Source of the DNA: Solirubrobacterales bacterium
GTDB lineage: Bacteria > Actinomycetota > Thermoleophilia > Solirubrobacterales > Solirubrobacteraceae
Assembly: GCA_003133565.1 (NCBI GenBank)
Contig: PKYB01000070.1
Location: forward strand, 1 to 45,267
Direction: 5' to 3'
DNA length: 45,267 bases
The translations under genes were made by a program, and so were the position numbers. Below, one piece after another: positions 1 through 45,267 of the stretch (positions are counted from its first letter, which is position 1; each line of letters starts with the position of its first letter). Below the pieces are notes generated by a model. It did no database searches, was not told the DNA's origin, and was given only the letters and a program-made list of their open reading frames with translations.

Positions 1-231
1 GTGAAGGCGCGCGTACTCGTACGCCCCAAAGAGGGCATCCTCGACCCCCAAGGTGCCGCCGTCGAGCGCGCTCTGGGGGCGCTCGGCTTCGCCGGCGTGA
101 GCCATGTGCGGATCGGCCGTCTGATCGAGCTCGAGGTCGCCGACCCCGCCGCGCTTGCGCAGATGTGCGAGCGCCTGCTCGCAAACCCGCTCATCGAGGA
201 CTACGAAGTGCTCCTCGACGGCGCGTCGTGA
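1..231 (+). CDS. purS: Phosphoribosylformylglycinamidine synthase, PurS subunit
   Basis: PurS is the small scaffold subunit of the three-part FGAM synthase (PurSQL), which makes FGAM in step 4 of de novo purine synthesis. The 76-residue product has the family pattern: a first strand KARVLVRPKEG, the ILDPQG motif near residues 13-18, then the LGF..V..VRIGR..ELEV stretch. The length is normal for PurS (about 80). The GTG at base 1 gives a complete-looking N-terminus, but upstream sequence is not visible, so a slightly earlier start cannot be excluded. The stop overlaps the purQ start by 4 bases (GTGA), which suggests translational coupling. Confidence 0.93.
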   Translation: MKARVLVRPKEGILDPQGAAVERALGALGFAGVSHVRIGRLIELEVADPAALAQMCERLLANPLIEDYEVLLDGAS

Positions 232-911
232 AATTCGGCGTCGTCGTCTTCCCCGGCAGCTGTGACGACGTCGACGCGCAGCTCGCCTGCGCCCGCGTCG
301 CCGACACCGTCGCGCTCTGGCACGCCGACCACGACCTCCAGGGCGTCGACGCGGTCGTGATCCCGGGCGGCTTCTCCTACGGCGACTACCTGCGCGCCGG
401 GGCGATCGCGCGCTTCGCCCCGATCATGACGGAGGTCATCGACTTCGCCGCCGCCGGCGGCTACGTGATGGGGATCTGCAACGGCTTCCAGGTCTGCTGC
501 GAGGCGGGGCTCCTGCCGGGCGCGCTGCTGACGAACTCGAGCCTGCGCTTCGTCTTCCGCCAGGTTTCACTGGACGTCGTCAATCCCGAGACCGCGTTCA
601 CCCGCGCCCTGCCGACGGGCGCGTCGCTGTCGATCCCGGTCAAGCACACGACCGGGCGCTACTACGCGCCGCCCGCCGAGCTCGATCGCCTGGAGGCGGC
701 GGGGCAGGTCGTCCTGCGCTACGGCGCCGGCGAGAACCCCAACGGCGCGCTGCGCGACATCGCCGGTGTGATCAACGAGCAGGGCAACGTCTTCGGCCTG
801 ATGCCCCACCCCGAGCACGCGGTCGATCGGCTGCGCGGCTCGGCCGACGGTCTTGGCCTATTCGCGTCGCTGCGCGATTCGGTTTCGAGTCTTGTTGGGG
901 GCGGTCGGTGA
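228..911 (+). CDS. purQ: FGAM synthase glutaminase subunit PurQ
   Basis: PurQ is the class I glutamine amidotransferase subunit that hydrolyses glutamine and passes ammonia to PurL. I start it at the GTG at 228, which overlaps the purS stop, and not at an upstream in-frame codon inside purS; this yields [14 protein letters not shown], the normal PurQ N-terminus, and 227 residues. The nucleophile is Cys84 in [11 protein letters not shown], and the His/Glu of the triad lie in MPHPEH (about 194 and 196). The [11 protein letters not shown] motif at about 47-57 is also present. It overlaps purL by 4 bases. Confidence 0.96.
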
Positions 912-3091
912 GCGTCGTGGGCGCCTACGGACTGCAGCGAGCGCTCGAGTTGGGGCTGACGCGCTCCGAGTACGAGTTGATCGTCGATCGCCTCGAGCGC
1001 GAGCCGGGCACAGTCGAGCTGGCGATGTTCTCGCTGCTGTGGTCCGAGCACTGCTCCTACAAGCATTCGAAGCTCTTGCTGCGAACGCTCCCGAGCGAGG
1101 GGCGCTACCTCGTGATGGGGCCGGGGGAGAACGCCGGCGCGGTCGACGTCGGCGACGGCTGGGCGCTGGCCTTCAAGGTCGAGTCCCACAACCACCCGAG
1201 CGCGGTCGAGCCCTTTCAGGGAGCGGCGACCGGCGTCGGCGGAATCCTGCGCGACATCTTCGCCGTCGGGGCGCGGCCGATCGCCGTGCTCGACTCGCTG
1301 CGCTTCGGCGAGCCGGAGAGCGAGCGCACGCGCTACCTGCTCGACCGCGCCGTCGGCGGCATCGGCCACTACGGCAACTCGATCGGCGTGCCGACGGTTG
1401 GCGGCGAGGTCTACTTCGAAGGCCCTTATGAGCAGAACTGCCTGATCAACGCGATGTGCCTCGGGCTCGTCCGCCACGAGGCGCTGATCCGCTCGGCGGC
1501 GGCGGGCGCCGGCAACCTGCTCGTCCTTTTCGGCGCGGCGACCGGCCGCGACGGGATCGGCGGCGCCTCGGTGCTCGCCTCGGCCGAGCTCGGCGAAGGC
1601 GACGCGGCCAAGCGGCCGAGCGTCCAGATCGGTGATCCGTTCGCCGAGAAGAAGCTGATGGAGTGCTCGCTCGAGCTGCTCGAGCGCGACCTGCTCGTCG
1701 CGCTCCAGGACCTCGGCGCCGCCGGCCTGACCTCGGCGGCGGTCGAGATGGCGAGCAAGGGCGGCGTCGGCATCGACCTCGACGTCTCGCGCGTCCCGCT
1801 GCGCGAAGAGGACATGGAGCCGTTCGAGATCATGGCCTCGGAGTCCCAGGAAAGGATGCTCGCGGTGATCGAGCCGTCCCGGCTCGATCAATTCCTCGCA
1901 GTCTGCCTCCACTGGGAGGTCGGCGCCGCGGTCATTGGCGAAGTCACCGACAGCGGCCGCTGCCGCATCTTCGACGCCGAGGAGACAGTCGGCGACGTCC
2001 CGCTGTCCGTCCTCGTCGACGCCTGCCCGCTCTATGAGCTCTCACCGGAGCTTCCCGCGCACCAGATCTATCCGCCGCCGGAGCGGACGCTGCACGCCGA
2101 TGATCCCGCGGATGTGCTGCTCGCACTGCTCGCCTCGCCCAACATCGCCGATCGAATGCCGCTGTTTGAGCAGTACGACCCCGTCGTGCAGTCGCGGACG
2201 GTCCGCCGGCCCGGCCAGGCCGACGCGGCGGTGCTCGAACTGCCGCAGGGCAGCGCCATCGCGGTGGCGATCGACGCCAACGGACGCCGCGTCGCCGCCG
2301 ACCCCTATCGCGGAACGATCGAGACGGTGCTCGAGTGCGTCTCGAACCTCGCCTGCGTCGGCGCCGAGCCGCTCGGGCTGACCAACTGCCTCAACTTCGG
2401 CAATCCCGAGAAGCCGCACATCGCCTGGCAGCTGACCGAGTCGATCCGCGCGCTGGGCGACGCCTGCCGCGCGCTCGAGATCCCGGTCGTCGGCGGCAAC
2501 GTCTCGCTCTACAACGAAGGCCCCGACGGCCCGATCTACCCGACGCCGGTCGTCGGCATCGTCGGCGCGCTCAGCGATCCGGCGCGCGCGGGCCGGCTCG
2601 GCTTCGCCGGCGAAGGGGACGCGATCGCGCTCGTCGGCCCGTTCGCGCCGGCGATCGCGGCCTCCGAGCTAGCAAAGCTCCGCGGCCAGGCGCTCCCGAG
2701 CGCACTCCCCGAGATCGACATCGCGGCCGTGACCGCGACCCAGCGCACGATCCGCGACGCGGTCCGCGCCGGCACGCTCCACAGCGCGCACGACATCGCC
2801 GAAGGCGGCCTCGCCACGGCGCTCGCCGAGTGCTGCCTCGCCGGCGCCGTGGGTGCCGAGATCGAGCTCGAAGAGTGGAGCGAAGCCGTCCTCTTCGGTG
2901 AGACGCCAGGCTGCTTCATCGTCTCCGGCGCCCCCTCAGCACTACGCCAACTCGACCCGCACACACCGCACCAGATCATCGGCACCGTCGGCGGCACGCG
3001 CCTTGCGATCGGCGCCGGGGAGACCAGCATCGACATCCCAGTCGAGCGTTTGCGCCAAGCCAACGGCTCGCTCGCCGGCCTGTTTGCCTGA
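908..3091 (+). CDS. purL: FGAM synthase large subunit PurL (small-form, PurSQL type)
   Basis: PurL is the ATP-dependent synthetase subunit that converts FGAR plus ammonia to FGAM. At 727 residues it matches the small PurL used with separate PurS and PurQ, not the 1300-residue fused form. Visible motifs are the [11 protein letters not shown] segment near residue 40, the glycine-rich MGPGENAG loop, the VESHNHPSA motif (about 92-100), [10 protein letters not shown] in the first half, and [10 protein letters not shown] plus GGNVSLYNE in the second AIRS-like half. The start is a GTG that overlaps the purQ stop. All motifs look intact. The gene ends before a convergent aminotransferase, with a hairpin between them. 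Confidence 0.97.
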
Positions 3092-3160
3092 CCCGTCGCA
3101 GTGCCCGCCGCGGCGGTCCGGCCCCTGCGGCCCATGAACCGCTTTCGAGAGCCGCGATCG

Positions 3161-3197
3161 GGAGCTGAGGCTCCGGCGCCGCGAGGCGCTCAGCTCC
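3161..3197. terminator. Convergent-gene hairpin, likely bidirectional terminator
   Basis: A perfect 9-base inverted repeat, GGAGCTGAG (3161-3169) and CTCAGCTCC (3189-3197), encloses a 19-base loop. It lies between the ends of purL and the aminotransferase, which are transcribed towards each other. There is no U-tract, so it would be a non-classical terminator, as is common in high-GC actinobacteria. Confidence 0.5.
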
Positions 3198-3199
3198 AA

Positions 3200-4345
3200 C
3201 TAGGTTCCACCGGACGCCCACGCGAGCAGCCGCTCGATCGCTTCGGCGAGCACCGCGTCGCGCTTGCAGAAGGCGAAGCGGACGAGCGAGCGCGTCGCGC
3301 CGGCCGGGTCGGCGGCGAAAGCGGAGGTCGGAATCGCGGCGACGCCCGCCTCGTGCGGCAGGCGGGCGCACAGCGCGGCGGCGTCCTCCTCGCCGAGCGG
3401 GCTCACATCGGCGTTGAGGAAGTAGGTACCGGCTGAGGCGAAGACTTCGAAGCCGGCGCTACGCAGGCCCGCCGCGAGACGGTCGCGCTTGTCGCGCAGT
3501 GCGCTCGCGAGCTCGCCGGCGACGCTGTCGGGAAAGCGGAGCGCGGCGGCGCTCGCGTGCTGGAGCGGCGTCCCGCCGGCGAAGCTGAGGTACTGCTTGA
3601 CCGCTCGCACACGCGTGATCAACTCGGCCGGCCCGCAAGCCCAGCCGATCTTCCAGCCGGTCACGGAGTGCGTCTTGCCGATCCCAGAGACGGTGATCGT
3701 GCGTTCCGCCATCCCTGGCAGCGTCGCCAACGGGATGTGCTCGCCCTCGTAGATGAGGTGCTCGTAGACCTCGTCGGTCAGCGCGATCAGGTCGTGCTTG
3801 CGGCAGGCCGCGGCGAGCAGCTCGAGCTCTGCGCGGTCGAGCACACGGCCGGTCGGGTTGTGCGGCGAGTTGACGATGATGAGCCGGGTGCGCGGCGTGA
3901 TCGCAGCGTCCAGCGCGGCCGCCTCGAGCCGCCACTCGGGCGGCTCGAGCACGATCGGCACCGCGCGCCCTCCGGCCAGTGCGACGCCGGCGCCGTAGGA
4001 GTCATAGCTCGGGTCGAGCATCGCGACTTCGTCGCCGCGCTCTACCAGCGCCAGTAGCGCCGCCGCGAGCGCCTCGGTCGCACCAAAGGTCACCTGGATC
4101 TCGCTCGAGGGATCGAAGCGCAGGCCGTAGCGGCGCTCCTGGTGGGCAGCGATCGCCTCGAGCAGCGCGCCGACGCCGGCGAGCGGCGCGTACTGGTTTT
4201 GGCCGCCCCGAAGCGCAGCGGCCGCGGCGTCGAGCAGCGCCGGCGGGCCGTCGAAGTCGGGAAAGCCCTGGCCGAGGTTGATCGCGCCGGTCGCCTCGGC
4301 GAGCGCCGTCATCGTCGTGAAGATCGTCGTCGGACCGCTGGTCAC
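3200..4345 (-). CDS. PLP-dependent class I/II aminotransferase
   Basis: A fold-type I aminotransferase that moves an amino group between an amino acid and a 2-oxo acid. The 381 residues show the N-terminal INLGQGFPDFDGP substrate segment (22-34), NSPHNPTG with the PLP-contacting Asn (159-166), DEVYEHLIYE (Asp191, Tyr194) and the PLP-lysine motif SGIGKTHSVTGWKIGW with Lys224. The GQGFPDF start resembles kynurenine/methionine aminotransferases and the enzymes annotated as DapC in actinobacteria, so the substrate stays open. The start is GTG at 4345; a CATTAT box lies five bases upstream and suggests a leaderless mRNA. It is transcribed divergently from purF. Confidence 0.93.
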   Translation of the reverse strand: MTSGPTTIFTTMTALAEATGAINLGQGFPDFDGPPALLDAAAAALRGGQNQYAPLAGVGALLEAIAAHQERRYGLRFDPSSEIQVTFGATEALAAALLALVERGDEVAMLDPSYDSYGAGVALAGGRAVPIVLEPPEWRLEAAALDAAITPRTRLIIVNSPHNPTGRVLDRAELELLAAACRKHDLIALTDEVYEHLIYEGEHIPLATLPGMAERTITVSGIGKTHSVTGWKIGWACGPAELITRVRAVKQYLSFAGGTPLQHASAAALRFPDSVAGELASALRDKRDRLAAGLRSAGFEVFASAGTYFLNADVSPLGEEDAAALCARLPHEAGVAAIPTSAFAADPAGATRSLVRFAFCKRDAVLAEAIERLLAWASGGT

Positions 4346-4373
4346 CGCCGATAATGATCGCGGACCGCGCTGG

Positions 4374-4420
4374 TAGGCTGTTAGCTGTCCGCGACGGTAA
4401 GACCGCTACCGGTCGCGGAC
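4374..4420 (+). promoter_or_regulatory. Putative purF promoter -10 box and 5' UTR hairpin
   Basis: TAGGCT at 4374-4379 could be a -10 box. Eight bases further on, a stem forms between GTCCGCGAC plus GGTA (4387-4399) and TACCGGTCGCGGAC (4407-4420), with a single bulged base and a 7-base loop. The 3' arm ends seven bases before the purF ATG, so the hairpin fills nearly the whole leader and would cover the ribosome site. No clear -35 is seen. A role in control of purF expression is inference. Confidence 0.45.
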
Positions 4421-4427
4421 CCCTCAG

Positions 4428-5930
4428 ATGCTTCCATCGTCCATCAGCCTTGATGCGCGCGAAGGACCGCGCGATGAGTGTGGCGTGTTCGGGGTCTATG
4501 CCCCCGGGCACGAGGTGTCGAACCTGGCTTTCTTCGGCCTCTCGGCGCTGCAGCACCGCGGCCAGGAGTCGGCGGGGATTGCGGCGGCCGACCGTGGCCG
4601 GCACATCATGACCCGCCGCGACCTCGGGCTCGTCAACCAGGCGCTGACCGCCAACGACATCATCTCGCTCGGTGGCGAGCTCGCGATCGGGCACGTGCGC
4701 TACTCGACGACCGGCTCGAACGCCTGGGAGAACTCGCAGCCGGTGCAGCGTGCGGCCGGCAGCGGCGGCAACCGCCGCGAGCTCGCGCTCGCCCACAACG
4801 GCAACCTGATCAACGCCGTCGAGCTGCACGCGGCGCTCCGCGCCCGGGGCGTCAGCTTCGCCTCGACATCGGACTCGGAGATCATCGCCGCGCTGATCGC
4901 GACCGACCCGGCCGAGCGGATCGAGGACGCCGTCGCGACCGTGATGCCCCAGCTGCAGGGCGCCTTCTCGACGGTGCTGATGAGCAAGGACCGCGTGCTC
5001 GCGATGCGCGACCCGCTCGGGCTGCGCCCGCTCGCGATCGGCATGCTCGCGCCGCTCGACGAGCACACTCCGGCGCGCTACTGCTTCGCCAGCGAGACCT
5101 GCGCGCTTGACATCATCGGCGCCGAGCATCTCCGCGACGTCCGCCCGGGCGAGGTCGTTTCGCTCGGCGAGGACGGGCTCACCTCGATCCAGGTCATCGA
5201 GCCCGAGCGCGAGGCCTTCTGCGTCTTCGAGTACATCTACTTTGCGCGGCCGGACTCGCGCTTTGAGGGCACCGCGCTGCAGGTCGTGCGCGGGCGGATG
5301 GGCGAGATTCTCGCCCGCGAGTCACCGGTCGCGGCCGACCTCGTGATCCCTGTGCCCGACTCCGGCAACGCGGCGGCCCGCGGCTTCGCGCGCGCCAGCG
5401 GCCTGCCTCAGGACGACGGCTTCGTCAAGAACCGCTACATCCAGCGGACCTTCATCCAGCCCGGCCAGGAGCTCCGCAAGCACGGGCTGCGGATCAAGTT
5501 CAACCCGCTGCCCGAGGTCGTCTCGGGCAAGCGCCTGGTCGTCGTCGACGACTCGATCGTGCGCGGCAACACGACCGCTCAGATCGTGCGGATGCTGCGT
5601 GACGCGGGCGCCGCCGAGGTCCACCTGCGGATCTCGGCGCCGCCGATCAAGCACCCCTGCCACTACGGCATCGACATGTCCACGCGCGAGGAGATGATCG
5701 CCCACGCGCGGACCGTGCCGGAGATCGCCGCGCGGCTCGGCGCCGATTCGCTCGCCTACCTCTCACTCGACGGCGTCTATGAGGCGATCGGTGCGCCGCG
5801 CGAGCGCCACTGCGACGCCTGCTTCAGCGGCGACTACCCGCTCGCCGGGAGCGAGGACGCGAGCGGCAAGTACGCGCTCGAGCTGCCGCTGGCAGCGGGC
5901 GGCCGCATCCCCGCCGCGGTCGCCGACTGA
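4428..5930 (+). CDS. purF: Amidophosphoribosyltransferase PurF
   Basis: PurF makes phosphoribosylamine from PRPP and glutamine, the first committed purine step. The 500-residue product begins with a short propeptide; the Ntn-type nucleophile would be Cys18 in DECGVFGVY, exposed by cleavage as in the Bacillus enzyme. The glutaminase domain is followed by a phosphoribosyltransferase domain with the PRPP loop VVVDDSIVRGNT. Cys265, Cys411, Cys462 and Cys465 match the four ligands of the Bacillus-type [4Fe-4S] cluster in order and approximate spacing. purM, which often follows purF, is absent here; recQ follows after 41 bases. Confidence 0.97.
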   Translation: MLPSSISLDAREGPRDECGVFGVYAPGHEVSNLAFFGLSALQHRGQESAGIAAADRGRHIMTRRDLGLVNQALTANDIISLGGELAIGHVRYSTTGSNAWENSQPVQRAAGSGGNRRELALAHNGNLINAVELHAALRARGVSFASTSDSEIIAALIATDPAERIEDAVATVMPQLQGAFSTVLMSKDRVLAMRDPLGLRPLAIGMLAPLDEHTPARYCFASETCALDIIGAEHLRDVRPGEVVSLGEDGLTSIQVIEPEREAFCVFEYIYFARPDSRFEGTALQVVRGRMGEILARESPVAADLVIPVPDSGNAAARGFARASGLPQDDGFVKNRYIQRTFIQPGQELRKHGLRIKFNPLPEVVSGKRLVVVDDSIVRGNTTAQIVRMLRDAGAAEVHLRISAPPIKHPCHYGIDMSTREEMIAHARTVPEIAARLGADSLAYLSLDGVYEAIGAPRERHCDACFSGDYPLAGSEDASGKYALELPLAAGGRIPAAVAD

Positions 5931-5971
5931 GCGTCGAGTGCCAACCGGGGGCGCCGTTAGCCTCCCCGGCG

Positions 5972-7586
<1,615 letters not shown>

Positions 7587-7588
<2 letters not shown>

Positions 7589-7607
7589 CGCTGGCCGCGG
7601 CCGCGCT
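7587..7607 (+). terminator. Hairpin at the end of recQ
   Basis: AGCGC and GCGCT arms flank the self-complementary GGCCGCGGCC, giving about nine GC-rich pairs with one bulged T. It overlaps the recQ stop codon and comes just before the probable purH promoter box at 7611. There is no U-tract. Confidence 0.4.
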
Positions 7608-7610
7608 CGA

Positions 7611-7616
7611 TATCCT
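7611..7616 (+). promoter_or_regulatory. Putative purH -10 box
   Basis: TATCCT lies directly after the recQ hairpin. Six bases further is ATC GCG GCC, in frame with purH and open through to the GTG at 7686. This is the same spacing as the leaderless-type boxes before recQ and the gene at 13580, so transcription may start at about 7623. No -35 consensus is obvious. Confidence 0.35.
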
Positions 7617-7685
7617 CGGGGCATCGCGGCCAACTCGAACAGCGCAGTAGACATTGACGGCGCCGGCGCTGTCGCCCCGGGTGCT

Positions 7686-9266
<1,581 letters not shown>

Positions 9267-9287
9267 GCTCCGCGCTCCGCGCGGCAC

Positions 9288-9342
9288 TTGACAGGAAAAG
9301 CTTAGGCGCCTATGCTTCGGTGCCTAATCTTTAGGTGCCTGA
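9288..9342 (+). promoter_or_regulatory. Promoter and probable MarR operators of the exporter operon
   Basis: A near-ideal promoter is visible: TTGACA at 9288-9293, a 17-base spacer, and TATGCT at 9311-9316. The palindrome TAGGCGCCTA (9303-9312) sits in the spacer and touches the -10. Two related elements follow: GGTGCCTAA at 9319-9327 and TTAGGTGCCT at 9331-9340. Such repeated dyads over the -10 and start region are where a MarR repressor would bind. The ribosome site GGAG at 9350-9353 lies seven bases before the ATG. Confidence 0.65.
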
Positions 9343-9360
9343 TGGAAATGGAGCACGCGC

Positions 9361-10869
9361 ATGCCGCCGAAGTCCGCTGAACAACTCGAGCGCATCGATC
9401 CCTGGGTCTGGCGCGTCGCCATCGTTGTCGTCCTCGGGTCGGTCATGTCGATCCTCGACACGACGATCGTCAACGTCGCGCTGCAGACACTCCACAAGGA
9501 CCTCCACAGCCCGCTCGTCGACATCCAATGGGTGATCACCGGCTACCTGCTCGCGCTCGCCGTGGTGATCCCGATCAGCGGCTGGGCTTCGCGCCGCTTC
9601 GGCGCCAAGAACATCTACCTGATGTCGATCGTCCTCTTCACCGCCGGGTCGGCGCTGTGCGGGCTCGCGACATCCGCCGACGAGCTGATCCTCTTCCGTG
9701 TCCTCCAGGGCGTCGGCGGCGGCATGATCATGCCGGTTGGCCAGATGATCCTCGCCGACGCCGCCGGCCCCAAGCGCATGGGCCGAGTGCTCGCCGCGAC
9801 CGGGGTGCCGACGCTGCTCGGCCCGATCCTCGGCCCGACAATCGGCGGTCTGCTGATCGACACCGCGAGCTGGCGCTGGATCTTCTACGTAAACGTCCCG
9901 ATCGGGGTCATCGCCACCGTCCTTGCCGTGCGGATGCTGCCGGCGCCCAACCGCGACGCCAAGGTGCCTTCGCTCGACGTCACCGGTCTGCTGATGCTGG
10001 CGGTCGGCCTGCCGGCGCTCACTTACGGGCTCGCCGAGATCGGCGCCACGGCCGGCTTCTCCTCGCCAAAGGTGATCGTCTCGATCGTCGTCGGCGTCGT
10101 GCTGATCGCGGCCTTCATCTGGCACGCACTGCGCGTGCCGGCGCCCCTGCTCGATCTCAGCCTGTTCAAGCGCAACACCTACGCCTCAGCCGCGGCGGCG
10201 ATGTTCTTCCTCGGCGCGGCGCTGTTCGGCGTGATGATCCTGTTGCCGCTGTATTTCCAGAACGTCCGCGGCGAGAGCGTGCTCGATACCGGGCTGCTGC
10301 TCGCGCCCCAGGGAGTCGGCATGGCGATCGTGATGCCGGTCGTCGGGCGGATGGCCGACCGCATCGGCGGTGGGCCGCTGACGATCTTCGGCGTCATCGT
10401 CGCCTCGCTCGCCGGGATCCCCTTCGGGCTGATCGGCGCCCACACCTCGATGGTCGCGCTCGGCTTTGAGCAGACGGTGCGCGGGGTTGGCATCGGTTTC
10501 GCCTTCATGCCGGCCTTCATCGCCGCGTTTGCCGCGCTCGAGCGCAGCGAGCTACCCGACGCCGCGCCCCAGCTCACCGTGTTGATGCGGGTGGGCGGCT
10601 CGATCGGGACCGCCGTGCTCGCCGTCGTCCTGCAGCGCACGCTGGCGAGCGCTCACCGGCCGCTCACCCTGGCGGCGGCCGCCGGCGCGTACGGCACCGC
10701 GTTCTGGTGGGGTGTCGCGATCATCGCGGTGGCGGTCATTCCGTGCATAATTTTGCTGCGCGCCGAGCGGAAGGCGCGCCGCGTCGCCGCGGCGGCGTCG
10801 GCTGCAGAGTCGGATGCTGAGAGCCGCGGCGGATCGGGATCAAAGCCGCTCGCGGAGGCACTGGCATGA
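9361..10869 (+). CDS. MFS exporter, DHA2 (EmrB/QacA) family
   Basis: A 502-residue inner-membrane proton antiporter of the 14-helix drug efflux type. It shows the family opening DTTIVNVALQTLHKDL, the WVITGYLLALAVVIPISGW helix, the motif A-like loop GWASRRFGAKN, and motif C (LLGPILGPTIGGLLID) followed by SWRWIFYVNVPIG, typical of DHA2 members. The length and the hydrophobic segments fit 14 spans. The downstream MarR gene overlaps by four bases (ATGA), and the promoter holds dyads that the regulator may recognise. The likely job is export of a toxic or antibiotic compound that releases the repressor; the substrate is unknown. Confidence 0.94.
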   Translation: MPPKSAEQLERIDPWVWRVAIVVVLGSVMSILDTTIVNVALQTLHKDLHSPLVDIQWVITGYLLALAVVIPISGWASRRFGAKNIYLMSIVLFTAGSALCGLATSADELILFRVLQGVGGGMIMPVGQMILADAAGPKRMGRVLAATGVPTLLGPILGPTIGGLLIDTASWRWIFYVNVPIGVIATVLAVRMLPAPNRDAKVPSLDVTGLLMLAVGLPALTYGLAEIGATAGFSSPKVIVSIVVGVVLIAAFIWHALRVPAPLLDLSLFKRNTYASAAAAMFFLGAALFGVMILLPLYFQNVRGESVLDTGLLLAPQGVGMAIVMPVVGRMADRIGGGPLTIFGVIVASLAGIPFGLIGAHTSMVALGFEQTVRGVGIGFAFMPAFIAAFAALERSELPDAAPQLTVLMRVGGSIGTAVLAVVLQRTLASAHRPLTLAAAAGAYGTAFWWGVAIIAVAVIPCIILLRAERKARRVAAAASAAESDAESRGGSGSKPLAEALA

Positions 10870-11390
10870 GCTCCCCACCGCCGGCGGCAGCTCCCGCCCA
10901 GCGCGGCGCCAAGCCGAGCGGAGTCGAGCGTGCCGCCGCGCTTGATGTCTACGGGCAGGCGTTCAAAGGCGCGATGGGCGCGGTGCGACGCCTTCGCGGC
11001 CGCGACACCCACCGCTCCGAGGAGCTCAGCTACGCCCAGTACGGGCTGCTTTTCGGTCTTGCCGAGGGCGGCGGCGAGTTGTCCGCCAGCGAGCTCGCGG
11101 GCTGCGCCGACGTGGCGCCGGGAACGGCGACGCAGATGCTCGACGCTCTGGCAGCCCACGGGCTGATCGAGCGCACGCGTAGCGAACGCGACCGGCGGAT
11201 CGTCCTCGTCTCGCTGACCGCCCGTGGCAGCGAGCTCGTCACCACGCGCCGAGCCCGATACAAGGACCACTGGGACAGGGCGCTCGCGGGCTTCAGCGCC
11301 GAGGAGCTGCGGATCGCCGCCGCCGTGCTCGACTGCACGCACCAGGTCTTTGACGAGCTCGCGGACGACGCCGACCGCGCCAGCGCCTGA
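10866..11390 (+). CDS. MarR-family transcriptional regulator
   Basis: A 174-residue winged-helix regulator. The helix-turn-helix runs through LSASELAGCADVAPGTATQMLDAL (about 76-99), and the wing carries the family pattern RTRSERDRRIVLVSLTARG. The N-terminal tail of about 25 residues is low complexity and longer than usual. It is co-transcribed with the MFS exporter through a 4-base overlap, so autorepression through the operators near 9303-9340 and control of the exporter are the natural model. Effector unknown. Confidence 0.92.
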   Translation: MSSPPPAAAPAQRGAKPSGVERAAALDVYGQAFKGAMGAVRRLRGRDTHRSEELSYAQYGLLFGLAEGGGELSASELAGCADVAPGTATQMLDALAAHGLIERTRSERDRRIVLVSLTARGSELVTTRRARYKDHWDRALAGFSAEELRIAAAVLDCTHQVFDELADDADRASA

Positions 11391-11395
11391 CGCCA

Positions 11396-11408
11396 CCAGC
11401 CGGGCTGG
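11396..11408 (+). terminator. Small hairpin after the MFS-marR operon
   Basis: CCAGC and GCTGG arms flank CGG six bases after the marR stop, with a GCC/GGC extension partly pairing outside. It is short and has no U-tract, so this is only a candidate. Confidence 0.25.
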
Positions 11409-11480
11409 CCGGCGGCGTCGATTCGTGCGTTCGCGGTGCGCGATCCGCCGCCCAGTTGCGCGGCGCGCCAGAATGTATCG

Positions 11481-11858
11481 GTGCGGCACGACCGTCACTA
11501 CACGCTCGAGGAGGCGCGCGCCGAGCTGGGATGGGTGGCCGAGCGACTGGCCGAGATGCGCGACGCCCGTGCACGGCTGACCGACGAGGACGCTCGCCAC
11601 GCTCTCGCCGGCGGCTCGGCGGGTAACGGCGGTGGCGCGGTCGGCAAGCAGGTCGGCGAGGCGTTTCTCGAGCTGCAGGCCGCGGTCGTCGCATTCGACG
11701 AGCGCGGCATCCTGCTACGCGACCTCGATCGCGGTCTGATCGACTTCCCGACGATCCGCGACGGCCGTGAGGTCTATCTCTGCTGGATCGACGGCGAGGA
11801 CGATGTCGCCTACTGGCACGAGCTGGACGCCGGTTACGCCGGCCGCCAGGAGCTCTAG
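11481..11858 (+). CDS. DUF2203 family protein
   Basis: A 125-residue cytoplasmic protein that matches the DUF2203 pattern: an N-terminal YTLEEARAEL helix, a central helical stretch with a Gly-rich break (AGGSAGNGGGAVG), then FDERGILLRDLDRGLIDFPTIRDGREVYLCWIDGEDDVAYWHE in the C-terminal half. The function of the family is not known to me. I chose the GTG at 11481 because YTLEEA normally starts within about ten residues of the N-terminus; CAGAAT lies six bases upstream, which suggests a leaderless start. An in-frame GTG at 11436 would add an unlikely Pro/Cys-rich tail. Confidence 0.85.
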   Translation: MRHDRHYTLEEARAELGWVAERLAEMRDARARLTDEDARHALAGGSAGNGGGAVGKQVGEAFLELQAAVVAFDERGILLRDLDRGLIDFPTIRDGREVYLCWIDGEDDVAYWHELDAGYAGRQEL

Positions 11859-11859
11859 C

Positions 11860-12021
11860 TCAGCGGGCGCGCCGGCGCTCTTTGCGCGGCACCGGCGGAT
11901 TGAGCTCGCGCTCGGCCACGGTCATCTTGCGCACGCGCAGCGTACCGACCTTGATCTGTCGTGCCATCTCTTCGAGCTTGACCTTGCGCTGCTCGGCTGC
12001 GCGTTCAACGTTAGTGGCCAT
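11860..12021 (-). CDS. Small basic protein of unknown function (53 residues)
   Basis: An ATG at 12021 opens a 53-residue frame that ends one base beyond the DUF2203 stop. The product starts MATNVERAAEQRKV, has a charged amphipathic helix with heptad-like spacing up to about residue 25, then RVRKMTVAEREL, and ends in PRKERRRAR. Composition is strongly basic, so nucleic acid or ribosome binding is possible. A GGGAG lies 12 bases before the ATG. Codon use (GC-ending third positions) looks like a real gene. I do not recognise a family. It is convergent with DUF2203 and lies downstream of the helicase on the same strand. Confidence 0.6.
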   Translation of the reverse strand: MATNVERAAEQRKVKLEEMARQIKVGTLRVRKMTVAERELNPPVPRKERRRAR

Positions 12022-12117
12022 ATGTCCAGTTTACTCCCTTATCAGGACTGCTCCCCCGAATTTAGGGCCGCACCGCCACCTGGCACGATGACCGGGCGGT
12101 GGCGCGCTCGGGCCTTG

Positions 12118-13356
12118 CTAGCGTCCGCCTTTGCGATGTCCGTAGCTGCGCGTCGCGCCATGGCGCGCGCCACGCGCGTGGCGCGGCGGCCGATCGGTCC
12201 TCGCCGGGCCACCGCGACGCGGCGCCGGCGCGCGGTCCTCGAGTGCGCCCGCGGAGCCAAGCCCGTGATCGATGCCGAGCCCGTGCGCGAGGGCGCTCAC
12301 CTCGCGGCGCTGATCGGCGCCGACCAACGTGATGCCGATCCCCGGCCGCCCGGCGCGCGCCGTCCGCCCGACGCGATGCACGTAGGCGTCGCGATCCTCG
12401 GGCGGGTCGAAATTGATCACGTGAGAGATTCGCGCAACGTCGATCCCGCGTGCGGCGACATCGGTCGCAACGAGCGTGTCGACCGTGCCCGACTGGAAGT
12501 GTGCGAGCGCCTGTTCACGTTGGCGCTGTGACTTGTCGCCGTGCATCGCAGCGGCCTCCACGCCGAGCGTGCCCAGCCGTTTGACGAGGCGGTCGGCGCC
12601 GCGTTTGGTGCGCACGAAGACGAGCGCGAGATCGCGCTCGCCGCTGAGCTCGTGAACGAGGACCTCGACACGGCGATCGTTCTCGACTGCGACGAAGCGG
12701 TGCTCGACGACCACGCTCTCGTGGGTTTGCGGCGGCGTGTGCTCGTGGCGTGTTGCATCGCGCGTGTAGGCCTTTGCGATGCGGCCGGTCTCGCCGTCGA
12801 GCGTCGCCGAGAAGAAGAGCGTTTGGCGCTCGCGCGGGCACTGCGCGACGATCCGATCGACCGCTGGGCGAAAGCCCATGTCGAGCATCCGATCGGCTTC
12901 GTCGAGGACAAGGATGCGGACCGCGTCGAGGCGGAAGGCGCGCCGCGCCAGCAGATCCTCGAGGCGCCCGGGCGTTGCGACGAGGATGTGCGAGCGGGCA
13001 GCATCGCGGGCCTGCTTTGTCAGGCCGACACCGCCGTAGACCGCCGTCACCTTGAGTGCGCGGGCGTGCGCGACATCGGTGATCTCCTCGACGATCTGGG
13101 TTGCGAGCTCGCGCGTCGGGGCCAGCACGAGCGCCGCCGGACGGCGTTGATCGGCGGCGATCCGATCGGCGATCGGGATTCCGAAGGCGAGCGTCTTGCC
13201 CGAGCCTGTCGGTGATTTCGTGAGCACATCGCGACCGGCGAGAACGTCGCCGATGACGAGGCGTTGAACCGCGAACGGCTCGGTGAAGCCGCGAGCGGCG
13301 AGGGCGCTGACCACGGCGTTTGACACGCCGAGCTGCGCAAAAGACTGCTGTGACAT
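12118..13356 (-). CDS. DEAD-box ATP-dependent RNA helicase
   Basis: A 412-residue RNA helicase of the RhlE/DeaD type that remodels RNA during ribosome assembly, decay or cold growth. Visible: a Q-motif region FTEPFAVQ (24-31), motif I SPTGSGKT (48-55), Ia PTRELA, GG, TPGR, motif II DEAD (152-155), motif III SAT (183-185), ATDVAARGID and motif VI HRVGRTARAG. After the helicase core comes a short Arg/Gly/Pro-rich basic tail of about 50 residues ending YGHRKGGR, the usual RNA-binding extension. AGGAG lies seven bases before the ATG. Confidence 0.95.
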   Translation of the reverse strand: MSQQSFAQLGVSNAVVSALAARGFTEPFAVQRLVIGDVLAGRDVLTKSPTGSGKTLAFGIPIADRIAADQRRPAALVLAPTRELATQIVEEITDVAHARALKVTAVYGGVGLTKQARDAARSHILVATPGRLEDLLARRAFRLDAVRILVLDEADRMLDMGFRPAVDRIVAQCPRERQTLFFSATLDGETGRIAKAYTRDATRHEHTPPQTHESVVVEHRFVAVENDRRVEVLVHELSGERDLALVFVRTKRGADRLVKRLGTLGVEAAAMHGDKSQRQREQALAHFQSGTVDTLVATDVAARGIDVARISHVINFDPPEDRDAYVHRVGRTARAGRPGIGITLVGADQRREVSALAHGLGIDHGLGSAGALEDRAPAPRRGGPARTDRPPRHARGARHGATRSYGHRKGGR

Positions 13357-13481
13357 TTAATTGCTCCTGGCGGCACTTTGAGCCGCGGACGATTCGGAGA
13401 CTGCAAACCCGAACCGCTCCATTTGCGGGACCCAAGTGAGCTGCCTCGCGGTCAACGAGTGCCGACCGCCCTTTCAGGCTA
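13357..13481 (-). promoter_or_regulatory. Probable long 5' UTR and -10 box of the DEAD-box helicase gene
   Basis: Read on the minus strand, TAGCCT (13481-13476) could be a -10 box, giving a leader of about 110 bases before the helicase ATG. Just before the ribosome site there is a small GGC/GCC hairpin. Long leaders are common for cold-shock DEAD-box genes; the role here is inference. Confidence 0.3.
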
Positions 13482-13579
13482 TCAGCTATCACGGCCCAGT
13501 CTGGCTGCCTGCCCTGCGAATCGACAGGGCCCGTGCGCCAGCCGGCGCGCTCGGTCGGGGCGGTAGTACCCTCGCGGTT

Positions 13580-14239
13580 GTGCCCGGGCAGCCGCGAGAA
13601 GCCCTCGAGGCCGCGCTGCCCGCACTCGAGCGCGCGGCGAGCGAGAAGCCTGCCACCAAGATGGTGGAACACGACTTTCAGGTGGCGCTCGAGGAGAGCA
13701 CCGGCGCCTCCTCGGTCAGCATTGAGCTGAAGCACTGGCCCGAGGCCGGTCCGCTCGATCTCGTCCTCGATGGCGATATCGGACTCGAGCTCCAGTGGTG
13801 CCAGCGTGGCGACACGCTCGCGGGCTGCGCCTGGGACATCGCGAAGCTCGCCTGCGCCGTCGGCGAGCGCAAGATAGCCCAGGGCTGGATCGTTGCTGCC
13901 GCCCCCACCTGGCATTGGCGGGGCCACCGCCCGGGCGTCGATCTGTTCAAGCCCCGCACCTACGTCGGCGACGAGCTCGTGGTCGAGTATGAGAGCGCGT
14001 GGCGCCTGTGGTGCAACAACGTGCCGACACGCCCGACCCACTTGCCGTTCTCCTTCGCCGTCACCGACGTCGACGCGATCAGCGCGCGGCTCAGCCGCGT
14101 GCCTTTCGACATCCGCTTCGCCCGCGTCGAGGTCCGCAAGCACACCTGGCAGGTCCACGTCTGCCCGCACCGCTGGCGCGACCGCTACTGCCTGCCGCGG
14201 CCCTGGGATCCCGAGGGTTTCGGCGGCCTCGCACCGTAG
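13580..14239 (+). CDS. Hypothetical protein, possible PD-(D/E)XK-like core
   Basis: A 219-residue cytoplasmic protein with no signal peptide or membrane span. I start at the GTG at 13580 because TACCCT lies seven bases upstream, the same leaderless pattern as recQ; the frame is open further upstream but reads unlike protein. The middle has LDLVLDGDIGLELQWC (about 58-73), followed by CAWDIAKLA. An acidic strand, then E-x-(K/Q), then a helix with D..K is the outline of the PD-(D/E)XK nuclease fold, with Gln in the usual Lys place. The C-terminal half is Trp/Arg/Cys-rich (WRLWCNN, VHVCPHRWRDRYC). I recognise no named family, and nuclease activity is speculative. Confidence 0.7.
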   Translation: MPGQPREALEAALPALERAASEKPATKMVEHDFQVALEESTGASSVSIELKHWPEAGPLDLVLDGDIGLELQWCQRGDTLAGCAWDIAKLACAVGERKIAQGWIVAAAPTWHWRGHRPGVDLFKPRTYVGDELVVEYESAWRLWCNNVPTRPTHLPFSFAVTDVDAISARLSRVPFDIRFARVEVRKHTWQVHVCPHRWRDRYCLPRPWDPEGFGGLAP

Positions 14240-14314
14240 TTGTTGGGTTGTGGTCGGTCGAGCGCTCAGGCTCTGGCGTCCGCGTTGCGCGGCCGGCTGG
14301 TCACTTAGCGCACA

Positions 14315-16792
14315 ATGTTCACGATGGCCGTCATGATCAAAGAGCCGGCGAGGCTCGCCGTCGGGCCACTACTGCGCGTCGAGGCGCTCAGCGTTCGCTA
14401 CGACTCGTTCACCGCGCTCGACGCTATCGACTTCGACATCCGCCCCGGCGAGACCGTCGCGCTCGCCGGCGAGAACGGCGCCGGGAAGTCGACGCTTGTG
14501 CGCTGCATCGGCGGCGACATGATCCCAACCAGTGGCCGGATCTTCGTCGACGGTGAGCGGATCGGCTCAACGCCGGCCGCGGCTGCCCGCCGCGGCGTCA
14601 CCGTCGTCTGGCAGAACCTCGCGCTCTGTGACAACCTCGACGTCGCGTCGAACTTACTGCTCGGCAGCGAGAACGCCGCGCTGCTCCGCTCTGCGTCGCG
14701 CTTTCACGAGGCCGCCAGGCAGCTCCTCGCGGACCTCGGGATCGGCTTGACGGACACGACGCGCTACGTCGGCTCGCTTTCCGGCGGTGAGCGCCAGCTC
14801 GTCGCCGTCGCCCGTGCGATGGCCAGCCGTCCAAAGCTGCTCGTGCTCGACGAGCCGACGACGTCACTCGGTGTGAGCGAAACGGCGCAGGTCGATCAGC
14901 TCGCGGCCAAGGTACGCGAGCGCGGCACGACCGTGCTGCTGGTCTCGCACGACATCGGCCAGATATTCCGGCTCGCCGACCGCATAATCGTGCTGCGACA
15001 CGGACGGATCGTGGCCGATCTTGATCCGGCCACTTCGCACCCAGAGGACGTCGTCGCTCTCATCTCGGGCCAGCCGATCGACTCCTCGGCGAGACAGCAG
15101 CTGAGCCGCCTCCACGGCCTCGCCGATCGCCTTGCCTCGGCGGACCCGTCCTCGAGCTTGCCGCTGATCCTGTCGGCGCTCGGCGGTGCGCTCGGGGCGC
15201 CACGGCTGTGCGTTCATCTTGTCGAGGGCGGCCGGCTGCGCCTCGCGGGCGCGCTCGGCCTCCCGGCTGCGCTCACCGACGCGTGGTCGGACTTACCGTT
15301 CGACCACGCCGGCGGACCTGCCGGCGTCGCCGCCGAATCTGGGGATACGGTCATCGATTTCGACATCCGCTCGAGTGCCGCCTGGGCCCCCTGGCAGCCG
15401 CTGGCGGTGGAGGCGCGCGTGCGCAGCTCCTGGTCGGTTCCTGTGATCGGCACCGACCGCCTGCTCGGCGTGATCACGGTCTTTCGCGACGTTCTCGGCC
15501 ACCCGCCGGGCGATGAGCTGCGGCTCGTGGACCTCTACGCCGGCTACGTCGCCAGTGCGGTCGAGCGCGAACGGCTGCTCGGCGAGGTCACCACACGCAA
15601 CCGCGTGCTCGAGACGATTCGCGACGTGCTTGAGACGCTCGCGGGCCCGGTACCGCTGGCCCACGGCCTGACCTTGGTGTTGCAAGCGCTCCGGCAGGGC
15701 CTCCAAGCCGAGCGCGTAGCGCTGCTCACAAACGACGTCGTTGACGAGAGCGCCGAGCGCTGGCTCACCATCGACTCCTCCGGCGAGCAGGTGGGTGTCT
15801 CCGGCGGGCTGCTGGAAGCGGCCGCGCTACTACGCAGCGGAGGCGGGCGCGACGGTCGGGCGACGAGCATCGTCCCGGCGGACGGCGACGCGTGCATGGC
15901 CGTGAGCTTCTCGGCTCCCGGAGGCGGCGGCATTCTGCTCGCCCAATGGGGCGCCCCGGACACCCCGCCCGACGCCGTCGCGCTGATGGAGGACACGGCC
16001 AACTCGCTGCGTCTCGCTCGTGAGCGCCAGGAATCCGAGCGCGCACGCGAGGAGGCGAGCGCGCTGCGCCGCTCGCGCGAGCTCCAGCGCGGCTTTCTGT
16101 CGCGCCTCAGCCACGAGCTGCGGACCCCACTGACAGCGATCGGCGGTTACGCGTCGAGCCTGATGGCCCCCGACGTGACCTGGGACGGGCCGTCGGAGAC
16201 GCGCTTCCTGACGCGGATTGGCGCCGAGTCGGCTCGCCTCAGTCGCCTCGTCGTCGACCTGCTCGATTTCTCGGCGATCGAGTCCTCGACGATGCGCATG
16301 CTGCCGGACTGGTGCGAACTGCTGCCCATCCTTGATGCCGCGATCGCGTGCTTGCCGCCGGCTCAAGCGGCCGTCATCGAGGTCGACTTCCAACACGACC
16401 TGCCGGTCATCTGGGCCGACCACGACCGTCTCGAGCAGGTCTTCCTGAACCTGCTCGAGAATGCGCTGCGTCACAATCCCGACGGAACCCGGGTATGGGT
16501 CAAGGCGACCGGAGATGAGGAGCACGGTGTGACGATCAGCGTGACCGACGACGGTGGCGGCCTGCCTGACGAGGTCGCACTCGCCCTCTTCGAGCCGCGT
16601 AGCGGCGGCGTCGGCGCCGCGGCTGGAGCTGGGCTCGGACTCTCGATCGCCAAGGGCATAGTCGATGCTCACCTCGGCGAGATCGACCTCGAGCGACTCA
16701 AGCACGGCACGCGCTTCTCCGTGAGGCTGCCGATCGGCGGCCCCGACTCCTCCCACCGGTACACGGAGGATCATGACCTCTCCGACTTCTGA
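14315..16792 (+). CDS. Fusion: sugar-type ABC ATPase - GAF - GAF - histidine kinase
   Basis: An 825-residue soluble protein that joins two normally separate machines. Residues about 18-240 form a complete ABC ATPase: GENGAGKST (52-60, Lys58), the Q-loop region VVWQNLALCDNLD, signature LSGGERQ (155-161), LLVLDEP with Asp179-Glu180, and His212. Residues about 255-420 read as a GAF domain and 425-575 as a weaker second one. Then comes a charged helix and HisKA with His600 in LSHELRTPLTAIGGY, and HATPase_c with Asn716, DDGGG (745-749) and GAGLGL (771-776). All catalytic residues are intact. There are no membrane helices, so its membrane contact would be through an ABC permease. The next gene, a response regulator, overlaps by 20 bases; a binding protein, a second ATPase and a permease follow. 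I know of no characterised protein with this layout. Confidence 0.95.
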   Translation: MFTMAVMIKEPARLAVGPLLRVEALSVRYDSFTALDAIDFDIRPGETVALAGENGAGKSTLVRCIGGDMIPTSGRIFVDGERIGSTPAAAARRGVTVVWQNLALCDNLDVASNLLLGSENAALLRSASRFHEAARQLLADLGIGLTDTTRYVGSLSGGERQLVAVARAMASRPKLLVLDEPTTSLGVSETAQVDQLAAKVRERGTTVLLVSHDIGQIFRLADRIIVLRHGRIVADLDPATSHPEDVVALISGQPIDSSARQQLSRLHGLADRLASADPSSSLPLILSALGGALGAPRLCVHLVEGGRLRLAGALGLPAALTDAWSDLPFDHAGGPAGVAAESGDTVIDFDIRSSAAWAPWQPLAVEARVRSSWSVPVIGTDRLLGVITVFRDVLGHPPGDELRLVDLYAGYVASAVERERLLGEVTTRNRVLETIRDVLETLAGPVPLAHGLTLVLQALRQGLQAERVALLTNDVVDESAERWLTIDSSGEQVGVSGGLLEAAALLRSGGGRDGRATSIVPADGDACMAVSFSAPGGGGILLAQWGAPDTPPDAVALMEDTANSLRLARERQESERAREEASALRRSRELQRGFLSRLSHELRTPLTAIGGYASSLMAPDVTWDGPSETRFLTRIGAESARLSRLVVDLLDFSAIESSTMRMLPDWCELLPILDAAIACLPPAQAAVIEVDFQHDLPVIWADHDRLEQVFLNLLENALRHNPDGTRVWVKATGDEEHGVTISVTDDGGGLPDEVALALFEPRSGGVGAAAGAGLGLSIAKGIVDAHLGEIDLERLKHGTRFSVRLPIGGPDSSHRYTEDHDLSDF

Positions 16793-17489
16793 GGCGCCCC
16801 CGGCCACGAAGATCCTCGTGGTCGAGGACGATCCGAATATCGTCGACTTGATCCGTTCGAACCTCGCCGTGCGGGGCTTCGAAACGCTCGTTTCGACCGA
16901 CGGCGGCCGCGTCTTGCAAGTGCTCGAGACCGAGCGGCCGGACCTGATCCTGCTCGACCTGATGCTGCCCTCGATCGACGGGTTCGAGCTCTGCAAGCAG
17001 GTCCGCGAGCGCTCGAGCGTCGGTGTCATCGTCGTCTCGGCGCGCGGCGGCGACCACGATAAGGTCGCGGCCCTCAATCTTGGTGCCGACGACTACCTGA
17101 CGAAGCCGTTCAGCATCGACGAGCTGCTCGCGCGGATTGCGGCGACGCTGCGACGGACGCGTCCCGCACCGGTGGAGATGCAGAGCACCAGGATCGCGCT
17201 CACCGACGACCTCGAGATGGACCTCGCCAACCGACAGGTGACGCGCGACGGCACGGGGCTTCACCTGACGCCGACCGAGTTCGCGCTGCTGCGCGAACTC
17301 GTCGTGAACCGCGGCAAGCTGCTGACCCACGCGCAGCTCCTGCGGCGCGTCTGGGGTCCGGGCTACGAGACCGAGACCGAATACGTGCGCGTTTACGTGC
17401 GCCGCCTGCGGGCAAAGCTCGAGCCCGAGGGCAGCCCTCCGTTGATCATTACCCAGCCCCGCGTCGGTTACCGGCTCGCACCGGAGTGA
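16773..17489 (+). CDS. OmpR/PhoB-type response regulator
   Basis: A 238-residue regulator and the evident partner of the fused kinase, whose gene it overlaps by 20 bases. The receiver has the acidic pair in VVEDDPN (18-19), phospho-acceptor Asp62 in DLILLDLMLPSIDG and Lys111 in LTKPFS. The C-terminal winged helix shows LTPTEFALLRELVVNRGKLLTHAQLLRRVWG and YVRVYVRRLRAKL, then the usual PRVGYRL end. It resembles KdpE/PhoB. Its most likely targets are the repeats between its own stop and the binding-protein gene (17486-17555), which would let the kinase fusion control synthesis of the transporter. Confidence 0.95.
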   Translation: MTSPTSEAPPATKILVVEDDPNIVDLIRSNLAVRGFETLVSTDGGRVLQVLETERPDLILLDLMLPSIDGFELCKQVRERSSVGVIVVSARGGDHDKVAALNLGADDYLTKPFSIDELLARIAATLRRTRPAPVEMQSTRIALTDDLEMDLANRQVTRDGTGLHLTPTEFALLRELVVNRGKLLTHAQLLRRVWGPGYETETEYVRVYVRRLRAKLEPEGSPPLIITQPRVGYRLAPE

Positions 17490-17555
17490 ACGAGACGTAA
17501 ACAGCGTTCACGACTTATTCCAGAATCGCGTGGAACATTAATGGCGCCGTTCACG
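17486..17555 (+). promoter_or_regulatory. Repeat cluster, candidate response-regulator operator
   Basis: A perfect inverted repeat GTGAACG (17486-17492) - N12 - CGTTCAC (17505-17511) is followed by a second direct CGTTCACG at 17548-17555. Between them lies another inverted repeat, TTCCA - N8 - TGGAA (17518-17535). Dense half-sites ahead of a transporter operon and behind an OmpR-type regulator gene suggest binding of that regulator. The assignment is inference. Confidence 0.5.
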
Positions 17556-17583
17556 GAGCGGCACCTAGACTTCCCGGGTTCCC

Positions 17584-17627
17584 GTGACGCGACGGGCTGG
17601 GCGCTGTGCGCCCGGACGTTGCGTCAC
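17584..17627 (+). promoter_or_regulatory. Long stem-loop in the leader of the binding-protein gene
   Basis: GTGACGC (17584) pairs with GCGTCAC (ends 17627). The stem continues through a G-U pair and ACG/CGT, then a small internal loop, then GGGCGC/GCGCCC around a TGT loop. This gives about 17 pairs, ending 30 bases before the ATG and upstream of the AGAGAGGA ribosome site. It could stabilise the abundant binding-protein mRNA or act as a regulatory structure. Confidence 0.5.
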
Positions 17628-17656
17628 AGCAATGAGATGAGAGAGAGAGGAAGCGC

Positions 17657-18907
17657 ATGTCTCTGCTAAAGAGCAGACTCGCGTTCGTCGGCATCGCGTC
17701 GGTGATTCTCACCGGCGGGCTGTTCGCGACCGAGAGCAGCTATGCCAAGGCCAAGGCCAAGAAGAAGGCCCCGGCCATTACGTATAAGAACCTGAGCTCC
17801 AAGGACTTCAACACCACGGAGTCAGCGATGAAGTACTTGAAGCCGCTGACGGCGAAGGGCAAGGGCAAGGTCGCCTTCATCCTGCCGGACACGACGTCGT
17901 CAGAGCGCTGGACCGAGTTCGACGCGCCGCTCCTGAAGAAGGCGCTTACGGCCGCTGGCCTCAAGTCAAGCCAGATCATCATCCAGAACGCGCAGGGCAG
18001 CGACGCGACGTTCATCACCGACGACCAGGCGGACATCACAGCCGGCGCGAAGGTGATTGCGACCACCCCTGAGGATTCGGCCACCGGTGCCGAGGCTGAG
18101 AAGCTGAACACCGCGGCTGGCGTCAAGACGATCGACTACGACCGTCTCACGCTCGGTGGAGCTACCGCCGACAAGTACTACGTCAGCTTCAACAACGTTA
18201 CCGTTGGGAAGCTGATCGGAAATGGTCTGGTCGCTTGCGTCAAGGCGTGGGGCATTACGAGCCCGAAGGTCATCGTCGCTCACGGAGCGACGACCGACAA
18301 CAACGCGACGCTTTTCGCCGAGGGCTACTTCGACATCCTCACGCCGCTGTTCAGTAGTGGTGCTTGGACGGATGAAGAGGGTGCTGCACCTGCCACGACG
18401 GCAGGAACATGGGATCCGCCCACCGCCGAGACCGAGTTTGAGCAGGCGTTTACGGCTCACCCGACGGCCAACGCGGCTCTGATGCCAAACGACGAGACCG
18501 CCGCGCCTGTCATCACCTACCTGCAGCAGCAGGGAGTCAAGCCGCAAACCTTCCCGGTCACCGGGCAAGACGCGACGCTTGTCGGGCTGCAGAACATCAT
18601 CAGCGGCTACCAGTGCGGAACGGTTTATAAGCCGATCTTCCTGGAGGCCGAAAGCGCTTCGGCGCTCGCGTTGTACCTGCGGGCAGGCCTGAAGCCGCCG
18701 AGCACGCTGATCAATGGAACGACGGAGGACACCGTGTCCAACTATGCGGTGCCGTCGATCCTCGAGACGCCGGAATGGGTCACAGCGAAGACGATCGAGT
18801 CGACCGTTGTCAAGGACGGCTTCGTTCCGCCATCGCAGATCTGCTCGGGCTCGCCGCCGTCAGGCCCGTCGTACGCGGCGGACTGCACGACGTACAAGAT
18901 CCACTAG
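17657..18907 (+). CDS. XylF-like sugar ABC transporter substrate-binding protein
   Basis: A 416-residue exported periplasmic-binding-protein type I. The N-terminus (MSLLKSRLAFVGIASVILTGG) is a Sec signal peptide without a lipobox Cys, followed by a Lys/Ala-rich linker (about 30-38). The mature part has FILPDTTSSERWTEFD, YDRLTLGG and YYVSFNNVTVGKL, close to the pattern of xylose-binding XylF, where these segments line the sugar site; the exact sugar is not proven. The C-terminal end has two Cys (CSGSPPSGPSYAADC). A good AGAGAGGA ribosome site precedes the ATG. It leads an ATPase and permease, and its leader carries the repeats and hairpin described at 17486-17627. Confidence 0.92.
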   Translation: MSLLKSRLAFVGIASVILTGGLFATESSYAKAKAKKKAPAITYKNLSSKDFNTTESAMKYLKPLTAKGKGKVAFILPDTTSSERWTEFDAPLLKKALTAAGLKSSQIIIQNAQGSDATFITDDQADITAGAKVIATTPEDSATGAEAEKLNTAAGVKTIDYDRLTLGGATADKYYVSFNNVTVGKLIGNGLVACVKAWGITSPKVIVAHGATTDNNATLFAEGYFDILTPLFSSGAWTDEEGAAPATTAGTWDPPTAETEFEQAFTAHPTANAALMPNDETAAPVITYLQQQGVKPQTFPVTGQDATLVGLQNIISGYQCGTVYKPIFLEAESASALALYLRAGLKPPSTLINGTTEDTVSNYAVPSILETPEWVTAKTIESTVVKDGFVPPSQICSGSPPSGPSYAADCTTYKIH

Positions 18908-18924
18908 ATGAGTAAGCCGCGTTC

Positions 18925-18930
18925 TATAGT
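18925..18930 (+). promoter_or_regulatory. Putative internal -10 box before the stand-alone ATPase gene
   Basis: TATAGT, nine bases before the ATG at 18940, with no Shine-Dalgarno in between. It suggests an internal leaderless transcript for the ATPase-permease pair in addition to read-through from the binding-protein gene. Confidence 0.35.
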
Positions 18931-18939
18931 CTCGGGCCA

Positions 18940-19833
<894 letters not shown>

Positions 19834-19834
19834 G

Positions 19835-21166
19835 ATGGCCGCGACGAACGAACCGACCATCGGCGAGGTCAAGGCGCCGCCCGAGATCGAGCAGGAGACC
19901 AGAGCCGACGAGGCGCCGGTCGACCCCGAGCTGCTGGCGCTGCCGCCGGACGCGAGCTTCAACGAGTACATAACGGCGTGGCTCAAGCGCGTCCGACGGG
20001 GTGAGAGCGGAGTACTACCGGTCGTCGGCGGACTGATCGTGATCGTGATCATCTTCCAGATCGAGCGGTCGCGCTTCCTCTCTGATCTGAACCTAGTCAA
20101 CCTGCTCCAGCAGTCCGCCGAGTTCATCGTGCTCGGCATGGCCGAAATCTTCGTACTACTACTCGGCGAGATCGACCTCTCGCTCGGCTACTCCGGCGCC
20201 GTCGGAGCAGCGGTGATGGCGATTCTCGCCTACCCACCGATCAACCTCAGCTGGGAGCTCGCGATCATCGCCGGGCTCGCGACGTCCGCCGCGATCGGCT
20301 TCGCTCAGGGGCAGCTCATTTCCCGGATGCGGCTTCCTCCATTCGTGGTCACGCTCGGTGGGCTGCTGTTCTGGGAGGGGTTCTTGATCTGGGTGATCAA
20401 CAACCAGAGTCCATCCAACGGCGGCTCGATCCGGATCAACAGCGCCACGATCTACAACATCGTCAACGGCAATCTGAGTCTCGCCGCCGGCTGGATCCTG
20501 CTCGCCGTCGGCCTTGTGCTCTTTGCCGTCGCGAGCGTGACGCGGGACCGCCGGCGGCGCGCGGGCGGCTTGGTCGCGCCGCCGCTCAGCCTGACATTGG
20601 CCAAGGTCGTGGCCGTCTCGATAGCCGGCGTCGTGCTCGTGTGGATCTGCAACGCCAACCGCGCGGCCTTTGTCGGCGCCTCTGTAAAGGGAGTCCCGTG
20701 GGTTGTGCCGATCGTGATCGCGTTGGTGGTGGCGTGGACGTTTCTCCTGGCTCGCACGCGCTTTGGCCGCTACGTTTATGCGATCGGCGGCAACCGTGAG
20801 GCGGCTCGGCGCGCCGGCATCAACGTGCACCGCGTTCGCGTGTTCGCCTACACGCTCGCTGGCGTAACCGCCGCCGCCGCGATCATCATCCTCGACTCGC
20901 GGACCGGTGGTGTGACGACCGATATCGACGGCGGACAGACAGTGCTCTACGGTGTCGCGGCCGCGGTGATCGGCGGAACGAGCCTCCTCGGTGGTCGCGG
21001 CAAGATGATTCACGCCCTGCTCGGCGGCCTCGTGATCGCGACGATCTACAACGGCATGGGCCTACTCAGCCTCTCGACGGACTTCCAATACATGATCACC
21101 GCGCTCGTGCTGCTCGCCGCCGTGATCGTCGACGCAGTGTCGCGGCGCGGCCAAGCCGTAACGTGA
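19835..21166 (+). CDS. XylH-like sugar ABC transporter permease
   Basis: A 443-residue inner-membrane permease of the ribose/xylose family with about ten or more hydrophobic spans. It has a long cytoplasmic N-terminal tail (about 60 acidic residues), the family segment GEIDLSLGYSGAVGAAVMA, the cytoplasmic loop GRYVYAIGGNREAARRAGINVHRVRVFAYTLAG (the coupling-helix region that contacts the ATPases), and VIGGTSLLGGRG near the end. It functions as a homodimer in this family. The gene follows the stand-alone ATPase directly; both it and the kinase-fused ATPase are candidates to dock on it. Confidence 0.94.
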   Translation: MAATNEPTIGEVKAPPEIEQETRADEAPVDPELLALPPDASFNEYITAWLKRVRRGESGVLPVVGGLIVIVIIFQIERSRFLSDLNLVNLLQQSAEFIVLGMAEIFVLLLGEIDLSLGYSGAVGAAVMAILAYPPINLSWELAIIAGLATSAAIGFAQGQLISRMRLPPFVVTLGGLLFWEGFLIWVINNQSPSNGGSIRINSATIYNIVNGNLSLAAGWILLAVGLVLFAVASVTRDRRRRAGGLVAPPLSLTLAKVVAVSIAGVVLVWICNANRAAFVGASVKGVPWVVPIVIALVVAWTFLLARTRFGRYVYAIGGNREAARRAGINVHRVRVFAYTLAGVTAAAAIIILDSRTGGVTTDIDGGQTVLYGVAAAVIGGTSLLGGRGKMIHALLGGLVIATIYNGMGLLSLSTDFQYMITALVLLAAVIVDAVSRRGQAVT

Positions 21167-21185
21167 GCAGCCGCTGCGCGGCTGC
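21167..21185 (+). terminator. Hairpin after the sugar transporter operon
   Basis: GCAGCCG and CGGCTGC form a perfect 7-base stem around CTGCG, starting on the base after the permease stop. No U-tract. The rest of 21186-21380 has more GC-rich repeats (GCGGCCGC, GGCTGCAG) and no gene that I can support. Confidence 0.5.
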
Positions 21186-21380
21186 AGCATGAGCGGCCGC
21201 AGGGCTGCAGTCGTGGTTCTCGCCTCGAGCGGTCGGTCCGGGGGATCGACCGGGCTTTCCCCTACATCGGCGGGCCGGGCGCAAACACGGCTCGGCTGCT
21301 GAACGCGAACGCCACGCGGCGGCGCGTCGCGTCCGGCGAGCACAGGGACGACGCCGCGCGCCAGCGCTAACAAGCACGGG

Positions 21381-22226
21381 TCACCTGACGATCTCGATCG
21401 TGCGGTTCGCAGTCGTCTGGACGCCGCTGGCGTCGGTGAGGGTCGCACTGAAATGGAGCTCTGCGGAGCGGTGGCGAGCGATCGTCCGCTTAAGCAGCGC
21501 CCGATCGAGGGCGGCGCGCTGCAGCGACAAGACGACCGGCGTGGTGCTCTCGATGGTCGAGACAACGCGTCCGCTGTCAAGGCCGCGGACGCGCTTACCG
21601 CCGGCGAATGCCTGCTCGGTGAGCACGACCTGGCAGGGTGCCGACGCGCAGATCGCCGAGAAGACGTCGATATGCGAATTCGCCAAAAGCAGCTCGCCAT
21701 TGCCAAGCACGTCGAGCGCGTCGGTCGGATTGTTCGTGAAGCTCGCGGTCGCGGTCGCGTCCTGCAGATAGCCGCAGAAGCCAAACGTCCCCCACGGCGA
21801 GCCGTTGTAGCCGTCCGCTGCGTCGCCCTGGCGGTCGGCGGTCGGCGCGCCGTCCAGGAAGAAATCGCTGTTCACTGAGAATGGCCCCGGGGCGGTCCCC
21901 GGGAAAGTCAGTTGGCCCCCGCTGTAGAAGGGCAGGACAATGTCCCCGGCATTGGCGAGCACCGTGGGGTCAGCGGGACACGACCCGCTTGTGATCACGA
22001 ACACAGTGAGCCCGCAGCCGATTTCCCGGACGCAGGTCGGATTGGCGTCCGCCGTGCCCGTGGCGGTGACGGTCACCACCGACGTATCGGTGACCTGATC
22101 GGGCTGGACGGAGAGCTGTAGAACGGCGGCCGTCGCGGGCGACACCTGGAAGGCAAGCGCCGCGACGGCGGCCGCTAGGGCTGCGACGATCCTCAGCGGG
22201 CGCGTCCCGCCGCACGAGCGCGCCAT
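21381..22226 (-). CDS. Secreted protein of unknown function
   Basis: A 281-residue exported protein. The N-terminus has a classic Sec signal (RIVAALAAAVAALAFQVSPATAAV, cleavage likely near residue 33). The mature part is rich in Thr/Ala/Ser and beta-type sequence, with an early TVTATGTADANPTC segment and several Cys pairs (CVREIGC, CGYLQDATA, CASAPC) that could form disulphides outside the cell. The C-terminal LHFSATLTDASGVQTTANRTIEIVR looks like an immunoglobulin-like strand set. I recognise no family. The ATG overlaps the stop of the upstream propeller gene by one base (TGATG), so the two are translationally coupled. Confidence 0.8.
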   Translation of the reverse strand: MARSCGGTRPLRIVAALAAAVAALAFQVSPATAAVLQLSVQPDQVTDTSVVTVTATGTADANPTCVREIGCGLTVFVITSGSCPADPTVLANAGDIVLPFYSGGQLTFPGTAPGPFSVNSDFFLDGAPTADRQGDAADGYNGSPWGTFGFCGYLQDATATASFTNNPTDALDVLGNGELLLANSHIDVFSAICASAPCQVVLTEQAFAGGKRVRGLDSGRVVSTIESTTPVVLSLQRAALDRALLKRTIARHRSAELHFSATLTDASGVQTTANRTIEIVR

Positions 22227-24877
22227 CAGCTGATCGAAACGCTGTTGAACGAGGCTGTTGCCAGCGCGTCTCCGTCATGCGAGGTGAGCGCGATCCCGCC
22301 GATCAACGAACCAGTTAGGTCCGGCAGCGGGACCGCCGAGCCGCCGATCGGCGTCCAGTTGGCGCCGTCGGGGGATGTGAAGGCGGTGAACAGGCCGCCG
22401 TTGCTCGTGACCATTACGTACAGCGGTGCGGTCCCGGCCGGGTTGACGGTCTGCGCACAGATGTCGCCATCTTCAGAGCGGTACTCGACCTCAATCCCGT
22501 TGCCGGGGGTCACGAACACGGCGTACCAGGCGGCGGCGGGGTTCGTTCCAAGCCGCAGCATCACGCCGGCCTTGGTGTCCGGAGAGGTGTTGGATACCGA
22601 CGTTACCTCCGCGGACACGCTCGCAGTGGGCCCGCTGACCGACTTCCAGACGAAATGGAACTGGTCGCTGATGGCCCAGATGTCGAAGCCGCCGGCGCTC
22701 AGCGTCCACTTGCTGCCCGACAGCTGCTGATCGCCGACGATCGACGGGTTACCGATGTCCGCGCACGAGTAGCCGGGCGGGCATGGGTGTGCCGAGGGGG
22801 AGGGCGCCGGTGTCGTCGTCGGCGATCCGACCGAGAGGTTCGAAACCACGGCGCTCACGGCGCGGCCCTGCGCGCCCGCGCTGACAGCCACCCCGCCGAG
22901 GCTCTTGGCCGGCATCGGCACGGTCGCATCCGTCCCTGGCACAAGCGTGTAAGTCCTCCCATTCCTCGATGTCGCGGCCTCGAGGATGTCACCGTGGCGC
23001 TGGATCATCAGGTAAAGCGGGAGCCTCGGCCCGACCGCGGAATACACCTCCGACGTGGCGCCGGCAAACGCGGTCCGGTACTCGACGACGAGCCTGTGGC
23101 CCGGCTCTTCGAGCAGTGCGTAGTACGGTGAATCCGCGTCGCTGCGCTGGCGAATCATGGTGCCGACCTGCGAGCCGGCGGCGCTCGGCTGAGACTCGAC
23201 GCGGGCGACCACCTGATCGGTGCCGTTGGTGGGGGCGCTAACCAGTCTGAACCTGTCTGAGGTCCCTCCGACGCCGGATCCACCGGCCGAGATCGTGAGG
23301 CGGCCGTGGCGCGCCGCTGTGGCCGCACAGGCGCCGTCCGCGCAGGACGCCTCGTGCCCGGACGGGGAGGCCCTGCCGATTGCCTGGCAGGTGAAACCAC
23401 CTGGGCAGTTGCGGTCTGCGGGAGTGTGCGGCTTGGTTTTCGGTAGACCGAACGCGATCATCTCGCCCGCCGTGTTGCTGACGAAGAACTTTCCGTCGGC
23501 GGCCGAAACACCAGCGTAGATCAGCGAGCCGGTGTCGTAGCTGTACAGCCGAGCGCCGGTCTTCGCGCTGAGGACCTCGAAGATCGTCCCGGCCGGGACG
23601 AGCAACATCCCGTTGTCGTAGGCGAGCGCACCGATGACGTCGCCGGGAGCGACCCGTTGCCAGATAAATGCACCGGTCGCAGGATTCAGCGCCCGCACCG
23701 TCCCGCTTGAGATCACCCCGTTGATCGCACCACGGCCACCGGCCGCGAACAGGTCACCCCCACCGTATGCCTGCGATGAGACGCTGCCGTCGTCGCACGT
23801 CGGGCAAGGGCCTCCCAGCGCGATGTACTGCATCCACAACGGACCGGCGCTGAGGTTGTCGCGATTCATCCCGTAGTCGATCCCGTTCTTGTTGATCGAT
23901 GCCAGCATCGGCACACCATTGGCCGTGTAGAGCGTCGGCGTGGTGCCAAAGTCCGAGTCACCGATCGACTCGGCCACCGGAAGCGTCCAGACGTTCACGA
24001 TCTGCATCGTCGTCGGATCAATTGCCGCGAGGGCTTGCGCGAACAGCTCATTCGGCTGGTTTTGGGTCGCCGTGGAGACGTAGATAAGACCGTTCGTGGG
24101 GTCGTAGGCCGGCTCCGTCCAGGTTCCACCACCGACAAAGCCAGTAGGCACGAAATCCAAGGTCTGGACGACCTGATGCGTGGTGAGATCAACCTTCAAC
24201 ATGTCTCCCTGGATGAGCGGGCAGTCGCCGAGGCTCGCAACGCCGATATAGGCGTAGTTACCAACCACCAGTGCGGGTGAGTAGTTGAAGTGGCCGTCAT
24301 AGAACCCCGGCGGGTTGCTCCCCCAGGTCCACACCTTCCATTCGACCGCACCGGTCTGGGCGTTCAGTGCGTAGAAGTACCCGTCGGCGCCGCCAGTCAG
24401 GATCGTTCCATTGACGAGGACCGACGGGGTCGAAGGACCCGCCTGGGGCGGGATGCAGATCGGGTTGGCAGCGATCGTGCCCATAAACGTCTTCCACAGC
24501 ACCACCCCGGTCTTGGCGTTCACTGCGTACTCGTACCCGTTCCATGCGGAGAAGTACGCGACACCGCCGGTGACGATTGGCGCTGGGACGATCACGCTAC
24601 CGACATTGAAGGTCCAAAGAGGCTTGAGTGACCCGGCGGTCGCAGGCGAGATCGTGGTGTCGCTGGACGCGTTTGTTCGCGAGAGATCGTGCATCGGCGT
24701 CGGCCAGTCATCGCTGGTGGCGGAGGCGATCCTCGCAGGCGCTCTTGCAGCCGCCGGGGCGGGAGCTGACACCAGCGCAGCGACGCCGACCGCGAGTGCC
24801 ACGAAAGTCGCAAGCGTGAACGCGACAGCGCAACGCCGTCGCTTGGCCGCGGCGCTCGTCTCGCTAGTACGGGTCAC
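22226..24877 (-). CDS. Secreted PQQ-like beta-propeller protein with two C-terminal lectin-like repeats
   Basis: I place the start at the GTG at 24877 (883 residues, VTRTSETSAAAKRRR then a hydrophobic signal helix). A longer frame to 25027 exists, but it reads unlike protein and overlaps the upstream gene; TACTTT lies 11 bases before the GTG. Residues about 60-520 hold propeller blades of the PQQ_2 type (AKTGVVLWKTFMG, NAQTGAVEWKVWTWG, NPATGAFIWQRVAPGD, SAKTGARLYSYDTG). Then come two related repeats of about 170 residues, each starting CPxGxxC (NCPGGFTC, PCPPGYSC) and each with a G(T/V)M(I/L)R..YYAL/WYAV core like DUF1349/concanavalin-type domains. No PQQ-site or haem motif could be confirmed, so enzymatic activity is uncertain. 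Confidence 0.85.
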   Translation of the reverse strand: MTRTSETSAAAKRRRCAVAFTLATFVALAVGVAALVSAPAPAAARAPARIASATSDDWPTPMHDLSRTNASSDTTISPATAGSLKPLWTFNVGSVIVPAPIVTGGVAYFSAWNGYEYAVNAKTGVVLWKTFMGTIAANPICIPPQAGPSTPSVLVNGTILTGGADGYFYALNAQTGAVEWKVWTWGSNPPGFYDGHFNYSPALVVGNYAYIGVASLGDCPLIQGDMLKVDLTTHQVVQTLDFVPTGFVGGGTWTEPAYDPTNGLIYVSTATQNQPNELFAQALAAIDPTTMQIVNVWTLPVAESIGDSDFGTTPTLYTANGVPMLASINKNGIDYGMNRDNLSAGPLWMQYIALGGPCPTCDDGSVSSQAYGGGDLFAAGGRGAINGVISSGTVRALNPATGAFIWQRVAPGDVIGALAYDNGMLLVPAGTIFEVLSAKTGARLYSYDTGSLIYAGVSAADGKFFVSNTAGEMIAFGLPKTKPHTPADRNCPGGFTCQAIGRASPSGHEASCADGACAATAARHGRLTISAGGSGVGGTSDRFRLVSAPTNGTDQVVARVESQPSAAGSQVGTMIRQRSDADSPYYALLEEPGHRLVVEYRTAFAGATSEVYSAVGPRLPLYLMIQRHGDILEAATSRNGRTYTLVPGTDATVPMPAKSLGGVAVSAGAQGRAVSAVVSNLSVGSPTTTPAPSPSAHPCPPGYSCADIGNPSIVGDQQLSGSKWTLSAGGFDIWAISDQFHFVWKSVSGPTASVSAEVTSVSNTSPDTKAGVMLRLGTNPAAAWYAVFVTPGNGIEVEYRSEDGDICAQTVNPAGTAPLYVMVTSNGGLFTAFTSPDGANWTPIGGSAVPLPDLTGSLIGGIALTSHDGDALATASFNSVSIS

Positions 24878-24993
24878 GACCACACCAAAAAGTACCACGG
24901 GCTGGGGCAGCTGTACGACAGTCGTCCAAGACACCCCTGCGTCCGGCGGGCGACCAAAGGCTTGTTGGTTCGCGTCGTTGACGAGGCAGCGAG

Positions 24994-25605
24994 TCAGCCG
25001 CTCGCCGTCCCGAGCAGAGCCAGGCACGGCAGGTCGAGTGGGAGGCCTGCCCCTATCAAGGCCTGGTTATTCTTTTTCTTCTTCTCGGTGGTGGCCTTGC
25101 TCTTCCTGGTGATTGCGTTGCCGGCAGCCGAGACGACCCACCATGGTGAGCCGAAGGATGGGCTGCCCTCACCCGTCGTCTCACCGGGCTTGGTGTCTGA
25201 GATGTAGGTGTAGAGCGGGTGCGCGTTATAGGTGACCTCGTCCCCCTGGGGAACGTCGATCGTGCCCAGGAGCCGCGCGTTAACGCCGGGACCGGCCGTT
25301 GGCGCGTTGGAGACGAGTACGAATGGCCAGACAGCAAGACAGTTGCTGAGAGGGTCGCTTGGTGTGGCGGTGATGAACTCGCATTCGCTCTCGTCCGGCT
25401 TGTCCGCCGCCCACAGGTACAACGTGTCGCCCTGGCTGTTGACGAGGATCTTGCCGTACGCGGTTTCGCGCAGTGAGACCGTCCAGTCACCGCTCGCGCT
25501 GGCATGCTTGTGCCGAGCGGTGACGGCGGCTGCTGCGCTGCTGACCGCCAACACCGCCACGGCTGCTGCAGTGAGCAAGATGCGCCTGAGTTGCATGCAG
25601 AGCAT
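24994..25605 (-). CDS. Secreted repeat protein, PF03640/COG4315 type
   Basis: A 203-residue exported protein. The signal peptide is MLCMQLRRILLTAAAVAVLAV, cut near AAAA (about 26); a second ATG three codons later is an alternative start. The mature part carries the PF03640 repeat signature twice: GKILVNSQGDTLYLWAADK with C..C around ECEFITATPSDPLSNC and AVWPFV, then HPLYTYISDTKPGETTGEG. It lacks the lipobox seen in some members. A Lys-rich stretch (KATTEKKKKNN) precedes a hydrophobic C-terminus. Function of the family is unknown. TAAGCT lies ten bases upstream. It heads the row of three secreted proteins on this strand. Confidence 0.82.
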   Translation of the reverse strand: MLCMQLRRILLTAAAVAVLAVSSAAAAVTARHKHASASGDWTVSLRETAYGKILVNSQGDTLYLWAADKPDESECEFITATPSDPLSNCLAVWPFVLVSNAPTAGPGVNARLLGTIDVPQGDEVTYNAHPLYTYISDTKPGETTGEGSPSFGSPWWVVSAAGNAITRKSKATTEKKKKNNQALIGAGLPLDLPCLALLGTASG

Positions 25606-25953
25606 TTGTGACGAAAGCTTAGGGCGACGCCGAGTGGCGGGACTCGGCGGCACCGGCAGGCAGCGCCGAGAACGTGACCCGCGATCGGCCCGCGAGCAAT
25701 GTCGAAGCGACTGGTCAGACTGCACAAGCGCCGGAGCCTCTGAGCGCCGCACTAGCGTGCGTGCGGGCCCGATGGTTTCAGACTGCCCGTCCTGCCTTCG
25801 CCCTTGACCGTTAGCCAGTCGATCGTGTGGCAGGTTTACCTCGTGGCGCGGCTTCGCCGTCTGGGTGGACCAAGCCGGGGACCGCGAAGCACGTGCACGT
25901 TTCGGGACGCAGTGGGGACACGCTCGCAGTCGCATCGGTGCGGCGAAACGCAT
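25606..25953. other. Intergenic stretch without a supported gene
   Basis: About 350 bases lie between the secreted repeat protein and the tRNA-Lys. The minus frame upstream of 25605 is open but Arg/Pro/Ser-rich with no family pattern. I see the probable -10 box TAAGCT near 25620 and a GCACGTGC palindrome near 25889; nothing else is supportable. Confidence 0.5.
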
Positions 25954-25976
25954 AGAGCTCCATTTTCTGGGGCTCT
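25954..25976 (-). terminator. Hairpin downstream of tRNA-Lys
   Basis: AGAGCTCC and GGGGCTCT pair in seven of eight positions around an ATTTTCT loop, starting six bases beyond the 3' end of the tRNA on its strand. Likely the tRNA transcript terminator. Confidence 0.45.
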
Positions 25977-25982
25977 GGCCGA

Positions 25983-26054
25983 TGCGCGGCCTGGGACTCG
26001 AACCCAGCCCGCCGGATTAAAAGTCCGGTGCTCTACCCGATGAGCTAGCCGCGC
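25983..26054 (-). tRNA. tRNA-Lys (anticodon TTT)
   Basis: On the minus strand a full cloverleaf is visible: acceptor GCGCGGC with GCCGCGC, a D-arm with GCTC..GAGC, anticodon stem CCGGA/TCCGG around CTTTTAA (anticodon TTT at 26021-26019), and a T-arm CTGGG-TTCGAGT-CCCAG. The discriminator is A at 25983 and CCA is not encoded. It is 72 bases long. Confidence 0.96.
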
Positions 26055-26070
26055 CGCAGCAGTGTTCCAT

Positions 26071-26607
26071 CTATGCGAGCGTGATGAGTGCGGCGTTTGG
26101 CACGCGTTGGTCGCGGCCAAGGTGAATCAGCGTCAGGCGGATCACCATGCCGTGGCAGACGACCAGCGCCGGCTCGGGCGCGACCGTGATGTCGGTGAGC
26201 GCGGCCAGCACGCGCTCGGTCTGGTGGCGGTAGGACTCGCCGCCGGGGAATGCAAAATCAGGGTCGGAGCGGAGGAACGCAGCCAGCGCCTGCGGATCCT
26301 CGGCCTCCACGTCGCTCCAGAGACGGTCGGTCCAGTCGCCGGTGTCGGTCTCGACCAGGCGGTCGTCGTCGATCGGCTCGAGCCCGATCCTCGCGGCGAC
26401 GATCTCGGCGGTCTGGCGCGCGCGCAGCAGGGGGCTGCACCAGAGTCTCTGGAAGCCAAGCGGTGCGGCGAGCTCGGCAAGCTGCTGCGCCTGCTTGCGT
26501 CCGGTCGCATTGATCGGAACCGGTAGCAGGCCCTGGAAGCGGCGCGTCGCGTTGTAATCGGTCTGGCCGTGGCGGGCCATCGCGATCTGGGCGAAGGGCG
26601 CGCTCAC
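26071..26607 (-). CDS. Histidine phosphatase superfamily protein
   Basis: A 178-residue phosphoglycerate-mutase-like phosphatase. The phospho-His motif ARHGQTDYN has His13 between Arg12 and Gly14; supporting features are NATGRKQA, the CSPLLRARQTAEI motif (57-69), the acid Glu86 in LVETDTGDW, and the second His152 in VVCHGMVIR. All catalytic residues are present. Members act on small phosphorylated metabolites, and the substrate cannot be told here. It lies between tRNA-Lys and tRNA-Glu; a GCGC-rich stretch but no strong ribosome site precedes the ATG. Confidence 0.92.
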   Translation of the reverse strand: MSAPFAQIAMARHGQTDYNATRRFQGLLPVPINATGRKQAQQLAELAAPLGFQRLWCSPLLRARQTAEIVAARIGLEPIDDDRLVETDTGDWTDRLWSDVEAEDPQALAAFLRSDPDFAFPGGESYRHQTERVLAALTDITVAPEPALVVCHGMVIRLTLIHLGRDQRVPNAALITLA

Positions 26608-26634
26608 GAGGCGCCGTAGACTCTCACGAGCCGC

Positions 26635-26706
26635 GCCCCCATGGTGTAGCGGTCAGCACGCGGCCCTTTCACGGCCGTAGCGGGGGTTCGATTCCCCCTG
26701 GGGGTA
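26635..26706 (+). tRNA. tRNA-Glu (anticodon TTC)
   Basis: Cloverleaf: acceptor GCCCCCA pairs with TGGGGGT (with the G1-U72 wobble usual for this tRNA), anticodon stem CGGCC/GGCCG around CTTTCAC (TTC at 26668-26670), T-arm GGGGG-TTCGATT-CCCCC, discriminator A26706. It is 72 bases long. The opposite strand of its 3' half carries the end of the Nudix gene. Confidence 0.96.
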
Positions 26707-27184
26707 CTCGGGACGCGGCGCCTGGCAGGACCGGCAGCACGGCGTCGATCAGCGTCCGGTTGAGCTCGTTGAAGTCGATCGAGGAAAACTCCGACGGTGC
26801 CCGCCAGGCGACCTCGGATATCTCCTCGCGGTCGGGATGCGGCTCGCCGGCGGTGATCCACGCGTCAAAGACACACACCATGTAGGCGACCCGGTCGCCG
26901 TTGACGTAGGTGACGCGGAACTCTGGGCCGCCAAGCACGGCGAGCACGGCGCCGATCTCGAGCGTGACACCGACTTCCTCGAGCGCTTCGCGCCGGGCTG
27001 CATCGGTCGGAGCCTCGTCTGGATCGACGGCGCCGCCGATCGTCTGCCAGTGGCCGCTCTCGCGGCTGCGAACGATGAGAATCCTGCCGTCCGCGTCACG
27101 CGGGACGACGGCAACCGAAGGCAACAGCACCAGATCGTGTCCGATGGCGCGGCGCAGGTTGGCCAGATACGGTGAGATCGCCAC
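26669..27184 (-). CDS. Nudix hydrolase
   Basis: A 171-residue hydrolase that cleaves nucleoside-diphosphate-linked compounds. The Nudix box is complete at residues 51-73: G-x5-E-x7-REALEEVGV, with the metal-binding Glu pair. The N-terminal strand LLPSVAVVPRDADGRILIVRS and the segment GHWQTIGGAVD are typical of ADP-ribose/NTP-type Nudix proteins. The last 12 codons and the stop lie antisense to the 3' half of tRNA-Glu; the final peptide PPGGIEPPLRP is thus simply the complement of the tRNA, and the TGA comes from its anticodon loop. The natural end of the domain is about 20 residues earlier. Confidence 0.93.
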   Translation of the reverse strand: MAISPYLANLRRAIGHDLVLLPSVAVVPRDADGRILIVRSRESGHWQTIGGAVDPDEAPTDAARREALEEVGVTLEIGAVLAVLGGPEFRVTYVNGDRVAYMVCVFDAWITAGEPHPDREEISEVAWRAPSEFSSIDFNELNRTLIDAVLPVLPGAASRVPPGGIEPPLRP

Positions 27185-27203
27185 CCGAGCGCCCTATCCC
27201 CGA

Positions 27204-27220
27204 GGTGCCCGTAGGGCACC
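27204..27220 (-). terminator. Hairpin between SDR and Nudix genes
   Basis: GGTGCCC and GGGCACC form a perfect 7-base stem with a GTA loop. It is 14 bases beyond the SDR stop on the minus strand and also precedes the Nudix start. The A/T-rich stretch lies on the promoter side, not after the stem, so it is an atypical terminator. Confidence 0.4.
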
Positions 27221-27233
27221 CATAAAGAAAACC

Positions 27234-27986
27234 TCAGACAACGCGCGTAAGGCCGCCGTCGACGAGCAGCGCGACGCCCGTGATGTAGCTTGCGCGCTCC
27301 GAGGCGAGGAACGCGACAGCGGCCGCCAGCTCCTCGGGGGTGCCGAGCCGCCCCAGCGGGATCTCCTTGGCGGCGGCTGCTTCGGCCGCGCCGCGGTCGC
27401 CGCCGCGGAGATCGATCTGGCGATCGGTCGCGATCCGGCCGGGGAGGATCGTGTTCAGCGTAACGCCGTCGCCCGCGACCTCCAGGGCGATCGTCTTGAA
27501 CGCCGCGAGCGCAGCGGCGCGCTCGCTGTTGGAGAGGATCAGCTCCGGGATCACCTCGCGGACGCTCATCGAACCGATGTTGACGATCCGACCAAAGCCG
27601 CGCTCGCGCATCGACGGGATCGTGGCGTTGATCAGCTCGAGCGGGGCGAGCACCAGCGTGCGATGCGCGGTCTCCCACGACTCGCGTGGCGGGGCCAGCG
27701 GGTCGCGGTTCGCGGGCGGGCCGCCGGTATTTGTGATCAGGATGTCGATCGCACCCAGCGCCTGGTTGACCGCGCCGATCAGCGCCGGGACACCGTCGAG
27801 ATCGGCGTTGTCGTGGGCGAAGGGGACAGCGTTGATCGCTTTTGCCAGCGGCTCGAGCTTCTCGAGTGAGCGTGAGGCGATCGCGACGCGCGCACCCTCG
27901 GCGGCGAGCTCGGTCGCCACGGCGCGTCCAATCCCCTGCGAGGCGCCGAGGACGAGCGCGACCTTGCCTTCGATGCCGAGGTCCAT
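27234..27986 (-). CDS. Short-chain dehydrogenase/reductase, non-canonical active site
   Basis: A 250-residue SDR with the Rossmann motif [11 protein letters not shown] (12-22), ITNTGGPP in place of NNAG, and a C-terminal [12 protein letters not shown]. The Ser motif region is [31 protein letters not shown]. The usual YxxxK Tyr is missing: the Lys before TIALE is kept, but the residue four before it is Leu. This matches a known FabG-like SDR subgroup with an SN..R...K pattern, so the gene is not necessarily inactive, but the chemistry may differ from a standard oxidoreductase. The ATG at 27986 has no strong ribosome site. Substrate unknown. Confidence 0.9.
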
Positions 27987-28177
27987 CAGGCGAGTTTGGC
28001 GCCGCGCGCGGGCTGGGTTGCTCGCGCGCCCGCCCTCGAGGACGCGACGTGGGTGAGCGCGTTCGACACGCTGGCGGCGAGGACCGTCTGCGCGGTGGCG
28101 TTGCGGCGAGCGGGCGAGCGGCGCATGCTCACATTGTCGCGGCTTTGGCAGCGGTGTGATGGATCGGCGCGCCGAGC

Positions 28178-28197
28178 GTAGCTCCTATAGGACCTAC
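28178..28197 (+). promoter_or_regulatory. 20-base dyad at the SIMPL-protein promoter
   Basis: GTAG-C-TCCTATAGGA-C-CTAC is a palindrome except for one C/C position. Its TATAGG centre could serve as a -10 box, with transcription starting near its end. A GGAG ribosome site follows at 28202-28205, five bases before the ATG. It may be an operator overlapping the promoter. Confidence 0.45.
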
Positions 28198-28210
28198 GAA
28201 TGGAGACCAC

Positions 28211-28747
28211 ATGCACAGGCCACGCACCATGCTGCTCCTTGTTGTCACCTTGCTCACCGGCGCCGCGCTGAGTGGGATCGGCGAAGCTCAGGCCGACAAC
28301 TCGACGACAACGACGGCTCCGGCGACCCCGGCGACGATCGTCGTAAACGGGACCGCCACGCTGAACGCCCCGCCGGACGCCGACAGCGCGACCCAGCAGT
28401 CGACCTACATGACGGCGCTCGGCGATGCGATCTCGAACGCCGCCAGCAAAGCCAGCGCGGTTGCGAGCCAGATTGACGCCACGCTTGGTTCGATCGAGAA
28501 CGTCACGGAGACCTCTGACTCGAGTGGCGATCTCTGCGGCGGCTGGGTCGAGCCGCTCCAGGCGGATGCCGGTCGGCCGACCACCACCACGGCGACGCCT
28601 TCGGCCTCGGGTTCGAAGAAAAAGAAGCACAAGAAGGCTGACGTGGTGCGTCGAGCCGGTCCCGCCGTGATCGTCGCCGACCCATCGATGTGCTCGATCG
28701 AGGCGGACGTGACGGTCACCTACGACATGACGCCCGCATCCGCGTAG
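28211..28747 (+). CDS. Secreted SIMPL (DUF541)-like protein
   Basis: A 178-residue exported protein. The signal peptide is MHRPRTMLLLVVTLLTGAALS (cut near EAQA, about 28). The mature part shows the SIMPL outline: IVVNGTATLNAPPDAD, then helix TYMTALGDAISNAASKASAVASQI, then LGSIENVTETS and a final strand ADVTVTYDMTPA. Between helix and last strand is a low-complexity insert with TTTT and a Lys/His run (KKKKHKK). The protein is shorter than typical SIMPL members (about 230), so the fold may be partial. Function in the family is envelope-related but poorly known. It is followed by tRNA-Val. Confidence 0.78.
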   Translation: MHRPRTMLLLVVTLLTGAALSGIGEAQADNSTTTTAPATPATIVVNGTATLNAPPDADSATQQSTYMTALGDAISNAASKASAVASQIDATLGSIENVTETSDSSGDLCGGWVEPLQADAGRPTTTTATPSASGSKKKKHKKADVVRRAGPAVIVADPSMCSIEADVTVTYDMTPASA

Positions 28748-28811
28748 CAGTCCGGCCATGCGGTGCGAGGTAGGCTGCACGCAACGCGCGCGTCCCCCAC
28801 GCGCGCGCGGC

Positions 28812-28885
28812 GGGCGGTTAGCTCAGCTGGTCAGAGCGCCTGCCTTACAAGCAGGAGGTCGCTGGTTCGAGCCCAGCACCGCCCA
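28812..28885 (+). tRNA. tRNA-Val (anticodon TAC)
   Basis: Complete cloverleaf: acceptor GGGCGGT/ACCGCCC, D-arm GCTC..GAGC, anticodon stem CCTGC/GCAGG around CTTACAA (TAC at 28846-28848), T-arm CTGGTTCGAGCCCAG, discriminator A28885. It is 74 bases long. Bases 28844-28858 recur exactly at 34295-34309, and an integrase remnant lies 53 bases downstream, so this tRNA is a likely integration site. Confidence 0.97.
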
Positions 28886-28937
28886 TCGGCAATTCACGCC
28901 CGTAAATGCTGGGCCTCTTCGTTGGAGCGGTCCTCGC

Positions 28938-29236
28938 CTAGCGAGCGTTCACCGTGGTCCTCAGTCGGATTTGTGCCGCTATGTGCCGCTTCCGGGCCTC
29001 GCAAGAGGCTTCCAAGCTGTTCATTAGCGGGTGTTGGTGGTTGCCGACGTCCGTGTAGATGCCGAGCGTCATGCCCGGAGTCTTGTGGCCGATCTGGGCC
29101 ATCGTGAAGGCGGCGTCGGCTCCGTTCTCGGCCATCAACGAGCCGTAGGTGCGGCGGAGCGAGTGGAACGTCACATCGGGGGGATGGTTGCACGCCCGGC
29201 TGCTTCGAGGCTGGCCACAGGGCGCTCTGCGGTCAT
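28938..29236 (-). pseudogene. Tyrosine recombinase (integrase), C-terminal remnant
   Basis: The frame ending at 28938 encodes VTFHSLRRTYGSLMAENG, then FTMAQIGHKTPGMTLGIYTDV. These carry the HxxR box, the later His (GHK) and the nucleophile Tyr (IYTD) of phage-type integrases. The N-terminal arm-binding, core-binding and first catalytic Arg regions are absent. Upstream of GTG 29174 the matching sequence (VASLEAAGRATIPP) continues in another frame, which would join if the C6 run at 29178-29183 had one more C, so a frameshift is likely. It is transcribed towards tRNA-Val. Confidence 0.75.
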
Positions 29237-29290
29237 ATCCTGCGGTACGGCCCGTGACGAAATTCAGCGGAATTCGATTGGAGGCCCATT

Positions 29291-29908
29291 ATGCGCGGCG
29301 ACATTGAGGTCGGGGCACGCCTTCCCGACTATGAACTGCCCGACCAGGACGGTGTCGTGCGCCGTCTGTCGGAGCTGCAGGGCTCGAACCCGATGGTGCT
29401 CCACCTCTCGCGCGGCGGGTTTGACCCGAAGGAGCACCGTTTCCTTCACTATCTGGTCGACGCATCCGTCGACTTTCGGGTCGGGTACACGCGTGTGGCC
29501 CTGATCTCGACGGACAACCAGCTCGAGATCAATGAGTTCCGCGATAGCGTCGGCGCGCAGTTCCCGTTCCTCTCTGACCCGGAGCGAACGGTGCGCGACG
29601 ATCTCGAGATCGTCGAGTACACGGACCCTGTCCACGACCCGATGGTCCCGCACACTTTCGTGCTCGCCCCTGAGCTCGAAATCTCCGCGATCTATAACGG
29701 CTACTGGTACTGGGGGCGCCCGACGGTCGAAGAGCTGCACCGCGACTTGCGCGAGGTCATGCGCAACCTGCGCCCCGACTTCGATCTGGGCGCACCAGGG
29801 CTGCGCGAGGCCTGGGATCGCGGCGAGCGCGAGCAGTTCCTGGTGAGTCCAGTCGAAGGAGAGGCGATTCGCTACACGGAGGGGACTGAGGTGGGAGTGA
29901 AGCGTTGA
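29291..29908 (+). CDS. Peroxiredoxin-like (AhpC/TSA fold) protein lacking the peroxidatic Cys
   Basis: A 205-residue thioredoxin-fold protein with the redoxin opening GARLPDYELPDQDG, the strand MVLHLSRGGFDPKEH, FPFLSDPERTVRDDLEIVEYTDP and a NGYWYWGRP segment. It aligns without gaps over most of its length with the product at 30960-31562, but position 45, Cys in that one, is Asp here (GGFDPKE versus GNYCPKE). No other Cys is present, so peroxidase activity of the usual kind is ruled out. An ATG with weak GGAGG nearby starts it. It lies inside the probable island, divergent from the integrase remnant. The 254 bases to the next gene hold nothing I recognise. Confidence 0.88.
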   Translation: MRGDIEVGARLPDYELPDQDGVVRRLSELQGSNPMVLHLSRGGFDPKEHRFLHYLVDASVDFRVGYTRVALISTDNQLEINEFRDSVGAQFPFLSDPERTVRDDLEIVEYTDPVHDPMVPHTFVLAPELEISAIYNGYWYWGRPTVEELHRDLREVMRNLRPDFDLGAPGLREAWDRGEREQFLVSPVEGEAIRYTEGTEVGVKR

Positions 29909-30162
29909 GCGATGGTCAGCGTCGTCAAAGCCATCTGGGCGGGGACCCGACCGGATGTGGCCCCGGGCAGGGCCGCAAAGCGGTCAGCTGCCTCCGGTCA
30001 GTGACCGGGCCTACGCAGGGCCGACTACGAGATCGTGCAGGTCTCCGCCCACCTCGAGTCGACGCGGCCGTTGTAGCCCGCCGACTGCCTACATCCGGTG
30101 TTTCGCAGCGATGGTCGCGGCCTGGGGCGTCGTCTCGGCGGTCGCCGCAGCCGCGCCCGGCC

Positions 30163-30897
30163 TCAGTGCCCGGCTGCTTGGCCGCCGTCGATGTGGAGGG
30201 TCTCGCCGGTGACGAATGTGGCGCGCTCTAGGTAGAGGATCCCCTCCGCGACGTCGCTGATCTCGCCGACGCGCCCGAGCGGGTGCCGCGCGGCGCTGCT
30301 TGCGTAGGACACGGCGTCGTGCATCGGCGTCCTGATCACCCCGAGCGCGACCGCATTGACGCGGACACCGCGCGGGGCGTACTCGATCGCGAGTGAGCGC
30401 GTTACTGCTGCCAGCCCACCCTTGGTCAGGGACGTCAGCGCGGCGGGTGTGGTGCCGTCGGCCTGATCGACGAGACTGGTCGTGACGTTGACGATGTGGC
30501 CGCTGCCCTGAGCGAGCATCTGCGGGATGGCCCGCTGGGTGATGTGAAAGAACCCGGCGAGATTGACGGCGGTGATCGTGGTGAAGTCCTCGATCGTGTA
30601 GTCCGTAAACGGCTTGCCGATGAAGACGCCGGCGTTGTTAACCAAGCTGTCGATCCGTCCGAACCGCCCGAGGGCGCAGGCGATCACGCGCTGGGCGGTC
30701 TGCGCTTCGGATATGTCACCGGAGACGGTCGCGACCTCGGGGTCATCGGCGGGCCCGATTGAGCGCGCCGTCGCGAGGACGGCGTAGCCGGCCGTTCGGA
30801 ACGCAGTGACCAGCCCTGCGCCGATGCCCCGCGAGGCGCCGGTGATGATCGCGACCTTGGTCGGCGCGGGATTACCGGGATAGTTGGCGCAGCTCAT
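30163..30897 (-). CDS. Short-chain dehydrogenase/reductase, YxxxK Tyr replaced
   Basis: A 244-residue SDR with VAIITGASRGIGAG (15-28), DSLVNNAGVFIGKPF, and C-terminal FVTGETLHIDGGQAAGH. The active-site region reads NVTTSLVDQADG..PAALTSLTKGGLAAVTRSLAIEYAPRGVRVNAVALG: the Lys is present but the Tyr four before it is Thr. This LTKGGL pattern is known from a widespread SDR subgroup found beside antioxidant genes. It lies 62 bases downstream of the peroxiredoxin at 30960 on the same strand and is probably co-transcribed with it. Substrate unknown. Confidence 0.9.
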   Translation of the reverse strand: MSCANYPGNPAPTKVAIITGASRGIGAGLVTAFRTAGYAVLATARSIGPADDPEVATVSGDISEAQTAQRVIACALGRFGRIDSLVNNAGVFIGKPFTDYTIEDFTTITAVNLAGFFHITQRAIPQMLAQGSGHIVNVTTSLVDQADGTTPAALTSLTKGGLAAVTRSLAIEYAPRGVRVNAVALGVIRTPMHDAVSYASSAARHPLGRVGEISDVAEGILYLERATFVTGETLHIDGGQAAGH

Positions 30898-30959
30898 TGG
30901 ATGAGGGCGTTGGTGTGGGCGCGAGTTGCATCTGCGTTCAATATCGTCCTATGACCGCG

Positions 30960-31562
30960 TCACGGGGCATAGGGCGAAGGCTTCAACTCAGTGGAGCCCC
31001 TGTCCCATCCGTGAAATTGTGAGTAGCCACCGGAGTCCCACGCCTCGCGCAGTCCCGGCTTGCTCAGATCCCAATCTGGGCGAATCTCGCTGGTGACGAT
31101 CCGCAGGTCACGCCACAGATCCGCAAAGGACGGGCGACCCCAGAACCAGTAGCCGTTGTAGATGCTGTACACGACCAGCCCGGGCTTGAGGACAAGCGTG
31201 TAAGGAATCATCGGGTCGTGCTCGGGGTCCGTGTATTCCTGGATCTCGAGGTCCTTCTGGACGGTCCGCTCCGGGTCGGAAAGAAACGGCCATTGGGCAC
31301 CGGTCGACGCGCGGAGCTCCTGGCTCGCGTGATGGGTGTCGGTCGAGATCGTGGCGATGTTCGTGTAGGCCACGGCGAGCTTGGGGTAGTTGGCGGCGAG
31401 CTCAAGGTGCTGCTGATGCTCCTTGGGGCAGTAGTTCCCGCGCGCAAGTGTGAGGATCAGCGGATCCTCTCCCTGGATCTCGCTGAGCTTGCGCGGCACA
31501 TTCTCCTGGTCGGGCAGCTCGTAGTCGGGGAAGCTGCTGCCCGGTGTGATGTCGGGGCGCAT
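30960..31562 (-). CDS. Peroxiredoxin-like (AhpC/TSA fold) protein with conserved Cys
   Basis: A 200-residue redoxin with TPGSSFPDYELPDQENV, LILTLARGNYCPKEH (Cys45 in the position of the peroxidatic Cys), FPFL-type WPFLSDPERTVQKDLEIQEYTDPEHDP and SIYNGYWFWGRPS. There is no second Cys, so it would work as a 1-Cys type or with an external thiol. It is a clear paralogue of the Cys-less protein at 29291. An AGGAG ribosome site lies seven bases before the ATG. It sits between two SDR genes on the same strand; peroxide or organic peroxide reduction is the family role. Confidence 0.9.
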   Translation of the reverse strand: MRPDITPGSSFPDYELPDQENVPRKLSEIQGEDPLILTLARGNYCPKEHQQHLELAANYPKLAVAYTNIATISTDTHHASQELRASTGAQWPFLSDPERTVQKDLEIQEYTDPEHDPMIPYTLVLKPGLVVYSIYNGYWFWGRPSFADLWRDLRIVTSEIRPDWDLSKPGLREAWDSGGYSQFHGWDRGSTELKPSPYAP

Positions 31563-31661
31563 GATCTACTCCTATCCAGAATTGACGGGATGGCGAGGGT
31601 ACGACCACTTCGGTATCCGTTTGGGACGTTGGTCTCGAACGCACAAGTTCATCGGTCACGC

Positions 31662-32420
31662 CTACTCGACCAACCGCTGGCCGCCGTCGATTGTGTAGCT
31701 AGCCCCGGTGAGTGCCGTGTTGGCCATGATGTGGACGGCGAGCGCGGCGACGTCCGCCGGCTCGATGACGCGACCGACCGGTAGCGTGGCGCGGAGCTGA
31801 TCGCGGCGCTTCTCGAGCTCGTCGCCGAGCAGTGATGCCGAGAGCGGCGAGTCTGTGAAGCCGGCGAAGATCAGGTTGGCGCGCACGGGCGCGAGCTCGA
31901 GTGCCAGGTTGGCAATCAGCTCGGAAAATGCGGCGGCAACCGTTGACACGCTCCCGCTGCCGAGGGTCGGGTGGCCGCCTTCGATGGCGCTCATAAAGAC
32001 CAGCGTCCCTCCCGGCCTCACCCTGCCGGCGGCGGCGCGGGCAACTTGTATGGCGAGCAGGAGACGGTCGCCGAGGGAGTCGCGCAGCGCGTCGATGTTC
32101 ATCGCCAGGAGGCGTCCGTAGTGCGGTCTGCCGGCCGTGACCATCACGTGGTCGATCGGCCTCGCCAAGCCGGCGAAGAATCGCTCAAGCTCCGCTGGAT
32201 CATTCGCGTCGAACGCGGCCGTGCTGAGCGCGCCTAGATCATGGGCTGCACGCTCCAAGGATTCTGGTTTGCGGCCGGTGAGGATGACGGCGGCGCCCTC
32301 AGCACGTGCGCGGCGCGCGGTTTCCAGCCCGATGCCGGAACTGCCGCCGATCACGACGACGGTCTGTCCGAGAAGCTCAGGCTCGCGGTGGGGGCTGGCG
32401 GCTGAGGTTGCGCTGGTCAA
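31662..32420 (-). CDS. Short-chain dehydrogenase/reductase, divergent catalytic site
   Basis: A 252-residue SDR. I chose TTG 32420 because GGAGG lies four bases before it and the product then begins LTSATSAASPHREPELLGQTVVVIGGSSGIGLE; the frame is open to 32603 but the extension reads unlike protein. It has VIGGSSGIG, DHVMVTAG in place of NNAG, and LVFMSAIEGG..GSGSVSTVAAAFSEL where both Tyr and Lys of YxxxK are missing. The end LTGASYTIDGGQRLVE is typical. This pattern (AGFTDSPLSASLLGD) belongs to a known actinobacterial SDR group, so the gene looks intact, but catalysis would be non-standard. Confidence 0.88.
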   Translation of the reverse strand: MTSATSAASPHREPELLGQTVVVIGGSSGIGLETARRARAEGAAVILTGRKPESLERAAHDLGALSTAAFDANDPAELERFFAGLARPIDHVMVTAGRPHYGRLLAMNIDALRDSLGDRLLLAIQVARAAAGRVRPGGTLVFMSAIEGGHPTLGSGSVSTVAAAFSELIANLALELAPVRANLIFAGFTDSPLSASLLGDELEKRRDQLRATLPVGRVIEPADVAALAVHIMANTALTGASYTIDGGQRLVE

Positions 32421-32693
32421 CGTTCCTCCGATCGGAATCAGGGCGTGGACGGGATGATCATCAGTGCACCACAGCGCCTGGTCAAAGATCGAGCACCACG
32501 TCCGCGCCGGTTGGGAGCCTGCCGACCCGGCGGGGCCTGGCGACCGGGTCCTTGAAACGCCTGTGAAGACGGTCTTCCCCTGCCACTGCACGTCGTTCGG
32601 CAAGCCGACGTTGCCGACAGCAGACGCCCGACGACGGCGCGAGGATCGCGGTCCGACGCTGGCTGTTCACGTGCTGCCGGTCGGTCTGAGTCG
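32421..32693. other. Intergenic stretch between SDR and the epoxide hydrolase terminator
   Basis: About 270 bases with open frames on both strands but no family pattern, no strong codon bias and no ribosome site except the GGAGG used by the SDR. CGGTC..GACCG (32682-32698) adds a small hairpin beside the terminator. It may be residue from island rearrangement; nothing else is supportable. Confidence 0.4.
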
Positions 32694-32738
32694 GACCGCC
32701 GCCGCTTGCGGGCTGCGAAGCTGGCTGCGGCGGCGGTC
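32694..32738 (-). terminator. Strong hairpin terminator after the epoxide hydrolase gene
   Basis: A perfect 12-base stem, GACCGCCGCCGC (32694-32705) with GCGGCGGCGGTC (32727-32738), around a 21-base loop, 18 bases past the epoxide hydrolase stop on the minus strand. It should separate that gene from the SDR downstream. Confidence 0.65.
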
Positions 32739-32756
32739 ATTCGGCCGTGTCCGTCT

Positions 32757-33983
32757 CTATCGCAGCGATCGGAACGCTGCTTGGAGCTCCTTCGAGAACA
32801 GCTCTGGCTCCTCCCATGCGGCAAAGTGGCCGCCTCGGTCGAGCTGGTTGTAGTAGATGAGGTTGTCGGGGTACGCGCGCTCCGCCCAGCTCCGCGGCGC
32901 CTGGTAGAGCTCGGCCGGGAAGACGCTGATCGCGAACGGGATCGTGATCTTCTTGGCGTCGAAGAAGTCGCCCTTGTTCTCCCAGTACAAGCGGGATGCG
33001 GAGACCCCGGTGTTCGTCAGCCAGTAGAGGGTGATGTTGTCGAGCAGGTCGTCCCGTGTGAGCGCGCTCTCGAGATCTCCAGCAAGGATCCTCTCGACCA
33101 GCCCTGGTTGACCGGTTCCATCTCCGTGGTCGAGCGTAAACGCCGCGAGGTCGATCGGCGAGTCCGCCAGCCCGTACAGCGTCTGTGGCCGCGTCGCCAT
33201 GATCTGCGCGTACGCCACGTGCTTGGCGTAGAAGTTGCTCAACTGCTCGTAGGCGCGCAGCTCCTCGCCCGCAAGATCGGGCGGCGGCGGGGCGCCCTGC
33301 TCGAAGCCTTTGACTAGATCGGCTGGGGCGGTGCCCGGCATGTTGGAATGGATGCCAAGCAATTCCGGCGCTGCCTGTATGGCCATGGTCTGCGTGACCG
33401 CTGCGCCCCAGTCGCCGCCCTGGGCCACAAACCGCGTGTATCCAAGGCGCTTCATCAGCACGACCCACGCTCGGGCGATTCGGACCGGATCCCACCCGGT
33501 CTGCGTCGGCTTGGCGGAGAAGCCGTGACCCGGCAGCGATGGGATCACCAGATGGAACGCGTCCGACGCGCTCGCGCCATGAGCCGTGGGGTTCGTCAGC
33601 GGCCCGATGATCTTCAGTTGCTCAATGATCGAGCCAGGCCAGCCGTGTGTAACGACCAGTGGCAGCGCGTCCTCGTGCTTGGAGCGCACGTGGATGAAGT
33701 GAATATCAAGCCCGGCGATCTCCGTGATGAAGTTCGGCAAGCCGTTCAGCTTCGCCTCGCATGGACTCCATTCGTATTCGCTGCCCCAGTAGCGTGCGAG
33801 CTCCTGGATCATCGCGAGTGGCACGCCTTGCGAATCGTCGGTGACCGTCTCGCGCTCAGGCCACCTGGTCGCCTTCACACGCCGGCGCAACTCGCTGAGC
33901 TCGGTCTCCGGGAAGCTCACCTCGAACGGGCGAATGGTGGCGTTCTCGGAGTCGGTTAGCGTTGAACCTTCGGTAGCAGCCAT
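32757..33983 (-). CDS. Epoxide hydrolase (EHN plus alpha/beta hydrolase)
   Basis: A 408-residue enzyme that opens epoxides to diols. The N-terminal EHN domain ([24 protein letters not shown], about 20-44) precedes an alpha/beta-hydrolase fold with the oxyanion motif HGWPG (113-117), the nucleophile Asp191 in GGDWGA and the charge-relay His386 in [10 protein letters not shown]. All are intact, and the layout matches the microsomal/JHEH-like class. I chose ATG 33983 because GGAG sits seven bases upstream; a GTG two codons earlier would be too close to it. A strong terminator follows. It is the last gene before the right island boundary. Confidence 0.93.
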
Positions 33984-34411
33984 CTTCACTCTCCTCGCAT
34001 CTCGACGGTGTTAGGGCAGCGCCTGACGGCTCCCCCAGTATCCTGGTGAGCGGTTCTGCAGCTCCTCGCGCCCCTGCAATCCCTGGTTCGCAGCGGGCAT
34101 GCCCACCTCGATTCCGGTCCCGATCTGTACGGCCGGCAGTCCGAGTCAATGAATGGTCGAGAGAATACGCTCACTTTGTTCGAGGGTCATCCTTCGAGTC
34201 CAGGTATTCGAGACCGAGCGGATCGATCGCCGAAACCTGAGTCACATACTCAGTCCGGCTCTTTTGACAGGTCCGGTTCGCTGCGAGGTTCCGACTTACA
34301 AGCAGGAGGCCGCGCCCATCGAGGCAAGACCTGGTAAACCGACACTTTTGAGCTGCGCGACGGCCAGGTCGAAACCCCGAAAACGGTGGCCGCACCGAGA
34401 AATGAGGAGAG
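33984..34411. other. Intergenic region holding the island's right end
   Basis: About 430 bases between the divergent epoxide hydrolase and MaoC genes. It contains the GAGGAG ribosome site of the former, a TTGACA at 34264-34269 without a matching -10, the tRNA-Val-like repeat at 34295-34321, and an AGGAG ribosome site six bases before the MaoC ATG. No gene is supportable. Confidence 0.5.
34295..34321 (+). repeat. Degenerate attR-like copy of tRNA-Val 3' half
   Basis: CTTACAAGCAGGAGG (34295-34309) is identical to tRNA-Val 28844-28858, from the anticodon loop into the variable region. Four bases later CGCCCATCG (34313-34321) equals 28880-28888, the tRNA end and its flank. Order is kept but about 20 bases of T-arm are missing, as in a decayed attachment site. 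Confidence 0.55.
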
Positions 34412-34879
34412 ATGAGCGAATCCGCCACGCCGGGCTGGGAGACGGATATGGCAGGAGTTGCGAGGGGGCCTGGTCGGCACCTCGGGTTCACGGAGTGGCA
34501 GACGGTGACCCAACCAGAGGTCGATCGCTTCGCTGATCTCACCAACGACCACAACTTCATCCACGTCGATCCCGAACGGGCTGCGGCGACACCGTTCGGC
34601 GGGACGATCGCCCACGGCTTCCTCAGCCTCGCGCTGCTCGCACCGGCGACGCAGCGACTGCACGTGACCGACAGCACGACCGCCGTCAACTACGGACTCG
34701 ATCGGGTGCGCTTCCCTGCGCCGCTGCTGGTCGGCGCGCAGTGGCGGGCGGGAGCGGAGATCGCTGAGGCGGAGCCGGTCAAGGGCGGCGTTCAGGTCAA
34801 GATGGTCGCCACGCTCGAGATGCGCGACTCCGAGAGGCCCGCCTGCGTCGCTGAGTGCGTATTTAGGTACTACGCATGA
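34412..34879 (+). CDS. MaoC-like (R)-hydratase / dehydratase
   Basis: A 155-residue hot-dog-fold protein that hydrates enoyl-CoA or related thioesters. The catalytic pair is in the hydratase-2 motif DLTNDHNFIHVDPERA: Asp46 and His51, followed by TPFGGTIAHGFLSLAL, the family's substrate-binding segment. The length is normal for single-domain MaoC proteins. An AGGAG lies five bases before the ATG. Its stop overlaps the next SDR start by four bases (ATGA), so the two are coupled and probably act in sequence on an acyl-CoA, in a beta-oxidation-like step. Confidence 0.92.
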   Translation: MSESATPGWETDMAGVARGPGRHLGFTEWQTVTQPEVDRFADLTNDHNFIHVDPERAAATPFGGTIAHGFLSLALLAPATQRLHVTDSTTAVNYGLDRVRFPAPLLVGAQWRAGAEIAEAEPVKGGVQVKMVATLEMRDSERPACVAECVFRYYA

Positions 34880-35808
34880 GCGAGATCCGCCTCGACGACA
34901 AGACCGCCGTCGTGACAGGCGCAGGACGCGGGCTGGGCCGAGCCTACGCGCAAGCGCTCGCCCGCGCCGGGGCGAGCGTTGTCGTTAACGACATCGATGC
35001 CGACGCCGCCACCAACGTGGCTAGCGACATCGTGACCGCCGGCGGAGTCGCGACCGCAGTCCCCGGCGCGGTCGGGGAGACGGACACCGCTCAGATGCTG
35101 GTCGATCGCGCACTCGAGCGCTATGGCCGACTGGACGTTCTCGTTACCAACGCGGGTGTGCTGCGCGATGGCGTGCTGTGGAAGATGAGCGACGATAGCT
35201 TCGATCTGGTGATCAAGACCCACCTGCGAGGAACGTTCACGTGCTCGCGCGCGGCCGCGATCACGATGCGCGAGCGCGGCGACGGGGGGCGGATCATCGT
35301 GATCGGCTCGCCGGCCGGACAGTTCGGGAACTTCGGCCAGACGAACTACGCGGCCGCGAAGGCCGGCATCGTGGCGTTCGCCCGAACGTGGGCGCTGGAG
35401 CTGGCGCGTAGCGCCATTACCGTCAACGCCGTGATCCCGACCGCTTGGACCGACATGACCGCGAGCATCCCTGCCTACGAACCGCTAGGCCGGCTCCTCG
35501 CTGCCGGTCAACCGTTTCCCGAATCGGTCCGGCGAGATCACGCGCTGGGGGACCCAGGTGACTGCTCACCGCTCGTGGTGTTCCTTGCTTCGGATGGCGC
35601 GAGCGGGATCAGCGGCCAGGCGATCGGGATCGGTGGTGACAAGCTCACCCTCTACTCCCACCCGGCGGAACTCGTCGCGGAGTTCCACGCCGGCGGTTGG
35701 AGCGCCGAGCAGATCGCCGAAGCGTGGCCCGAGGCATTTATGGCAGCGCAGCAGGCCTCAGGCATCGAGCTCCCGCCGCTCGACATCGACATACCCAACG
35801 CGAGGTGA
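34876..35808 (+). CDS. SDR oxidoreductase, probable 3-hydroxyacyl-CoA dehydrogenase type
   Basis: A 310-residue SDR with a fully canonical site: VVTGAGRGLGRA (12-23), VTNAGVLRDGVLWKMSDDSFD, Ser145 and Tyr158-xxx-Lys162 in TNYAAAKAG. The segment after NAG and the WTDMTASIP stretch resemble the dehydrogenase unit of multifunctional enzyme type 2 and steroid-type hydroxyacyl dehydrogenases. There is a C-terminal extension of about 45 residues (WSAEQIAEAWPEAF..). It is coupled to the MaoC hydratase upstream, so hydration followed by oxidation is the natural model. Substrate unknown. Confidence 0.92.
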   Translation: MSEIRLDDKTAVVTGAGRGLGRAYAQALARAGASVVVNDIDADAATNVASDIVTAGGVATAVPGAVGETDTAQMLVDRALERYGRLDVLVTNAGVLRDGVLWKMSDDSFDLVIKTHLRGTFTCSRAAAITMRERGDGGRIIVIGSPAGQFGNFGQTNYAAAKAGIVAFARTWALELARSAITVNAVIPTAWTDMTASIPAYEPLGRLLAAGQPFPESVRRDHALGDPGDCSPLVVFLASDGASGISGQAIGIGGDKLTLYSHPAELVAEFHAGGWSAEQIAEAWPEAFMAAQQASGIELPPLDIDIPNAR

Positions 35809-35849
35809 GGCGCGGGTTCGGCTCGAGCGGGTAGCCAGCGACGTCGGGC

Positions 35850-35865
35850 CGCCCGTCCGTGGGCG
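35850..35865. terminator. Weak hairpin between convergent SDR and aldehyde dehydrogenase genes
   Basis: CGCCC and GGGCG pair around GTCCGT, directly before the end of the aldehyde dehydrogenase gene. Only five pairs and no U-tract; a candidate on position alone. Confidence 0.3.
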
Positions 35866-35866
35866 C

Positions 35867-37342
35867 TCAGAACGGGTACTTCGCCGGCTCGTCGCGCTCC
35901 GTCAGCCACTGCCAGAACGTGAACTCTTCGACGTTCGACGGTCCGCCGAAGCGTGCGCCGTTGCCCGAGGCGCCGGTGCCGCCGAAAGGCATCCGCGGGT
36001 CGTCGTCGACGGTCTGGTCGCCGATATGGACGATCCCGGTGTGCAGCCGCTCGGCCACCGCGCGCCCGTGCTCGGGCGAGCTCGTGTAGATGCCGCTACT
36101 CAGGCCGTACTCGGTGTCGTTGGCCGCAGCGACCGCTTCGTCGTCGTTCGCGACCACGAGGACTGGGGCGACGGGGCCGAAGATCTCCTCGCGCCAGACT
36201 CGCATCTGCGTTGTCACACCGCCGAGAACGGTCGGCGGGTAGTACGGCGAGTCGGGCTTCCCGCCGGCCAGAACCTTCGCGCCGGCGGCGGATGCCTCGC
36301 TGACGAGGCCGTGGACCCGGTCGACCTGCGATGGGTTGATCAGCGGCCCGATCGCGACGTGGTCCTTGTAGGGATCACCGACCGGCAGGTGCGATGCGCG
36401 CTCGGCGAGCGCGGCGAGATAAGCGTCGGCGACCTTCTCGTGCACGATATGCCGCCCCGCTGCCATGCAAATCTGCCCCTGATGCAGGAACGACCCCCAG
36501 GCGCCGGACGAGCTTGCGCCGTCGACCTCGGCGTCGTCGAGCACGATGAAGGCATTGTTTCCACCGAGCTCGAGCGCCACTCGCTTGAGGTTGCGCCCGG
36601 CAGTCTCGCCGACGATTCGCCCGACCGCGGTCGAGCCGGTGAAGGAGACCATCGCGATCTCCGGCGCCTCACAGATCGCCTGGCCCGCTTCTGTGCCGCC
36701 CGGCACGACATGGAGGACGCCGGCAGGAAGGCCGGCGTCGCTCAGCACGCGCGCGAGGAACAGGCCGCTGGTCACGGGGGTGTTGGGGTCGGCCTTCAGG
36801 ACAACGGCGTTTCCGAGGGCGAGCGCCGGCGCTACAGAGCGCGTCGAGAGCACCATCGGAAAGTTCCACGGAGCGATCACACCAACCACGCCGACGGGCA
36901 CGCGACGGGCGACGCTTTTGATGCCGCGCGGGTCAGGCACCTCGAAGTGGAAGTCCTGCGAGTGGTGGAGCTCAGCCGCTTCACGCAGCTCGCCGATCGC
37001 CAACAGGTTCACCTCGAACTCGGCGCGCGCGCGGACCGCTCCGGCTTCCCGAACGAGCCACGTTTCGGCCTCCTCGTGGTGCTCCTGCAAGATGTCCGCG
37101 GCGCGGCGCAGGATCTCCGCGCGCTCAGACGGGTCCGTCGCCGCCCACTCGCGCTGTGCCTGCGCTGCGTCGGTGGCCGCGCCCAATACCTCGGCTGTGC
37201 CTCCCGCCCCGACGCGCCCGAGCGAGTCGCCGGTCGCCGGCTCGATGACGTCGAGCGACTCCGGTGCCTCGGTCCAGCCGCCGTTCCAGAGCTTGCTGTC
37301 TGCCTCTGAGATATCGAACAGTGCAGTTCCCGTCGCGGTCAT
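35867..37342 (-). CDS. Aldehyde dehydrogenase, benzaldehyde dehydrogenase-like
   Basis: A 491-residue NAD(P)-dependent ALDH that oxidises an aldehyde to the acid. Key residues are in place: Asn160 in APWNFPM, the FTGSTAVG cofactor loop, general base Glu258 in ALELGGNN, nucleophile Cys292 in GQICMAAGR, and EIFGPVAPV. The N-terminal SLWNGGW-type segment and GQICMAAGRHIVHEKV resemble benzaldehyde/vanillin dehydrogenases more than the betaine type; this is pattern judgement. It starts 25 bases after the alcohol dehydrogenase stop and is the last gene of the seven-gene operon that begins with the binding protein at 43299. Confidence 0.93.
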   Translation of the reverse strand: MTATGTALFDISEADSKLWNGGWTEAPESLDVIEPATGDSLGRVGAGGTAEVLGAATDAAQAQREWAATDPSERAEILRRAADILQEHHEEAETWLVREAGAVRARAEFEVNLLAIGELREAAELHHSQDFHFEVPDPRGIKSVARRVPVGVVGVIAPWNFPMVLSTRSVAPALALGNAVVLKADPNTPVTSGLFLARVLSDAGLPAGVLHVVPGGTEAGQAICEAPEIAMVSFTGSTAVGRIVGETAGRNLKRVALELGGNNAFIVLDDAEVDGASSSGAWGSFLHQGQICMAAGRHIVHEKVADAYLAALAERASHLPVGDPYKDHVAIGPLINPSQVDRVHGLVSEASAAGAKVLAGGKPDSPYYPPTVLGGVTTQMRVWREEIFGPVAPVLVVANDDEAVAAANDTEYGLSSGIYTSSPEHGRAVAERLHTGIVHIGDQTVDDDPRMPFGGTGASGNGARFGGPSNVEEFTFWQWLTERDEPAKYPF

Positions 37343-37367
37343 TTGGTCCCCTTCCTAGTGCTGGTGA

Positions 37368-38474
37368 TCAGGCGGCCATCCGAAGGACGGGCTTGACCAC
37401 TCGCCCTTCTTCGGCTTCTCGTGCCGCTTCGTTGATCTGGTCAAAGTCATAGTGGCGGATCATCAGCTCGATCGGGAAGCGACCCTGCTCCCAGTAGCGG
37501 ATCAGCTCAGGGATGAACGCTTGAGGCACGCTGTCGCCTTCGACGATGCCACGTACAACGCGCCCGCCCGTGAGAATCGTGTTGACGTCGAGCCTGACGT
37601 CGCTGCCGAATGGCGGCGCGCCGATCACGCCCGCGGTGCCGAGCGGGCTCAGGCAGTCGACGCAGCTGCGTAGCACGTCCGGGACGCCGGTCGTCTCAAG
37701 TGCAAAGTCAACGCCGTGCCGGCTGACGCCTCGAATAGCCTCGGCGAGGTCGATACCCGTCGCCTCGACAGTATGTGTCGCGCCGAGTTTGCGCGCGAGC
37801 CCGAGGCGCGCCGTGTTGCGATCGACAGCGATGATCACCGAGCAACCCGCGATCACCGCGGCGAGAATCGCCGCGCTGCCGACCGCGCCGCAACCAAATA
37901 CCGCAAGCGAGCTGCCGGCGGGCACTTCGAGCGTGTTGAGCACGGCGCCGGCCCCGGTCTGGAAGGCGCAGCCGAACGGCGCAACGAGGTCGAGTGGGAT
38001 GTGGCTCTCGATCCCGACGACGTTGCGCTCGCGCGCCACGGCCCGCGTTGCAAAGCTCGACTGGCCGAAGAAGTGTGCGCCCAGCGGGTTGCCGGCGCGT
38101 GTCAAAGCGCTTGTCTCGTCCTCGGGCCGGCTCGCGGCGAAGTTGTATTCGAAGAAACTGTGGCAGTAGGAAGGCTTGGCACGGAGACAGGAGGGACAGG
38201 TGCCGCAGGAGTCAAACGTGAGACCGACGCGCTCGCCGACATGTACCGACCGAACGCCCGCGCCGACGTCGATGACGACGCCTGCGCCCTCGTGACCGAG
38301 CACCGCGGGGAGGGGCACCGGAATCCACTGATCCCGACAGATCAGATCGGTGTGGCAGATTCCGGCAGCATGCACCGCTATCAACACCTCGTCGGCTCGT
38401 AACTCGCCGACCTCCACCTCCGTCAGCACAAAGGGCGCGCCGCGACTCTCTGTGACAGCGGCGATCATCGCCAT
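37368..38474 (-). CDS. Zinc-dependent aryl-alcohol-type dehydrogenase
   Basis: A 368-residue medium-chain alcohol dehydrogenase. The catalytic zinc ligands Cys40 (GICHTD) and His61 (GHEGAG) are present, as is the structural zinc set Cys90, Cys93, Cys96 and Cys104, and the nucleotide fold FGCGAVGSAAI. The wording CHTDLICRDQWIPVPLPAVLGHEGAG is typical of benzyl/aryl-alcohol dehydrogenases of the XylB type. I set the start at ATG 38474, which overlaps the permease stop by one base (TGATG). With the aldehyde dehydrogenase after it, the pair would turn an alcohol into an acid. Confidence 0.93.
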   Translation of the reverse strand: MAMIAAVTESRGAPFVLTEVEVGELRADEVLIAVHAAGICHTDLICRDQWIPVPLPAVLGHEGAGVVIDVGAGVRSVHVGERVGLTFDSCGTCPSCLRAKPSYCHSFFEYNFAASRPEDETSALTRAGNPLGAHFFGQSSFATRAVARERNVVGIESHIPLDLVAPFGCAFQTGAGAVLNTLEVPAGSSLAVFGCGAVGSAAILAAVIAGCSVIIAVDRNTARLGLARKLGATHTVEATGIDLAEAIRGVSRHGVDFALETTGVPDVLRSCVDCLSPLGTAGVIGAPPFGSDVRLDVNTILTGGRVVRGIVEGDSVPQAFIPELIRYWEQGRFPIELMIRHYDFDQINEAAREAEEGRVVKPVLRMAA

Positions 38475-39520
38475 CAGGGGTCCACGCCTGAGTCGGGAGC
38501 GCGGCGCCGGACGCGGTAACCGACCGGCATGAAGCGCACCCCGGTGCGCTCCTCGACCAGGCCCCAGATGCCACGAGGGATGAAGAGCGCAAACGCGATG
38601 GCAGTGGCGCCGAGGCCGATCAGGTACGAGGTTCCGTCGTTGCCGAACTGCTGCTGGATGAAGTACAGGATGATCGCGCCGATGATCGGCCCTTCGAACG
38701 TGCCCAGGCCGCCGACCAGCACCATGAAGATCATGAAGGCGCTGTAGTTGACCGAGAAGATCGAGGTCGGCTCGATGAAGAGGATGTTTGCGAGGGTCAT
38801 GGCACCCGCCGCGCCGCATCCCGCAGCGGCGAGGATGAACAGGATCCGCTTCCCCGCCACGACACGGACGCCGACTGAGGATGCCGCACCCTCGTCATCG
38901 CGGATCGCCTGGAGCGAGGCACCAAGGCGGCTGCGCAGCAGGAGAAAGACGGCGATCACGAAGAACGCGGTCAGGGTGAGGGTCAGCCAGTAGGTGTAGT
39001 GCTCACGGTGGGTCGGCGAGTACGTGTAGAGCTGGGTCAGCGACGTCCCGGTTCCGGCGCCGAGTTGGTTGTCGAACGAGACGTAGATGCCGATCGCTTC
39101 GGCGACGACCCAGGTGCCGATCGCGAACTGCGCGCCGCGGAAGCGCAACACGATGAACGAAAGCGGGATCGACACCACTGCGCAGAAGAGCGTCGCAAGG
39201 ACCATCGCCACATAAGGGTCGACGCCGTGGAGCGCGAACCACACGGTCGCATACGCGCCGAGGCCGATGTAGGCCTGCAAACCGACCGATACCAGGCCGG
39301 CGTAGCCGGCGAGTGCGTTCCACATGACCGCCATCAGGACGAGCGTCAGCAGGTTCGTAAGATCCTGCACGACGCTCGCACCCATGACCACGGGCACGAA
39401 GGCGAGGGCAATGATCAGCACGCCAAAGCCACTGGTGAAGCCGGCCGAGAGCGGCGTCCAACGCTGGATCCGGGCACCGGCGAGCGTAGGCGTGGGGCTT
39501 GTCTGGGATGCCGCTGTCAT
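38474..39520 (-). CDS. Branched-chain-type ABC transporter permease, LivM family
   Basis: A 348-residue inner-membrane permease with about eight to ten spans. It has LVSVGLQAYIGLGAYATV, FRGAQFAIGTWVVAEA, RLGASLQAIRDDEGAASSVGV (the ATPase-contact loop) and the LivM end LFIEPTSIF..MVLVGGLGTFEGPIIGA. The ATG at 39520 overlaps the LivH-type stop by four bases. A long open frame further upstream in the same phase is only a shadow of the neighbouring permease. In this cluster the solute is more likely an aromatic acid or alcohol than an amino acid; that is inference from the dehydrogenases that follow. Confidence 0.94.
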   Translation of the reverse strand: MTAASQTSPTPTLAGARIQRWTPLSAGFTSGFGVLIIALAFVPVVMGASVVQDLTNLLTLVLMAVMWNALAGYAGLVSVGLQAYIGLGAYATVWFALHGVDPYVAMVLATLFCAVVSIPLSFIVLRFRGAQFAIGTWVVAEAIGIYVSFDNQLGAGTGTSLTQLYTYSPTHREHYTYWLTLTLTAFFVIAVFLLLRSRLGASLQAIRDDEGAASSVGVRVVAGKRILFILAAAGCGAAGAMTLANILFIEPTSIFSVNYSAFMIFMVLVGGLGTFEGPIIGAIILYFIQQQFGNDGTSYLIGLGATAIAFALFIPRGIWGLVEERTGVRFMPVGYRVRRRAPDSGVDP

Positions 39521-40428
39521 GTCGTGACCGTAGGCAGCGCACGACGCGCCCCGCGAGCGCTCCGCAGGGTCAGCAGCCCCCCGCGCGGCGAGATGAGGAC
39601 GACGAGGAACACGATGTGGCCGGCGAGGATCGAGTACTCGGGATTGATCTGCGCACCGATCGTCTGAGCGACGCCGAGGACGATCCCACCGAGCAGCGCG
39701 CCCCAGAGCGAGGAGCCGAGACCGCCGATCACGACCGCCTCGAACGCGAAGATCAACTGGTCGGGGCCGGAGTAGGGGAAGAAGCTCGATCGAAGCGCCA
39801 GCGCCAGCCCTCCGACTGTCGCGATCGCAACGGCGACGGCCGTCGCCCATGCGTAGACCGAGCGGGAGTCGATGCCGACGAGCTCCGCGGTATCGGGGTC
39901 TTCTGCGGTCGCCCGCATCCGGCGCCCGGCGTTCGTCCGCGACAGGAACAGCTGAACGCCCGCGAAGATCAACACGGCCGCGCCGAAGATCAGCGTGCTC
40001 AACGCCGAGATCGAGATCTCGCTGTTGATCTTCCACGCAGCTGTGACGAGCGAGCCGGTGTCCTGCCCGAGTGAACGGACATCCGGCGAGAAGGTCTGCT
40101 CGAGGACGTTCTGGATTACGATCGACAGACCGAACGTTGCGAGCAGTGGCGTCAGCAGGCCGGAGCGGAGGCTGCGCTGCAGGACGAGTCGCTGGAGCAG
40201 GTAACCGAGCAGCAGCATGACCGGCAGAACCGGGAGGAGGCCGATCAGCGGCGAGACATTCCAGTGCTCGAGCAGGAGGTAGATCAGGTAGGCCCCGAGG
40301 ACGGCTATGTCGCCGTGGGCGAGGTTGATGATCCGCATCACGCCGAACATCAGCGCCAGCCCGCAGGCGATGATCCCGTAGTAGCCACCGAGAAGGATCC
40401 CCTGGATGACGTCGTTGACCCACGTCAT
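39517..40428 (-). CDS. Branched-chain-type ABC transporter permease, LivH family
   Basis: A 303-residue integral membrane protein. The family opening GILLGGYYGIIACGLALMFGVMRIINLAHGD is clear, as are RSGLLTPLLATFGLSI, the contact loop RTNAGRRMRATAEDPDTAELVGID and the end FEAVVIGGLGSSLWGALLGG. It pairs with the LivM-type permease encoded next. It has 4-base overlaps with both neighbours, which shows tight coupling. Confidence 0.95.
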   Translation of the reverse strand: MTWVNDVIQGILLGGYYGIIACGLALMFGVMRIINLAHGDIAVLGAYLIYLLLEHWNVSPLIGLLPVLPVMLLLGYLLQRLVLQRSLRSGLLTPLLATFGLSIVIQNVLEQTFSPDVRSLGQDTGSLVTAAWKINSEISISALSTLIFGAAVLIFAGVQLFLSRTNAGRRMRATAEDPDTAELVGIDSRSVYAWATAVAVAIATVGGLALALRSSFFPYSGPDQLIFAFEAVVIGGLGSSLWGALLGGIVLGVAQTIGAQINPEYSILAGHIVFLVVLISPRGGLLTLRSARGARRALPTVTT

Positions 40429-41177
40429 GTGCCGGCCCCCGCCGATCGGTGGAGGCCGAAGTAGGCCTCGGTGATCTGCTCGCGCGTCAGCTCGTCGCGC
40501 GCCCCTTCGAGCACGAACCGGCCCTCGAGCATGCAGATGACGCGGTCGGCGATCGTCGCTGCGCGGGTGATGTCCTGATCCACGAGCACGACCGTGGAGC
40601 CTTCGCCGATCACGCTCTTCAGCGAGCTGTAGACCCCTTCGACAGCGACCGGCGCGAGCCCCAGCGAGAGCTCGTCGAGCAGGAGCAGCCGGGGGTTCGA
40701 GATCAGTGCACGGCCGATCGCCGTCGCCTGCTGTTCACCGCCGGACAGGGTTGCAGCCCGCTGAGCCCGTAGTGGCTCGAGCATCGGGAACGCCTCGATG
40801 ACGCTGTCGATCGTCCAGCGCCCCGGACGCCGGCGCTGAATAGCGACGCTGAGGTTCTCCTCCACCGTGAGGTTGGCAAACAGGCGGCGGCCCTCCGGGA
40901 CGAGCGCGATGCCCATCCCAACCCGTCGATGCCCGGGCAGCTTGGTCACGTCGACACCGTCGAAGGTGATCGTCCCGGCGCTCGCCCGGTGGGCACCGGC
41001 AATTCCGCGCAGGAGTGTGGTCTTGCCGGCGCCGTTGGCGCCGACGAGCGCGATCGTCTCGCCTTCGCGAACCGTGAGCGACACGCCGCGCACAGCCTCG
41101 AGCAAACCGTGACGGAGCGTGAGCTGCTCGATCACGAGCTGCGGCCGGGCTGATTGCGCAGCGCGCGCTGCGGTCAT
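40425..41177 (-). CDS. ABC transporter ATP-binding protein, LivF family
   Basis: A 250-residue ATPase with GANGAGKTT, the LivF-specific segment LVPEGRRLFANLTVEENL, signature LSGGEQQ, LLLLDELSLGLAP and VDQD as the H-loop region (Asp in place of the usual His after DQ). I start at ATG 41177, overlapping the LivG-type stop by four bases; the open frame beyond it is a shadow. It works as a heterodimer with the LivG-type protein. Confidence 0.95.
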   Translation of the reverse strand: MTAARAAQSARPQLVIEQLTLRHGLLEAVRGVSLTVREGETIALVGANGAGKTTLLRGIAGAHRASAGTITFDGVDVTKLPGHRRVGMGIALVPEGRRLFANLTVEENLSVAIQRRRPGRWTIDSVIEAFPMLEPLRAQRAATLSGGEQQATAIGRALISNPRLLLLDELSLGLAPVAVEGVYSSLKSVIGEGSTVVLVDQDITRAATIADRVICMLEGRFVLEGARDELTREQITEAYFGLHRSAGAGT

Positions 41178-41905
41178 GCGGCGGCCGTTCCGAGGTAGGC
41201 GTCGACGACACGAGCGTCGCTCATCACCGCGCGCGGTTCGCCATCGGCGATGACGCGGCCTGCGTCCATGCAGATCAGCCGACTCACCACCTGGACGAGG
41301 ACGTGCACGATGTGCTCGATCCAGATGATCGCGATCCCGGCGCTGTGAAGCTCGTTGATCATCACCACAAGCGCTTCGGCCTCGGCGTCGGTAAGCCCGG
41401 CGCCGATCTCGTCGAGCAGCAGCAGAACGGGGTTGGTTGCGAGCGCTCGCGCCAGCTCGAGGCGCTTGCGCCCGAGCAGCCCGAGTGTGTCGGCGCGGCG
41501 GTCGGCGACATCGTCCAAATCGCACAGGGTGAGCACCTCGAGACAGCGCTCGTAGGCTGCGCGCCGGCGCAGACCGCCGCCGGTCGAGGCGCTAACAAAG
41601 CAGTTCTCGAAGACGGTCATGCCGCCGAACGGCCGCGGCACCTGGTGTGCACGCCCGATGCCGAGGCGCGCCCGCCGGCTGGCCGCCGCGCGTGTGATGT
41701 CGGTGCCGCGGAACGCGACCGTCCCGCTCGACGGCGCGATCGTTCCGGCGAGGACGTTCAGCAGTGTCGTCTTGCCGGCGCCGTTGGGCCCGACGATCCC
41801 GACGGCCTCACCGGGACCGATCGCTAGATCCACGCCGTCGAGGGCCGCAAGCGCTCCGAACTGCCTGCGGACCTCAACGGCTGCGAGCAACGGCTGTGGT
41901 GCCAT
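41174..41905 (-). CDS. ABC transporter ATP-binding protein, LivG family
   Basis: A 243-residue ATPase with GPNGAGKTT, the LivG-type segment GIGRAHQVPRPFGGMTVFEN, the weak signature LGLLGRKRLELARAL usual for LivG, LLLLDEIGAGL and EHI as the H-loop. It begins 20 bases after the binding-protein stop and pairs with the LivF-type ATPase. Sequence is complete and typical. Confidence 0.95.
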   Translation of the reverse strand: MAPQPLLAAVEVRRQFGALAALDGVDLAIGPGEAVGIVGPNGAGKTTLLNVLAGTIAPSSGTVAFRGTDITRAAASRRARLGIGRAHQVPRPFGGMTVFENCFVSASTGGGLRRRAAYERCLEVLTLCDLDDVADRRADTLGLLGRKRLELARALATNPVLLLLDEIGAGLTDAEAEALVVMINELHSAGIAIIWIEHIVHVLVQVVSRLICMDAGRVIADGEPRAVMSDARVVDAYLGTAAA

Positions 41906-41925
41906 GCTCGTGGATCAGCACTCGA

Positions 41926-43299
41926 TTAGTTGTAAGGCTTCAGCTTCGCCTGGATCGGGACCTTCGGGTCGTCCTTGTGCTCGCAGAACACGAACTCGAG
42001 CGGGTTCCCGCTGCCCTTCTTCGTCGTTAGCCACTGGCCCCCCGGGATCGGGGTAGCGACGACATTCGGAACCGGGTTCTTGGTCGGGCTGTTCGTTCCC
42101 CAATGGAGATTCCCGAGCGGTGTGTTGACGTTGAGGTTCTTCAGCGCCGCGGCGACGGCTGTCTTGTCCTTCGGGTTGCCGCTCGCCTTGAGCGCTGCCG
42201 CAGCGACGTCGAACAGCGCCATGCTCGCACCGGTCTGCTGGTTCCAGTACTTGCCGGTGCGCTTCTCGTAGCCTGCCGCGAGCTCCTTGTTGGAGATCCC
42301 GGTCAGCGTCGACTTGTACGGCCAGGTTGGCCCCCAGTAGCAACCGGTTGCGAGCTTGTTGCCGAGCTTCAGGCCGACCGACTCGATCTGGGAGACGAAC
42401 AGGCCGGTCTTGGCGATCTGCGCAATCTTCACCATGCTCGTGTAGCCCTGCTGCGCCGCCTGACGCCAGAACGTCGTGAAGTCCGGCGGGATGGGAAATG
42501 TGTTGAAGATCTGGCAGTTGTTCTGCTTGAACATCGTGATCTGTGAGGTGAAGTCGGTCGTGCCGTCCTCGTAGGCTCCCGGGTCGATGATCTTGTAACC
42601 GGCACCGGTCAGCAGCGGCTCGAGCGCCCCGCGGATCGCGTTGCCGTCCGAGTCGTTCGGGTACATCACGCCGACCGTCTTGTTCGTCGGCACCTGCGGC
42701 CACATGTCCGTGTAGGTGTCGAAGAAGTTGCCGACACCGAAGCTGAAGTGGAAGATCCACTGGTAGGGCACTGGCTTCGTGAGACTGTTTCCGGAGCCGA
42801 GCCACCAGGCCTGCCACGGAACCGTCGTCGACACCGCAGGGACGCCGGCCGCCTCGGCCGCGCCAACCGCTGGAAGCACAACCTCAGGCGTCGAGGTCGC
42901 GAGCAGCAGGTCGATGTTGTCGCCGCTGATCAGCTGCTGGGTGACCTGCGCCGAGACCGATGGGGTGGACTGCGCGTCCTTTTCGATGATGTTCACCTTG
43001 TAGGTCTTACCGGCGACCTTGAACCCTTTGTCGAAGGCCTTCTTTGCGAGGCTGATCACATAGGGGTCCGGCTCGCCGAAGCCGGCGTCGGCGCCGGTCA
43101 GCGGGCTGACATAGCCGATTGTGATCGTCTCGACAGAGGCATCAAGCGCCCCAGGGTTGTTTGGCCTCGCCCAGGCCGGCTCCGCCGCTGCAAGGCCACC
43201 GCCTAGCACCACGCCGCCAACCGCTGCACCACTGCGCTTGAGAAAGTCGCCGCGGCTCAGGCCACCAGCTTTCGCCGTGCCACTGCTCTCGTCTGACAT
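41926..43299 (-). CDS. Branched-chain-type ABC transporter substrate-binding protein
   Basis: A 457-residue exported binding protein of the LivK/amide-urea-aromatic type. The N-terminus MSDESSGTAKAGGLSRGDFLKRSGAAVGGVVLGGGLAA resembles a Tat signal, but the twin Arg is Arg-Gly (SRGDFLK), so export could be weak-Tat or Sec. The mature protein shows ITIGYVSPLTGADAGFG, the receptor-family strand VSTTVPWQAWW, and TVGVMYPNDSDGNAIRGAL. I set the start at ATG 43299, five bases after AGGAG; the frame upstream to 43341 is unlikely. It heads the operon through the aldehyde dehydrogenase at 35867. Many members near aryl dehydrogenases bind aromatic compounds, but the ligand here is inferred. Confidence 0.93.
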   Translation of the reverse strand: MSDESSGTAKAGGLSRGDFLKRSGAAVGGVVLGGGLAAAEPAWARPNNPGALDASVETITIGYVSPLTGADAGFGEPDPYVISLAKKAFDKGFKVAGKTYKVNIIEKDAQSTPSVSAQVTQQLISGDNIDLLLATSTPEVVLPAVGAAEAAGVPAVSTTVPWQAWWLGSGNSLTKPVPYQWIFHFSFGVGNFFDTYTDMWPQVPTNKTVGVMYPNDSDGNAIRGALEPLLTGAGYKIIDPGAYEDGTTDFTSQITMFKQNNCQIFNTFPIPPDFTTFWRQAAQQGYTSMVKIAQIAKTGLFVSQIESVGLKLGNKLATGCYWGPTWPYKSTLTGISNKELAAGYEKRTGKYWNQQTGASMALFDVAAAALKASGNPKDKTAVAAALKNLNVNTPLGNLHWGTNSPTKNPVPNVVATPIPGGQWLTTKKGSGNPLEFVFCEHKDDPKVPIQAKLKPYN

Positions 43300-43474
43300 C
43301 CCCGCTCCTCTCGATCGGGCGCCCATTGGCGCCGCTCCCAATCCCTGACTTCACGCCAATGTGGGCGCGCGGCGATGCTAGCACTGACCCGCGATCGTTG
43401 TGCGCATAGCGGTCGGTCGCTCGCCGAGCGCCCGCGCCCCCCCGGACCGCTGGGTGCGCTGCCCATGAATCCAT

Positions 43475-43496
43475 GTGCGCCGTCGTGCTGGCGCAC
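43475..43496 (+). promoter_or_regulatory. Inverted repeat in the divergent control region
   Basis: GTGCGCC - N8 - GGCGCAC lies in the 268-base gap between the divergent binding-protein and PEP-utilising-enzyme genes. Its spacing suits a dimeric regulator. No regulator gene is within the visible cluster, and clear -35/-10 boxes are not seen. Confidence 0.35.
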
Positions 43497-43567
43497 GGCG
43501 CGGTTATCGCGCTAACGTAGACCGCCGTTTGCGAGCGTCAACGAGGAGGAGAGAGGAGGAGAGGCTT

Positions 43568-45267
43568 GTGAGCACCACCACCACAGGGGCGGCCGCGTTC
43601 CCACGCCCCAGCGAGGTCGCCACGCCTGACGGTTGCGAGGGCTGGCAGGAGATGTACCCGTATTACGCGACGTTCAACGAGGATCGCCGCGAAGCAGACG
43701 AGGGCCGACTGTGGTTCTGGAATTCGATGCACTTCCCCGACCCGATGCCGGCGTTCGACGTGGTGGCGATCGACGGCCCGTATTACGCACTTGCGAACTG
43801 GCAGAACCGCGTCTTCGCGATTCCCCCAGCGATGGGCATCGACTACCGGATCGTCAACGGCTACGTGTACATCACGCCCAACGCCGTCACAGATCCCGAT
43901 CTGATCGCGGAGCGGGTCGGCTACTTCCAGGAGCGCGCCGGGTACTACTTCGCCAACTGGGACCGGCTCTACGCCCGCTGGCAGGAGAAGATGGACGCGC
44001 TGATCGCGGAGATCACCGCGCTCGAGGTGCCCTCGCTCGACAAATACGAGCGCGACGAGGTGGCGTTCGAAGACCGCGACACGTCGTTTTACCGTGTGCT
44101 CGACGGATGGAGCCGAACGCTGCGCATGCACGAGCGCATGTGGCAGCACCACATGGAGTTCCTGCTGCTCGGCTACGGCGCCTATCTGACATTTTCCGAT
44201 TTCGTCAAGGCCGCGCTGCCGGAGGTGCCCGAGCAGCACATCGCGCAGATGGTGGCGGGGATCGACGTCCTGCTGTTTCGCCCCGACACCGAGCTGCGCC
44301 GCCTCGCTCGCCTGGCCCGCGTTCGTGGCTTGGACGCGCACTTCACGGGCGGGGCTGACCACGAAACCGTGGTCCGCACGCTCGCCGAGAGCGAGGACGG
44401 GAAGGCGTGGCTCGCAGAACTCGAGGCGATCAAGGAGCCGTGGTTCAACATGGGCTCGGGCGACGGCTTTTACCACTACCACCGCTCATGGTTTGATGAT
44501 CCTGCGCTTCCGTTCTCGGCGATTCGCGGTCACATCGATGCGCTCGCTGACGGGCGCGACATCGAACGCCCGACAGAGCAACTGGCGACCGAGCGCGAGC
44601 GCCTCGCGGAGGAGTACGGATCGCTGCTCGACGCCGATGCCCGGGCGACCTTCGACGAACTGCTCGGACTCTCGCGACTTGTGTTCCCCTACGTCGAGGA
44701 GCACAAGTTCTACTGCGAGTACTGGTTCCAGTCGCGCTTCTTTAACAAAGTGCGGGAGTTCGGGGGATTGCTCGCGGACCACGCTTTCCTTGCTGATTCC
44801 GAGGACGTGTTTCAGCTGAGCCGCCATGAGGTGGCACAGGCACTCGAGGAGCTGTGCCTGACCTGGGCACACGGTGGGCCGGCGCAGGGGCCACACCATT
44901 GGCCGCCGATCGTCGAGCGTCGCCGGGCGCTGCTTGAGCGACTTCGAGCCTGGACACCGCCGCCGGCGCTCGGGACGATGCCGAGCGAGGCGATCAACGA
45001 CCCGATCTCGGTGATGCTGTGGGGCATCACGCCGGAGCGGCTGCGCAGCTGGGCCGCAGCGATGGATGGCGACGGGACGACGCTCTCGGGTGCCGCCGCG
45101 TCCCCCGGAGTGGCCGAGGGGCTCGCCCGTGTCATTCGCGACGTCCACGAGATCACCGAGGTGCTGGATGGTGAGATCCTCGTCTCGACAGTTACCTCGC
45201 CGGCCTGGGCGCCGATCTTCTCGAAGATCAAGGCGGCGGTCACCGACATCGGCGGCATCATGTCCCA
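43568..45267 (+). CDS. PEP-utilising enzyme, phenylphosphate-synthase-like (3' end outside window)
   Basis: The frame opens at GTG 43568 behind a GAGGAG ribosome site and runs off the window after 566 codons. The N-terminal 500 residues are soluble, Trp/Tyr-rich and helical (WQEMYPYYATFNED, FWNSMHFPDPMPAFD, YHRSWFDDP, EYWFQSRFFNKV) and lack the ATP-grasp PEP/pyruvate-binding domain of full PEP synthases. From about residue 520 the swivelling phospho-His domain is clear: LSGAAASPGVAEGLARV, then ILVSTVTSPAWAPIFSKIKAAVTDIGGIMS; the window ends within the catalytic His codon (residue 567). This layout fits the mobile subunit of phenylphosphate synthase and related phenolic phosphotransferases, which take the phosphoryl group from a separate ATP-binding partner. 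That partner is not visible. Confidence 0.88.
   Translation, partial: MSTTTTGAAAFPRPSEVATPDGCEGWQEMYPYYATFNEDRREADEGRLWFWNSMHFPDPMPAFDVVAIDGPYYALANWQNRVFAIPPAMGIDYRIVNGYVYITPNAVTDPDLIAERVGYFQERAGYYFANWDRLYARWQEKMDALIAEITALEVPSLDKYERDEVAFEDRDTSFYRVLDGWSRTLRMHERMWQHHMEFLLLGYGAYLTFSDFVKAALPEVPEQHIAQMVAGIDVLLFRPDTELRRLARLARVRGLDAHFTGGADHETVVRTLAESEDGKAWLAELEAIKEPWFNMGSGDGFYHYHRSWFDDPALPFSAIRGHIDALADGRDIERPTEQLATERERLAEEYGSLLDADARATFDELLGLSRLVFPYVEEHKFYCEYWFQSRFFNKVREFGGLLADHAFLADSEDVFQLSRHEVAQALEELCLTWAHGGPAQGPHHWPPIVERRRALLERLRAWTPPPALGTMPSEAINDPISVMLWGITPERLRSWAAAMDGDGTTLSGAAASPGVAEGLARVIRDVHEITEVLDGEILVSTVTSPAWAPIFSKIKAAVTDIGGIMS

What the first reader, a model, noticed from the sequence alone, without database searches (positions are those of the whole stretch)
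14315..16792. ABC ATPase fused to a full histidine kinase through GAF domains
One reading frame holds every motif of a sugar-type ABC ATPase (Walker A Lys58, LSGGERQ, Asp179-Glu180, His212) and every motif of a sensor kinase (His600, Asn716, DDGGG, GAGLGL). There are no membrane spans, so it would meet the membrane through the permease. ABC importers normally signal through separate kinases. A fused ATPase would let the transport cycle or ATP occupancy set kinase activity directly. I know of no characterised example.
Basis: partly seen in the sequence, partly recalled or inferred. Interest (0 to 1): 0.85.

Follow-up and report, generated by a model that had tools for sequence, protein, structure and literature searches.

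The report
Sugar-transporter ATPase fused to sensor kinase
A family of soil actinobacteria carries one protein that joins the ATP-burning motor of a sugar importer to a gene-switching sensor kinase, sitting in an operon with that importer, so the cell probably reads the importer's own working state to decide how many importers to make.

Summary
The fusion is real. One 825-codon frame (14315-16792) holds a complete sugar-type ABC ATPase domain (NBD), GAF region(s) and a complete histidine kinase (Pfam). It is no assembly error: about 50 full-length homologues occur across Actinomycetota, including two complete isolate genomes of Conexibacter. The family is sparse: 4 of 396 evenly drawn genomes. 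All NBDs sampled group together. The fusion is followed by an OmpR-type regulator in 46 of 47 loci. 35 loci hold the whole set: fusion, regulator, sugar-binding protein, separate ATPase, permease.

GAF domains are dispensable: one Conexibacter protein is NBD joined directly to kinase. Catalytic motifs decay repeatedly in the fused NBD but not in the neighbouring ATPase, while its ATP-binding residues stay invariant. Two operons have no separate ATPase. 11-bp direct repeats, typical of OmpR-type regulators, lie before the transporter genes in 24 of 41 operons.

Best reading: the fused NBD docks on the operon's permease as a sensing ATPase, reports transporter state to the kinase, and the regulator controls transporter genes. 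Circuit and conservation are shown by sequence; docking, ligand and sign are inferred. I found no published description. New variant of transporter-coupled two-component signalling.

The parts
14315..16792 (+). Fused protein, 825 aa: ABC-type NBD, GAF region, histidine kinase
   Evidence: Open frame; Pfam; AF2 model mean pLDDT 85; homologues
14369..15064 (+). NBD, residues 19-250, FrcA/CUT2-like; Walker A, Q-loop, signature, Walker B, H-loop intact
   Evidence: NBD tree
15065..15568 (+). Family-specific helical linker plus GAF1, residues 251-418
   Evidence: Pfam GAF_2; alignment A2
15644..15973 (+). Second GAF-like domain (residues about 444-553), no Pfam hit, flanked by long helices 399-443 and 554-616
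   Evidence: AF2 secondary structure; no Pfam hit
16085..16285 (+). HisKA dimerisation/phosphoacceptor domain, His600
   Evidence: Pfam; H600 invariant in 59 of 59
16418..16735 (+). HATPase_c catalytic domain (N716, DDGGG, GAGLGL)
   Evidence: Pfam; N716 59 of 59
16773..17489 (+). OmpR/PhoB-type response regulator, overlapping the fusion gene by 20 nt
   Evidence: Pfam Response_reg plus Trans_reg_C; follows the fusion in 46 of 47 loci
17486..17502 (-). 11-bp-spaced direct repeat GTTTAC-N5-GTTCAC, probable regulator site
   Evidence: same motif in 24 of 41 operons against 0.04 in shuffles
17506..17522 (+). Second, weaker repeat GTTCAC-N5-ATTCCA
   Evidence: conserved within the genus
17657..18907 (+). 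Secreted sugar-binding protein, XylF/ChvE-like
   Evidence: Pfam Peripla_BP_4; NCBIfam xylF, ChvE; nearest solved chain is the D-xylose-binding protein 3m9w
18940..19833 (+). Stand-alone single-NBD ATPase (297 aa)
   Evidence: Pfam; motifs intact in all cognate copies
19835..21166 (+). CUT2-type sugar permease, GguB/RbsC-like
   Evidence: Pfam BPD_transp_2; NCBIfam GguB; conserved cytoplasmic loop AIGGNxEAARRAGI

Best explanation
The protein is the sensor of a transporter-coupled two-component system. Its NBD belongs to the same FrcA/CUT2-like kind as the stand-alone ATPase of the operon. It docks on the cytoplasmic side of the operon's permease, in place of or together with that ATPase. Because histidine kinases work as dimers, one kinase dimer brings two NBDs and can in principle occupy both docking sites of a permease dimer. 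Opening and closing of the NBD pair, driven by ATP and by the sugar-loaded binding protein on the outside, is passed through helices (and GAF domains where present) to the phosphoacceptor helix. The kinase phosphorylates the adjacent regulator, which binds 11-bp repeats before the binding-protein, ATPase and permease genes and sets importer synthesis. Shown by sequence: the fusion, the operon, the repeats, dispensable GAFs, relaxed catalysis. Inferred: docking, direction of the response, the sugar (xylose/galactose-like), regulator binding.
For: 46 of 47 fusions with downstream DNA are followed by the regulator, and 35 loci hold all five genes. The same set occurs in unbiased hits found with a GAF-region profile. 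NBD, HisKA and HATPase_c are found in 50, 50 and 49 of 50 members, but GAF_2 in 43. Conexibacter DBS9H8 has NBD joined to kinase with no GAF, and its model puts the phosphoacceptor helix (233-277) a few residues after the NBD. K58, D179 and E180 are invariant in 59 copies. Signature or H-loop residues are lost in 11 of 51 fused NBDs and 0 of 34 cognate ATPases (p = 0.003). Fused and stand-alone NBDs of one operon are most alike at the Q-loop segment (92% against 43% overall). Two operons keep fusion, regulator, binding protein and permease but have no stand-alone ATPase gene. Regulator-type repeats have period 11 in 24 of 41 operons, shuffled mean 0.04, coding control 0. Precedent: ABC transporter conformation drives the separate kinase BceS (PMC10314905).
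Against: No direct evidence of NBD-permease contact. The Q-loop similarity is inflated because one search pattern was that motif; in unbiased hits it varies (L130, L132, L136, L153). Fisher's test ignores shared ancestry. In Streptomyces spongiae the fusion sits beside a different, tandem-NBD transporter whose Q-loop motif differs. One locus (L067) has no regulator next to it. The repeats could belong to another OmpR-type regulator.
Confidence: 0.55

Rival explanations
1. The kinase is a soluble sensor of cell energy state or of a cytoplasmic sugar metabolite. The NBD binds ATP (or the GAFs bind a metabolite) without touching the permease, and the operon position reflects only what the regulator controls.
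For: ATP-binding residues are invariant while hydrolysis motifs decay; no membrane span; GAF domains present in most members.
Against: The NBD is specifically of the sugar-importer kind and groups beside the sugar ATPases. Members without GAFs keep the operon. A generic energy sensor would not need to stay beside one importer type.
Confidence: 0.22
2. The fused NBD pairs with the stand-alone ATPase as a heterodimer on the permease, so each transporter carries one kinase-bearing and one ordinary NBD.
For: Both NBD types in one operon; one-sided decay of catalytic motifs resembles asymmetric ABC pairs (own knowledge).
Against: Histidine kinases dimerise, so each kinase dimer would have to bridge two transporters or leave an NBD free; two operons have no stand-alone ATPase gene.
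Confidence: 0.12
3. The NBD is a relic of a past gene fusion with no function, and GAF or kinase parts do the sensing.
For: Motif decay in 11 of 51 copies.
Against: ABC_tran present in 50 of 50 members, K58/D179/E180 invariant in 59; it is the only input domain left in the shortest member.
Confidence: 0.06
4. Assembly or frameshift artefact joining two genes.
For: None found.
Against: Same fusion in about 50 independent assemblies, two of them complete isolate chromosomes, and uniform codon statistics.
Confidence: 0.01

Closest known systems
Bce-type modules (BceAB-BceRS, Bacillus subtilis); PMC10314905, PMC6978683
   Same: An ABC transporter's state controls a histidine kinase whose regulator controls the transporter genes.
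   Different: There the kinase is a separate membrane protein with two TM helices that contacts the permease. Here the kinase is cytoplasmic and covalently joined to an ATPase domain, and the transporter is a sugar importer.
Pst-PhoU-PhoR phosphate signalling (PMC6978683)
   Same: Importer ATPase (PstB) takes part in signalling to a kinase and OmpR-type regulator.
   Different: PstB and PhoR are separate and bridged by PhoU; here ATPase-type domain and kinase are one chain.
Transporter-fused kinases: SLC5/STAC kinases CbrA, CrbS (PMC9100948) and KsAmt5 (PMC8534201)
   Same: Transporter part and kinase in one polypeptide; KsAmt5 is a transporter domain turned receptor.
   Different: They fuse the membrane channel or symporter domain. 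Here only the cytoplasmic ATPase component is fused.
Binding-protein-triggered kinases, XylFII-LytS (PMC6321045)
   Same: Sugar sensing by a two-component system with an XylF-like binding protein.
   Different: They use an extracytoplasmic kinase domain that touches the binding protein; this kinase has none.
FrcA-like single-NBD sugar ATPases (for example Rhizobium loci L172, L173)
   Same: Close NBD relatives with nearly the same Q-loop segment, QDLALCENLD.
   Different: No kinase attached; operon without fusion.

Membership tests
Orthodox histidine kinase (HisKA plus HATPase_c) | Phosphoacceptor His in H-box, N-, G1-, G2-boxes | tested here: met
   H600 and N716 in 59 of 59
Orthodox histidine kinase (HisKA plus HATPase_c) | Cognate response regulator | tested here: met
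   OmpR-type regulator directly downstream, 46 of 47 loci
Orthodox histidine kinase (HisKA plus HATPase_c) | Autophosphorylation and phosphotransfer | not testable with these tools
   Needs biochemistry
ABC importer NBD, CUT2/FrcA-like | Walker A, Q-loop, signature, Walker B, H-loop | tested here: met
   All intact in the window protein; degenerate in some relatives
ABC importer NBD, CUT2/FrcA-like | Phylogenetic place beside FrcA-like single NBDs | tested here: inconclusive
   Fused NBDs form their own group next to a supported branch (98) holding cognate and other sugar ATPases; quick tree with some long branches
ABC importer NBD, CUT2/FrcA-like | Binds the permease and powers transport | not testable with these tools
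   Inferred only from operon and two operons without another ATPase gene
Bce-type flux-sensing module | Separate intramembrane-sensing kinase with two TM helices | tested here: not met
   No TM segment; NBD fused
Bce-type flux-sensing module | Kinase activity set by transporter cycling | not testable with these tools
   Works-like hypothesis only
Transporter-domain-fused kinases (SLC5/STAC, Amt) | Transmembrane transporter domain in the same chain | tested here: not met
   Only an NBD is fused; permease is a separate gene
Binding-protein-triggered kinases (XylFII-LytS) | Extracytoplasmic ligand-binding domain in the kinase | tested here: not met
   Cytoplasmic architecture throughout

The most novel reading that the evidence does not exclude
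An ABC importer turned, wholly or part-time, into a receptor kinase. The permease plus sugar-binding protein acts as the receptor and the kinase-bearing NBD dimer replaces the transport ATPase. Where the stand-alone ATPase gene is missing (G312 and G450 operons), and in G450 the fused NBD has also lost its Q-loop Gln, canonical signature and H-loop His, the complex would be a pure receptor that no longer transports.
Probability: 0.3. Interest if true: 0.88.

Novelty: new variant of a known kind. Interest (0 to 1): 0.68.

Why it matters
How ABC transporter activity is read by kinases is an open question, studied mainly in Bce and Pst systems, where the parts are separate and the coupling is hard to isolate. 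Here coupling is covalent: an ATPase domain with known ATP-driven motions is tied to the kinase, in the shortest member by a few residues. That makes it directly testable whether NBD opening and closing drives autophosphorylation. It also gives a naturally modular sugar-sensor architecture and, in two operons, a possible case of importer-to-receptor evolution.

Tried and rejected
Artefact: rejected. A palindromic operator (GTAAAC-N-GTTTAC) seen in the genus did not hold across the family; re-analysis showed direct repeats of period 11 (the first period count had a pattern error and is replaced). Conservation of the Q-loop motif as proof of docking: downgraded, because the genome scan selected on that motif and unbiased hits vary. 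Sugar identity from neighbours: galactokinase and a sugar MFS porter upstream in Conexibacter, G6PD and 6-phosphogluconolactonase in some flanks, no dominant pathway. Missing ATPase in G312: a related ATPase exists elsewhere in the genome, inside its own binding-protein/permease set, so supply in trans is possible; G450 is only 64% complete. Papers: no description found in open-access full text; subscription papers are not covered. A search in another phylum could not be centred, so absence outside Actinomycetota is untested except by the pattern-limited genome scan.

Full report
OBSERVATION. The frame 14315-16792 encodes 825 residues without a stop. Pfam places ABC_tran at 35-183, a GAF domain at 279-417, HisKA at 591-657 and HATPase_c at 702-807. 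A model built on 50 homologues (mean pLDDT 85, pTM 0.48, so domain placement is unsure) shows the NBD, a helical linker, GAF1, a long helix 399-443, a second alpha/beta domain without Pfam hit, and a helix 554-616 running into the phosphoacceptor domain. Foldseek matches the NBD part to ABC ATPases, and its top whole-chain match is a full-length bacteriophytochrome kinase. No transmembrane segment is indicated.

NOT AN ARTEFACT. Three other species of the genus have the same frame at 78-82% identity, and Conexibacter sp. S30A1 (G027, L070), a complete chromosome of another genus, has a 53% identical shorter version. One scan of 84,980 species genomes gave about 50 full-length fusions, all in records labelled as Actinomycetota groups except one record labelled Melainabacteria (L041), a short MAG contig whose protein is 56% identical and which I regard as possibly misbinned. 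The 50 include Streptomyces spongiae and two complete Conexibacter chromosomes. In 396 Actinomycetota genomes drawn evenly, four carry it (G000, G312, G218, G139). Further cases are in the classes of G312 (4 of 66) and G139 (7 of 296 by profile, six read through in the neighbourhood analysis). So the family is real, patchy and old enough to have diverged to 36% identity.

OPERON. Downstream of the fusion lie an OmpR/PhoB-type regulator (overlapping by 20 nt), an XylF/ChvE-like binding protein, a stand-alone single-NBD ATPase and a GguB-like permease. The regulator follows in 46 of 47 loci with downstream DNA, and 35 loci contain all five genes, three of them with the transporter genes on the opposite strand and two with changed order. 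The exception without a regulator is L067. In Streptomyces spongiae (L050) the next ATPase is a 521-residue tandem-NBD type.

WHAT IS CONSERVED AND WHAT IS NOT. GAF domains are optional: L069, L070 and L074 lack the second GAF and part of the first, L067 lacks the first, and the 487-residue Conexibacter DBS9H8 protein (L073) has none. Its model gives an NBD ending near residue 229 and the His-bearing helix starting at 233. NBD and kinase are present in all members examined. In 59 fused NBDs Walker A Lys and Walker B Asp-Glu are invariant, but H212 is Arg in five and the signature departs from SGG in a dozen or so. In the first set, 11 of 51 fused NBDs and none of 34 cognate stand-alone ATPases show such a loss (p = 0.003, ignoring ancestry). 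This favours nucleotide binding over hydrolysis as the conserved job.

RELATION OF THE TWO NBDs. In a quick tree the fused NBDs group together beside a supported branch that holds the stand-alone ATPases and other sugar ATPases; Rhizobium FrcA-like proteins fall with the stand-alone ones. The Q-loop segment, which in ABC importers contacts the permease (established knowledge), is the most similar segment between fused and stand-alone NBD of the same operon (92% against 43% overall). This number is biased upward because one of the two search patterns was that motif. In hits found without it, the segment is kept in some (L131, L137) and changed in others (L130, L132, L136, L153). I therefore count it as weak support for docking.

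OPERONS WITHOUT A SEPARATE ATPASE. In G312 (L130) and G450 (L136) the operon is fusion, regulator, binding protein, permease, with no ATPase gene between or next to them. The permeases keep the cytoplasmic loop (read directly: AIGSDARVAERAGI and ATGSNPDVAARAGI). In G450 the fused NBD has lost the Q-loop Gln, has LGRGQ for LSGGQ and Arg for the H-loop His. Either another ATPase serves in trans (G312 has a related one in a separate sugar operon next to a ROK-type repressor) or these complexes signal without transport. G450 is 64% complete, so absence there is weaker evidence.

CONTROL CIRCUIT. The gap between regulator and binding-protein genes holds GTTYAC-like boxes. Direct repeats with period 11, the hallmark of OmpR/PhoB-type regulators (established knowledge), occur in 24 of 41 operons, against a mean of 0.04 in shuffles and none in a coding control; other periods are at or near background except 12 (5 of 41). 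In the window they lie at 17486-17502 (-) and 17506-17522 (+). The two operons without a separate ATPase have short gaps without boxes. This supports, without proving, control of the importer genes by the kinase's own regulator.

MECHANISM. I propose that the fused NBD docks on the permease as a sensing ATPase and that its open/closed state sets kinase activity. A precedent for conformational coupling of NBDs to a kinase is the BceAB-BceS complex, where ATP analogue binding to BceA bends the kinase stalk and the kinase in turn throttles the ATPase (PMC10314905). Fusions of whole transporter domains to kinases are known (SLC5/STAC, PMC9100948; KsAmt5, PMC8534201), but those fuse the membrane part. 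I found no description of a fusion of the ATPase part in the open-access library, which does not include most subscription journals.

VERDICT. Real, conserved, apparently undescribed; mechanism plausible and testable, with docking and sign of response unproven. New variant of transporter-coupled two-component signalling.

Noticed in passing
17486-17522: Tandem 11-bp-spaced GTTYAC boxes between regulator and binding-protein genes, shared by 24 of 41 homologous operons.
   Followed up: partly
L130:4702-10276, L136:4129-10409: Two operons with fusion, regulator, binding protein and permease but no stand-alone ATPase; in L136 the fused NBD is degenerate in Q-loop, signature and H-loop.
   Followed up: partly
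L073:6953-8416: Shortest fusion, 487 aa, NBD directly joined to HisKA with no GAF, in complete Conexibacter sp. DBS9H8.
   Followed up: yes
L050:243-6213: Streptomyces spongiae: fusion and regulator followed by a tandem-NBD CUT2 transporter of another subfamily, a possible rewiring.
   Followed up: no
L067:3441-5675: Fusion lacking GAF1 and with no regulator gene next to it.
   Followed up: no
L070:4125-6977: Sugar MFS porter and galactokinase-like GHMP kinase directly upstream of the Conexibacter fusion operon; a second sugar-binding protein downstream.
   Followed up: partly
13436-14239: 267-codon frame upstream of the fusion with coding-like composition and no Pfam hit.
   Followed up: no
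L017:9645-9717: tRNA-Lys(ctt) gene directly upstream of the fusion gene in G002; the corresponding stretch of the window holds the unannotated 267-codon frame instead.
   Followed up: no
L171:5308-10097: G312 carries a second importer of the same subfamily beside a ROK-type repressor gene, without a fusion kinase.
   Followed up: partly
28938-29174: Short frame resembling the C-terminus of a tyrosine integrase, probably a remnant.
   Followed up: no
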